Assembly: GCA_024278555.1 (NCBI GenBank)
Contig: JAJRSX010000193.1
Location: forward strand, 1-37,876
Length of the DNA stretch: 37,876 nucleotides
Direction of reading: 5' to 3'
DNA from: a bacterium
GTDB taxonomy: Bacteria > CG2-30-53-67 > CG2-30-70-394
Below are positions 1-37,876 of the stretch, in pieces. Each line of letters starts with the position of its first letter. Positions within the stretch are counted from its first letter, which is position 1. Both the position numbers and the translations under genes were made by a program. Below the pieces are notes generated by a model, which made no database searches, was not told the DNA's origin, and worked only from the letters and a program-made list of their open reading frames with translations.

Positions 1-361
1 ACGGCGTCGGGGCGGCGGCATCCAACAGGTGGGTACGCAGCTCGTTGACCATCTCCTCGTCGGTGAGGGCGGCGAGGACGCGCAGGCGGCGGAGGTAGGC
101 GAGGTCGACCGCCGGCAGGCCGGCCGGCTCGATGGTCGCCAGGTCCCACCCCGACCCCTTGATAAACAGGACCTCGCGCCGCTCCCCGAGGAGATCGACC
201 ACCTCCCCCTTGGCCGAGGTGTTGCCGCCGCCGTGCTGCACCAGGGTGGACTCCGCCCCGAGGAGCCGCGAGGTGTAGACCCGCAGGGCGAGGGTCTCCC
301 CGTGGTCGGCATAGCGTTCGAGATAGGCGCGGGCGTCGTCGTCGGACCAGTGGGATTCCAT
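1..361 (-). CDS. Bifunctional class II aldolase / short-chain dehydrogenase, N-terminal part
   Basis: Only the first 120 codons are in the window; the gene runs off the left edge. The protein starts MESHWSDDDARAYLERYA and contains TSRLLGAESTLVQHGGGNTS, then VLFIKGSGWDLATIEPAGLP. The HGGGNTS and KGSGWDL stretches are typical of the N-terminal aldolase half of proteins annotated as bifunctional aldolase/short-chain dehydrogenase (rhamnulose-phosphate aldolase/alcohol dehydrogenase type). In that family the aldolase cleaves a sugar phosphate and a C-terminal Rossmann domain reduces or oxidises the product. The metal-binding histidines and the dehydrogenase half lie outside the window, so the substrate cannot be judged. 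The ATG at 361 is the natural start because the conserved N-terminus begins there. Confidence 0.85.
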   Translation of the reverse strand, partial: MESHWSDDDARAYLERYADHGETLALRVYTSRLLGAESTLVQHGGGNTSAKGEVVDLLGERREVLFIKGSGWDLATIEPAGLPAVDLAYLRRLRVLAALTDEEMVNELRTHLLDAAAPTP

Positions 362-786
362 GGCGGCGCTTTGTAGCGGGGAGACGGACGGGTGTCCACC
401 GCCGGGGTGTCGCAATGCCCCGCCCGGAGCACCCGTGCGCCTTGCAGGCGAGGGCGTCGCACGGCGGTGCGGGGAGGCAGAGGGGGAGGAAGAAAGGAAG
501 GCGTGGCGCCGTCCACGCTTCGAGCAGAAATGGGGGTCCGGGTTGCTCGTTCAAGCCAACGGGAGCCCCCTACTTCGATGCCATTGCGTGGGTTCCGTGG
601 CAAAAAAAACACCTTCCGGGCGGTGGCGCACGGATTGGCGGCACCTGAGACGTCAGACCGGAGGAACCATCATTCGCGTCCATTCGCGACTCGATCTATG
701 AATCTGGCCCTTCGGGCGCAATCTGCTAGGCTCCGCCATCGTTTGCGGCGGAGGGGGCCGTACCGCTGCCATTGGGAGAGTTGCCC
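362..786. other. Divergent spacer, no gene recognised
   Basis: This 425-bp gap lies between the leftward aldolase gene and the rightward glycosyltransferase. Short open frames here have no recognisable protein signature. I see a run of eight A at about 602-609, a CATTCGCG direct repeat near 672-688, and no convincing -35/-10 pair. It presumably holds divergent promoters. Unlike most spacers in the window it shows no obvious inverted-repeat element. Confidence 0.5.
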
Positions 787-1515
787 GTGAGCCAGGATCC
801 GCGTTATTCGATCGTCATCCCCGCGTTCAACGAGGAGGGTAATGTCGAGCCCCTCACCCGCGAGGTGGCGGAGGTGATGGAGGAGGTGGGGGAACCGTAC
901 GAGATCCTCTGGGTCGACGACGGCTCGCGCGACGCCACCGCTGCCCGCGTTCGGGAGGTGGCCGGAGCCGGCATCACCCCGACCGGCGAGGTCATCCTGA
1001 TCCAGGTGGGGTGCCAGTCGGGACAGCCCTCCGCCATGGACCTGGGGCTGCGCAGCGCCCGCGGCGAGGTGATCCTCACCATGGACGCCGACCGACAGAA
1101 CGACCCGCGCGATATCCCCAAGCTGCTCACCGCGATCGACGGCTATGACGTTGCGGTGGGGTGGCGCCAGGGGCGCCAGGACACGGAGGTGAAAAAGATC
1201 ACCTCGAAGATCGCCAACGGAATCCGCATCGCGGTCACCCACGACACGATCCACGACACCGGCTGCTCTCTGAAGGCGTTTCGCCGGCCGGTAATCGAGA
1301 GCATCAAGCTCTTCCACGGGATGCACCGCTTCCTCTCGACCCTGGCGAAGATGGAGGGGTTCCGGGTGGTGGAGGTGCCGGTCTCGCACCGGCCGCGGGT
1401 GGCGGGCACCTCCAAGTACTCCACCTTCAACCGCCTCATCGGGCCGCTCCTCGACCTCTTGGCGGTGCGCTGGATGCAGTCGCGCTCCCTCTACCGACGG
1501 CGCCACGGCGGATGA
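787..1515 (+). CDS. Family 2 glycosyltransferase, polyprenyl-phosphate sugar transferase type
   Basis: A GT-A fold glycosyltransferase of about 242 residues. Visible landmarks are YSIVIPAFNEEGNV at the N-terminus, the nucleotide-sugar motif WVDDGSRD, the metal-binding TMDADRQNDP, and the late HGMHRFL...RPRVAGTSKY block found in DPM1/ArnC/GtrB-like enzymes. These move a sugar from a nucleotide donor to dolichyl or undecaprenyl phosphate at the cytoplasmic face. The protein ends soon after the catalytic domain, so the C-terminal membrane helices of GtrB-type enzymes are absent. I chose GTG 787 because GGGAGAG at 774-780 sits six bases upstream; TTG 772 and 781 are in-frame alternatives. The stop overlaps the next start (ATGA), so the genes are co-translated. 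The GT39 enzyme at 2445 could use its lipid-linked product. Confidence 0.87.
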   Translation: MSQDPRYSIVIPAFNEEGNVEPLTREVAEVMEEVGEPYEILWVDDGSRDATAARVREVAGAGITPTGEVILIQVGCQSGQPSAMDLGLRSARGEVILTMDADRQNDPRDIPKLLTAIDGYDVAVGWRQGRQDTEVKKITSKIANGIRIAVTHDTIHDTGCSLKAFRRPVIESIKLFHGMHRFLSTLAKMEGFRVVEVPVSHRPRVAGTSKYSTFNRLIGPLLDLLAVRWMQSRSLYRRRHGG

Positions 1516-2306
1516 TGGGTCGGCGGATTGGGTGGATCGCGGCCTGTCTGTGGCTCGCGAGCTCGCCGGCGGCGGCGGACCTCCTCGGGCAGGTGTCCGG
1601 GGTGCGCGACGCCCGGCCCCTGCCGGCGGCCACAGTGGAGGCGGCGGCATGGGGGGAGTGGGTGAGCGGCGAGGGGCGCGAATTCTACGAGAACAACCAG
1701 GACCGCCTCTCCACCCCGTGGCTCTACGCGGCCTACGCGGTGAGCGACCGGGCCAGCATCGACGCGGCGTGGGACTACCGCTTCGTCAACGACGAGCACA
1801 CCGGCCGGGCAAACGGCCCGGGCGACCTGCGCCTGGCGGTGCAGGTCGCCCTGCAGCCGGCCGCCTGGCACACCACCGACCTTGCGGCGCGGGTGGGGGT
1901 GAAGCTCCCCAACGCCGATGAGACCGTCGGCCTCGGGACCAACGAGACCGATACCGCCTTCACCCTGCTCCTCGCCACCCGTCTCGGGGGCCGTTGGCAC
2001 CTCCTCGCCCACGCCGGCCTGGAGATCCTCGGCGACCCGCGCGAGGGGGCGGTGCAAGACGACCTCCTGGGCGCCGCGATCGGCATCGAGGGGCGGCTCG
2101 GCGCCTGGGTGACCCGCTTCGGGGTGGCGGCGCGGGAGGCGAGCAACAACGGCAACGACACCATCCGCGTCACCGGCGCCCTCCTCCACCCCCTGGGCGA
2201 CCACCTCGCCCTCATCGTCGGCGGCCAGACCGCCCTCGGGGGGCTGGCCGCCGACTGGGGGGGCTCGATGGGGCTCGCCTGGCACAGTCGGGGGATCACG
2301 TGGTGA
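1512..2306 (+). CDS. Predicted outer-membrane beta-barrel protein
   Basis: The 264-residue product starts MMGRRIGWIAACLWLASSPAAA, a clear signal peptide. The mature part is a series of short amphipathic, aromatic- and glycine-rich strands (for example STPWLYAAYAVSDRASIDAAWDY and later LLAHAGLEILGDP), and the chain ends ...GLAWHSRGITW with a terminal aromatic residue as in many barrel proteins. The pattern resembles MetA/phenol-degradation-type outer-membrane transporters, but I see no diagnostic motif, so the substrate is unknown. It overlaps the upstream glycosyltransferase by four bases (ATGA) and lies before a GT39 glycosyltransferase, which suggests a role with an envelope glycoconjugate. 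ATG 1515 is an equally possible start. Confidence 0.7.
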   Translation: MMGRRIGWIAACLWLASSPAAADLLGQVSGVRDARPLPAATVEAAAWGEWVSGEGREFYENNQDRLSTPWLYAAYAVSDRASIDAAWDYRFVNDEHTGRANGPGDLRLAVQVALQPAAWHTTDLAARVGVKLPNADETVGLGTNETDTAFTLLLATRLGGRWHLLAHAGLEILGDPREGAVQDDLLGAAIGIEGRLGAWVTRFGVAAREASNNGNDTIRVTGALLHPLGDHLALIVGGQTALGGLAADWGGSMGLAWHSRGITW

Positions 2307-2444
2307 GGGGGGTGGGCGGCCTTGCGGGATGAGGGATGGCGCCGGTCTACGGCCGGCGAAGAGGACCTTTCAGATGAAGCTCGCCCCCACATAGGTGGCG
2401 GCCCGCAGGGCCGCCCTTCCCCCATCCCTTACCCCCTGACCACC
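2307..2444. repeat. G-rich / palindrome spacer element ahead of GT39 gene
   Basis: The left edge reads GGGATGAGGGATGG followed by the palindrome CGCCGGTCTACGGCCGGCG. The right edge has GGCGGCCCGCAGGGCCGCC followed by CCCATCCCTTACCCC, roughly the reverse complement of the left edge. The same order (G-rich arm, palindrome, spacer, palindrome, C-rich arm) recurs at 26940-27129. Both sit just before a start codon that has no recognisable Shine-Dalgarno sequence. Confidence 0.55.
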
Positions 2445-4127
2445 ATGTCCACTCCCACCGCCCAGGCCGCCGGTCGCCGCCTCGATGTCGTACTCGCCGT
2501 GGCGGCAATGGCCCTGGTCGCCCTGCTCTTCTTCCGCCTCGGCGCCCACCCGCTGATGGAGACCTCCGACGCACGTTACGCGGAGATCAGCTGGGAGATG
2601 GTCCACACCGGCGACTGGCTCACCCCGCGGATGAACTTCGCCCTCCACCTCGACAAGCCGCCCCTGGCCTACTGGCTCGGGGCGGTGGGGCTGAAGCTCC
2701 TGGGCCACTCGGAGGTCGCGGTCCGCGCCCCCCTGGCGGTGGCGGCGGCGCTCTGCCTCGGCCTCGTCTTTGCCACCGGCCGCCGGCTCTTCGGTCTCCG
2801 TGCGGCGCTCCTCGCAGTTCTGATCCTCGGCACCGCCCCCCTCTTCCTCTTCATGGGGCGGCTCTTTACCACCGACCTCTACCTCTGCCTCTTCGTGGTC
2901 GCCGCCTATGCCTGCTTCCTGCGCGGCTACGCGGTAGAAGGGCCTCCGCTCCTCTGGCGCCTGGGGTTCGGGATCGCCCTCGGCCTCGGCTTCCTCACCA
3001 AGGGGCCGGTGGTCCTCCTGCATACGGTGGCGCCGATCTGCCTCTTCCACTTTGTCTGGGGAGAGCGCGGGCGGCTCGCCCCCTTCTTCTCGCCGCTGAT
3101 CATCGCCGCCTTCGTGGCGGTGGTGGCGCCGTGGTTCATCGCCGTGGGGCTCGCCCACCCGGAGGTGTGGGACTTCTACCTCCACCACGAGCTGGTGGCG
3201 CGGGTGAGCGGCAACGCCCTGAACCGGCGCCAGCCCTTCTACTATTTTGTCCCGATCCTCCTGGCCGGCCTGGCCCCGTGGTCTCTCTGGCTGCCGTGGC
3301 TGGCCGGCGGCGCGGCTCGGGAGGTCTCGTGGAGCCGCCTGCCGCTCCCCTGGGTCAACCGGCTGCTTGCCTGCTGGCTCCTGCTCCCCTTCCTCGTCCT
3401 GTCGCTGGTGCGCTCAAAGCTTCCCGCCTACATCCTGCCGCTCCTCCCCGCCGCCGCCCTGTGGGGCGGCGCCTGCGTCGGACCGTGGCTGGCGACGCGA
3501 CCACGGCGTGTGCCGCGGGTGGTGCCGATCCTCCTCCTGGTGGTGGCGGTGGCCCTGGCGGTGGCCGGGGTGGTCGCCTACCGCGACCACATCGACGAGT
3601 GGACCGTGGCGCCCATGGCACCGGTAGCGGTCTGCTTCTGGCTCGCCATCGCCGCGATAGTCGCCATCGCCGTAGCGGTACGCGGGCGCCGGCGCCACGC
3701 CACCCTGGCCGCGATCTTCCTGTTTGCCCTTTGCTTCGACCTCCTCGGCATCTACCACCTCCCCAACACCAAGCCGCGCTACCGCTTCCACCGCCTGGCC
3801 CACGAGCTTGCCGGCCGCCTCGTCCCGGACGACGTGGTCCTTACCTACAGCCGCTACCTCCGCGGCCTCCCCTTCTACCTGGAACGGCCGGTGACGATCG
3901 CCCGCTACCCCAACTGGGAACACCCCCTGGAACCGGACCCGACTCTCGGCGGCCGCCACCTGGAGACGGAGGAGCAGATCGCCGCCCTGTTTCACCGGGG
4001 AGGGCGGACCTGGGTCATCGTCGAGGCCCGCGCCCTACCCGCCCTCCAACGGGAGGCCGGGGTGCCCCTCTACGAGTGGGGCCGCCAGGCCCAGTACCGC
4101 CTCCTGTGCACCGAGCCACCCGGATAG
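2445..4127 (+). CDS. Family 39 (ArnT/PMT-like) glycosyltransferase
   Basis: A polytopic membrane protein of 560 residues, mostly hydrophobic helices. The first periplasmic loop carries ETSDARYAEISWEMVHTGDW, then LDKPPLAYWLGAVGLKLLG, the signature of GT-C enzymes of the PMT/ArnT family, in which the acidic residues of the first loop are catalytic. ArnT moves aminoarabinose from undecaprenyl phosphate to lipid A; related enzymes transfer other sugars to glycans or proteins, so the acceptor is open. The soluble C-terminal part follows the last helix at roughly residue 455. I chose ATG 2445 (MSTPTAQAAGRRLDV) because the in-frame stretch before it (from 2322) is repeat-derived. No Shine-Dalgarno is visible. 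The GT2 gene at 787 probably makes its lipid-linked donor. Confidence 0.85.
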   Translation: MSTPTAQAAGRRLDVVLAVAAMALVALLFFRLGAHPLMETSDARYAEISWEMVHTGDWLTPRMNFALHLDKPPLAYWLGAVGLKLLGHSEVAVRAPLAVAAALCLGLVFATGRRLFGLRAALLAVLILGTAPLFLFMGRLFTTDLYLCLFVVAAYACFLRGYAVEGPPLLWRLGFGIALGLGFLTKGPVVLLHTVAPICLFHFVWGERGRLAPFFSPLIIAAFVAVVAPWFIAVGLAHPEVWDFYLHHELVARVSGNALNRRQPFYYFVPILLAGLAPWSLWLPWLAGGAAREVSWSRLPLPWVNRLLACWLLLPFLVLSLVRSKLPAYILPLLPAAALWGGACVGPWLATRPRRVPRVVPILLLVVAVALAVAGVVAYRDHIDEWTVAPMAPVAVCFWLAIAAIVAIAVAVRGRRRHATLAAIFLFALCFDLLGIYHLPNTKPRYRFHRLAHELAGRLVPDDVVLTYSRYLRGLPFYLERPVTIARYPNWEHPLEPDPTLGGRHLETEEQIAALFHRGGRTWVIVEARALPALQREAGVPLYEWGRQAQYRLLCTEPPG

Positions 4128-4210
4128 CGGCTCGCGTCGGGGTGCGGTGATGCAACGGCTTCCCGGTTCGCGGGGAGGAGGCGGCTCAAAGCGGCGCTCC
4201 CGGCCCCATT

Positions 4211-4244
4211 GAGATCGGGCTTGAGATCGGGCTTGAGATCGGGG
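4211..4244. repeat. 12-bp tandem repeat, 2.8 units
   Basis: GAGATCGGGCTT occurs at 4211-4222 and 4223-4234, with a partial third unit GAGATCGGGG at 4235-4244. It lies between the convergent GT39 gene and the NtrC regulator. Confidence 0.85.
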
Positions 4245-4250
4245 GGCTGG

Positions 4251-4283
4251 CCGCGACCGCGCGGTCGGGAGCATGGTCCCCTC

Positions 4284-4287
<4 letters not shown>
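4251..4287 (-). repeat. REP palindrome overlapping the ntrC-type stop codon
   Basis: Read on the minus strand it begins GTAGGAGGGGACCATGCTCC and continues into the palindrome CGACCGCGCGGTCG. The GTAG tetranucleotide before a hairpin is the hallmark of REPs recognised by REP-associated tyrosine transposases. The TAG of GTAG is the stop codon of the regulator gene. It is a diverged relative of the REP units at 20606-20728. Confidence 0.65.
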
Positions 4288-5669
<1,382 letters not shown>

Positions 5670-6157
5670 GGCGGGGCAGTTTGGCAAGCTCACCGTGAGA
5701 TGACGAGGGGGAGCCCGCGCCCCCAGAACCGTCGGTCCCATCTGCCCTCCGGACAAAACCACGCAGGGCACGAAGGGGAGCAGCGGCCGGATCAGCTCCG
5801 AGGAGGCCGATCAACCCCACCGCCGGCGGGGAAGACGGCCGGCAGGGAGGCGGATGAAAAGGGCCTTCAGTTCGCCCGCAGAGTCTGCTCGTCGAGGCAC
5901 GGTGTACGGGATGAGTGCGTGTTGCCATTGGAGTTCTCTGTCCTCTGTGTCTCTATGGTGAGCTCCGCCCCTCCCGGCCCTCACGGTGCCTTGGCGTACC
6001 GCCGGTTACGCCCGCCCCCGGTCCCCCACACCCCTCTGCGTCTCCCGCCCCTCCGCGCCTCTGCGTTAATAACTCCCACTCGGCACGACCCCCCGGCCCA
6101 CCACCATCGACGCCATCCCCCCCGCCCAGCCTCCCCCTCTCTACCTTCTACCTCCTC
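5670..6157. repeat. Repeat-filled spacer between kinase and regulator genes
   Basis: No gene is recognised in these 488 bp. Near 5751-5780 is ACCACGCAGGGCACGAAGGGG, a left arm of the CAC-type. At about 5934-5965 is the opposite arm, GGAGTTCTCTGTCCTCTGTG continuing TCTCTATGGTGA, almost identical to the right arm of the 185-bp element seen at 18770. Here the two arms do not match each other, so this looks like a decayed or recombined copy. A second CTCTGCG/CTCCGCG tract ending CTCTGCGTTAA lies near 6036-6068. The right end (about 6136-6160) is a TCTACCTTCTACCTCCTCCTAC heptamer-type tract that touches the kinase stop codon. Confidence 0.65.
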
Positions 6158-7864
6158 CTACCGGACCGTCGCGGATCCCACGGGGTTCAGCGGCAGGCGG
6201 ACCTCGAAGGTGGTACGGCCGGGGCGGCTCTCCACGAGGCGCACGGTGCCGCCGTGATCACGGCTGATGCGGTAGGCGATGGCCAGCCCCAGGCCGGTCC
6301 CCTCCCGCCCCTTGGTGGTGACGAACGGCTCAAAGAGGTGCGCCCGCACCTCCTTGTCGATCCCCGGGCCATTGTCGGTCACGGTAATCTCGATCTCCCC
6401 TTCGTCCACCCCGGCGGTGACCGCCACCTCACCCCCCTCGCCGGCCGCCTCGCGGCCGTTGCGAATGAGGTTGACGAGCATCCGGGTGAGGGAGTTGGCA
6501 TCACCGAAGATGGCCGGCAGGGCCCCGGCCACCCGCAGGTCGACCCCCTCGCCCGCCTGCGCCACCGCCTGCCGCACCACCTCGCCCACGTTCACCGCCT
6601 CGGAGGCCGGGGCCTCGCTGTGGGCGAAGTCGAGGAGTCGCCTGACCAACCCCTGGACGTAGGTGGCGGAGTCGAGGATGAGGGCGAGCTGCGCCGCCTC
6701 GCGACTCTCCTCAGGGCTATTGCGGTGCAGCCGCCGGGCGAGATTGGCCACGGTGGTGGCGGGGGTGGCGAGGTCGTGGGCCATCTCCGCCGCCACCCGG
6801 CCGATGGCGGTGAGCCGCTCCTGCTGCACCAAGGTGGCCTGCGCCTCTGCGAGGCGGTGGAGCATCCGGTTGAAGGTGGCGGCAAGGTGGCCGATCTCAT
6901 CCGGCCCCTCCGCAGGCAGGGGAACATCGAGCTTGCCGCTCGACTCGATCACCTCGGCAGCCCGGGTGACCTCCTCCAGGGGACGGGCGAGGCCGCGCGC
7001 CAGGAAGGCGGCGAGCAGCAGCGCCACCCCCACCGCGCCGCCGCCCACGAGCTTCAACAAGAGGCTGGTGCGCGCCATCGGCGCGAGGGCTGTCCGCCTC
7101 GCCTCGCGCAGGGTGAGGACCCAACCGAAGCCGGGAAAATCGCGGTAGCCGCGCGACCGCGCCTCGCCGATGACCTCGCCGGTAAAGCCGTCGACCCGCG
7201 ACACCTGGCCCCCCTCCGCCAGGGGCGGCACCACCCCCTCACCCGACCGGATGGCGATCCGCACCGGGTGGCCGAGCTTGACGAGACGACCATTGACGCC
7301 GTCGAGGAGGGCGGCGATGGCGGCCGTGTCGACCCGCGCCACCAGCACCCCGATAAACCCGTTGGTGGCCGAGCCGGCGTGGCCGGGGATCGGCGCCGCG
7401 AAGAGCACCTCCGGGAGGCCGCCGGCCGCCGGGATGTCGGCATGCAGGTAGGCTGCCTCGCCCCCGGCGATCGCCCGGAACCACGGGGTCGCCGTCTCCC
7501 GACGGCCGACCCCGGGGACCGAGTCGGCCACCAGGTTGCCCTCTTTGTCGAGGCAGTAGAGGGCCGAGTAGACCCCGTAGTCGGCGCGCAGGCCGTGGAG
7601 GGTCTGGGCGATGCGCCGGTCGAGATCGTCCACCACCACGTCACCCATCACCTCCAGGCGCGCCCACGAGACCACGTTGCGATACCGCTCGAAGAGAAAG
7701 CGGTCGAGGCGGTCGAGGGTATCGGCCGCGATGGAGGCGTGGCTCTCCCCCGCCTCAGCCAAGACGTGCCGCCGCTCGACGCCGTACTCTACCGCCACCA
7801 GGACCAGGAGGGGCAGGAGGGAGACCGCCACCACGGTGAGGGTGATCCGCCGGCGCAGGGTCAC
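6158..7864 (-). CDS. Sensor histidine kinase with periplasmic Cache-like domain
   Basis: A 568-residue membrane kinase. A first transmembrane helix (about 8-26) is followed by a periplasmic region of about 240 residues with Cache-like features (YSALYCLDKEGNLVADSVPG), then a second helix (about 268-290), HAMP and coiled coil. The H-box is EMAHDLATPATTVANL with His363, followed by the N-box NLIRNGREA, the G1 box DNGPGIDKE and the G2 box GTGLGLAI. It should phosphorylate the NtrC-type regulator encoded next downstream. The GTG start overlaps the stop of the PstS-like gene (GTGA), which suggests that the binding protein helps the sensor to detect its ligand. The stop codon TAG lies in GTAGGAGGAGGTAG, a repeat end. 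Confidence 0.92.
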   Translation of the reverse strand: MTLRRRITLTVVAVSLLPLLVLVAVEYGVERRHVLAEAGESHASIAADTLDRLDRFLFERYRNVVSWARLEVMGDVVVDDLDRRIAQTLHGLRADYGVYSALYCLDKEGNLVADSVPGVGRRETATPWFRAIAGGEAAYLHADIPAAGGLPEVLFAAPIPGHAGSATNGFIGVLVARVDTAAIAALLDGVNGRLVKLGHPVRIAIRSGEGVVPPLAEGGQVSRVDGFTGEVIGEARSRGYRDFPGFGWVLTLREARRTALAPMARTSLLLKLVGGGAVGVALLLAAFLARGLARPLEEVTRAAEVIESSGKLDVPLPAEGPDEIGHLAATFNRMLHRLAEAQATLVQQERLTAIGRVAAEMAHDLATPATTVANLARRLHRNSPEESREAAQLALILDSATYVQGLVRRLLDFAHSEAPASEAVNVGEVVRQAVAQAGEGVDLRVAGALPAIFGDANSLTRMLVNLIRNGREAAGEGGEVAVTAGVDEGEIEITVTDNGPGIDKEVRAHLFEPFVTTKGREGTGLGLAIAYRISRDHGGTVRLVESRPGRTTFEVRLPLNPVGSATVR

Positions 7865-8316
7865 GGCACACTCCCCTCCACCGCCACCTCCACCGCCCCC
7901 GGGTGGGGAAGATCCACCGGCACATACCCGACGCTGCCCGCCACCCGGGCGACGAAGAGGGCGACGGCGCCATACGAGGCGAGCGCCCGGGGGGGGAAGC
8001 GGCCCTGGTAGTAGGCGCGCTGCCAGTGGTCGCGGACCGCATCGTCGCCCTCGGGAAAGAGCCAGCGGGCCACGGCCCGGCGCAGGGGCGAACGCGGCGG
8101 CCCGTTCACCGCCACCACCGCCCGGCCGCCCGGCCAGCGGGTGATGCGGCCGAGGTAGATGCGCCGCAGGGTGAGGGAGGTGATGCGCGCCGGCGCGTCA
8201 CCCGGATGGACGATCACCACAAAGGGACGCCCCGCCGCCGCCGGCGCCGCCTCCCCAAGGGGCGGCAAGAACACGGCGCAAAACGCCAGGAGGAGGAGGC
8301 CGGTAAGGCGTGCCAT
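7861..8316 (-). CDS. Short PstS-like periplasmic substrate-binding protein
   Basis: A secreted protein of 151 residues with a signal peptide (MARLTGLLLLAFCAVFLPPLGEA...). The mature part resembles the short proteins annotated as phosphate ABC transporter substrate-binding: TSLTLRRIYLGRITRWPGGR, then SPLRRAVARWLFP and GSVGYVPVDLP. It is much shorter than PstS (about 320 residues), and no transporter permease or ATPase gene is nearby. Its position between a porin and a sensor kinase, with a four-base overlap to the kinase, suggests a ligand-binding accessory to the sensor rather than a transport component. The ligand (phosphate or another oxyanion) is inferred from family only. No Shine-Dalgarno is visible before ATG 8316; the leader is a repeat element. 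Confidence 0.78.
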   Translation of the reverse strand: MARLTGLLLLAFCAVFLPPLGEAAPAAAGRPFVVIVHPGDAPARITSLTLRRIYLGRITRWPGGRAVVAVNGPPRSPLRRAVARWLFPEGDDAVRDHWQRAYYQGRFPPRALASYGAVALFVARVAGSVGYVPVDLPHPGAVEVAVEGSVP

Positions 8317-8326
8317 TAGAAGAGCT

Positions 8327-8492
8327 GCCTATCCCGTTAGCTCAGCAACACCGGGAGAATCTGGCAAAACAGGATCACGAAGACACGAAATCTTGAAAAC
8401 CACGAAAAAATTCCCTCAAGACTTTTCGTGTTTTCTTCCTTTCGTGTCTTCGTGTTCCCATTGGACCATCCACCTGAGCTAAGGGGATAGGC
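8327..8492. repeat. Nested inverted repeat inside the porin-sensor operon
   Basis: Outer arms are GCCTATCCCGTTAGCTCAG (8327-8345) and the reverse complement GCCTATCCCCTTAGCTCAG (8474-8492), with one mismatch in 19. Inside, 8372-8458 is a near-continuous hairpin: CACGAAGACACGAAA on the left pairs exactly with the right side, and further CACGAAAA blocks continue toward the centre. The arms follow the CAC-centred rhythm of the 185-bp element but with a different, AT-richer sequence. The element fills the gap between the porin stop and the binding-protein start. In RNA it would form a long stem able to stop, protect or cleave the operon transcript. Confidence 0.85.
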
Positions 8493-8495
8493 GTA

Positions 8496-9626
8496 TTAGA
8501 AGAAGGTCGCCACCGAGGCGAGGAAGGCGGCATCGGCGCCGTCGCGATCGCCCCCCCGGCGGAGTTGCACCTCGCCCTTGATCACCGTGGGGGGCAGGAG
8601 GTGCAGGGCCACCCCGGCGACGATGCGCCGCTCGGCGCGGCTCGCGCTGCGGTCGCGGAACCACTCGTAGCGGACCACCGGCGTGGCCCACCTCAGGGTC
8701 ACCGCACCCTGGAGGAAGCCACCCTCGCCGCTGCCCGCGCTGTCGACGCCGCGGGCACCGCTCACCACCCCCTCCCCCTTCACCTCGACCCGGCCGCACC
8801 GCCAGCGAAAGTCGACGCCGTAGTCGGTCTCGTGGGCGTCGTCGAACCGGTCGTCGGCGTCATCCAGCAACGACACGCCGATCCGCAGCGACGGCGTCGG
8901 CCGCACCGCCAGCCGTCCGCCGTACGCCTTCCGGTAGTTGGCGTCGTGGCGGTCCGGGTCGCGGCCGCGACCATTGGCGAGCCAGAGGCGGTAGTCCGCC
9001 TCCCAGCTCGCGTGAAAGAGGGTGCCGAGCATGAGCAGGCCGGTGGAGGCCTCCGGCACCACCTCCTCGACCACCAGGGGGCGCGAGGTGGTGAGCTGCA
9101 ACGGGTCGGCGTGGTTGACGATCCAGCTCCCGAAGGGGGTGAGGAACTTGCCGAAGCGAAGCTGCACCGCGTCGCTCGGGTGGTAATCGATGAGCGCCCG
9201 CTCGAGTCGCGCTCGGGCCACGTCCTCCGCCTCGCCGGTCGCCGGGTCGACCCTCCGCCGGTCGTGGAAGAACTCGAGCTCGCCGAAGACATTGAGCCGA
9301 TCGTTCAAGGGCGAGTTGAAGTAGAGGGAAAACTCCTCCTGGTCGAAGGTCGCCGGCGCCCCCTCATGGCGGGCGATCGCGGCGACCATGTACCCCTGGA
9401 GGCGGGTCGACGACCGGGGGGCGCCACCGCCCGCCTCCGACAGGGCAGCCTCGGGCGACGCCGCCTCCAGGCGCCGCTCCAGCTCATCGAGGCGCCTCTG
9501 CTGCTCCGCCACCGTGTGGCGCAGGGCGTCGACCTCCGTTGCCGCATCGGCGGCCGGAGCCGCCGCCGCCGGCAATGCGGTGACAAGGAGAACGAGGCAG
9601 ACCAGGGAGGAGAGCACGACGGCCAT
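8496..9626 (-). CDS. Outer-membrane porin with N-terminal coiled coil
   Basis: A 376-residue protein with a signal peptide (VLSSLVCLVLLVTALPAAAAP), a short coiled coil (about 32-55, VDALRHTVAEQQRRLDELER) and a long stretch of alternating amphipathic strands. The phrases FSLYFNSPLNDRLNVFGELE and LRFGKFLTPFGSWIVNHADP are typical of porins of the OprP/phosphate-selective or FmdC-like groups, and the chain ends SVATFF with the terminal Phe required for outer-membrane insertion. It is the first gene of the set porin, PstS-like protein, sensor kinase, NtrC regulator. This context supports uptake or sensing of a small anion, but the specificity is not visible in the sequence. Confidence 0.82.
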   Translation of the reverse strand: MAVVLSSLVCLVLLVTALPAAAAPAADAATEVDALRHTVAEQQRRLDELERRLEAASPEAALSEAGGGAPRSSTRLQGYMVAAIARHEGAPATFDQEEFSLYFNSPLNDRLNVFGELEFFHDRRRVDPATGEAEDVARARLERALIDYHPSDAVQLRFGKFLTPFGSWIVNHADPLQLTTSRPLVVEEVVPEASTGLLMLGTLFHASWEADYRLWLANGRGRDPDRHDANYRKAYGGRLAVRPTPSLRIGVSLLDDADDRFDDAHETDYGVDFRWRCGRVEVKGEGVVSGARGVDSAGSGEGGFLQGAVTLRWATPVVRYEWFRDRSASRAERRIVAGVALHLLPPTVIKGEVQLRRGGDRDGADAAFLASVATFF

Positions 9627-9657
9627 TCTTGCGGGGTCGTCTCGGATTGCAAGGGAG

Positions 9658-9696
9658 CAAGAAAAGGGGCGGGCCGGCCCGAGGGCCGACCCGCCC
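9658..9696 (-). terminator. Rho-independent terminator of the cytochrome gene
   Basis: On the minus strand GGGCGGGTCGGCC, loop CTCG, GGCCGGCCCGCCC forms a 13-bp stem with one G-U pair and is followed by CTTTTCTT. It lies 48 bp after the cytochrome stop and before the porin gene, so it separates the two transcription units. Confidence 0.82.
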
Positions 9697-9743
9697 GACT
9701 CACCCGCAGCAGGGGGGGGGCGCTGGCGGGTGAGATGGGGTGG

Positions 9744-11156
9744 CTACAGGGTCGCCAGGTAGGCGGCGAGATCCGCGGCACTCCCCACGAGGCTGGCAAA
9801 CGCCGGCATCGACCCCTTGCCGTTGGTCAGGACGTTGGTGAGCGTCGCCTCGGAGGCGCCGACGATGTTCGGGCCGACCCCGCCGGTGGCGGTCGCACCG
9901 TGACAACCGGAACAGCTCGCGGAGTAGCTCGTGGCGCCCGCGGCGGCATCGCCGGTGGTCGTCGTGGTTCCGCCAGTTGTCCCGCCGGTCGTGCCGCCGG
10001 TCGTGCCGCCCGTGGTGCCGCCCGTGGTGCCGCCGGTAGAGCCGGAGCCGTTGCCGGTGTCCGCCGCAGTCGGGTCGGCGAGGAAGGCGGCGATGTCGGC
10101 GGCAAAGTCGACCAGGTCGACAAAGACGGGCATACCCTCGTCGTTGCCGTTGGCGAGCACATCCGCCACGTCGGCGCTGGAGGCGTCGCTGATGTCCTCG
10201 TCTACCGTCCCGCCGGTGCCGTCGGTGCCGTGGCAGCCGGTGCAGGCGGCAAACTTCGCCGCGCCGATGGTGGCGTCACCGGTGGTGGTGCCATCCATCA
10301 CGTGGCTCGGGTGGTCGTTGTCCTCGGTGTCGGCGGTACCGTCGCCGTCGTCATCGGTGTCGCGATCGTTGGCGACGCCGTCGTTGTCCAAGTCGCGCGA
10401 CTGGTCGGCCCCGTCACTGGCCACGTCATCATCATTGACGATCCCGTCGCCATCGATATCGGTGTCGGTGGAGTCATCGATGCCGTCATTATCCATGTCC
10501 ATCGACATGTCGGCGCCGGTGGCCGGATCCTTGTCCTTGCTGTTCTCGATCCCGTCGTTGTCCCTGTCCGTATCCACCGCATCGGGGATGTGGTCACCAT
10601 CGGTATCCACCACCGCGTCAGGGATACCATCGCCGTTGGTGTCCGACTTCATCTTCGACTCGGTCGGCTCCGGCACGCCGGTGGTCTGGGAACCATCACC
10701 GGCAACCTCGGTGACGGTCGTGGGGTCACTCACCTCCACGGTCCGGGTGGCGGCGTCGACGGTGATCGTGCCGAGGTCGATGCTCGCGGTCCCACTCACC
10801 ACCGCCATCTCCGAGGCGGTGGCACCGTTGGAATCGGTGTAGACCATCGCCGAGATGATCCCCGAACCGTCGGAGACGATGAGGACGTAGTCGTGGCCGG
10901 TGGGGACGGTGAGGGTGAAGGCGCCGGTAACCCCGGTGGCCGAGTCGGCGTTGTTTCCGTTCTCATCGACCGCGACAATCTGCACCCCGGTATCCAAAGC
11001 GCTGGCGTGGATGGATGCGCCGGCGACCGGCGCGTCGAGGGTGCCGGTGATGTCGGCGGTCTCGGTGGAGCCACTGCCGCCCCCGCCACACGCCATGGCG
11101 GTGGCGAGGAGGCCGGCGGCGGCCAGGTTGAGGGTGAGCTTCGTGGGTGTGCGCAT
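9744..11156 (-). CDS. Diheme c-type cytochrome lipoprotein with thrombospondin type 3-like repeats
   Basis: The 470-residue product has a signal peptide ending AMACGGGG, with Cys23 a likely lipid anchor. An N-terminal beta domain (about 34-142) is followed by a run of Asp-rich calcium-binding repeats (about 171-281, DTNGDGIPD, DTDGDHIPD, DIDGDGIVN, DDDGDGTAD). Two small class I cytochrome domains follow: CTGCH (305-309) with Met342 in GMPVF, and CSGCH (415-419) with Met450 in SMPAF. They are separated by a (GGTT)n linker. It is probably an envelope electron carrier held away from the membrane by the repeats. The start ATG 11156 has AAGGAG eight bases upstream, one of the best ribosome binding sites in the window. 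It follows the small secreted gene at 11230 by 73 bp. Confidence 0.9.
   Translation of the reverse strand: MRTPTKLTLNLAAAGLLATAMACGGGGSGSTETADITGTLDAPVAGASIHASALDTGVQIVAVDENGNNADSATGVTGAFTLTVPTGHDYVLIVSDGSGIISAMVYTDSNGATASEMAVVSGTASIDLGTITVDAATRTVEVSDPTTVTEVAGDGSQTTGVPEPTESKMKSDTNGDGIPDAVVDTDGDHIPDAVDTDRDNDGIENSKDKDPATGADMSMDMDNDGIDDSTDTDIDGDGIVNDDDVASDGADQSRDLDNDGVANDRDTDDDGDGTADTEDNDHPSHVMDGTTTGDATIGAAKFAACTGCHGTDGTGGTVDEDISDASSADVADVLANGNDEGMPVFVDLVDFAADIAAFLADPTAADTGNGSGSTGGTTGGTTGGTTGGTTGGTTGGTTTTTGDAAAGATSYSASCSGCHGATATGGVGPNIVGASEATLTNVLTNGKGSMPAFASLVGSAADLAAYLATL
9971..10042. repeat. 12-bp tandem repeat encoding the GGTT linker
   Basis: Six 12-bp units of the form CGCCNGTNGTGC lie within the cytochrome gene and encode the Gly-Gly-Thr-Thr linker between the two heme domains. 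Units 2 and 3 are identical, as are 4 and 5, so unit number may vary between strains. Confidence 0.9.
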
Positions 11157-11229
11157 GGGGTATCTCCTTTGTGGGGATGGGAACGCGAGCGGGATCACCG
11201 CGCCCCGGTGAACAGCGGTTGGCGTGCGG

Positions 11230-11667
11230 CTACGGGCTCTCCTCCGAAACCATCACCGTATCGGTAGCGACCGGCCGGAGGTCGATCTCGCGCAGGGCGA
11301 AGGAGCGGTGGGTGGTTGGGTTGATGCCGACGTGGCCGAGGTCGATGGCCCCCCCCTCGGCGCGGAAGGTGGTGGCCTCGTCGCCCCAGATCAGGGTCGA
11401 GACCGTCTCATCCCCACCGGTGAAGAGGAGGGAGTAGGCGTGGCCGGCCGGGAGTTGGAGGCTGAAGGCGTCATCGCTCTCCTGGCGGGCGACGATCCGC
11501 CCCGACTCGTCCACCGCCGCCACCACCACCCGGGTGTTGGGGGCGGAGGGGAGGCGGGCGCCGGTCACCTCACGGACGTGGCCGGTGACCGTGGTCCATT
11601 CGGCGGCCGGCGCCGGCAGGGCTGCCGTCAACAGGAGGGCGGTAACAGGGATGAGGGAGCGGTTCAT
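11230..11667 (-). CDS. Small secreted beta-domain protein related to the cytochrome N-terminus
   Basis: A 145-residue secreted protein with the signal peptide MNRSLIPVTALLLTAALPAPAA. The mature domain reads VTGHVREVTGARLP..., then AVDESGRIVARQESDDAFSL, LPAGHAYSLLF and AIDLGHVGINPTTHR. The same order (AVDE.G, AF.L..P.GH.Y.L, IDLG......T.R) is found in residues about 62-140 of the diheme lipoprotein encoded next downstream, so the two share a homologous domain, probably a carboxypeptidase-regulatory-like beta sandwich. It may bind the cytochrome or the same ligand. No enzyme motif is visible. ATG 11667 is chosen because the signal peptide begins there; the ribosome binding site is weak. Confidence 0.72.
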   Translation of the reverse strand: MNRSLIPVTALLLTAALPAPAAEWTTVTGHVREVTGARLPSAPNTRVVVAAVDESGRIVARQESDDAFSLQLPAGHAYSLLFTGGDETVSTLIWGDEATTFRAEGGAIDLGHVGINPTTHRSFALREIDLRPVATDTVMVSEESP

Positions 11668-11796
11668 GGGCGGCTCTCGGCTGGGGAGAAGATCTCCGTG
11701 TTTGGGATTGTTTTCCCATAAGCAAGCACCATACCAGCCCCGACTCCTCCGCGCCACCCCCTTTCCAAGAGCTCCGTGTTGGTAGATAACCCACTG

Positions 11797-11802
11797 TATA
11801 AT
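11797..11802 (+). promoter_or_regulatory. Possible -10 element ahead of mutM
   Basis: TATAAT lies in a locally AT-rich stretch of the 291-bp divergent spacer 11668-11958. No good -35 hexamer is found at 16-18 bp (the nearest, TTGGTA, is only 12 bp away), so this is a weak candidate. An inverted repeat TTGGGATTGTTTTCCCATAA lies near 11702-11720. Confidence 0.25.
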
Positions 11803-11958
11803 CGACATTTTTAGCGCTTTCATGGCAATCCTGTCGGGGATCTCTCCGGAACCGTGGGTGTCACGTAAACCCGACAGATGGGCATCTAATTTCCCACGCC
11901 GGCAGCGGCGCACTCCGCTATCCTCCCGCCTCCACCCGTACCGCCTCCCCTTTGAGCC

Positions 11959-12780
11959 ATGCCCGAGCTCCCCGAGGTCGAGACCCTGCGCCGCTCGCTC
12001 ACCCCGCACCTGACCGGCAGGCGGCTGGTGGGGGTGGAGGTGCGCGAGGCGCGCCTGCGCGAGCGGGTGGACACCGACCGCCTCGCCGCCTGCTGCCCGG
12101 CGCGCATCGAGGCGGTCGGACGGCGGGCGAAGTATCTCCTCGTCCGCCTCCACGGCGGCCACACCCTCCTCTGCCACCTGGGGATGAGCGGCCGCCTGGT
12201 GGTGGCGAGGGCCGCGTCGCCGTGGCAGCGCCACGACCACGTCCGGCTGCGCCTCGACGATGGGAGCTGCCTCACCTTTCACGACCCGCGCCGTTTCGGC
12301 CGCCTGGTCGTGGCGGAGACCGAGGGGCTCGGCCGCCATCCACTGCTCGCCCACCTCGGCCCCGAACCCCTCGGCCCCGACCTCACCGCCGCGGGGCTGG
12401 CGCACGCCGCGATGGGCCGCCGCCAGGCGGTGAAGCCCCTCCTCATGGACGCCCGGGTGGTGGTGGGGATCGGCAACATCTACGCCTGTGAGGCGCTGTT
12501 TGCGGCACGCATCCACCCGGCCACCGCCGCCGGCCGGATTCGACCGGTCCGCTGGCAGCGGCTGGTGGCGGCGATCCGCGAGGTCCTCACCGCCTCGATC
12601 GCCGCCGGCGGCACCACCCTGCGCGATTTTGCAGACGGCGAGGGGCGCGGCGGCCTCTACCAGCTCCACACCCGCGTCTACGGCCGCGCGGGCGAACCGT
12701 GTGGCCGCTGCGGCCGGACCCTCCGGCGTATCGTCCAGGCCGGACGCGCCACCTTCTACTGCCCCGGATGCCAGCACTGA
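11959..12780 (+). CDS. mutM: Formamidopyrimidine-DNA glycosylase (Fpg/MutM)
   Basis: The 273-residue product begins MPELPEVETLRRSL. After removal of Met1, Pro1 is the catalytic nucleophile and Glu2 assists. The conserved Lys lies in RRAKYLLVRL, and QAVKPLLMDARVVVGIGNIYACEALF is the helix-two-turn-helix DNA-binding region. The C-terminal zinc finger is complete (CGRCGRTL...FYCPGCQ). The enzyme removes oxidised purines such as 8-oxoguanine and cuts the strand by beta,delta-elimination in base excision repair. Length and motifs are normal. It stands alone on the plus strand, bounded by repeat elements, with a REP pair 12 bp after its stop. Confidence 0.97.
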   Translation: MPELPEVETLRRSLTPHLTGRRLVGVEVREARLRERVDTDRLAACCPARIEAVGRRAKYLLVRLHGGHTLLCHLGMSGRLVVARAASPWQRHDHVRLRLDDGSCLTFHDPRRFGRLVVAETEGLGRHPLLAHLGPEPLGPDLTAAGLAHAAMGRRQAVKPLLMDARVVVGIGNIYACEALFAARIHPATAAGRIRPVRWQRLVAAIREVLTASIAAGGTTLRDFADGEGRGGLYQLHTRVYGRAGEPCGRCGRTLRRIVQAGRATFYCPGCQH

Positions 12781-12791
12781 TCCGCCCCACA

Positions 12792-12883
12792 CGGTGCGCC
12801 GCGCTGCCCTTGGCACACCCTACGGATCCATCCCCCGATCTCCCCGTTGCCGTAGGGTGTGCCAAGCGAAGCGCGGCGCACCG
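12792..12883. repeat. REP pair (inverted) after mutM
   Basis: The right unit (12850-12883) reads CCGTAGGGTGTGCCAAGCGA and ends GCGGCGCACCG. It has GTAG before a hairpin GGTGTGCC/GGCGCACC. The left unit (12792-12825) is its near-perfect inverse (CGGTGCGCCGCGCT...GGCACACCCTACGG). Together they can fold into one large stem or two small ones and could end mutM transcription. Confidence 0.85.
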
Positions 12884-12894
12884 ACTGAGGAGAA

Positions 12895-13084
12895 GTAGAA
12901 AATAATAAGTAGAAAGGGGGGAGGTGGCACGAAGATTGGACCTCTTCGACGAGGCGCCTGGTTCCGGCACCGGCATGGAAGGGCTGCAATCCACACCGTG
13001 GCGCAAGAAAGCCGGGGGCGGTGAGAGACCGCCACCATCCATCTTCATGGCAGCCCCCCCTTTCTACCTTCTACTCTCTCTCAC
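12895..13084. repeat. Inverted pair of TTCTACY heptamer arrays
   Basis: The left arm has heptamers GTAGAAA, ATAATAA, GTAGAAA, GGGGGGA (12895-12922). The right arm (about 13054-13084) reads CCCCCCCTTTCTACCTTCTAC followed by TCTCTCTCACC, whose reverse complement is AGAGAGA, GTAGAAG, GTAGAAA, GGGGGGG. Together with the REP pair these fill the 309-bp mutM to rlmL spacer, and the right arm reaches within six bases of the rlmL-type start. The inner part (12929-13048) shows no gene. Confidence 0.75.
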
Positions 13085-13089
13085 CCTCG

Positions 13090-14214
13090 ATGCCGACCTC
13101 CACACCTCCCCTCACCTGCTATGCCACCTGCCCGCCGGGGGCGGAGCGGCTCGCCGCGGCCGAGCTCGCCCGCCTTGGGGCACGGACCGGCGTACGGGAG
13201 AGGGGCGGGATCGCCTTCACCGGCGACCGCGCCACCCTCTACCGGGCCCACCTCCACGGGCGGCTCCTGCACCGGGTGGTGGCGCGGGTCGCCACCTTCC
13301 GGGCCGGGGCGCTGCCGGAGCTCTTTCGCCGCACCGGCCGGCTGCCGTGGGAGGGGTGGCTCACCGCCGCCACCACGGTGGAGGTGCGCGCCACCAGCCA
13401 CCGCTCTCGCCTCTACCACACCGGCGCGATTGCCGAGCGGGTGGCCAAGGCGGTGGCGGCTCGCCTCGCGGCGACCGGGGACGGCGGCACGACCGACTCG
13501 CCGCCGCTGCTCCTCTTCGCCCGCCTGGAGGAAAACCGCTGCACCCTCTCCCTCGACGCCTCGGGTGAGCTACTGCACCGGCGCGGCTATCGCCTCGCCA
13601 CCGCCAAGGCGCCGGTACGGGAGAGCCTCGCCTGCGCGGTCCTCGACCTGGCCGGCTGGCGGCCGGAGCTACCGCTGCTGGATCCCATGTGCGGCGCCGG
13701 CACCTTCGCCATCGAGGCGGCGCGCCGGGCGCTGGCCATCGCCCCGGGGGCGGACCGCCCCTTCGCCTTTCAGCGGTGGCGCACCTTCAATGCCCCCCTC
13801 TGGGAGCGCCTGGTCGCGAAGGCGGCCAGCCTACGGCGAACCACCCTCCCCGCCCCGATCCGCGCCTCCGACCGCGACGGCTCGGTAGTCGCCGCGGCGC
13901 GCGCCAACGCCGAGCGCGGCGGCGTGGCAGCGGTCGTGGAGCTCCGCGAGGGCGACCTCTTCGACCTGACGCCGGAGGGGCCGCCCGGGGTCATCGTCCT
14001 CAACCCGCCCTACGGCCGCCGGATCGGCGACGCAGACATCGCCGACCTCTACCGCCGTATCGGCGCGCACCTCCGCGACCGCTTCGTCGGCTGGCGCTAC
14101 GCCATCCTCTGCCCCACCACCACCCTCGCCGACGCCACCGGCCTACCGCGCAAGCGCCACCGATTCACCCACGGCGGCCGGCAGGTCGTCGTGGTGACGG
14201 GACGGCTGGCGTAA
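13090..14214 (+). CDS. THUMP-domain RNA methyltransferase, RlmL N-terminal/Trm14-like
   Basis: A 374-residue protein. The N-terminal ferredoxin-like plus THUMP region (about 1-160) is followed by a Rossmann methyltransferase domain with APVRESLACAVLDLAGW, the SAM motif DPMCGAGTFAIEAA, and the catalytic motif NPPYGRR (D/N-PP-Y type for exocyclic amine methylation). This matches the 23S rRNA m2G2445 methyltransferase half of RlmL and the archaeal tRNA enzyme Trm14/TrmN. The second RlmK half of gammaproteobacterial RlmKL is absent, as in many bacteria. I chose ATG 13090 (MPTSTPPLTCYATCPPG); sequence upstream is repeat. No Shine-Dalgarno is seen. Confidence 0.88.
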   Translation: MPTSTPPLTCYATCPPGAERLAAAELARLGARTGVRERGGIAFTGDRATLYRAHLHGRLLHRVVARVATFRAGALPELFRRTGRLPWEGWLTAATTVEVRATSHRSRLYHTGAIAERVAKAVAARLAATGDGGTTDSPPLLLFARLEENRCTLSLDASGELLHRRGYRLATAKAPVRESLACAVLDLAGWRPELPLLDPMCGAGTFAIEAARRALAIAPGADRPFAFQRWRTFNAPLWERLVAKAASLRRTTLPAPIRASDRDGSVVAAARANAERGGVAAVVELREGDLFDLTPEGPPGVIVLNPPYGRRIGDADIADLYRRIGAHLRDRFVGWRYAILCPTTTLADATGLPRKRHRFTHGGRQVVVVTGRLA

Positions 14215-14216
14215 AT

Positions 14217-14241
14217 TGATTTTTTCCGCAAGAAAAAATCA
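14217..14241. terminator. Bidirectional hairpin between convergent genes
   Basis: TGATTTTTT, loop CCGCAAG, AAAAAATCA gives a perfect 9-bp stem with A/T tracts on both sides. It starts two bases after the plus-strand stop and contains the pycB stop codon, so it can serve both converging genes. Confidence 0.7.
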
Positions 14242-16098
14242 GCGCACCCGCACCAGGGTCTCCCCCGGGCTGACCGGGTCGCCCTCCCCGCAATAGATCT
14301 CCTCGACGGTGCCGGCGATGGGGGTGTGGATCTCGTTCTCCATCTTCATCGCCTCAACCACCAAGACGGTGTCGCCCGGCGCCACGTCGTCCCCCGGCTT
14401 GGCGACGACGCGCACCACGGTGCCCGGCATGGAGGTGGTGATGTCGCCGTCCTCGGTGGCCGGCGGCCGCCCCGCCGCCTTCTTCGCCACCGGCTCGAGG
14501 TTGCCGTCCTGGGAGGGGACGATCTCCTGCAGGGTCTCGACCACCACCTCTTCGAGCTGACCGTCGACGTAGAGGAAGAAGGGACGACCGCCGTCCTCCC
14601 CCTTGCTGCCGGCGCCGCCCACCTGGACGTGGTACTCCTCGCCGTGGACCGAGATGCGGAACTCGGAGGGTGCGAGGCAGCCGCCCCCCTTCGCGTGCGC
14701 CTGCTCCAGGCCGTGGGGAAGCGGCTCGAGGATGGTGCCGTCGGCGCGCGCCTGGAAGAAGTCCCGCGCCTGCTTCGGGAAGAGGGCGTAGGAGAGGACA
14801 TCCTCGATGCCGGTGGCGAGATCGCCGATCTCCTCCTCCGCCTTCTCGAGCTCCGGCTCCAAGAGGTCCGCGGGGCGGCCGGCAAAGGGCTCCTCGTCAC
14901 CGATCACCATCTGCTGCACCTTCAGATTCTTCGGCGCTGCCGACTGGCCATAGAGCCCCTTGAAGTAGTTCTTGGTCTCCGCGGTGATCGACTTGTACCG
15001 CTCACCGGTGAGGACGTTGAGGGTCGCCTGGGTACCGACGATCTGGCTCGACGGGGTGACCAGGGGCGGATAGCCCATGTCCTTGCGCACCCGCGGCACC
15101 TCCGCCATCACCTCCACCATCCGGTCCAGGGCGCCCTGCTCGCGGAGCTGGTTGGCGAGGTTGGAGATCATCCCACCGGGCACCTGGTAGTGGAGGGCCT
15201 TCGGGTCGACGGCGTTGAACTCGCTCTCGTACTCCGCGTACCCCTTGCGGATCTCCCGTACCTCCTTGGCGATGCGCTCCAGCCCGTCGACATCCAGGCC
15301 GGTGGGGCGGTCGGTCTCGTCGAGGATCGCCACCATCGTCTCGCACGGCGCGTGCGAGGTGCCGCCGGCCATGGAGGAGATGGCGGTGTCGATGATGTCG
15401 ACCCCCGCCTCCACCGCCTTGGTCAGGGTGGCCACCGCCATCCCCGAGGTGTCGTGAGAGTGGAGGTGGACCGGCGCGTCGAGGGCCTGTTTCAGCGACC
15501 GGATGATCTCGTACGCCGCGTGCGGGGTGAGCAGCCCGGCCATGTCCTTCAGGCAGATGGTCTGGCACCCCATATCCTCCAACTTACGCGCCATCTCCAC
15601 GAAGAGCTCCGGGGTGTGGACCGGCGACTGGGTGTAGCAGACCGTCCCCTCCACGTGCGCCCCCACCTCCAGGGCCTTGCGGATCGGCACCTCCAGGTTC
15701 CGGAGGTCGTTGAGGGCGTCGAAGATACGGAAGACGTCCATCCCGTTCACCGCCGCCACCTCGATGAACTTCTCCACCACGTCGTCCGCATAGTGGCGGT
15801 AGCCCACGAGGTTCTGGCCGCGCAGGAGCATCTGCAGCGGCGTGTTCGGCATGGCCTCGCGCAATAGCCGCAGCCGCTCCCACGGATCCTCCTGGAGGAA
15901 GCGGATGCAGGAGTCGAAGGTGGCCCCGCCCCACATCTCGACCGCCCAGAACCCCATCGCGTCGAGGTCGCTGGCCACCGTCAGCATGTCGTCGGTGCGC
16001 ATGCGGGTGGCCAGGAGGCACTGGTGGCCGTCCCGAATGGTGAGGTCGGTGATGGCGACGTGACGCGTCGTGTCGATGCGGTTGAGGGGGGAGATCAT
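14239..16098 (-). CDS. pycB: Pyruvate carboxylase subunit B (carboxyltransferase and biotin carrier)
   Basis: A 619-residue protein. The N-terminal carboxyltransferase domain carries DLTIRDGHQCLLATRMRT, the metal and pyruvate site of the pyruvate carboxylase/oxaloacetate decarboxylase alpha family, with the further metal ligands in HLHSHDTSG. The conserved carboxylase domain spans roughly 290-480. The biotinyl domain ends the protein, with the biotin acceptor Lys585 in VEAMKMENEI. With PycA (16277-17692) it would make oxaloacetate from pyruvate, bicarbonate and ATP to refill the TCA cycle. The decarboxylase alpha subunit is similar, but no beta or gamma membrane subunit gene lies nearby and a biotin carboxylase gene does, so carboxylase is the better call. 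No Shine-Dalgarno precedes ATG 16098; a heptamer repeat sits just upstream. Confidence 0.92.
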   Translation of the reverse strand: MISPLNRIDTTRHVAITDLTIRDGHQCLLATRMRTDDMLTVASDLDAMGFWAVEMWGGATFDSCIRFLQEDPWERLRLLREAMPNTPLQMLLRGQNLVGYRHYADDVVEKFIEVAAVNGMDVFRIFDALNDLRNLEVPIRKALEVGAHVEGTVCYTQSPVHTPELFVEMARKLEDMGCQTICLKDMAGLLTPHAAYEIIRSLKQALDAPVHLHSHDTSGMAVATLTKAVEAGVDIIDTAISSMAGGTSHAPCETMVAILDETDRPTGLDVDGLERIAKEVREIRKGYAEYESEFNAVDPKALHYQVPGGMISNLANQLREQGALDRMVEVMAEVPRVRKDMGYPPLVTPSSQIVGTQATLNVLTGERYKSITAETKNYFKGLYGQSAAPKNLKVQQMVIGDEEPFAGRPADLLEPELEKAEEEIGDLATGIEDVLSYALFPKQARDFFQARADGTILEPLPHGLEQAHAKGGGCLAPSEFRISVHGEEYHVQVGGAGSKGEDGGRPFFLYVDGQLEEVVVETLQEIVPSQDGNLEPVAKKAAGRPPATEDGDITTSMPGTVVRVVAKPGDDVAPGDTVLVVEAMKMENEIHTPIAGTVEEIYCGEGDPVSPGETLVRVR

Positions 16099-16107
16099 GG
16101 GGGAGTC

Positions 16108-16276
16108 CGAGGGATGGCTCTCAGCAGTCAGCGTTCAACTCTTGGCTGACGGCCTTCCGGCAGCCGGCGGAGAGCACGATGGGGACGTGGGCGGATTCAA
16201 TGGAGATGGGATGGTTCTTAGGTTCCTTGTCAAAGGCCGCGCCGGCCGGCGTTGGCTGAACGCCGAGAGCTGAACG
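16108..16276. repeat. Inverted pair of GCTGANN heptamer arrays filling the pycA-pycB gap
   Basis: The left arm is CTCTCAGCAGTCAGCGTTCA, then ACTCTTGGCTGACGGCC. The right arm (about 16243-16276) is GGCGTTGGCTGAACGCCGAG followed by AGCTGAACGCTAC. Both are degenerate seven-base arrays of TCAGCNN or its complement and are mutually inverted. The right arm touches the pycA stop codon TAG (16277-16279). The middle contains no gene. Confidence 0.78.
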
Positions 16277-17692
16277 CTACAAACCGTGGTGCGCGACGAT
16301 GGCGGCGGAGATGGCACGCACCAGGTCGGTGGGGTCGCGCTCCTCTTCGTAGCGAAGGTATCGCTCGCGCTCCTCCAGATAACCGGTGTCGAAAATGCCA
16401 CGGCGAAAAAACTCGTCGCGAACGATCTGCTTGTAGAGGGGGATGGTGGTCTTCACCCCGCGGACGATGAACTCGTCGAGGCACCGCTTCAGACGCGAGG
16501 TGGTCTCCTCCCAGGTTCGACCCCGAACGGTCATCTTGGCGATCATCGAGTCGTAGAACATGGGGATGGTGTAGCCGGGATAGGCGTTGCCGTCGATGCG
16601 CACGCCGATGCCGCCGGGGGAGTAGTAGGCGGTGATCTTACCCGGCGTGGGGATGAAGTCGTTATTCGGATCCTCGGCGTTGATCCGCACCTCGATGGCG
16701 TGGCCGCGCAGCTCCACCTCCTCCTGGGGAAAGGAGAGCGGCTTGCCGCCGGCGATCTTGAGCTGCTCGCGGACGATGTCGATCCCGGTCACCTGCTCGG
16801 TGACCGTGTGCTCCACCTGCAGGCGGGTGTTCATCTCCATGAAGTAGAAGTTGCGCTCCTTGTCGACCAGGAACTCCACCGTGCCCGCACTGGCGTAGGC
16901 ACAGGCACGCGCCGCCGCCACCGCCGCCCTGCCCATCCGCTCCCGAAGGTCCTCGTCGAGGAAGATCGACGGAGCGATCTCCACCAGCTTCTGGTGGCGC
17001 CGCTGGATCGAGCAGTCCCGCTCGCCGAGGTGGACCACGTTGCCGTAGAGGTCGGCGAGGACCTGAAACTCGATGTGGTGCGGCCGCTCGATGAGCTTCT
17101 CCACGAACATGTCGCCGCAACCGAAGGCGGCCTGCGCCTCGGAGGAGGCGGTGACAAAGGCCTCGCGCAGCTCCTCCTCGCCAAAGACCGCGCGCAGGCC
17201 ACGGCCGCCGCCGCCGGAGGAGGCCTTGAGCATCACCGGGTAGCCGATCTCGGTGGCAAAGGCGGCGGCTTCGTCCACGTCCACCGCCCCCTCGGTCCCC
17301 GGGGAGACCGGCACCCCCGCCTCCTGCATCATCCGCCGGGCGGTGATCTTGTCCCCCATCTGGCGGATCGCCTCGGAGGAGGGCCCCACGAAGGTGATGC
17401 CGCTCTCCTCGCACGCCTGGGCGAAGGCGGCGTTCTCCGCCAGGAAGCCGTAGCCGGGGTGGATCGCGTCACAGTGGAACTGCTTGGCGATCTCGATGAT
17501 CTGGTAGCTGTTCAGGTACCCCTTGATCGGCCCGGGGCCGACGATCACCGCCCGGTCCGCCTTCTTCACGTAGAGCGCTGCCGAGTCCTCACGGGAGTGG
17601 ATCGCCAGAGTGCGGAGGCCAAGCTCCTTGCACGCACGGATGATGCGCAGGGCGACCTCTCCGCGGTTGGCAATCAGGACTCGTTTCAGCAT
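16277..17692 (-). CDS. pycA: Pyruvate carboxylase subunit A (biotin carboxylase)
   Basis: The 471-residue product is a complete biotin carboxylase: MLKRVLIANRGEVALRIIRA at the start, the glycine-rich ATP loop KASSGGGGRGLR, the catalytic region MEMNTRLQVEHTVTE and GHAIEVRINAEDP. It carboxylates the biotin on PycB using ATP and bicarbonate. AccC of acetyl-CoA carboxylase is close in sequence, but AccC genes normally sit next to accB, while here pycB follows 178 bp downstream on the same strand. Some YLEERERYLRYEEER sequence extends the C-terminus, as in PycA proteins. ATG 17692 has GAGGAG six to seven bases upstream. Confidence 0.9.
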   Translation of the reverse strand: MLKRVLIANRGEVALRIIRACKELGLRTLAIHSREDSAALYVKKADRAVIVGPGPIKGYLNSYQIIEIAKQFHCDAIHPGYGFLAENAAFAQACEESGITFVGPSSEAIRQMGDKITARRMMQEAGVPVSPGTEGAVDVDEAAAFATEIGYPVMLKASSGGGGRGLRAVFGEEELREAFVTASSEAQAAFGCGDMFVEKLIERPHHIEFQVLADLYGNVVHLGERDCSIQRRHQKLVEIAPSIFLDEDLRERMGRAAVAAARACAYASAGTVEFLVDKERNFYFMEMNTRLQVEHTVTEQVTGIDIVREQLKIAGGKPLSFPQEEVELRGHAIEVRINAEDPNNDFIPTPGKITAYYSPGGIGVRIDGNAYPGYTIPMFYDSMIAKMTVRGRTWEETTSRLKRCLDEFIVRGVKTTIPLYKQIVRDEFFRRGIFDTGYLEERERYLRYEEERDPTDLVRAISAAIVAHHGL

Positions 17693-17883
17693 TCGTGGCT
17701 CCTCACGCCGCCGTCCCCCTGGACGGGGTTCGGGGTACGCGACACACACCCGTCCCCCTCGGAACCGGCGTGGCGCGGAAACCCCATTTATAGCCCCTCC
17801 GGGGTCTGTTCTCAATCGACGGAGCTCGCTCAGGATCGCCGGGAGGGGTGAGTCGGAGACCGCACCATGGCCACGGCAATGAG

Positions 17884-17969
17884 GTAGGAACGAGCTCCTG
17901 CTCGCGAAACGGGGCCGGAGGCCCCGCCCGCCCTACGGGCCGGTATCGCCGGCGGGAGCCGGCTCCTAC
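17884..17969. repeat. REP pair (BIME-like)
   Basis: Left unit GTAGGAACGAGCTCCTGCTC then GCGAA; right unit inverted, GCCGGCGGGAGCCGGCTCCTAC. Each has GTAGGA next to a hairpin and the two face inward, the usual layout of paired REPs. The sequence family resembles the GTAGGAGCGGGCTTGCCCGC type common in gammaproteobacteria. Confidence 0.82.
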
Positions 17970-17997
17970 CCAAAATCCGAGAGCGTGCAGCCCGATG

Positions 17998-18026
17998 CCG
18001 GAAAAGGGTCCTGTCCCCTTTTCCGG
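17998..18026. repeat. Palindrome CCGGAAAAGGG ... CCCTTTTCCGG
   Basis: A perfect 11-bp stem with loop TCCTGTC lies just after the coaD stop. There is no T tract on the coaD side, so it is a weak terminator at best. The GAAAAGGGGACAGG wording resembles a motif I know as frequent in environmental genomes. Confidence 0.75.
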
Positions 18027-18031
18027 AGCTG

Positions 18032-18523
18032 CTACAGACGGCCTCCTCGCGCCACCCCCCACCGGTGCAGGAGTACCGCCACCGCCTCGCCCACCAGGGG
18101 GGTCGGGTCGCCGCCGTGGGCGATCACCTCGCGCACCAAACGCGAGCAGACCCCGAGGTGGTCCGGCTCCGGGATGAGGAGGCAGGTGGGCACCGGCTCG
18201 GCGAGCAGCCGGTTGGTGAGGGCGAGCTGCATCTCCTGCTCTAGGTCGGCCGCGCCGCGCACCCCGCGCACCACGCAGCCGGCGCCGAGGTCGCCGACCA
18301 CGTCCACCTGCAGGCCGTCGAAGGCGACGCAGCGGACGTTGGCCAGCCCCGCCACCGCAGCGCTCGCCGCCTCCAGCCGCCGATCGAGGGTCAACAGCGG
18401 CCCCTTGCCGCTAGACGCGGCGACCGCCACCACCACCTCGTCAAAGAGGGTGGCCGCCTGCCTGGCGATGTCGCGGTGGCCGACGGTGAAGGGGTCGAAG
18501 GTTCCTGGGTAGAGGGCAAGCAT
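18032..18523 (-). CDS. coaD: Phosphopantetheine adenylyltransferase
   Basis: The 163-residue product has all family marks: ALYPGTFDPFTVGHRDI, the nucleotidyltransferase T/HxGH site, then RGVRGAADLEQEMQLALTNR for phosphopantetheine and ATP binding, and LVREVIAHGGD near the end. It joins ATP and 4'-phosphopantetheine to dephospho-CoA, the penultimate step of coenzyme A synthesis. Length is normal. The leader immediately before ATG 18523 is three and a half copies of a seven-base repeat (GACCGCT on the coding strand) and has no Shine-Dalgarno. Confidence 0.96.
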   Translation of the reverse strand: MLALYPGTFDPFTVGHRDIARQAATLFDEVVVAVAASSGKGPLLTLDRRLEAASAAVAGLANVRCVAFDGLQVDVVGDLGAGCVVRGVRGAADLEQEMQLALTNRLLAEPVPTCLLIPEPDHLGVCSRLVREVIAHGGDPTPLVGEAVAVLLHRWGVARGGRL

Positions 18524-18549
18524 AGCGGTCAGCGGTCAGCGGTCAGCGG
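18524..18549. repeat. AGCGGTC heptamer array in the coaD leader
   Basis: Three exact copies of AGCGGTC and most of a fourth abut the coaD start codon with no gap, so the coaD ribosome binding region is made of repeat units. Confidence 0.9.
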
Positions 18550-18684
18550 AAACAGCGTCGCCTCTCGGCAAGCGAAGCCCGAACGATCGTGCCACCGCAC
18601 CCCCCCCATTCTCCACCCGACACCCGCCCCCCTCCGCTGAGAGGATCAGCGGAAAATAGCAATGCAGGCCAAGATGGGACCGTC

Positions 18685-18710
18685 CGTAGGGCGGGCTTCA
18701 GCCCGCCGAG
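18685..18710 (+). repeat. REP palindrome
   Basis: CGTAGGGCGGGCTTCAGCCC then GCCGAG: GTAG before the stem GGCGGGCT/AGCCCGCC. A partner of opposite orientation lies at 19067-19090. Confidence 0.8.
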
Positions 18711-18769
18711 CACCGTAACTTCTTGAGAACTCCCTATCCCCTTGGCTCATGATGGGCAGCGTGGTTCGT

Positions 18770-18954
18770 AAGGGATTTTCACCACATAGACGCAGAGGGC
18801 ACAGAGAACTCCATCAGAAAACAACACGATTTTGCGCCGTCCTCTTGCACGACAACCCGGTGGCGATCCATTGCGAGGCCCAAGGGTGAGGAAAGCACCT
18901 CTCCTTTGCAGTTCTCTGTGCCCTCTGTGTCTCTGCGGTGAAATCGCCTTCCAG
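18770..18954 (+). repeat. 185-bp inverted-repeat element, copy A
   Basis: The left arm (TTCACCACATAGACGCAGAG, GGCACAGAGAACTCC) and right arm match at 31 of 35 positions by my count. Between them is a conserved core (ATCAGAAAACAACACGATTT ... GATCCATTGCGAGGC). Copies B (35893) and C (37693) share arms and core. No coding capacity was recognised; it looks like a non-autonomous mobile element or a structured RNA unit. Confidence 0.9.
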
Positions 18955-19066
18955 GCTTGCACCGTGATCACCTCGTGACTCCCTCGACCCGGTTGGCGGT
19001 CTCCCCTCCCCCCGGAATCCTGCCCTCTTTCCAATTGCCCATCGTCGGTCATGCGATGACGGCGTC

Positions 19067-19090
19067 GGTCGGCTGAAGCCGACCCTACGG
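19067..19090 (-). repeat. REP palindrome, inverted
   Basis: On the minus strand it reads CCGTAGGGTCGGCTTCAGCC then GACC: GTAG before the stem GGTCGGCT/AGCCGACC. It mirrors the REP at 18685 across element A. Confidence 0.8.
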
Positions 19091-19160
19091 TCCGGTAACC
19101 CCATCTTGTTTCCGCTGATCCTCTGAGAGCTGAAAGCTGTTCGCTGAAAGCTGACTCCCG

Positions 19161-20732
19161 TCAGCTCCCGAGCGCGGCCCGGCGTCCCCCGTGGGCGAGG
19201 CGGATCAGGGCGGGTACCGGGATCCACCGCTCGGCGACGATCCGATAGCCGCCGCCGTCGCCGATGAGGTAGATACGCTTTACGCCGTGGTCGTGGTGGC
19301 GGAGGGAGCTGTAGCCCTGGTCGAAGATGGCCACCGTCTGGCCGGCGGCGGCGAGGAGGGTAATCTCCCGCACCTCGATCCGGCGCGTCCCTTCCTCGGC
19401 AAAAAAGGCGCGCTTGCGGGCCAACCAGCGCAGCGCGGTGGTGTGGCCGAGACGGAAGAAGGCGTCGGCATAGCGGCCGCGGTACCGATCCCACGCCCCC
19501 TCCTGCCAGTCGCGACGCCAGCCGTCCAGCCAGGCGGTAATCTCCTCGGCGCGCGCCCGCGCCCGCGCCGGCGACAGCCAGGTAATCGCCGAGACCACCA
19601 CCAGCGGGGTGCGACGGGTGCGGATGTCGGCCGAGAGGGTCTCAAGGTCGGCGTTCGCCACCACGACGCAACCGCGTGAGTCGTCCGGGGTGGCGAGGCG
19701 GCCCGGGTCGTCGGTGCCGTGGAGCCAGATGCCGCCGCCGTCGCGGCCGGCGAGGCGGTCGAAGGAGTTGGGGTAGTCAGTGGGATACGCCATGGCGCCG
19801 TAGAGGGGCGGCAGCCCCTTCCCGTCGAGGTGGCGCTCCAAAAAGTAGACCCCCTCCGGGGTACGCAGGTCACCGCGCCGTCTCTTGCGGCCCGCCCGCT
19901 TGCCCACCACGCACCCCACCGTAGCCACCGCCACCGGACCGTCGGCGGTGCCGCGGAAGCGGTAGAGGCGGTGTGCCTGCTTGTCGACGAGTAGGACGTC
20001 GGGGGCGCCGGGGGGCAGACGGAGGATCGCCGCGGGCACGCGGCCTCCCTGGTCACCGGCCGCCTCCTCCGCGACCGGCGCCATCACCGCCGCTGGGCTG
20101 CCCGCCGCCACCTGCCGGGAGTGCGCCGCCGCCGGCCGGGGCAACGGTGGTGAGGCCCCCTTTGTGGGTGGCATGGGCCCCGGCGGGGGGGGCGTGGCGG
20201 CGCGCACCGCCGGGATGAGATCAGCGACCCCCGTCCGGGCGTGGGCCCGCCGGGCAAGCAGCGCCGCGAGGAAGCGCACCCGGCGGTCTTGAGAGGTGAC
20301 CCCGTCGCCGCCGAGGGTGGCAAAGAGGCGACGGTTCCTCTCCGCCTCCGGGTAGTCGGGCCGCAGGGCGACCGCCTCCGCGGCCGCCTTACCGGCGAGC
20401 CCCACCTCGCCGAGGCGCCACAGGAGCACGGCGACATTGTTCCACAAGACCGGATCGTCGGGGGTGACCGCCACCCCGCGGGTGTAGGCGACGAGCGCCC
20501 CGGCGAGGTCACCGGCGCGATAGGCGGCGGTCCCCTGCGCCCGCCACCCGGCGGCCCGCGCCCCCACCACGGTGAGCCCCAGGAAGAGCCCCGCAAGAAT
20601 CAACGGTAGGAGGGGGCCATGCCCCCGATCGGTGGACCACCGGGGGTCGGGTGGCGGCATGTGGCGCGCCTGCGGCACGCATCGGGGGCATGGCCCCCTC
20701 ACGCATCGGGGGCATGGCCCCCTCCTACTCAT
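19161..20732 (-). CDS. TPR / L,D-transpeptidase-family / NTF2-like envelope protein
   Basis: A 523-residue protein. Residues about 41-60 are a signal anchor, 62-140 TPR-like helices, 180-240 a Pro/Ala linker, 243-384 a YkuD catalytic domain with His338 in IWLHGT and Cys355 in SRGCVVV, and 392-508 an NTF2/SnoaL-like domain. YkuD enzymes act on peptidoglycan in the periplasm: 3-3 cross-linking, lipoprotein attachment, or, in DpaA/LdtF which also has an NTF2-like domain, detachment. Which applies here is unknown. The start overlaps the small TPR gene (ATGAGTAG), with AAGAGG six bases before it. Residues 2-42 are encoded by an inserted REP pair and look foreign (RGPCPRCVRGPCPRC). The internal ATG at residue 25 is an alternative start. 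Confidence 0.85.
   Translation of the reverse strand: MSRRGPCPRCVRGPCPRCVPQARHMPPPDPRWSTDRGHGPLLPLILAGLFLGLTVVGARAAGWRAQGTAAYRAGDLAGALVAYTRGVAVTPDDPVLWNNVAVLLWRLGEVGLAGKAAAEAVALRPDYPEAERNRRLFATLGGDGVTSQDRRVRFLAALLARRAHARTGVADLIPAVRAATPPPPGPMPPTKGASPPLPRPAAAHSRQVAAGSPAAVMAPVAEEAAGDQGGRVPAAILRLPPGAPDVLLVDKQAHRLYRFRGTADGPVAVATVGCVVGKRAGRKRRRGDLRTPEGVYFLERHLDGKGLPPLYGAMAYPTDYPNSFDRLAGRDGGGIWLHGTDDPGRLATPDDSRGCVVVANADLETLSADIRTRRTPLVVVSAITWLSPARARARAEEITAWLDGWRRDWQEGAWDRYRGRYADAFFRLGHTTALRWLARKRAFFAEEGTRRIEVREITLLAAAGQTVAIFDQGYSSLRHHDHGVKRIYLIGDGGGYRIVAERWIPVPALIRLAHGGRRAALGS
20606..20728. repeat. REP cluster inserted at the L,D-transpeptidase gene start
   Basis: One unit (20606 on, GTAGGAGGGGGCCATGCCCC) faces two inverted units (ATCGGGGGCATGGCCCCCTC, repeated, the last ending CTCCTAC at 20728). 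Each has GTAGGAG or its remnant next to the stem GGGGGC/GCCCCC. The insert is 123 bp, exactly 41 codons, in frame with the downstream gene, and its GTAG end supplies the stop of the gene before it. Confidence 0.88.
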
Positions 20733-21090
20733 CTTCATCCTCTTGGAGCTGGCGGGCCAACTCCAGGTAGACGTGGGCGAGGTTGTAGTGGGCCTCTTCG
20801 TAGTCGCGGTCGAGGTGCACCGCCACCTTGAGCTCGCGGGCGGCGACATCGTGGTGGCCGGCGCGATCGAAGACCACCCCGGCGTTGTTGTGGGCGATGG
20901 GGTTGTCCGGCGCCGCCTGGATTGCCTGGCGGGCGGTCTTCAAGGCGGTGTCGAGGTGGCCCGCATCGAGCTCACGGACGCAGCGGACGAGGAGCGCACT
21001 CACCCCCTCCGGCCCTGCCGCGCCCACCCGCACCGCCACCGTCGCGACGACCAGTGCACCGCCGACGATCCCCACCAGTCGCCACTTCAC
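20725..21090 (-). CDS. Small TPR protein with signal anchor
   Basis: A 121-residue protein that begins (GTG) MKWRLVGIVGGALVVATVAV, a single hydrophobic segment. About two and a half tetratricopeptide repeats follow (LDTALKTARQAIQAAPDNPI, AHNNAGVVFDRAGHHDVAAR, then AHYNLAHVYLELARQLQ), and the tail is acidic (EDEDE). TPRs are protein-binding scaffolds. GTG 21090 overlaps the stop of the upstream TPR/NTF2 gene (GTGA), and its own stop overlaps the L,D-transpeptidase start, so the three are translationally coupled and probably form one periplasmic complex. The TAG stop lies in the GTAGGAG end of an inserted REP. Confidence 0.82.
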   Translation of the reverse strand: MKWRLVGIVGGALVVATVAVRVGAAGPEGVSALLVRCVRELDAGHLDTALKTARQAIQAAPDNPIAHNNAGVVFDRAGHHDVAARELKVAVHLDRDYEEAHYNLAHVYLELARQLQEDEDE

Positions 21091-22535
21091 AATCGATGCC
21101 ACTCCTCGCTGACGATCCGCAGGTGGCCCCCCTCGTCGCGCACGAAGAGCTTCTTCATCCCGTGGTCCCGGTAGCCGCCACGCCGGAAGTCCTGGACGAA
21201 GGAGAAGATGATCAGCCCCTCGCGCTCGTCGATCCGCACGTCGGAGATCTGCACATGGATGGAGCCGCGACGAAACTTCTTCGCCTTGTTCGCCCGCCAA
21301 TCGCGCTTGTCCCGCGCCCCCTTCTTGCCGCGCGCGACAAAGGCCTCGGAGTAAAACGACATGTAGGCATCGAGGTCGCGCCCCTCCCATGCCTGGCGCC
21401 ACTGCTCGAGCCAGGCGCGCCGCTCTTGGTCGGCGGGGACCTGCGGCCCGGTGGGCCGCTCGCCGCCCCCCTTCATGGCGAGGATCATCCGCGCCTCTTC
21501 GAGGTAGTCGGCGATCTTCTTGTTCTCCGGCTGCACCTTGGCCACCGCCTCGAACGCCTGCACCGCCGAGGCGTAGTCACCCGCCTTCTCGTAGAGGACA
21601 CCGAGGAGCCAGCGCGCCTTGTAGCTCTCCTCCAGGGCAAGCGACCGCTTCAGGGCCTCGATCGCCTCGTCGTTGCGGCCGAGCTTCTCCAGGGTCGCGC
21701 CACGGAAGTGGTGGACCTCGGCGGAGCTCGGATCGATCGCGATCGACCGGTCGAAGGCGGTGAGCGCCTCCTCGTACTGGCCGTTGGAGAAGAGCGCCGA
21801 GCCGAGGTTGTAGTAGACGTGGGAGTCGTCGGGTCGCAACCGCACCACCTTCCGGTAGCCTTCAATCGCCCGGTCGTAGTCGCCGTTGGCATGGGCCAGC
21901 TTCGCCTGCGAGAAGAGGGTGGCCACGGTGTCGCCGGCTGCCAGGGCGCCGGGGGCGGGCGCCGGCGCCGGACGCTCGGGGATCGCCTCACGGTCCAGGG
22001 GAGAGCCGCCGCTCGCCTCCTCCGCATCCGCGGCCGGGGCGGACTCGACACGATCCCGGGAGGGGGGGGACGAGGTGTCACCCTCGCCTGCCTCACCGAG
22101 GACCTGGTCGAGGACACCGATGTAGTAGTGCGCCTCCTTCTCGCGCGCCGGGTTGGTGGTGAGGCGCAGGACCTCCTCGTACTCCTGGCGGGCGAGGGTG
22201 AGGTAGAGGCGGGCGAGGTTGTAGCGGGCGAGCTCGTAGTCCGGGTTGAGCCGGCGCGCCTTCTGAAAGTTCGCCTCCGCCTGATCGAGCATCCCGAACT
22301 GGTGGTAGATGGCGGCGATGTTGTTGTAGGTCTCGGCCGAGCGCGGGTTGAGCTCCACCGACTTTTTGAAGGCGTCGAGGGCCTGATCGAGCTCCCCCCC
22401 GTTGAAGTGGCGCACGCCGGTCTGGAAGAGCGCCTTGGCCTGTGCCACGTCGTCGGCCGCGTGCGCCGGCGCACCTCCCACGAGGACCGCCAGCACAAAG
22501 AGCCACCACCATCGTTTTGCAACCATCCGTATCAT
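21087..22535 (-). CDS. Secreted TPR protein with C-terminal NTF2-like domain
   Basis: The 482-residue product starts MIRMVAKRWWWLFVLAVLVG with a signal peptide. At least seven TPR units follow (for example FNGGELDQALDAFKKSVELN, AETYNNIAAIYHQFGMLDQA and DSHVYYNLGSALFSNGQYEE), interrupted near 180-220 by a Ser/Glu/Pro-rich linker. The C-terminal 120 residues (LEQWRQAWEGRDLDAYMSFY, then EGLIIFSFVQDFRRGGYRDH) are an NTF2/SnoaL-like domain clearly related to the one on the L,D-transpeptidase protein of the same operon (W..W....D.Y...Y...F and the final RIVSEEW/RIVAERW). I take it as the scaffold of that system. ATG 22526 is an alternative start; no Shine-Dalgarno is obvious for either. Confidence 0.85.
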   Translation of the reverse strand: MIRMVAKRWWWLFVLAVLVGGAPAHAADDVAQAKALFQTGVRHFNGGELDQALDAFKKSVELNPRSAETYNNIAAIYHQFGMLDQAEANFQKARRLNPDYELARYNLARLYLTLARQEYEEVLRLTTNPAREKEAHYYIGVLDQVLGEAGEGDTSSPPSRDRVESAPAADAEEASGGSPLDREAIPERPAPAPAPGALAAGDTVATLFSQAKLAHANGDYDRAIEGYRKVVRLRPDDSHVYYNLGSALFSNGQYEEALTAFDRSIAIDPSSAEVHHFRGATLEKLGRNDEAIEALKRSLALEESYKARWLLGVLYEKAGDYASAVQAFEAVAKVQPENKKIADYLEEARMILAMKGGGERPTGPQVPADQERRAWLEQWRQAWEGRDLDAYMSFYSEAFVARGKKGARDKRDWRANKAKKFRRGSIHVQISDVRIDEREGLIIFSFVQDFRRGGYRDHGMKKLFVRDEGGHLRIVSEEWHRL

Positions 22536-22559
22536 GGGCAGCGATCTTTTCAGAAGCGC

Positions 22560-23041
22560 GGGCAGGCGGTCAAAGCGGCCTTTTTTTCGCTGCGCGAAAA
22601 AAAGGATATAGGGGGCAGGGGGGGGGGGGATGCCGAGAGGGCGGGGTTGCAATGGGGTGGCGGTGGTACGGCTCGGGATCGGCGTCGTGGGTGAAGGTGA
22701 TCGAGCTCACGAGGTGCTGGAAGCGAGGTCACCACGAAGACGCAAAGAACGCCAAGAGAGGCCGAGAAGGTGGTGCCGGCGATGCACCCTACGGGGGGCG
22801 ACGGCATCCCGCTCCCATTTCCCTTCATGACCTTCACGCTCTTCATGGTGAACCCCCTGCCAGGCACCTCCCCACCTCGGTCGCGCCTCGAATGCCGTCA
22901 TCGTTGAAGACCGCCACCTGCTGAAAGCTGAGGGCTGAATGCTGAACGCGCCGCACCGCCGCGGCTCCGAGTGGCCGCCCCCCTGCCCTCAAATTCTCTC
23001 TTAACGCGCAGCGAAAAAAGAGTTGCCTTGACCCCTCCCCC
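22560..23041. repeat. 482-bp composite element with 62-bp inverted ends
   Basis: The left end (22560-22621) and right end (22980-23041) match at 44 of 62 positions without gaps when one is inverted; shared words are GGTCAA, CTTTTTTCGCTGCGCG and GGGCAGGGG. The left end includes a hairpin CCTTTTTTTCGC/GCGAAAAAAAGG (22579-22605). Inside are a CAC-type element with a GTAG REP at its centre (22729-22853) and a one-sided GCTGANN array (22922-22948). It fills most of the divergent spacer between the TPR operon and the zapA operon (22536-23095); no gene is seen. Confidence 0.8.
22729..22853. repeat. CAC-type element with a central REP
   Basis: The left arm is TCACCACGAAGACGCAAAGA then ACGCCAAGAG. 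The right arm, inverted, reads TTCACCATGAAGAGCGTGAA then GGTCATGAAGGG, a looser match than in other copies. At 22772-22792 lies GGTGCCGGCGATGCACCCTAC, a REP hairpin followed by inverted GTAG. Sequence just left (CTGGAAGCGAGG) resembles the CCTGGAAGGCGATT flank of other copies. Confidence 0.68.
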
Positions 23042-23056
23042 ACCCCTCTCTAGCAT
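23028..23056 (+). promoter_or_regulatory. Sigma-70 type promoter for zapB-like, zapA (and 6S RNA)
   Basis: TTGACC (23028-23033), 17 bp, TAGCAT (23051-23056), about 40 bp before the coiled-coil gene. The -35 hexamer lies in the right inverted end of the composite element. The matching left end carries the same TTGACC facing the TPR operon (22573-22568), with a weaker AAAGAT-like -10. Confidence 0.6.
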
Positions 23057-23095
23057 GACCGGCAGTAGCCAACATCTTTTTTCTGTGCGGGAGCC

Positions 23096-23446
23096 ATGGA
23101 GCAACGAGAGACGCACCTTGCCCGCCTGGAGGCGGGAATCGATCGTTTGGTGGAGGCGCTGCACGCCGCCCGCCAAGAGCGTGATGCGGCACGCGACAAG
23201 GTGGAGGCGCTGCGCGCCAGCGCCCGGCAAGAGCTCGCCCGACTCCATACCACCGTTGAGCAACAGGAGCGCGAGCTCACCGCCCTCCGCAGCCAACGGC
23301 AGCTCATCGGCGAACGGCTCCACGCCCTCCAGGGGCGCCTGAACGCCGTCCTCGCGGAGGAGCACTCCACAGGGGCGACGCCGACCGGCAATGGCGACCA
23401 CGGCGGTGCCGCCGCCCTCCCCCTCGAAGAGCTCACCCTCCGGTAG
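23096..23446 (+). CDS. ZapB-like coiled-coil cell-division protein
   Basis: A 116-residue protein that is one long coiled coil for residues 1-85 (for example LARLEAGIDRLVEALHAARQ and EQQERELTALRSQRQLIGER), followed by a flexible Gly/Ala tail. Five bases separate its stop from zapA. In gammaproteobacteria a small coiled-coil protein (TIGR02449 group) is encoded directly before zapA, and ZapB-like proteins tether ZapA-FtsZ at mid-cell. The call rests on position and coil; sequence identity cannot be judged by eye. GGGAG precedes ATG 23096 closely. Confidence 0.68.
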   Translation: MEQRETHLARLEAGIDRLVEALHAARQERDAARDKVEALRASARQELARLHTTVEQQERELTALRSQRQLIGERLHALQGRLNAVLAEEHSTGATPTGNGDHGGAAALPLEELTLR

Positions 23447-23451
23447 ACGCC

Positions 23452-23721
23452 ATGAACAACGTCACCATCCACATCGCCGGCCGCACCTACCAACTCCGGG
23501 CCGACGGGAGCGCCGAGGATGTGGAGCGGGCGGCGGCGATGGTAGACTCACGTATGCAGGAGATCGCCAAGGCGGTGCCGCAGGCGAGCATGGAAAAGGT
23601 TGCAGTCCTTACCCTCGTCCACATGGCGGACGAGCTGATTCAAACCAAGAATGAGACGGAACAGTTCGACACCTTCATTGATGCACAGACCCGCCGGATC
23701 GAGGCGGTTGTGGCAGAGTGA
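23452..23721 (+). CDS. zapA: Cell-division protein ZapA
   Basis: The 89-residue product starts MNNVTIHIAGRTYQLRADGS and continues EDVERAAAMVDSRMQEIAKA, the globular FtsZ-binding head of ZapA. The C-terminal helix (about 45-88) forms the tetramerising coil. ZapA bundles FtsZ filaments at the division site. Length is in the family range. The 6S RNA gene follows directly, a conserved zapA-ssrS neighbourhood in proteobacteria, so zapA transcripts probably contain the 6S precursor. Confidence 0.93.
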   Translation: MNNVTIHIAGRTYQLRADGSAEDVERAAAMVDSRMQEIAKAVPQASMEKVAVLTLVHMADELIQTKNETEQFDTFIDAQTRRIEAVVAE

Positions 23722-23901
23722 GATGCCCTGCCTTACGCGTGATGGGAAGCTTTTCTCTGAACCAACACGATCTTCGAGGGATGACGGTCTAAAGACGGTG
23801 TGCATGCTCTCCCCGTCGAGAGAAGCCTAAAGCCTTAAGCCAACTCCCGACCTGTTCATGACAGGTTCAAGAAGACAACCCACACGGTAAGGCGGGGTCC
23901 C
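23722..23901 (+). ncRNA. ssrS: 6S RNA
   Basis: The region directly after zapA has the 6S plan. The closing stem is CCCTGCCTTAC (23726-23736) with GTAAGGCGGGG (23887-23897), one G-U pair. The conserved central words GTGTGCATGCTCTCCCCGTC and GAGAGAAGCCT (about 23800-23830) match the E. coli GGUGAGCAUGCUCGGUCCGUCCGAGAAGCCU segment. 6S RNA mimics an open promoter and holds sigma-70 RNA polymerase in stationary phase. Ends are estimated to within about ten bases. Confidence 0.9.
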
Positions 23902-23971
23902 CTTACTCGTCCGGCGGTTCGCTTGGCGCGGCCCGCGGGTGCATCCACGGAGGTAGCTACGCGGATGGCCT

Positions 23972-25342
23972 GTGGACCTATTCGACACACGTAACCCTGA
24001 AGAGGTGGAAGCACCGGGACGGCCCCTGCCGTACCGGCTGCGGCCATGTACCTTCGATGAGATCGTCGGCCAGCCCCACCTCGCCGCGGCGGGCAGCAGC
24101 CTGCGACGGGTCGTCGAGCACGGTCAGCTCCCGTCGCTGATCTTCTTCGGCCCGCCCGGGTGCGGCAAGACCGCCCTGGCGCGGGTCATCGCGACCGCCT
24201 CCGGGGCGTGCTTCCGGCGCCTGAACGCGGTCGCCGACGGCCTCGCCCAGCTCAAGCCGCTGCTCGCCGAGGCGATCCGCCTGCGCGGCGCCGGCGCCGC
24301 CCCCACCCTGCTGTTCGTGGATGAGATCCACCGCTTCAACAAGACCCAGCAAGACGCTCTGCTCCCGGACACCGAGCGGGGCAACATCGTCCTCATCGGC
24401 GCCTCCACCGAGAACCCCTTTCACGCCCTCATCCCGCCGCTCCGCTCACGGGTCCAGCTCTACCGCCTCGACCCCCTCGGCGAGCAAGAGCTGGCGACCC
24501 TCCTGGAGCGGGCGCTCACCGACCCGCGCGGCCTCGCCGATGACCACGTGGTGGTCAGTGAGGCGGCGGCCGCGACCCTCATCGGCCTGGCGAACGGCGA
24601 CGCCCGGCGGCTCCTCGCCTCTCTGGAGATGGTCGTGGCGGCCACCGAGCCGGACGACGACGGCGCGGTAGTCATCACCGAAGAGGGGGTTCGTGCCACC
24701 CTCCAGTACGGCGGTCGCCGCTACGACCGCGACGGCGACGAGCACTACGACACCGCCTCGGCGCTGATCAAGTCGGTGCGTGGCTCCGACCCGGACGCGG
24801 CGGTCTACTGGCTGGCAAAGATGCTCGAAGGGGGCGAGGAGCCGCGCTTCATCGCCCGCCGCCTGGTCATCCTCGCCGCCGAGGACGTGGGGCTCGCCGA
24901 CCCGATGGCCCTGGTCCTCGCCAACGCCTGCTTCTCGGCGGTGGAGCGGATCGGCATGCCCGAGGCCAACCTCATCCTCTCCGAGACCACCCTCTATCTC
25001 GCCCTGGCGCCGAAGAGCAACAGCGCCACCGTCGCCATCGGCCGCGCCGGCCGCGAGGTGCGCCAACACCCCACCCTGGAGGTGCCCCCGCACCTGCGCG
25101 ACACCCACTATGCCGGCGCCGACACCCTCGGCCACGGGGCGGGCTACCGCTACCCCCACGACTACCCGGGCCACTACGTGGCCCAGGACTACCTGCCCGA
25201 ACCGCACCGCTTCTACGAGGCCGGTGACCTCGGCCGCGAGGCACTGCTCGCCGAACGGCTCACCGCCCTGCGCGCCGCCGCTCCCCCCACCAACAACCGT
25301 GCCGGCGAACCCGCCGACACTCCCCATACTCCCACGAGGTAA
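23972..25342 (+). CDS. rarA: Replication-associated recombination protein A (AAA+ ATPase)
   Basis: A 456-residue clamp-loader-like ATPase of the RarA/MgsA/WRNIP1 family: LPYRLRPCTFDEIVGQPHL, Walker A GPPGCGKT (60-67), Walker B LLFVDEIHRFNKTQQDALLP with Asp117-Glu118, sensor GASTENPF, and the C-terminal tetramerisation region (SALIKSVRGSDPDAAVYWLA, RDTHYAGADTLGHGAGYRYP). It acts at stalled replication forks together with single-strand-binding protein. The family start fits GTG 23972 (VDLFDTRNPEE), but the good GGAGG at 23949-23953 is 18 bases away. A nine-codon frame starts at ATG 23965 and runs over the GTG (ending TAA 23994), so coupled initiation is possible. The gene overlaps nothing and rny follows after three bases. 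Confidence 0.95.
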   Translation: MDLFDTRNPEEVEAPGRPLPYRLRPCTFDEIVGQPHLAAAGSSLRRVVEHGQLPSLIFFGPPGCGKTALARVIATASGACFRRLNAVADGLAQLKPLLAEAIRLRGAGAAPTLLFVDEIHRFNKTQQDALLPDTERGNIVLIGASTENPFHALIPPLRSRVQLYRLDPLGEQELATLLERALTDPRGLADDHVVVSEAAAATLIGLANGDARRLLASLEMVVAATEPDDDGAVVITEEGVRATLQYGGRRYDRDGDEHYDTASALIKSVRGSDPDAAVYWLAKMLEGGEEPRFIARRLVILAAEDVGLADPMALVLANACFSAVERIGMPEANLILSETTLYLALAPKSNSATVAIGRAGREVRQHPTLEVPPHLRDTHYAGADTLGHGAGYRYPHDYPGHYVAQDYLPEPHRFYEAGDLGREALLAERLTALRAAAPPTNNRAGEPADTPHTPTR

Positions 25343-25345
25343 ACC

Positions 25346-26917
25346 ATGGAGATCCTCATCCCGATCCTTGCCGCCGTCGCCGGCGGCGCGGCAGGCGCCA
25401 TTGCCCACCGGATGGCCGTCCAGTCCCGCATCGGCTCCGCCCAGCAGGAGGCGACGCGGATCACCGATCACGCCCAGTCCGAGGCCAAAGCCATCCGCAA
25501 GGAGGCGGAGCTGGAGCGCAAGGAGCTCCTCGGCCGCGCCGAGTTGGAGGCGGAGCGCCTGCGTGACGAGGCACACAAGGCCGCCGACCAGACCCACAAG
25601 GCCCTGGAGGACGAACGCACCCACCTGGCCGCCGAGGCGAAGCGGCTGGAGGCGGAAGAGCAGCGGCTGAGCCAGCGCAGCGAGGCGTTGGAGCTCCGTG
25701 ACAAGAAGCAGGAGGAGGCTACCGCCCGCCTGCACGAGAAGGAGGAGCGTCTCGACCGGCTCATCGACGACAAGGTAAAGGAGCTGGCAAACATCGCCCA
25801 CCTGAGCATCGAGCAGGCAAAGGAGGAGCTCACCCGCCACCTGGAGGAGGAGGCGCGCCACGAGGCGGCGTGGTTGATCACCCAGATCGAGGACGAGGCG
25901 CGCCAGGAGGGCGAGGCACGGGCGCAGAAGATCATGTCGCTGGCAATGCAGCGGATGGCGTCAGACCACGTCTCCGAGCACGCCATCAGCGTCGTACCGC
26001 TCCCCTCGGACGAGATGAAGGGGCGGATCATCGGCCGCGAGGGGCGCAACATCCGCGCCTTCGAGGCGGCCACCGGCATCGACGTGGTGATCGATGACAC
26101 CCCCGAGGCGGTGGTCGTCTCCGGCTTCAACTCGGTGCGCCGGGAGGTGGCGCGCATGGCCCTCACCCGCCTGGTGAAGGACGGCCGCATCCACCCGGCC
26201 CACATCGAAGAGACGGTGGCCAAGTGCCAGACGGAGATCGACAAACTGATCCTCGAAGCGGGCAAGCGGGCCGTCTACGAGGTCGACGTCCAGGGGCTCC
26301 ACCCGGAGATCGTCAAGCTCCTGGGACGGCTCAACTACCGCACCTCCTTCGGCCAGAACCAGCTCGACCACGCCAAGGAGGTGGCGCTGCTCTCCGGGAT
26401 CATGGCCAGTGAGCTCGGTTGCGACGCCGCCATGGCCCGCCGCGCCGGGCTGCTGCACGACCTCGGCAAGGCGGTCGACCAGGAGATGGAGGGCGACCAC
26501 GCCCACATCGGCGCCGACATCGCCAAGCGGTACAAGGAGCCGGAGACGGTGATCAACGCCATCCTCTACCACCACGCCATGGTTGAGCCGAACAGCGTCG
26601 AGTCGATCCTGGTGGCCGCCGCCGACGCCCTCTCCGCCGCCCGCCCCGGGGCCCGCATGGAGGCGGCCGAGACCCACGTCAAGCGGCTCACCGACCTCGA
26701 GCGGATCGCCGGGGAGCACGACGGGGTGGAGAAGGCCTACGCCATCCAGGCCGGCCGCGAGATCCGCGTCATTGTCGACTACGACCGGATGGGCGACGCC
26801 GAGGCCCGCCAGGCCGCCAAGGAGATCGCCGAACAGATCCAGCAGGAGATGACCTACCCGGGCCAGATCAAGGTCGTCGCCATCCGCGAGAGCCGCTTCG
26901 TGGAGTTCGCAAAATGA
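25346..26917 (+). CDS. rny: Ribonuclease Y
   Basis: The 523-residue protein has an N-terminal membrane anchor (MEILIPILAAVAGGAAGAIA), a long charged coiled coil (about 30-200), a KH RNA-binding domain (GRIIGREGRNIRAFEAATGI near residue 225) and an HD phosphodiesterase domain with His-Asp in RRAGLLHDLGKAVDQE near residue 370. It is a membrane-bound endonuclease that starts mRNA decay. Length matches the family (about 520). ATG follows the rarA stop by three bases with GAGG overlapping the rarA end, so the two are coupled. RNase Y is typical of Firmicutes and several other phyla, and less common in proteobacteria. Confidence 0.96.
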   Translation: MEILIPILAAVAGGAAGAIAHRMAVQSRIGSAQQEATRITDHAQSEAKAIRKEAELERKELLGRAELEAERLRDEAHKAADQTHKALEDERTHLAAEAKRLEAEEQRLSQRSEALELRDKKQEEATARLHEKEERLDRLIDDKVKELANIAHLSIEQAKEELTRHLEEEARHEAAWLITQIEDEARQEGEARAQKIMSLAMQRMASDHVSEHAISVVPLPSDEMKGRIIGREGRNIRAFEAATGIDVVIDDTPEAVVVSGFNSVRREVARMALTRLVKDGRIHPAHIEETVAKCQTEIDKLILEAGKRAVYEVDVQGLHPEIVKLLGRLNYRTSFGQNQLDHAKEVALLSGIMASELGCDAAMARRAGLLHDLGKAVDQEMEGDHAHIGADIAKRYKEPETVINAILYHHAMVEPNSVESILVAAADALSAARPGARMEAAETHVKRLTDLERIAGEHDGVEKAYAIQAGREIRVIVDYDRMGDAEARQAAKEIAEQIQQEMTYPGQIKVVAIRESRFVEFAK

Positions 26918-26939
26918 GAAACGGCTGCGCCGGTTCTGG

Positions 26940-27129
26940 GCACGCCGGCGCACCCAGGGGGTGGGGGATGGGGAGTGGGGGGGTGGACGGCCCTCCGGGC
27001 CGGAAGAGATGACGATGGAGAGCACCCACCAAACAAACACCTGGCCGCGGAGCGGCCAACCGCCCCCTCACCCCCCATCCCGCGAGCGCAGCGAGCCCAT
27101 CCCCTATCCCCTGCGAGCGAAGCGAGCCC
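26940..27129. repeat. G-rich / palindrome element ahead of the ymdB-type gene
   Basis: Left: GGGGGTGGGGGATGGGGAGT, then CGGCCCTCCGGGCCG. Right: GGCCGCGGAGCGGCC, then CCCCCTCACCCCCCATCCC. It ends in a direct repeat (GCGAGCGCAGCGAGCCCAT and GCGAGCGAAGCGAGCCCAT, units 34-35 bp apart). The last AT of the second copy opens the ATG of the next gene. The layout matches 2307-2444. Confidence 0.65.
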
Positions 27130-27915
27130 ATGCACATCCTCTTTCTCGGTGACATTGTCGGCAAAGGCGGCCGGCGGGCGGTGCTCAAGGCCCTGCCGCA
27201 CCTCCTCCACGACCACGCGATCGACCTCGCCATCGCCAACGGCGAAAACGCCGCCGGCGGCTTCGGCATCACCCGGGAGATCAAGAACACCCTGCTGGGT
27301 GCCGGGATCGACCTCATCACCTCGGGCAACCACGTCTGGGCACAGAAGGGATTTGTCGGCGGCATGGACCAAGAGCGCGCCTTCCTCCGCCCGGCCAACT
27401 ACCCCGCCGGCACCCCCGGCCTCGGAGTGCGCACGGCCAAGGCACGCAACGGTGTCGAGGTCGGGGTCCTCAACCTCATCGGCCGGGTCTTCATGCCGCC
27501 CCTGGACGACCCCTTCCGCTGCGCCGACCGCGAGGTCGCACGCCTCGCCGAGCAGACCCCGGTGATCATCGTCGACATCCACGCCGAGGCGACGAGCGAG
27601 AAGGTCGCGCTGGGCAACTACCTCGACGGCCGAATCACCGCCTGCATCGGCACCCACACCCACGTCCAGACCGCCGACGAACGCATCCTCCCGGGCGGCA
27701 CCGCCTACCTCACCGACGCCGGCATGTGCGGCGCCGTCGACGCAGTGATCGGCATGGAAAAGGAGGTCGCCATCGAACGTTTCCTCACCAGCCGCCCGGC
27801 CCGCTTCAAGCCGATCACCAAGGGGCCCATGCAGGTCACCGGCTGCGTCATCGACGCCGACGAAACCACCGGCCGAGCGCGAGCCATCAAACGCATCCGC
27901 ATCGAGTACGCCTGA
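27130..27915 (+). CDS. YmdB-type metallophosphoesterase (TIGR00282 family)
   Basis: The 261-residue product has the family metal sites: MHILFLGDIVGKGGRRA, then ANGENAAGGFGIT, TSGNHVW, VDIHAEATSEK and IGTHTHVQTADERILPGGTA. Members such as B. subtilis YmdB hydrolyse 2',3'-cyclic nucleotides, including cyclic AMP, and influence RNA decay and biofilm choice. The gene follows rny, the same pairing as in Bacillus, which supports a shared RNA-turnover role. The start ATG 27130 has no Shine-Dalgarno; the leader is a direct repeat, so initiation must rely on something else or on a short upstream frame. Confidence 0.93.
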   Translation: MHILFLGDIVGKGGRRAVLKALPHLLHDHAIDLAIANGENAAGGFGITREIKNTLLGAGIDLITSGNHVWAQKGFVGGMDQERAFLRPANYPAGTPGLGVRTAKARNGVEVGVLNLIGRVFMPPLDDPFRCADREVARLAEQTPVIIVDIHAEATSEKVALGNYLDGRITACIGTHTHVQTADERILPGGTAYLTDAGMCGAVDAVIGMEKEVAIERFLTSRPARFKPITKGPMQVTGCVIDADETTGRARAIKRIRIEYA

Positions 27916-28085
27916 GGCGTCGTCGACCACGGGGCAACGACCGACATCCGGGCGGTGGGGACGACGCACGCGGGTCAATAACGCAATGGCGCATGGCTGA
28001 CCCCAACACGCCTTCAAGGCGACCGGGGTAGCCGCGTAGACTTGCCCCCCGGCCGAACCACCCTACCCCGCTGGAAGGAGCCCCG

Positions 28086-29141
28086 ATGAAGGTCAACGGC
28101 ACCCCGTATCGCACCGTGTGGATGGAGGGATCCGTGGTGCGGATGATCGACCAGCGGTGGTTGCCGCACCGTTTCACGATCGTCGACCTCGACACGGTGG
28201 AGGCGACCGCGACGGCGATCCGCGACATGTGGGTGCGCGGCGCCGGCGCCATCGGCGCCACCGCCGGCTATGCGATGGCCCAGGCCACGCTGCTGGGTTC
28301 GGGCGAGGGGTGGCGCGACCAGGTGGCGGCGGCGGCCGAGCAGATCCGCGCCACCCGCCCCACCGCCCAGAACCTCTTCTTCGCGGTCGAGCGGGTCGTG
28401 GCGGTGATCGATCGCAGCGCCGACCTGAAGGCAGCGCAGGCCGCGGCAAGCGCCGAGGCGCAGGCGATCGCCGACGAAGACGCGCATGCGTGCGAGCAGA
28501 TCGGCGAGGCCGGGGCGCCGTTGATCGCGGACGGGGCGCGGGTCCTGACCCACTGCAACGCCGGTTGGCTCGCCTTCGTCGACTGGGGCTCTGCCCTGTC
28601 GCCCGTCTACAAGGCGGCACGCGCCGGGCGGCGGGTCTCGGTGGTCGCCGACGAGACGCGGCCCCGTGGCCAGGGGGCGATGCTCACCGCCTGGGAGCTC
28701 GCCGGTGAGGGGATCGGCCACGCGGTGATCGCCGACAACGCCGCGGCGCTCCTGATGGAACGCGGCGAGATCGACCTGGTGATCGTCGGCTCCGACCGGA
28801 TCGCCGCCAACGGCGACGTGGCGAACAAGATCGGCACCCTGGAGAAGGCGATCTGCGCCCGCCACTTCAACATCCCCTTCTACGTCGCCGCCCCCACCTC
28901 GACGATCGACTGGGCCTGTCCCACCGGCGGCGAGATCCCCATCGAGGAGCGCGACCCGGACGAGGTGCTCACCACCTGGGGGACCGATGCGGCGGGTGAG
29001 ATCGTCCGGGTGCGCACCGCCAACCCCACCTCCACCGCCCGCAACCCCGCCTTCGACGTCACCCCGGCGGCGCTCATCGGCGGGATCATCACCGAGCGCG
29101 GGGTGGTGAAGCCGGGGGAGCTGGCGCGGGTGCGGCGGTAG
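28086..29141 (+). CDS. mtnA: Methylthioribose-1-phosphate isomerase
   Basis: The 351-residue product belongs to the eIF2B-like aldose-ketose isomerases. Visible are RGAGAIGATAGYAMAQA (from residue 51), the catalytic Cys157 in LTHCNAGWLA and catalytic Asp237 in IVGSDRIAANGDVANKIGT. It turns 5-methylthioribose-1-phosphate into methylthioribulose-1-phosphate in methionine salvage. GGAAGGAG lies seven bases before ATG 28086. No other mtn gene is in the window, so the pathway must be completed elsewhere. The 170-bp gap from the ymdB-type gene shows no clear promoter or riboswitch. Confidence 0.94.
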   Translation: MKVNGTPYRTVWMEGSVVRMIDQRWLPHRFTIVDLDTVEATATAIRDMWVRGAGAIGATAGYAMAQATLLGSGEGWRDQVAAAAEQIRATRPTAQNLFFAVERVVAVIDRSADLKAAQAAASAEAQAIADEDAHACEQIGEAGAPLIADGARVLTHCNAGWLAFVDWGSALSPVYKAARAGRRVSVVADETRPRGQGAMLTAWELAGEGIGHAVIADNAAALLMERGEIDLVIVGSDRIAANGDVANKIGTLEKAICARHFNIPFYVAAPTSTIDWACPTGGEIPIEERDPDEVLTTWGTDAAGEIVRVRTANPTSTARNPAFDVTPAALIGGIITERGVVKPGELARVRR

Positions 29142-29164
29142 TCGATTCCGGGGAGACCCGCTTT

Positions 29165-29376
29165 CTTACCACGGGGGACACGGGGGGGCGTGGGGGGCAA
29201 GTCACGGTTGCTGCCTATCGAGAGGTGTGGAGGCTTCCGCGGTCTCCGGACGACTGTTTGCAGTGATCGACAGGTCCATAGGTCTCGACCGGTAGGACCG
29301 CCCGTGCGGTGGTGGTGCGGAGGAGCCACCGGATGGCCCTTGCCCCTCACGCCCCCCCGTGTCCCCCGTGGTGAAC
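29165..29376. repeat. CAC-type inverted-repeat element with a GGGG arm
   Basis: Arms ACCACGGGGGACACGGGGGG, GCGTGGGGGGCAAG (left, to 29201) and its inverse (29339-29376) agree at 33 of 34 positions. A REP-like GTAGGACCGCCCGTGCGGT lies inside (29292-29310). It fills the gap between the converging mtnA and M48 genes and ends one base before the M48 stop codon. The same CAC rhythm as the 185-bp element is seen, with G replacing the A/G positions. Confidence 0.88.
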
Positions 29377-29377
29377 C

Positions 29378-30793
29378 CTACGGTGCGATCACCTTCACCA
29401 GGTCGTTGGCGCGGGGGCGGGGGGCGCCTTCATAGCCGTTGAAGTAGGAGAGCCAGCGGCCGTCGTGGCCGGGGGTGGGATCGACCTCGGCGAGCTTGGC
29501 GAAGGTGGTACCGGCCCGGACACGCTGGATCCGCAGGTGGAACGGCCGGGCGAGGGCGGCCTCCCTTGGGGTCAGGGGGACGAGGGTGGTGGTGATCTGG
29601 TCGAAGGCGGGGGCGATGCGCGCAAACGAGACGCGCGGGGCGATGGCGGTGACCACCACCACGTGGCCCTGGTGGACCCAGGCGGTGATCCGCACCCCCA
29701 CCGGCCTGCCCTCGGCCACCGCCTCGACGTCCGCTACCTGGGCGCCGTGGGGGTGGCGTGACCAGGCGGCCTTTGCCTGGCTACCGAGCTGCGCGAGGAG
29801 CCCCTGTATGACCGTCTGGCTCGTCTCGCCGGCACGGGCGGTGCGCATCCGCGCCTCCCACGCAACACCGCCGCCACGGGGGGTGAGGAGGAGGCGACCG
29901 CGGGCGGTGCGCGCCTCCCAGCCGGTTGGGATAGTGAGCCCCACGTCGTGGCGCAGGTTCAAGTAGCGGTTGTTCACCACCCGCCCCTGGTCGGGCGCCG
30001 GCCCCACCGGGATGCCGTCGATCGCCCGCAGATAGGCTGCGCGGCCCACCAACTTGCCGCCCGGGCGGGCGCGCTCCAACGCGCGCATCCGCTCGATCCG
30101 CTGTGCCGTCTCCGGGTGGGTGGCGAAGAGGCCGTGGAAGCCGCCGCCGTCGGCGTCGCGCTCCCGGCGCTGGAGGGTCTCGAAGAAGTGGTGGAGCTGG
30201 CTCGTGTCGTAGCCGGCCGCCGCCGCGTACTCCAGCCCCAGCTCGTCCGACTGGAGCTCCTCCTTGCGACCGTAGCCGCGCACGGTGGCGGTGAAGGCGA
30301 GGTCGGAGAGCTGGGTCCAGTTCGCCAGCCGCGGCTCCAGGGCGAGGGCGACGCCGCGCAGGAGCTGGTAGCCCGCCTGCTGGGTGTAGCGGGTGACCCC
30401 GTGGCGGGCGGTGACGTGGCCGATCTCGTGGCCGATGACCCCGGCTAGCTCCGCCTCGTTGTTGAGCTCGGCGAGGAGCCCCCGGGTGACGTAGACGTAG
30501 CCCCCCGGGAGGGCGAAGGCGTTGAGGACGGGAGAGTCGAGGACGGTGAAGTGGTAGTCGAGCTCCGGCCGGTGGGAGCGGGCGGCGAGCTGCCGGCCGA
30601 CCCGCGCCACGTACTCCCGCACCGCCGGCGCCTGGAGCTCGCCGTACTGTTTAAGGATCCCCGGGTGCTCGTGCGCCCCGAGGTTGACCTCCTGCTCGGC
30701 GGAGAGGAGGGCCAGCTGGTGGCGGCCGGTGACCGGGTTCACCGCGCAGGCGGCGACCACCACGAACGCGGCGGCAACGAGCCAACGACCCAT
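29378..30793 (-). CDS. M48-family metalloprotease lipoprotein
   Basis: A 471-residue protein. A lipobox VVVAAC (Cys16) is followed by the typical AVNPVTGRHQLALLS. The zinc motif is HEIGH (122-126) with the third ligand probably Glu179 in KEELQSDELG, and a C-terminal extension of about 200 residues follows the catalytic domain. The BepA/LoiP group acts in the periplasm on outer-membrane proteins and damaged substrates. The C-terminus (ATTFAKLAEV ... RWLSYFNGYE, NDLVKVIAP) resembles a LysM-like or LPXTG-free anchoring region often fused to M48 proteases. The gene starts four bases after mdh and both are on the minus strand, so they form a short operon. Confidence 0.9.
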   Translation of the reverse strand: MGRWLVAAAFVVVAACAVNPVTGRHQLALLSAEQEVNLGAHEHPGILKQYGELQAPAVREYVARVGRQLAARSHRPELDYHFTVLDSPVLNAFALPGGYVYVTRGLLAELNNEAELAGVIGHEIGHVTARHGVTRYTQQAGYQLLRGVALALEPRLANWTQLSDLAFTATVRGYGRKEELQSDELGLEYAAAAGYDTSQLHHFFETLQRRERDADGGGFHGLFATHPETAQRIERMRALERARPGGKLVGRAAYLRAIDGIPVGPAPDQGRVVNNRYLNLRHDVGLTIPTGWEARTARGRLLLTPRGGGVAWEARMRTARAGETSQTVIQGLLAQLGSQAKAAWSRHPHGAQVADVEAVAEGRPVGVRITAWVHQGHVVVVTAIAPRVSFARIAPAFDQITTTLVPLTPREAALARPFHLRIQRVRAGTTFAKLAEVDPTPGHDGRWLSYFNGYEGAPRPRANDLVKVIAP

Positions 30794-30797
30794 CCGC

Positions 30798-31736
30798 CTA
30801 CCGGTAGTCCTGGATGAACTCGATGTTCTTGCGGATCGAGGCGGCGGATGTCTCCATCAGCGCCCGCTCCTCCTCGTCGAGCTCGAAGTCGAGGATCTTC
30901 TCCACCCCCTCGACACCGAGGACGCAGGGGACGCCCATCATGATGCCGCTGATGCCGAACTCTCCCTGCAGGGCGGCGACGCACGGCATCACCCGCTTGG
31001 AGTCGGTGACCACCGCCCGCGCCATCTCCGCCACCGAGACGCCCGGGGCGAAAAATGCGGAGCCGGTCTTCAGGTAGGAGACGATCTCCGCCCCACCCTT
31101 CTGGGTACGGGTGACGATCTCCTGGAGGCGCTTCGGGGCGATCAGCTCGCGTACCGGCACGCCGCCGGCGGTGCACAGGCGCAAGAGGGGCACCATCTGG
31201 TCGCCGTGGCCGCCGAGGACCATCCCGACCACGTCCTGGTAGCTGCACCCCACCTCCTCGGCGACGAAGGTCTGGAAGCGGGCGGTGTCGAGGACCCCGG
31301 CCATCCCCATGATCTGCTGCTTGGGCAGGCGCGACACCTGGCGGACGAGCTGGGTCATGATGTCGACCGGGTTGGAGACGACGATGAAGATGGTGTTCGG
31401 TGAGTACTCGAGGATCGACTTGGTCACCTCGGAGACGATCTTGGCGTTGATCTCCAGCAGGTCGTCGCGGCTCATCCCCGGTTTGCGCGCCACCCCGGCG
31501 GTGATCACCGTGACCATCGAGTTGGCCGTGTCGGCGTAGTCGTTGGTGCCGGTGACGGTGGTATCGAAGCGGCGCAGGGAGGCCGACTCCTGGATGTCGA
31601 GGGCCTTGCCCTGGGGGACCCCCTCAACCACGTCCAGCAGGACCACCTCCTGGACACAGTTCATCTCCGCAAAGGCACGCGCCGCCGTGGCGCCGACGTT
31701 GCCCGCACCGACTACCGTGACTCGCTTCGTCTTCAT
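30798..31736 (-). CDS. mdh: Malate dehydrogenase (LDH-like type)
   Basis: The 312-residue protein has a Rossmann NAD site (VTVVGAGNVGATAA), the substrate loop VARKPGMSRDDLLEINAKI with the conserved arginines, VVSNPVDIM and the active-site His in LGGHGDQMVPL. The Arg at the loop position (ARKPGMSR) favours malate over lactate. It interconverts malate and oxaloacetate in the TCA cycle, and the oxaloacetate made by PycAB (14239-17692) is its product or substrate. ATG 31736 has GGGAGAG six bases upstream; sequence before it is not protein-like. Confidence 0.94.
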   Translation of the reverse strand: MKTKRVTVVGAGNVGATAARAFAEMNCVQEVVLLDVVEGVPQGKALDIQESASLRRFDTTVTGTNDYADTANSMVTVITAGVARKPGMSRDDLLEINAKIVSEVTKSILEYSPNTIFIVVSNPVDIMTQLVRQVSRLPKQQIMGMAGVLDTARFQTFVAEEVGCSYQDVVGMVLGGHGDQMVPLLRLCTAGGVPVRELIAPKRLQEIVTRTQKGGAEIVSYLKTGSAFFAPGVSVAEMARAVVTDSKRVMPCVAALQGEFGISGIMMGVPCVLGVEGVEKILDFELDEEERALMETSAASIRKNIEFIQDYR

Positions 31737-31886
31737 GGGCTCTCTCCCGTAGCTAGAGGGGGTATCTCGTGGCGGTGGCTCCCCTCGCCGCGCACGCCGA
31801 GAGGCCAGTGTAGGGAGCCCCCCCAAAGGCGACAAGACGAGGGGGAGGAAGATGATGGTCGGTTGGAAAGCTCGCGCGGAGACGCC

Positions 31887-31981
31887 AAGACCGTATGGCG
31901 CGGGACGCGCCACGCGGTCTTCTGGAGGACATCAGCCTCCAGCCACGGGGGGTGAAGCCAGCCGGACATGTGCCGGCTGGC
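31887..31981. other. Three consecutive perfect or near-perfect stem-loops
   Basis: SL1 31887-31921: AAGACCGTATGGCGCG, GGA, CGCGCCACGCGGTCTT (14 pairs with a 2-base internal loop). SL2 31922-31942: CTGGAGG, ACATCAG, CCTCCAG. SL3 31957-31981: GCCAGCCGG, ACATGTG, CCGGCTGGC. The closeness and order suggest a structured RNA, but strand, promoter and ends are unknown. Confidence 0.6.
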
Positions 31982-32080
31982 GAGGGGGGGCGCGTGGCGT
32001 CCCCCTCCACATCAGGCGTAGAGGGATGGCGGGCCAGGAGTCTGAACGTCACCGGCGCAGCCAACCCGCGCGCAACGGCC

Positions 32081-32131
32081 TGGAAGGCGATTGTTTAGCC
32101 ACGGAATCCACGGAAGGACACGGAAGGGGCG
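32081..32131. repeat. One-armed CAC-type repeat (CACGGAA)
   Basis: TGGAAGGCGATTGTTTAGCC continues ACGGAATCCACGGAAGGACA and CGGAAGG: three CACGGAA blocks nine bases apart. The CCTGGAAGGCGATT in front equals the outer flank of element A. A possible degraded partner (CTTTTCACCATGAAG) lies at 32202-32216. Confidence 0.65.
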
Positions 32132-32311
32132 AGAGCCCGCAGTGGGTGCGGCGCGAGTCGAGAGGGGTCCGGATGGGGCCTTACCGGTTTGGGAAAAAGC
32201 CTTTTCACCATGAAGACCCCATGGAGTGACCGGCTCCGTTTCGCAGGGTGGCATGCTCTTGAAGAAGAGGCCCATGAACCGCGGATTGGCGCCGGTCGGT
32301 GCCAGAACCGC

Positions 32312-32427
32312 ATGCGAAAGGAGCCGATCATAAAAACGGTGACGTACGTTGGATTGGATGTCCACAAGCGGTTTATTCAGGTGGCGATGTTGCGCCCGGG
32401 GTCGAACGTCTATGTGGAATGGCGGTC
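32312..32427 (+). pseudogene. IS110-family transposase, N-terminal fragment
   Basis: The frame from ATG 32312 reads MRKEPIIKTVTYVGLDVHKR then FIQVAMLRPGSNVYVEWR. GLDVHK is the opening DEDD-type RuvC-like motif of IS110 transposases, with Asp the first catalytic acid. Homology-like sequence stops near 32427, and the rest of the about 350-residue enzyme, including the C-terminal serine domain, is missing. It is a remnant, not a functional transposase. IS110 elements encode their bridge RNA in the non-coding end, for many members upstream of the gene, so the sequence before 32312 might retain part of it. Confidence 0.72.
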
Positions 32428-32709
32428 GTGGCCGAGCCTTGCCCCCGCCACCGCCCCATCGGCCCGAGCGCATCCAAGCGAAGCCGGATGGCTTCGCTTC
32501 GGAACGAAGCGCTGCCTTCACCGCCTGCTTCTCTCTTTCTGGAGAAACTCCCTTCCTAAGAAACTCCCTTCCTACTCCTCTCTCTCATCTCGTCCTCCCT
32601 AACCACCCACCGCTGCCGCCCTTGACGAGGGGTCACTCCATATCAGGTCATGAAGGGTCGGGATCACGACTCTTCGAGGAGCAGCGGAAATAATGTTCGG
32701 GCGGTTTGC

Positions 32710-33858
32710 CTACTCCGCCCGGTCTTCGTCGCCGCGGCCAAGGGTGAGGGTGGCGAGGGCGGCGGCCAGGGCAACGCCGCCGCTGAGGGCGAAGAGGAGG
32801 CGCGGGCCGAGGGGGTCGTAGAGGAGGCCGCTGGCGCCGTAGCCGATGACCATGCCGACCCCGAAGCTCGCCAGGGAGTAGAGCGACTGGCCCGAGGCCC
32901 GCAGGCCGGCGGGGAAGGCGTCGTGGGTGAAGTGGATGGCGGCGACGTGGAAGGTGCCGAAGGTGAAGGCGTGGAGCACCTGCGAGGCGGCGATCGCGTA
33001 GAGGTTGGTGGTCGTCGCCAGGACCCCCCAGCGCACCGCGGCGAGCCCCAACGACAGGGCCATCACCCGCCCCTCACCAAGCCGCGCCACCAGCCGGCTC
33101 GCCCCGGCCATCACCAGCAGCTCGGCCACCGTGGAGATCCCCCACAGCAGGCCGATAGTCCCCGGCTTCACCCTGATGGAGGCCATGTAGATGGAGAAGA
33201 AGCCGTAATAGGTGCCGTGCGACGCCTGCATCGCCACGCAGGCGGCGAGAAAGAGGACGAGGGCCGGCCGTTTGAGGACCGGCAGGAGCGCCGGCACCTG
33301 CTGGGGGAGGCCGCCGAGGCCGCGCGGCAGGGCCTCGACGGTGAGGGCGTTGGCCGCCGCCAACAGGGTCATCCCCGCCACCACGCTCACCATCGGCAGC
33401 CAGTTGAGCAGGTGGCCGAAGCCGACCGAGAGGCAGATGAAGCCGAGGGTCCCCCACATGCGCACCCGGCCGTAGTTCCAGCCGAAGTGGCCGACCCCCT
33501 CCAGGGTGACCGCCTCCACCAGCGGCAGGAGGGGGACCGAGACCACCGCGTAGGCCGCCATGCACAGGAGCAGCCCACCGAACCGGTGGGGTAGAAAGAG
33601 GGTGGCGGTGGTGGCCACCGACCCCCAGGCGGCGAGCCGCATCACCCCGCGCTGGCGATGGGTGCGATCCGCCCAGTGGGTGATCGGGAAGCTGAACAGG
33701 ACACGACCCACCGGCACCGCCATGGAGAGGGTGCCGATCTCCCAGGAGGAGAGGCCGAGAGACTTGCAGTAGAGGTTGAAGTACGGAAGAAAGACCCCCA
33801 GAACGGCGAAGTAGGCGAAGTAGAAGGCGCCGAAGCGCAGGGGGTGGGCTCGCTCCAT
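32710..33858 (-). CDS. MFS transporter, 3-phenylpropionate permease (HcaT/PPP) type
   Basis: A 382-residue protein with twelve predicted helices. The opening FGAFYFAYFAVLGVFLPYFN followed by LYCKSLGLSSWEIGTLSMAV matches the MFS_1-like group that includes HcaT, and the loop WADRTHRQRG takes the place of the usual MFS loop. The substrate is unknown; the HcaT name reflects sequence class, not proven function. It follows trpD by 89 bp on the same strand, so it may be read through from trpGD, but no functional link is evident. The end (DEDRAE, TAG) borders the repeat-rich spacer. Confidence 0.86.
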   Translation of the reverse strand: MERAHPLRFGAFYFAYFAVLGVFLPYFNLYCKSLGLSSWEIGTLSMAVPVGRVLFSFPITHWADRTHRQRGVMRLAAWGSVATTATLFLPHRFGGLLLCMAAYAVVSVPLLPLVEAVTLEGVGHFGWNYGRVRMWGTLGFICLSVGFGHLLNWLPMVSVVAGMTLLAAANALTVEALPRGLGGLPQQVPALLPVLKRPALVLFLAACVAMQASHGTYYGFFSIYMASIRVKPGTIGLLWGISTVAELLVMAGASRLVARLGEGRVMALSLGLAAVRWGVLATTTNLYAIAASQVLHAFTFGTFHVAAIHFTHDAFPAGLRASGQSLYSLASFGVGMVIGYGASGLLYDPLGPRLLFALSGGVALAAALATLTLGRGDEDRAE

Positions 33859-33947
33859 CTAGACCCCTCCGCCACCGGCGGCATCGACGCCTCGCATCCG
33901 GGGGGCGGTGGTTCGCCGCCCCCTCCTCACCCCGTCGACCATCGCCC

Positions 33948-34961
33948 TCAGCCGCCCTGGGTGAAGGCGATCAGCCGCTCCAGCACCTGGGCGGCCGCGC
34001 CCGAGTCGATCGCCTCGGCCGCCTGGGCGACCCCCGCCTCGACAGACTCGGCGCGCTCCCCGGCCACCAGGGCCAGGGCCGCGTTCAACACCACCACGTC
34101 GCGGTGCGGGCCGGCCTCACCGGCCAGCACCCGGCGAGTGATCTCGGCGTTTTCCTCCGGCCCGCCCCCCACCAGGGCAGAGGCGGCGTGGGTGGAGAGC
34201 CCCACCGCCTCCGGCGTGATGACCCCCGGGCGGACCTCGCCCCCCTTCACCTCCGCGAAGTAGGTCTTGCCGTTCACCGTCGCCTCGTCGAGGCCGTCCT
34301 CCCCGTGGACCACGAAGGCGTGTTCGCAGCCGAGCTCGGCGAGGACCCGGCCCACCGGCTCCACCCAGCGGCCGGAGAAGACCCCCACCACCTGAAACGG
34401 CACCCCGGCCGGGTTGGTGAGCGGCCCGAGAAGGTTGAAGATCGTGCGCGCCGCAAGCTCCGCGCGCACCGGCCCGGCGAAGCGCATCGCCTTGTGCAGG
34501 AGGGGCGCGAAGAGGAAGCCGAGGCCGACCTCCTTCACGCACGCAGCCATCTGCTCCGGCTGCAGGTCGAGGTTGACCCCGAGGGCGGCGAGGACGTCGG
34601 CGGAGCCGCACTTCGACGACACCCCCTTGTTGCCGTGCTTGGCCACCGGCAGGCCGGCGCCGGCGACCACGAAGGCGGCGGTGGTGGAGATGTTGAAGGT
34701 GTGCGCCCCGTCGCCGCCGGTGCCGCAGGTGTCCACCGCCGCGAGGTCGCCGATCTCCACCCGGGTAGCGTGGGCGCGCATGGCCCGCGCCGCGCCGGTG
34801 ATCTCGGCGACGTTCTCCCCCTTGGTACGCAAGGCGACGAGCAGGGCGGCGATCTGCACCGGCGTCAGCGCCCCCTCCATCACCTCGGTAAAGACCGCCT
34901 CGGCCTCCGCGGCAGACAGATCACGGCGTTCGAGCAACCTCGGAAGGACCTCTTCGAACAT
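33948..34961 (-). CDS. trpD: Anthranilate phosphoribosyltransferase
   Basis: A 337-residue protein with the family motifs: KGENVAEITGAARAMRAHAT, the PRPP loop DTCGTGGDGAHTFNISTTAA, KHGNKGVSSKCGSADVLAAL and the hinge FNLLGPLTNPAG. It joins anthranilate to phosphoribosyl pyrophosphate, the second step of tryptophan synthesis. GGAG nine bases before ATG 34961 gives a good ribosome binding site. trpG lies 28 bp upstream. trpC and trpE, which often sit beside trpGD, are absent here. Confidence 0.97.
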   Translation of the reverse strand: MFEEVLPRLLERRDLSAAEAEAVFTEVMEGALTPVQIAALLVALRTKGENVAEITGAARAMRAHATRVEIGDLAAVDTCGTGGDGAHTFNISTTAAFVVAGAGLPVAKHGNKGVSSKCGSADVLAALGVNLDLQPEQMAACVKEVGLGFLFAPLLHKAMRFAGPVRAELAARTIFNLLGPLTNPAGVPFQVVGVFSGRWVEPVGRVLAELGCEHAFVVHGEDGLDEATVNGKTYFAEVKGGEVRPGVITPEAVGLSTHAASALVGGGPEENAEITRRVLAGEAGPHRDVVVLNAALALVAGERAESVEAGVAQAAEAIDSGAAAQVLERLIAFTQGG

Positions 34962-34989
34962 ATTGTTTCTCCAGGATTCTTAGACCTAG

Positions 34990-35571
34990 CTACGCCACCT
35001 CGACCACGGCCATGTCGAGGAAGTTGTGGAGGAGCTGCTTACCCTCCTGGGTGAGGATCGACTCCGGGTGGAACTGCACCCCCTCCACCGCCCGGGTGCG
35101 GTGGCGCAGCCCCATGATCTCGCCGTCGCCGGTCCAGGCGGTCACCTCCAGCTCCCCCGGCAGGGTGTCGCGGGCCACCGCCAGGGAGTGGTAGCGGGTC
35201 GCCTCGAAGGGGTTGGGGAGGCCGACAAAGAGCCCCTTGCCGTCGTGGTGGATCATCGAGGTCTTGCCGTGCATGAGGGTCTTCGCCGGCACCACCCGGC
35301 CGCCAAAGGCCTCGCCGATCGACTGGTGGCCGAGGCAGACCCCGAGGATCGGCAGGGTGCCGGCGAGCTCGCGGACCGCCTCCACCGAGATCCCCGCCTC
35401 CCTCGGGGTACACGGCCCCGGCGAGATCACCAGGTGGCTCGGAGCGAGCTCGCGAACCTCCGCCACGGTGATCCGGTCGTTGCGGTACACCTCCACCTCC
35501 GCCCCCAGCTCCCCAAGGTACTGGACGAGGTTGTAGGTGAAGGAGTCGTAGTTATCGATGATCAGTACCAT
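34990..35571 (-). CDS. trpG: Anthranilate/aminodeoxychorismate synthase glutaminase subunit
   Basis: The 193-residue product is a class I glutamine amidotransferase: [20 protein letters not shown], oxyanion region [11 protein letters not shown], the nucleophile Cys79 in [16 protein letters not shown], and His168/Glu170 in [10 protein letters not shown]. It supplies ammonia to TrpE for anthranilate, and in many bacteria also to PabB for folate. The next gene, trpD, supports the tryptophan role. No synthase large subunit lies upstream; instead a 575-bp repeat-rich spacer precedes ATG 35571. Confidence 0.93.
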
Positions 35572-36146
35572 CGTCGGTCCATCCGTCGAGGGCGGAGCGC
35601 GCTCCGCCGAAGATCCAACAAGCCATCTCACCTCTCGCCCACCGCGCGAGCACGACGCAGGGTGAGCGACCGCCGCCACCGGGGACAAGCCCCCGGAATC
35701 GTCGGCTCCAGCTGCTGTCCTCCAGACAAAACCCCTTCCCCCGGATAAAACCACGAAGGACACCCCGTTCACCGGCGCGCCCGCCTGCCTCGGAGGAGCC
35801 CCCCCCCACCCGGTGATCCGTCTCCTCACCCTTCCTGGCCCACGCGGTGTGCCGTTCATCCTTTGGAAACAAGCCGTTTCCAGAGCGCTCCCGGAAGGGA
35901 TTTTTCACTACAGAGACACAGAGAGCACAGAGAACTCCAAAGGAAAGGTGCTTTCCTCCTCTCAGGCCTCGCAATGGATCGCCACGGGGTTGCCGTGCAG
36001 GAGGACGGCGCAAAATCGTGTTGTTTTCTGATGGCGTTCTCTGTGCCCTCTGTGTCTCTGTAGTGAAATTTCCTTCCAGGCTGCTGCATAGCGATTGGGG
36101 GCACCGGTGACACATCACCCTCCCTGCCGACGATCCGTGCCTCCCC
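35572..36146. other. Repeat-rich spacer upstream of trpG
   Basis: No gene is recognised in this 575-bp gap between trpG and the cutA remnant. Near 35743-35768 is a one-sided CAC-type arm (AAAACCACGAAGGACACC) in a context (CAGACAAAACC) similar to 5750-5775. Copy B of the 185-bp element occupies 35893-36077. The trpG promoter should lie in the remaining 35572-35890, but I see no clear hexamers. Confidence 0.6.
35893..36077 (-). repeat. 185-bp inverted-repeat element, copy B (opposite orientation)
   Basis: Arms TTTCACTACAGAGACACAGA, GAGCACAGAGAAC and their inverse agree at 32 of 33 positions. The core is the reverse complement of copy A (CAAAATCGTGTTGTTTTCTG here). Outer flanks GGAAGGGATTT and AAATTTCCTTCC extend the inverted repeat to about 45 bp. 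The length equals copy A exactly. Confidence 0.92.
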
Positions 36147-36491
36147 TCACCCCGCCTCTCCCTCCCCGACCTCCGGGGTCACCGACTCGGCCACCCAGGC
36201 GAGGTAGGCGGGCAGACCGGCGGTCACGTCGAGGGCGATCGCCTCGGGGACGTCGTACGGGTGGAGGTCGTCGAGGGTGGCGAGACACGCCGCCTACCGC
36301 TCGGCGGTGGTCTTGATGAGCAGCAGCCACTCCTCGGCGGTGGCGACGCTCCCCTGCCACCGGTAGACCGAGGTCACGCCCGGGAGGATGTTGACGCAGG
36401 CGGCGAGGCGGTTGGCCACCAGGGAGTCGGCGATCCCCTGGGCCGCCTCCGGCGAGTCGACGGTGGTCACCACCAGGCGCACGTCACCCAT
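36147..36491 (-). pseudogene. cutA: cutA-type divalent cation tolerance gene interrupted by an amber codon
   Basis: The frame from ATG 36491 reads MGDVRLVVTTVDSPEAAQGI, then LAACVNILPGVTSVYRWQGS, EEWLLLIKTTAER, a TAG at 36296-36294, and continues in the same frame AACLATLDDLHPYDVPEAIA, LDVTAGLPAYLAWVAESV to TGA 36149-36147. Both halves are clear CutA sequence, and the TAG stands where the family normally has Tyr/Phe/His (ERYP.L...L), one base from TAC. CutA is a trimeric ferredoxin-like protein linked to copper tolerance. The total would be 114 residues, normal for the family. Possible readings are a nonsense mutation, a sequencing error or amber readthrough. The start overlaps the TPR gene by eight bases. 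Confidence 0.88.
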
Positions 36492-36867
36492 CCTGTGCCC
36501 CGGCAAGGCCGTCTCGAACCGCCCGTGCCCGCGCCTCCACCACCTCCGCCTCGGCCGTCTCGCCGCGCCCGTGCAGGCAGCGGGCCAGCCCCTCCAGACA
36601 CTCGGCGAGGTTCGCGTCCTCCGCCAGCTCCGCCTCCTCGCGGATTGTGAGCTGGCGGCGAAAGAGGGCCTCCGCCTCGTCGTGCTCACCGGTGAGGGCG
36701 AGGGTCGTGGCGACCATGGAGAGCGACAGGAGGTAGCGGTCGTCGTCCTCCGCAAACAGCCCGTCCGCCTCGGCCAGGGCCTCGCGAAAGAGCTGCACCG
36801 CGTCGGCGAGCTCGCCCCTCAGGTAGTGCTCGGTCCCCCCGCTCATGAGCTCCGACCACCCCGCCAT
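36484..36867 (-). CDS. Small tetratricopeptide-repeat protein
   Basis: A 127-residue soluble protein (MAGWSELMSGGTEHYLRGEL) with about three TPR-like helix pairs: ADAVQLFREALAEADGLFAE, then SLSMVATTLALTGEHDEAEA and ECLEGLARCLHGRGETAEAE. There is no signal peptide, so it should be cytoplasmic. Its end overlaps the cutA start by eight bases and the CPBP-type protease gene lies 38 bp upstream on the same strand. No partner can be named. TPR proteins mediate protein contacts. Confidence 0.78.
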   Translation of the reverse strand: MAGWSELMSGGTEHYLRGELADAVQLFREALAEADGLFAEDDDRYLLSLSMVATTLALTGEHDEAEALFRRQLTIREEAELAEDANLAECLEGLARCLHGRGETAEAEVVEARARAVRDGLAGAQDG

Positions 36868-36905
36868 GGTTGCCTCCACCCCCGCACCACGCGGGGCGGC
36901 GCAGT

Positions 36906-37610
36906 CTACCAGAAGGTCCAGTTGCGGGTCGCCACCACGTAGAGGCCGAGGCCGAGGTTGGTCACCGCGTGGGCGACGATGCACGGTAAGAGCCGCCGCC
37001 GCCACACCAGCAGGCCGCCGTAGACCAGCCCGGCGACGATCCCCACCAGCCACCGGTGGTGCTCGAAGCCGAAGGCGACCGCCACCACGAAGAAGGCGAA
37101 GGGACGGAAGGCCCCGAGGGGGACGGCGAGGAAGTCCGACTGGACCATGTAGCGCATGAGAAAGGCGCGCCAGAAGAGCTCCTCCATCACCGGCACCACC
37201 AGGGCGGCGCCGGCGATGCGCACGGCGATCACCGCCCGGGTGGCGGCGGGGGAGAGGCCGAACCCGTACGGGTCGAAGCCGCTCGCCTCGCCGATGCTCA
37301 GGGGCGCCAGGAGTTGCTCCGGCGCCACCCACACCACCAGGACCGCCACCCCGGCGACCAAGGCGATGAGCCAGTCCGCGGCAGGGGCGCGCCAGGAGAG
37401 CTCCGGCAGGCGGCGGGCGAGAGCGACCAGCAGCGCCCCCACCGCCACCGTCTTCGCCGCGTACCAGTAGTGGGCCGCCGCCGGCTGCGCGGTGCCGGCG
37501 TAGGTAAACAGGGCGAAGCAGAGGAAGGGGGCGACGTACGGCAGCCACGCCGTGCGTCGCCACCCCTCGCCCGGGGTCGTCGTGGTCATGGTGGCGGGAG
37601 CGTCGGCCAT
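36906..37610 (-). CDS. CPBP intramembrane protease, PEP-CTERM-associated CAAX-like type
   Basis: A 234-residue membrane protein with about seven helices. Motif 1 is VMEELFWRAFLMRY (Glu143, Glu144, Arg148), motif 2 GFEHHRWLVG (Glu183, His184) and motif 3 CIVAHAVTNLGLGLY (His214, Asn218). The opening WLPYVAPFLCFALF, the GFDPYGFG loop and the ending NWTFW fit the 'CAAX prenyl protease-related' group (TIGR03008), often encoded with exosortase/PEP-CTERM systems. No exosortase or PEP-CTERM gene is in the window, so its job here is open. ATG 37610 is chosen for the hydrophobic start; ATG 37589 (MTTTTPGEG) is possible. No Shine-Dalgarno is visible. Confidence 0.86.
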   Translation of the reverse strand: MADAPATMTTTTPGEGWRRTAWLPYVAPFLCFALFTYAGTAQPAAAHYWYAAKTVAVGALLVALARRLPELSWRAPAADWLIALVAGVAVLVVWVAPEQLLAPLSIGEASGFDPYGFGLSPAATRAVIAVRIAGAALVVPVMEELFWRAFLMRYMVQSDFLAVPLGAFRPFAFFVVAVAFGFEHHRWLVGIVAGLVYGGLLVWRRRLLPCIVAHAVTNLGLGLYVVATRNWTFW

Positions 37611-37692
37611 ACGAACGGGAGGGACAAGCGGCGGCGCAATGGGCTCCCCGTTGTATCGGCAGCGGGGCCGATCTTCCGAGACGGCCGCGGGG

Positions 37693-37876
37693 ATGGGGTT
37701 CACCGCAGAGACGCGAAGGACGCAGAGAACTCCATCAGAAAACAGCGCGATCTTGCGCCGCCCTCTCGCGCGGCAACCCCGTGACGATCCATTGCGAGGC
37801 CCAAGAGGAGGAACGGACCTCTCCTTTGCAGTTCTCTGTGTCCTCTGTGCTCTCCTTTGCTTGTGGGCTCCGAGCC
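37693..37876 (+). repeat. 185-bp inverted-repeat element, copy C (at window edge)
   Basis: Same orientation as copy A. The left arm reads TTCACCGCAGAGACGCGAAG, GACGCAGAGAACTCC; the core has ATCAGAAAACAGCGCGATCT and GATCCATTGCGAGGCCCAAG; the right arm GTTCTCTGTGTCCTCTGTG degrades after about 37850. It abuts the upstream region of the CPBP-type gene, 83 bp from its start. Confidence 0.88.

Follow-up and report, generated by a model that had tools for sequence, protein, structure and literature searches.

The window analysed here, a bacterial stretch of 37,876 bp, contains a 637-bp spacer (18524-19160) between coaD and an L,D-transpeptidase-like gene, both named after a first-pass annotation made from the sequence alone. 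That annotation described four concentrically nested repeat families in the spacer, namely inverted heptamers, an inverted GAGGATC segment, an inverted REP pair and Element A. All of the named sequences are present, but the number of real layers is three: an outer element, an inner element termed MITE-I, and Element A. The GAGGATC and REP sequences constitute one arm, the heptamers are no layer, and MITE-I, a complete mobile element lying between the outer arms and Element A, had been missed. The features of the locus are as follows.

18032..18523, minus strand: coaD; the orthologue in the sister species is 80% identical at the protein level
18524..18549: heptamer repeats (AGCGGTC)n adjoining the coaD start; flanking, outside the mobile unit
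18638..18640: left 3-bp target-site duplication, TGA
18641..19123 (483 bp): composite non-autonomous element, termini GAGGATCAGCGGAAA / TTTCCGCTGATCCTC; full-length copies elsewhere
18641..18719, plus strand: left outer arm (15-bp terminal repeat, AAGATGGG and REP-like hairpin at 18684-18709)
18720..18728: TTCTTGAGA, left copy of the 9-bp duplication from MITE-I entry into the outer element
18729..19053, plus strand: MITE-I, the inner element, truncated at its 3' end and aligning with the free copy at C207 over 18729-18762 and 18766-19053
18770..18950: Element A, inside MITE-I, with 44-nt inverted arms (18770-18813 / 18907-18950)
19056..19123, minus strand: right outer arm (REP-like hairpin at 19065-19090 and terminal repeat at 19109-19123)
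19124..19126: right 3-bp target-site duplication, TGA
19127..19153: GCTGAAA-type heptamers past the right end; flanking sequence
19161..20849, minus strand: L,D-transpeptidase-like gene, upstream of coaD

The inverted matches comprise CTGAGAGGATCAGCGGAAA at the two ends (18637-18655 / 19109-19127; 19 nt, 95%), the REP-like arms (26 nt, 85%) and the Element A arms (44 nt, 84%). The symmetry about the centre is far beyond chance, as the highest-scoring ungapped inverted match within the 637-bp spacer reached 25, while 60 dinucleotide shuffles averaged 10.2 and never exceeded 16. Fold prediction, which had been proposed as a check, gave z = -9.7 for the 483-nt strand, and none of 100 shuffles was equally stable.

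Ends, copies and target-site duplications of the outer element

Positions 18637-19129 were used to search the genome from which the window comes (211 contigs, 3.06 Mb in total). Besides the window copy, full-length copies were found at C152:6772-7284 (89% identity) and C66:3635-4139 (82%), together with many partial copies, often at contig ends. Both full-length copies retain the layered order of the window, as the first-pass annotation had suggested should be looked for at other loci. On alignment, the three sequences correspond over the stretch running from GAGGATCAGCGG through CCGCTGATCCTC; immediately outside it they diverge, their flanks being unrelated. With two other full-length loci between unrelated flanks, and about 25 5' ends and 22 3' ends in the genome, the composite is a unit with defined ends, which moved as a whole after nesting and travelled without the heptamers.

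The heptamers were considered separately as a layer of the unit and rejected, as the inverted heptamer frame is absent around both other full-length copies. The motif lies within 40 bp of only 8 of the 111 element ends, although this is an enrichment over the 0.45% of background 40-mers.

Sites matching GAGGATCAGCGGAAA with at most one mismatch numbered 107 in the genome, versus one for the reversed control. The ends in the genome stretches examined were assigned to the composite (25 at 5' and 22 at 3'), to a separate 197-bp MITE family bearing the same ends as the outer element (27 + 24), and to insertion sequences (9). A lone end of the 197-bp family, GAGGAGCAGCGGAAATAATG, lies at 32676-32690 in the window with no partner and represents a truncated copy.

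An exact 3-bp direct repeat flanks 15 of the 30 two-ended elements and is absent from the other half; 3.7 were expected by shuffled pairing, and none of 20,000 shuffles reached 15. The window copy, with TGA on both sides, belongs to the duplicated half. Besides this target-site duplication, the composite has the other hallmarks of a MITE: (i) it is short and contains only an overlapping 101-aa frame and a passing 226-aa minus-strand frame, inspection of which revealed no transposase, and (ii) it has terminal inverted repeats and dispersed copies between unrelated flanks.

Sub-families could be recognized among the copies. Those at C53, C77, C121 and C19 carry up to 112 bp extra before Element A, which the window, C152 and C66 copies do not have; relative to the C53 long form, the window MITE-I is short of 112 bp at 18769/18770. 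The left REP region was lost in C124, C46, C114, C16, C24, C51 and others, in which the outer end is nevertheless retained at unrelated sites. The composite continued to move after the nest was formed.

Nesting, mobilisation and history of the composite

MITE-I also occurs free. The copy at C207:8883-9341 is bounded by the 9-bp duplication ATTGCCCTA and that at C15 by ATCCCCCAA (9/9), and those at C169 and C157 have duplications matching at 8 of 9 positions. No 9-bp duplication was found around the complete free copies at C146 and C171, nor one directly adjacent to the MITE-I at C48. In the intact composites, TTCTTGAGA lies directly left and again directly right of MITE-I, with substitutions in some copies. 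The junction between the outer element and MITE-I was found in 11 copies on the left and 22 on the right, and all 11 left junctions adjoin the outer terminal repeat. These data are most simply read as a single insertion of MITE-I into the outer element, followed by amplification. Since the identical nested junction recurs at many unrelated loci, the nesting was not local to the coaD spacer. The nesting history is unreadable from the window alone, because a 25-bp deletion near 19054 removed the right-hand TTCTTGAGA. Of the partial-layer states, MITE-I alone and MITE-I lacking Element A both exist, but no outer element lacking MITE-I was found in the genome stretches examined. No partner transposase was identified for MITE-I.

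As for the outer ends, elements of 529 bp and 517 bp (C116 and C129) and several contig-end pieces bearing the same ends are insertion-sequence remnants. Transposase fragments match the IS1182-family transposase model NF033551: the frames at C205 and C61 correspond to its N- and C-terminal parts, respectively (E = 5e-30 and 1e-26), and the latter also matches a DDE domain in Pfam. No NF033551 match in the genome lies above the NCBIfam family cut-off, and this genome yielded no intact, full-length IS1182-type gene bearing these ends, the matches being fragments, several of them at contig ends, perhaps owing to assembly breaks at repeats; the role of the family is thus one that we infer from the shared ends. 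An IS1182-family insertion sequence was likely the source of the transposase acting on the outer ends. The locus of the longest IS1182 match (C65) in this genome lacks an end of this type.

We consider it highly probable that the spacer holds a nested, non-autonomous transposable element, that is, a composite MITE, with the following history. (a) The ancestor, which we infer to have existed free, would have been a short palindrome, ~150 bp long, whose ends were of the IS1182 type (GAGGATCAGCGGAAA) and whose two arms each held a REP-like hairpin. (b) MITE-I (ends ACTGCCTATCC..., 9-bp duplication), built round Element A, would have inserted at TTCTTGAGA, in the middle of the outer element. (c) A transposase, probably of the IS1182 family, would then have acted in trans on the outer ends and mobilised the entire nest, with a 3-bp target duplication, giving some two dozen copies or more. 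(d) The sub-families, one of which includes the window copy, would have arisen by internal deletion. (e) Once the lineage had separated from that of the sister species, one copy would have inserted at TGA in the spacer that lies between coaD and the L,D-transpeptidase gene. Steps (b), (d) and (e), as well as the dispersal in (c), are recorded in the sequence itself. A single genome suffices to put these events in order, because each of the two outer layers has its own duplication size (3 bp for the outer, 9 bp for the inner) and the inner element is also found in free states. Of the alternatives put forward in the first-pass annotation, namely insertion within earlier palindromes at their middle and movement of a composite as a whole, both hold, with nesting first: MITE-I entered the centre of the outer element with a 9-bp duplication, a size also seen at free copies, and the composite dispersed between unrelated flanks with 3-bp duplications of its own.

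Regarding step (e), only 47 bp separate the L,D-transpeptidase gene from coaD in the sister species, the only same-genus genome found, and no copy of the outer end motif was found in that genome. Read most simply, the composite reached the coaD spacer once the two species had diverged. Among 20 relatives in which the composite was sought, only A-arm matches were obtained, and a 19-mer search of contigs from GTDB genomes, a set in which the genome under study may be missing, gave three stray matches. No copy outside this genome therefore dates the nest.

Three other explanations were weighed against the composite MITE. The layers could have been assembled at the coaD spacer itself, each inserting independently into the centre of the previous one, if palindromes attract insertions. 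The layers are indeed nested and roughly concentric, with MITE-I inserted at the outer element's centre. Nevertheless, the nest recurs with this junction at many unrelated loci, and outer elements lie within palindromes no more than expected from shuffled pairings (mean flank complementarity 4.73 versus 4.57, 574/2000, 30 elements), so that we regard stepwise assembly at this locus as very improbable. The outer element was thus rejected as a general inserter into palindromes, with one clear case of it lying within a palindrome (C78). In a broader version of the idea, the centres of such elements, i.e., hairpin loops, may be favoured landing sites in this genome, so that palindromic MITEs would keep nesting and the nests propagate as a self-elaborating Russian-doll lineage. 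The landing site of MITE-I is a few bases from the centre of the outer palindrome, and Element A lies near the middle of MITE-I. The inner steps amount to one or two events, however, and the outer element's own landing sites display no such preference; we hold this idea to be rather unlikely.

Alternatively, the inverted REP pair could be the mobile part, moved like a REPIN by a RAYT (Y1 tyrosine transposase) with the remainder as a passenger. The two REP-like hairpins are in inverted orientation, and RAYT candidates exist, as four PF01797 (Y1_Tnp) matches were found in the genome. Of the 35 matches to the REP-like motif in the genome, 34 were re-found in the stretches examined; 33 of these lie within 50 bp of an outer (GAGGATC) terminal repeat, and the remaining one runs off a contig end. 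The REP-like copies thus sit in such arms, so that the two supposed layers, GAGGATC and REP, make up a single imperfect arm, and neither free REPs nor REP pairs forming units of their own were seen in these stretches. Moreover, the ends carrying the 3-bp duplications are 43 bp (left) and 33 bp (right) outside the REP hairpin, the sub-families without the left REP retain the outer end at unrelated sites, and near the RAYT genes only weak matches to the end motif (4 mismatches) were found. Movement by a RAYT is accordingly hard to credit. Little can likewise be said for a structured regulatory RNA or attenuator retained between the two genes for the control of coaD. The strong fold (z = -9.7) and the position directly upstream of coaD agree with such a role, but palindromic MITEs fold strongly by nature, the element is absent from the sister species and so is unconserved at the locus, its copies elsewhere lie between unrelated flanks, and no promoter or terminator consensus was found in the spacer. 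We thus favour the composite MITE, for which nothing points to a host function; an effect of the element on transcription into coaD is possible. The four Y1/RAYT transposase genes (C27, C70, C170 and C185; L089-L092) have no obvious link to the REP-like arms.

Comparison with known mobile repeats

MITEs of the IS1182 family are known from Methanosarcina acetivorans, in which ISMac2-related elements of 160-169 bp have been described (PMC3852290). Like the composite, they are gene-less, occur in multiple copies and have short terminal repeats matching IS1182-family insertion sequences, and target duplications are short or absent in both cases (4 or 0 bp in the ISMac2-related MITEs, PMC3852290; 3 bp here). 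In contrast, the composite is ~480-600 bp long and carries a second complete MITE, and no intact partner was found. IS1272, another member of the IS1182 family, targets and replaces inverted repeats with no duplication (PMC5678879). It shares the transposase family with the likely mover of the composite, whereas the composite displays 3-bp duplications and no preference for palindromes; inverted-repeat replacement of the IS1272 type was not seen here, and it is known as a trait of one member rather than as a defining feature of the family.

The pneumococcal BOX, RUP and SPRITE repeats insert into one another (PMC3049150), and thus resemble the present case in being small palindromic repeats lying within each other with modular sub-families. 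Here, unlike in those repeats, the nest spread as a single unit under the outer ends, and both sets of duplications are readable. With the REP/REPIN systems of RAYTs the composite has in common an inverted pair of REP-like hairpins; the difference is that the hairpins were never free in the stretches examined and belong to arms whose ends are of the IS1182 type. Both Russian-doll nesting among prokaryotic elements and IS1182-related MITEs are already in the literature (PMC3852290), and the composite is a well-preserved case of this known kind of bacterial mobile DNA rather than a new kind of system. Less usual, as far as the open-access literature goes, is a nest with both duplication sets readable that then multiplied as one unit. 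Large modular MITEs of bacteria can thus form by nesting and subsequent trans-mobilisation, besides the internal deletion of an insertion sequence, and seeming "REP pairs" can be the arms of an IS-derived MITE.

Element A and other repeats in the window

In the MITE-I lacking Element A (C171:30557-30850), GGGGAAAT is joined directly to GGCC, and in other copies the sequence TCACCAC...GTGGTGAAAT lies between the two. The C171 copy may represent the state before the arrival of Element A, or a later deletion across a GAAAT repeat. Copies of Element A alone are found in the window at 35890-36075 and 37699-37854. The latter, followed along 37699-37876, breaks at ~37854 into TTTGCTTGTGGGCTCCGAGCC, and the contig ends there. 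In C16, C24 and C51 the reverse complement of TTTGCTTGTGGGCTCCGAGCC adjoins A fragments, ahead of a possible start, ATGAAGCAGGCT; the break has the look of another insertion into Element A.

At C128:7526-7661 and C160:17784-17923, the core of Element A has the opposite orientation to that seen elsewhere, as recombination between the A arms could have brought about. The sister species has A-type arms (ACCACAGAGACACAGAGG...) as well, and so do three further genomes of the class (L093-L101); A-type sequence is therefore wider than the composite. Strong inverted repeats at 12785-12890 (41 nt at 88%) and 20606-20728 (29 nt at 93%) are by inspection unrelated to the composite. The window also contains, at 29168-29372, a 34-nt inverted repeat in G-rich sequence, the arms of which are 97% complementary and 137 nt apart.

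Follow-up and report, generated by a model that had tools for sequence, protein, structure and literature searches.

What keeps the two arms of an intergenic hairpin almost identical, when hairpins of the same kind elsewhere in the genome carry a different sequence? The question is raised by an element at 29165-29376 of the window, the 37,876-nt stretch of bacterial DNA that was analysed here. Its arms contain CAC blocks placed at regular intervals, and several further elements of the window follow the same rhythm. An earlier, sequence-only reading had attributed the agreement between arms to selection for pairing, or to copying of one arm onto the other, and had suggested that spaced CAC blocks might also be recognized as such. 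We propose instead, with a probability of roughly 0.6, that the CAC elements of the window are gene-less members of a mobile hairpin superfamily, whose gene-bearing members are cassettes of the GxxExxY gene; the whole would resemble the REPIN-RAYT system, with an unrelated nuclease as its enzyme.

CAC elements of the window and its genome

The arms of the element at 29165-29376 are 97% complementary over 34 nt and are separated by 137 nt, confirming the near-perfect agreement that had been read from the sequence. The predicted fold is far more stable than those of shuffled sequences, with z-scores of -9.1 as DNA and -9.8 as RNA. The other elements named at the outset are listed in Table 1: those at 8372, 18770 and 35893 are genuine inverted arm pairs, and that at 37693 is a degraded relative. 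Two more loci, 22729 and 32098, had been described as further variants; both do contain CAC blocks, but the arms of the first are poorly matched and the second is a single block without a partner. The solo arm at 6034-6069 is a gene-less match to the arms of a GxxExxY copy on contig C22 of the genome (see below).

Table 1. CAC-type elements and arms of the window, with the MITE that hosts one of them
Feature	Position	Strand	Description
Two solo arms	5929-6069	-	CATAGAG/CACAGAG type (5929-5961); CGCAGAG..GGCGGGAGACGCAGAG type (6034-6069)
Host MITE	8327-8492	.	TIR GCCTATCCC[CG]TTAGCTCA; 9-bp target duplication ATTAGAAGA (8315-8323 / 8495-8503)
CACGAAG-type hairpin	8372-8458	.	arms 8372-8390/8440-8458; inside the TIR-bounded MITE 8327-8492
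CACAGAG-type hairpin element	18770-18950	.	arms 18777-18810 / 18910-18943; core common to 35891-36080; absent in sister species G001
CACGAAG/CATGAAG blocks, weak member	22733-22847	.	blocks on both strands; arms poorly matched
CACGGGG-type hairpin element (reported finding)	29165-29376	.	between two convergent genes; 33/34 arm complementarity; syntenic site in sister species G001 without element
Left arm of the 29165-29376 element, ACCACGGGGGACACGGGGGGGCGTGGGGGGCAAG	29168-29201	+	one of 41 genome-wide CACGGGG arms (reversed control 0)
Right arm of the 29165-29376 element	29339-29372	-	inverted copy of the left arm, one mismatch
CACGGAA-type single arm, weak member	32098-32130	+	partner searched, none found
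CACAGAG-type hairpin element	35891-36080	.	arms 35903-35939 / 36032-36068; orthologous intergenic site empty in G001
Degraded CACAGAG/CGCAGAG-type element	37699-37855	.	core as in the 18770 element (157-bp match to it); absent in G001

The genome of the window (G000; 3.06 Mb in 211 contigs), whose elements were compared from sampled loci, is rich in such arms. The pattern CACRGAG-n-CACRGAG occurs 50 times and its reversed form 0 times; the CACGGGG arm CCACGGGGGACACGGGG, with at most one mismatch, occurs 41 times, also against 0 for the reversed control, and the CAC arm pattern is therefore not a product of chance. A wider arm pattern gave 126 occurrences against 0 in its control. About nine of the CACGGGG loci that were read are paired, most of them with diverged inner arms, and most of the others are solo; the reported element is the only one among them with near-perfect arms.

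GxxExxY cassettes and their unit code

Arms of the same kind as those of the window hairpins border GxxExxY genes (TIGR04256/PF13366) in many phyla. All four GxxExxY loci of G000 have CAC arms adjoining the gene. In three of them the arms form a bracketing inverted pair, near-perfect in two (31/31 and 38/39) and matching at 23/25 on contig C116, where the arms also share a match of 27-30 nt with CACAGAG hairpin arms; the fourth locus has one gene-less hairpin on each side. In the copy at L034 (1400-1743, contig C22) the match to GxxExxY is split in two, as a frame break would cause, and the arms nonetheless agree at 38 of 39 positions.

The arrangement is general. A matched inverted arm pair (score of at least 13) was found at 74% of 81 GxxExxY loci, as compared with 0.8% when the flanks were shifted by 600 or 1200 bp and 20% when arms were swapped between loci. 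This set consists of one viral contig and the 80 genome-contig loci closest to the query, which span Planctomycetota, Chloroflexota, Verrucomicrobiota, Acidobacteriota, Pseudomonadota, Armatimonadota, a cyanobacterium and an archaeon. With further genome-search matches added (186 loci) the proportion is 75%, about a quarter of the genes having no clear arm pair. GxxExxY was found in 89 of 386 sampled genomes, in up to about 11 copies per genome. At least six CAC arms are present in 48 of these 89 genomes and in 14 of the 297 that are negative for the gene (odds ratio 24, p=3e-24, in a Fisher test on raw genome counts that ignores phylogeny); in the 14, which include G005, G279 and G251, the arms are often solo. 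At the search sensitivity used, a relative was found in 0 of 50,697 phage records and in 8 of 72,556 plasmid records, and IMG/VR yielded one contig.

The protein is a stand-alone domain of ~125 residues, for which the AF2 model is confident (pLDDT 95). Among 70 sequences, D69 and K81 are conserved in at least 90%, while E79, Q93 and Y97 are invariant (D ... E79-x-K81 ... Q93-xxx-Y97). The combination of D, ExK and QxxxY is the motif set of the RecB/Cas4/lambda-exonuclease branch. The only near-invariant cysteine is C35, and the four-cysteine Fe-S cluster of Cas4 proper is absent. The nearest solved folds are lambda/LHK exonuclease and SSO0001, with a probability of about 0.9-1.0, a TM score of about 0.5 and a weak Foldseek E-value of about 0.005 or more; the best PADLOC match, also weak, is Cas4, and a sequence search for a solved relative found none. 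GxxExxY is a predicted RecB/Cas4-like PD-(D/E)XK nuclease, and it is under purifying selection, with dN/dS of 0.06-0.21 in pairs with measurable dS. In the open-access literature searched, two papers mention GxxExxY in passing, one mentions PF13366, and the repeat strings were not found.

Each arm is composed of about three tandem, heptamer-like units of 7 nt (consensus CRCNRAG/T), inverted on the other side of the gene, and usually opens with TTTCACC or AACC. The CAC rhythm noted in the window is kept, the spacing of units in gene-bearing elements being almost always 8-10 bp. Equal spacing in the two arms (72/72) was left out of the evidence, because arms were defined by ungapped alignment. 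Among the units of gene-bearing copies are CGCAGAG, CACAGAG, CACGGAG, CACAAAG, CACGAAG, CGCCGATGAA, CACGGATTT, CGCAGATTT and CACTGAA; rarer ones, such as ACGAATTTA, ACAGGATTA and AACCGAG, fall outside the formula.

The unit varies from element to element (CACAGAG, CGCCGAT, CACGGGG, CACGGAT and others), yet agrees across the ~6 copies within each, even among elements of one genome. Coherence within an element is 0.97-0.98 at three unit positions, compared with 0.69-0.78 expected from shuffled units. In 23 genomes or records with several GxxExxY copies, a copy's own left and right arms score at least 15 in 59% of cases (n=88), but a left arm paired with the right arm of another copy of the same genome does so in only 4.3% (n=302), which excludes genome-wide composition as the cause of the match. 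In one set of aligned neighbourhoods, every unit of L067 reads CAC, and every unit of L070, L080 and L116 reads CGC instead, so that all units changed together.

The code is also coupled to the nuclease lineage. When mapped onto a 110-domain GxxExxY tree, the last base of the unit needs 7 changes, as against 24.3+-1.3 for shuffled labels; with labels permuted within genomes, 3 of 500 permutations were as low. The second and fifth unit positions carry signal on this tree as well. The unit CGCCGAT, read from the cassettes of G031, G180, G317 and G213, was then sought in all 386 genomes. These four gave 22, 11, 41 and 8 matches, respectively; among the other 382 only G324 gave more than one (8 matches), and its GxxExxY has CGCAGAT arms. 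Since G031, G180 and G317 are of one family, there are fewer than five independent cases. The type of unit goes with nuclease phylogeny, and reading the unit from gene-bearing copies singled out the correct genomes of the 386. That spaced CAC blocks are recognised, the second suggestion made for the window, is well supported by the arms that flank GxxExxY across phyla, by unit coherence within elements and by the way the unit tracks nuclease phylogeny.

Mobility of the hairpins and competing explanations

The sister species G001 is syntenic with the window at 77-85% identity and is empty at the sites of 18770, 29165, 35891 and 37699. The reported element has a sharp right end (...CCGTGGTGAA|CCCTACGGTGCGATCACC, compared with GCCCTG|CCCTACGGTGCGATCACC in G001). 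Within G000, an empty MITE copy (L390, 289 bp) can be set against two that bear a hairpin (L379 and L388, 422-423 bp): GGCC-ATTTC-CCC in the former corresponds to GGCC-ATTTC-ACCACGGAG...CTCCGTGGTGA-ATTTC-CCC in the latter. The difference is an insertion of ~129 bp with a direct repeat of 3-5 bp (ATTTC), or its precise reversal by excision. A clean target duplication of the hairpin was seen at this one family of sites; a scan over all CACAGAG copies found none of at least 4 bp, as their flanking sequence is itself repetitive. In several lineages of Betaproteobacteria (L111, L132, L114, L115, L142), a GxxExxY cassette occupies the junction of the genes that we take, from their sequences, to be trpE and trpG; it is missing there in an Azonexus MAG (L143). 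At the presumed trpD-trpC junction, one genome has a gene-less hairpin where the other has a GxxExxY cassette. Judged by the filled and empty MITE copies and by the orthologous sites in G001, the gene-less hairpins are mobile.

The hairpins could instead be carried, or produced, by other mobile machinery, such as a MITE transposase or a RAYT, with GxxExxY as mere cargo; we consider this improbable, if worth keeping in mind. At least eight G000 copies are carried in a MITE that has TIR GCCTATCCCCTTAGCTCA and a target duplication of ~9 bp. The repeat surrounding the hairpin (GCCTATCCCC) looks like a MITE; 28 MITE TIRs are present in the genome, and three hairpin types (CACAGAG, CACGAAG and CACGGGG) are found inside MITE copies. 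The MITE does amplify part of the G000 hairpin copies. However, the hairpin also moves by itself, since copies exist outside the MITE (those at 35891 and 37699 have no TIR) and the MITE copy that lacks a hairpin indicates that the hairpin was inserted separately. Searches for the MITE's own transposase, and for a parental DDE transposase of the hairpin, found neither. RAYT genes are present too, and RAYT was considered as a partner at 18 PF01797 loci from 10 genomes. It was rejected: the distribution of PF01797 is not that of the arms, many genomes with PF01797 being arm-free, and the four RAYT loci of G000 yielded no pair of inverted CAC repeats. The only RAYT (Y1_Tnp) locus with detectable hairpins, L190, has a family of its own, GGGGACAGGACCC; its hairpins, GAAAAGGGGACAGGACCCTTTT, lie at 469-523 and 1259-1316. 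In one of the MITE-borne copies (L377/L378, contig C4) the hairpin loop contains an IS1380-family transposase gene; the IS1380 was inserted later, and was discarded as a mobiliser.

That the arms are operators or other regulatory sites, bound by GxxExxY or a host factor for autoregulation or as a roadblock, with gene-less copies as a dispersed regulon and mobility coming from elsewhere, seems distinctly unlikely. Such a role would suit the position of the arms, which flank the gene at short distance and often overlap its 5' reading frame, and the retention of the trpE-trpG copy at one site across deep divergence. It fits poorly with the symmetry of the arms about the gene, with gain and loss at orthologous sites, with the filled and empty MITE copies and their direct repeat, and with codes that are specific to each element of one genome.

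The explanation first put forward for the window, continuing pairing selection or arm-to-arm copying, was not borne out. Among 25 gene-less elements of G000, arm identity is 0.85 within an element and 0.66 between elements, a result reached in 0 of 20,000 permutations. The covariation that this explanation predicts is present when subfamilies are compared, and also among the elements of a single genome, but it is not significant within the young CACAGAG subfamily: in 15 elements of this type the same-element excess is small (0.893 vs 0.880, p=0.075), and changes confined to one arm occupy 48 cells, as against 7 for changes in both (p=0.076). In genome G005, solo head-to-tail arms show unit coherence without any inverted partner. 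The G005 loci L146-L159 are arrays of same-strand solo arms ~60 bp apart, each with its own coherent unit, and GxxExxY was not detected in that genome. It is very unlikely that the arms are held identical by base-pairing selection, whether on RNA or on DNA, or by gene conversion from one arm to the other, in spite of the strong predicted hairpin and the arm agreement between subfamilies, because young subfamilies show no significant covariation and many one-arm changes, CACGGGG arms are diverged or frequently solo, and single arms are coherent by themselves. The arms look as though they were set at the founding of a subfamily, with no need for ongoing pairing selection or copying; recognition by a cognate factor, fixed per subfamily, fits better than either.

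A proposed mechanism and its relation to known systems

The gene-bearing cassette of the GxxExxY superfamily consists of a single GxxExxY gene bracketed by a pair of inverted arms, and the unit sequence, identical in both arms and in every unit, is the element's own code. In the mechanism that we consider most likely, the cognate PD-(D/E)XK nuclease would recognise or process these arrays of units, or a hairpin or cruciform that they form, at the ends of its own cassette, and the same nuclease would act in trans on gene-less hairpins. With the help of host replication and repair, the elements would thereby reach new intergenic positions, where a short target sequence would be duplicated. We infer, in other words, that GxxExxY binds and cuts the arms and drives their mobility. 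The arms would match because both must be read by one specificity; a shift in specificity would shift all units and found a new subfamily, the old gene-less copies being left to drift.

On balance, we lean towards a wider proposal, that these elements form a bacteria-wide class of mobile element whose arms both carry a tandem-heptamer code, specific to the element and read by a stand-alone Cas4/RecB-like nuclease. Specificity and arms would co-diverge, giving many orthogonal elements per genome, and the class would explain many of the unnamed repeats of CACAGAG, CACGGAT, ACGAAT and ACAGGAT type found between genes in environmental genomes. Hairpins of this kind are very widespread and apparently undescribed.

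The closest parallel is the REPIN/RAYT system, in which inverted hairpin doublets, dispersed extragenic gene-less copies and repeats that flank an enzyme gene occur together, each enzyme lineage having its own repeat type (PMC3116915). GxxExxY arms likewise flank an enzyme gene and recur as extragenic inverted doublets, and each GxxExxY lineage has its own repeat type. In contrast to REPIN/RAYT, the enzyme is a predicted PD-(D/E)XK nuclease and not an HUH Y1 transposase (PF01797), each arm holds three tandem heptamer-like units in place of a single palindrome, and the gene itself is multicopy, at up to about 11 per genome. With MITEs and insertion sequences the hairpins have in common gene-less inverted-repeat units, an apparent target duplication and gain or loss at orthologous sites; they differ in having no DDE or HUH transposase relative, in a terminal sequence that varies among copies of one genome, and in a direct repeat of 3-5 bp only. 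The protein keeps the motifs of the RecB/Cas4/lambda-exonuclease branch, where its nearest, weakly matched folds also lie, but is a 125-residue stand-alone domain with no conserved four-cysteine cluster and no CRISPR link in the loci read. As in homing endonucleases, a small nuclease gene forms a selfish cassette at intergenic sites; unlike them, the cassettes are bounded by inverted unit arrays, have gene-less derivatives, are not found in introns or inteins, and are nearly absent from phages and plasmids. The Geobacter multicopy class 4 sites were also considered and set aside, their consensus (CCYTC) being different.

If the proposal is true, it would give a role to the very common GxxExxY family, bring under one explanation some of the unnamed intergenic repeats most often met in environmental bacteria, and add a class of nuclease to the known drivers of miniature mobile DNA. 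Since nuclease and unit sequence vary together, it may be possible to read a natural code of protein-DNA recognition directly from the genome sequences of these elements.

Several other features of the window were observed. An Rfam scan returned a 6S RNA at 23722-23902 (94.6 bits) and nothing else. A further inverted repeat at 12785-12890 (CGGTGCGCCGCGCT..CACACCCTACGG) belongs to a family distinct from the CAC elements. Within 31840-32730, ~790 bp are missing from the sister species G001, and a short frame in this region resembles, by eye, the start of an IS110-type transposase. Finally, the 35891-36080 element sits just upstream of a trpG-like gene.
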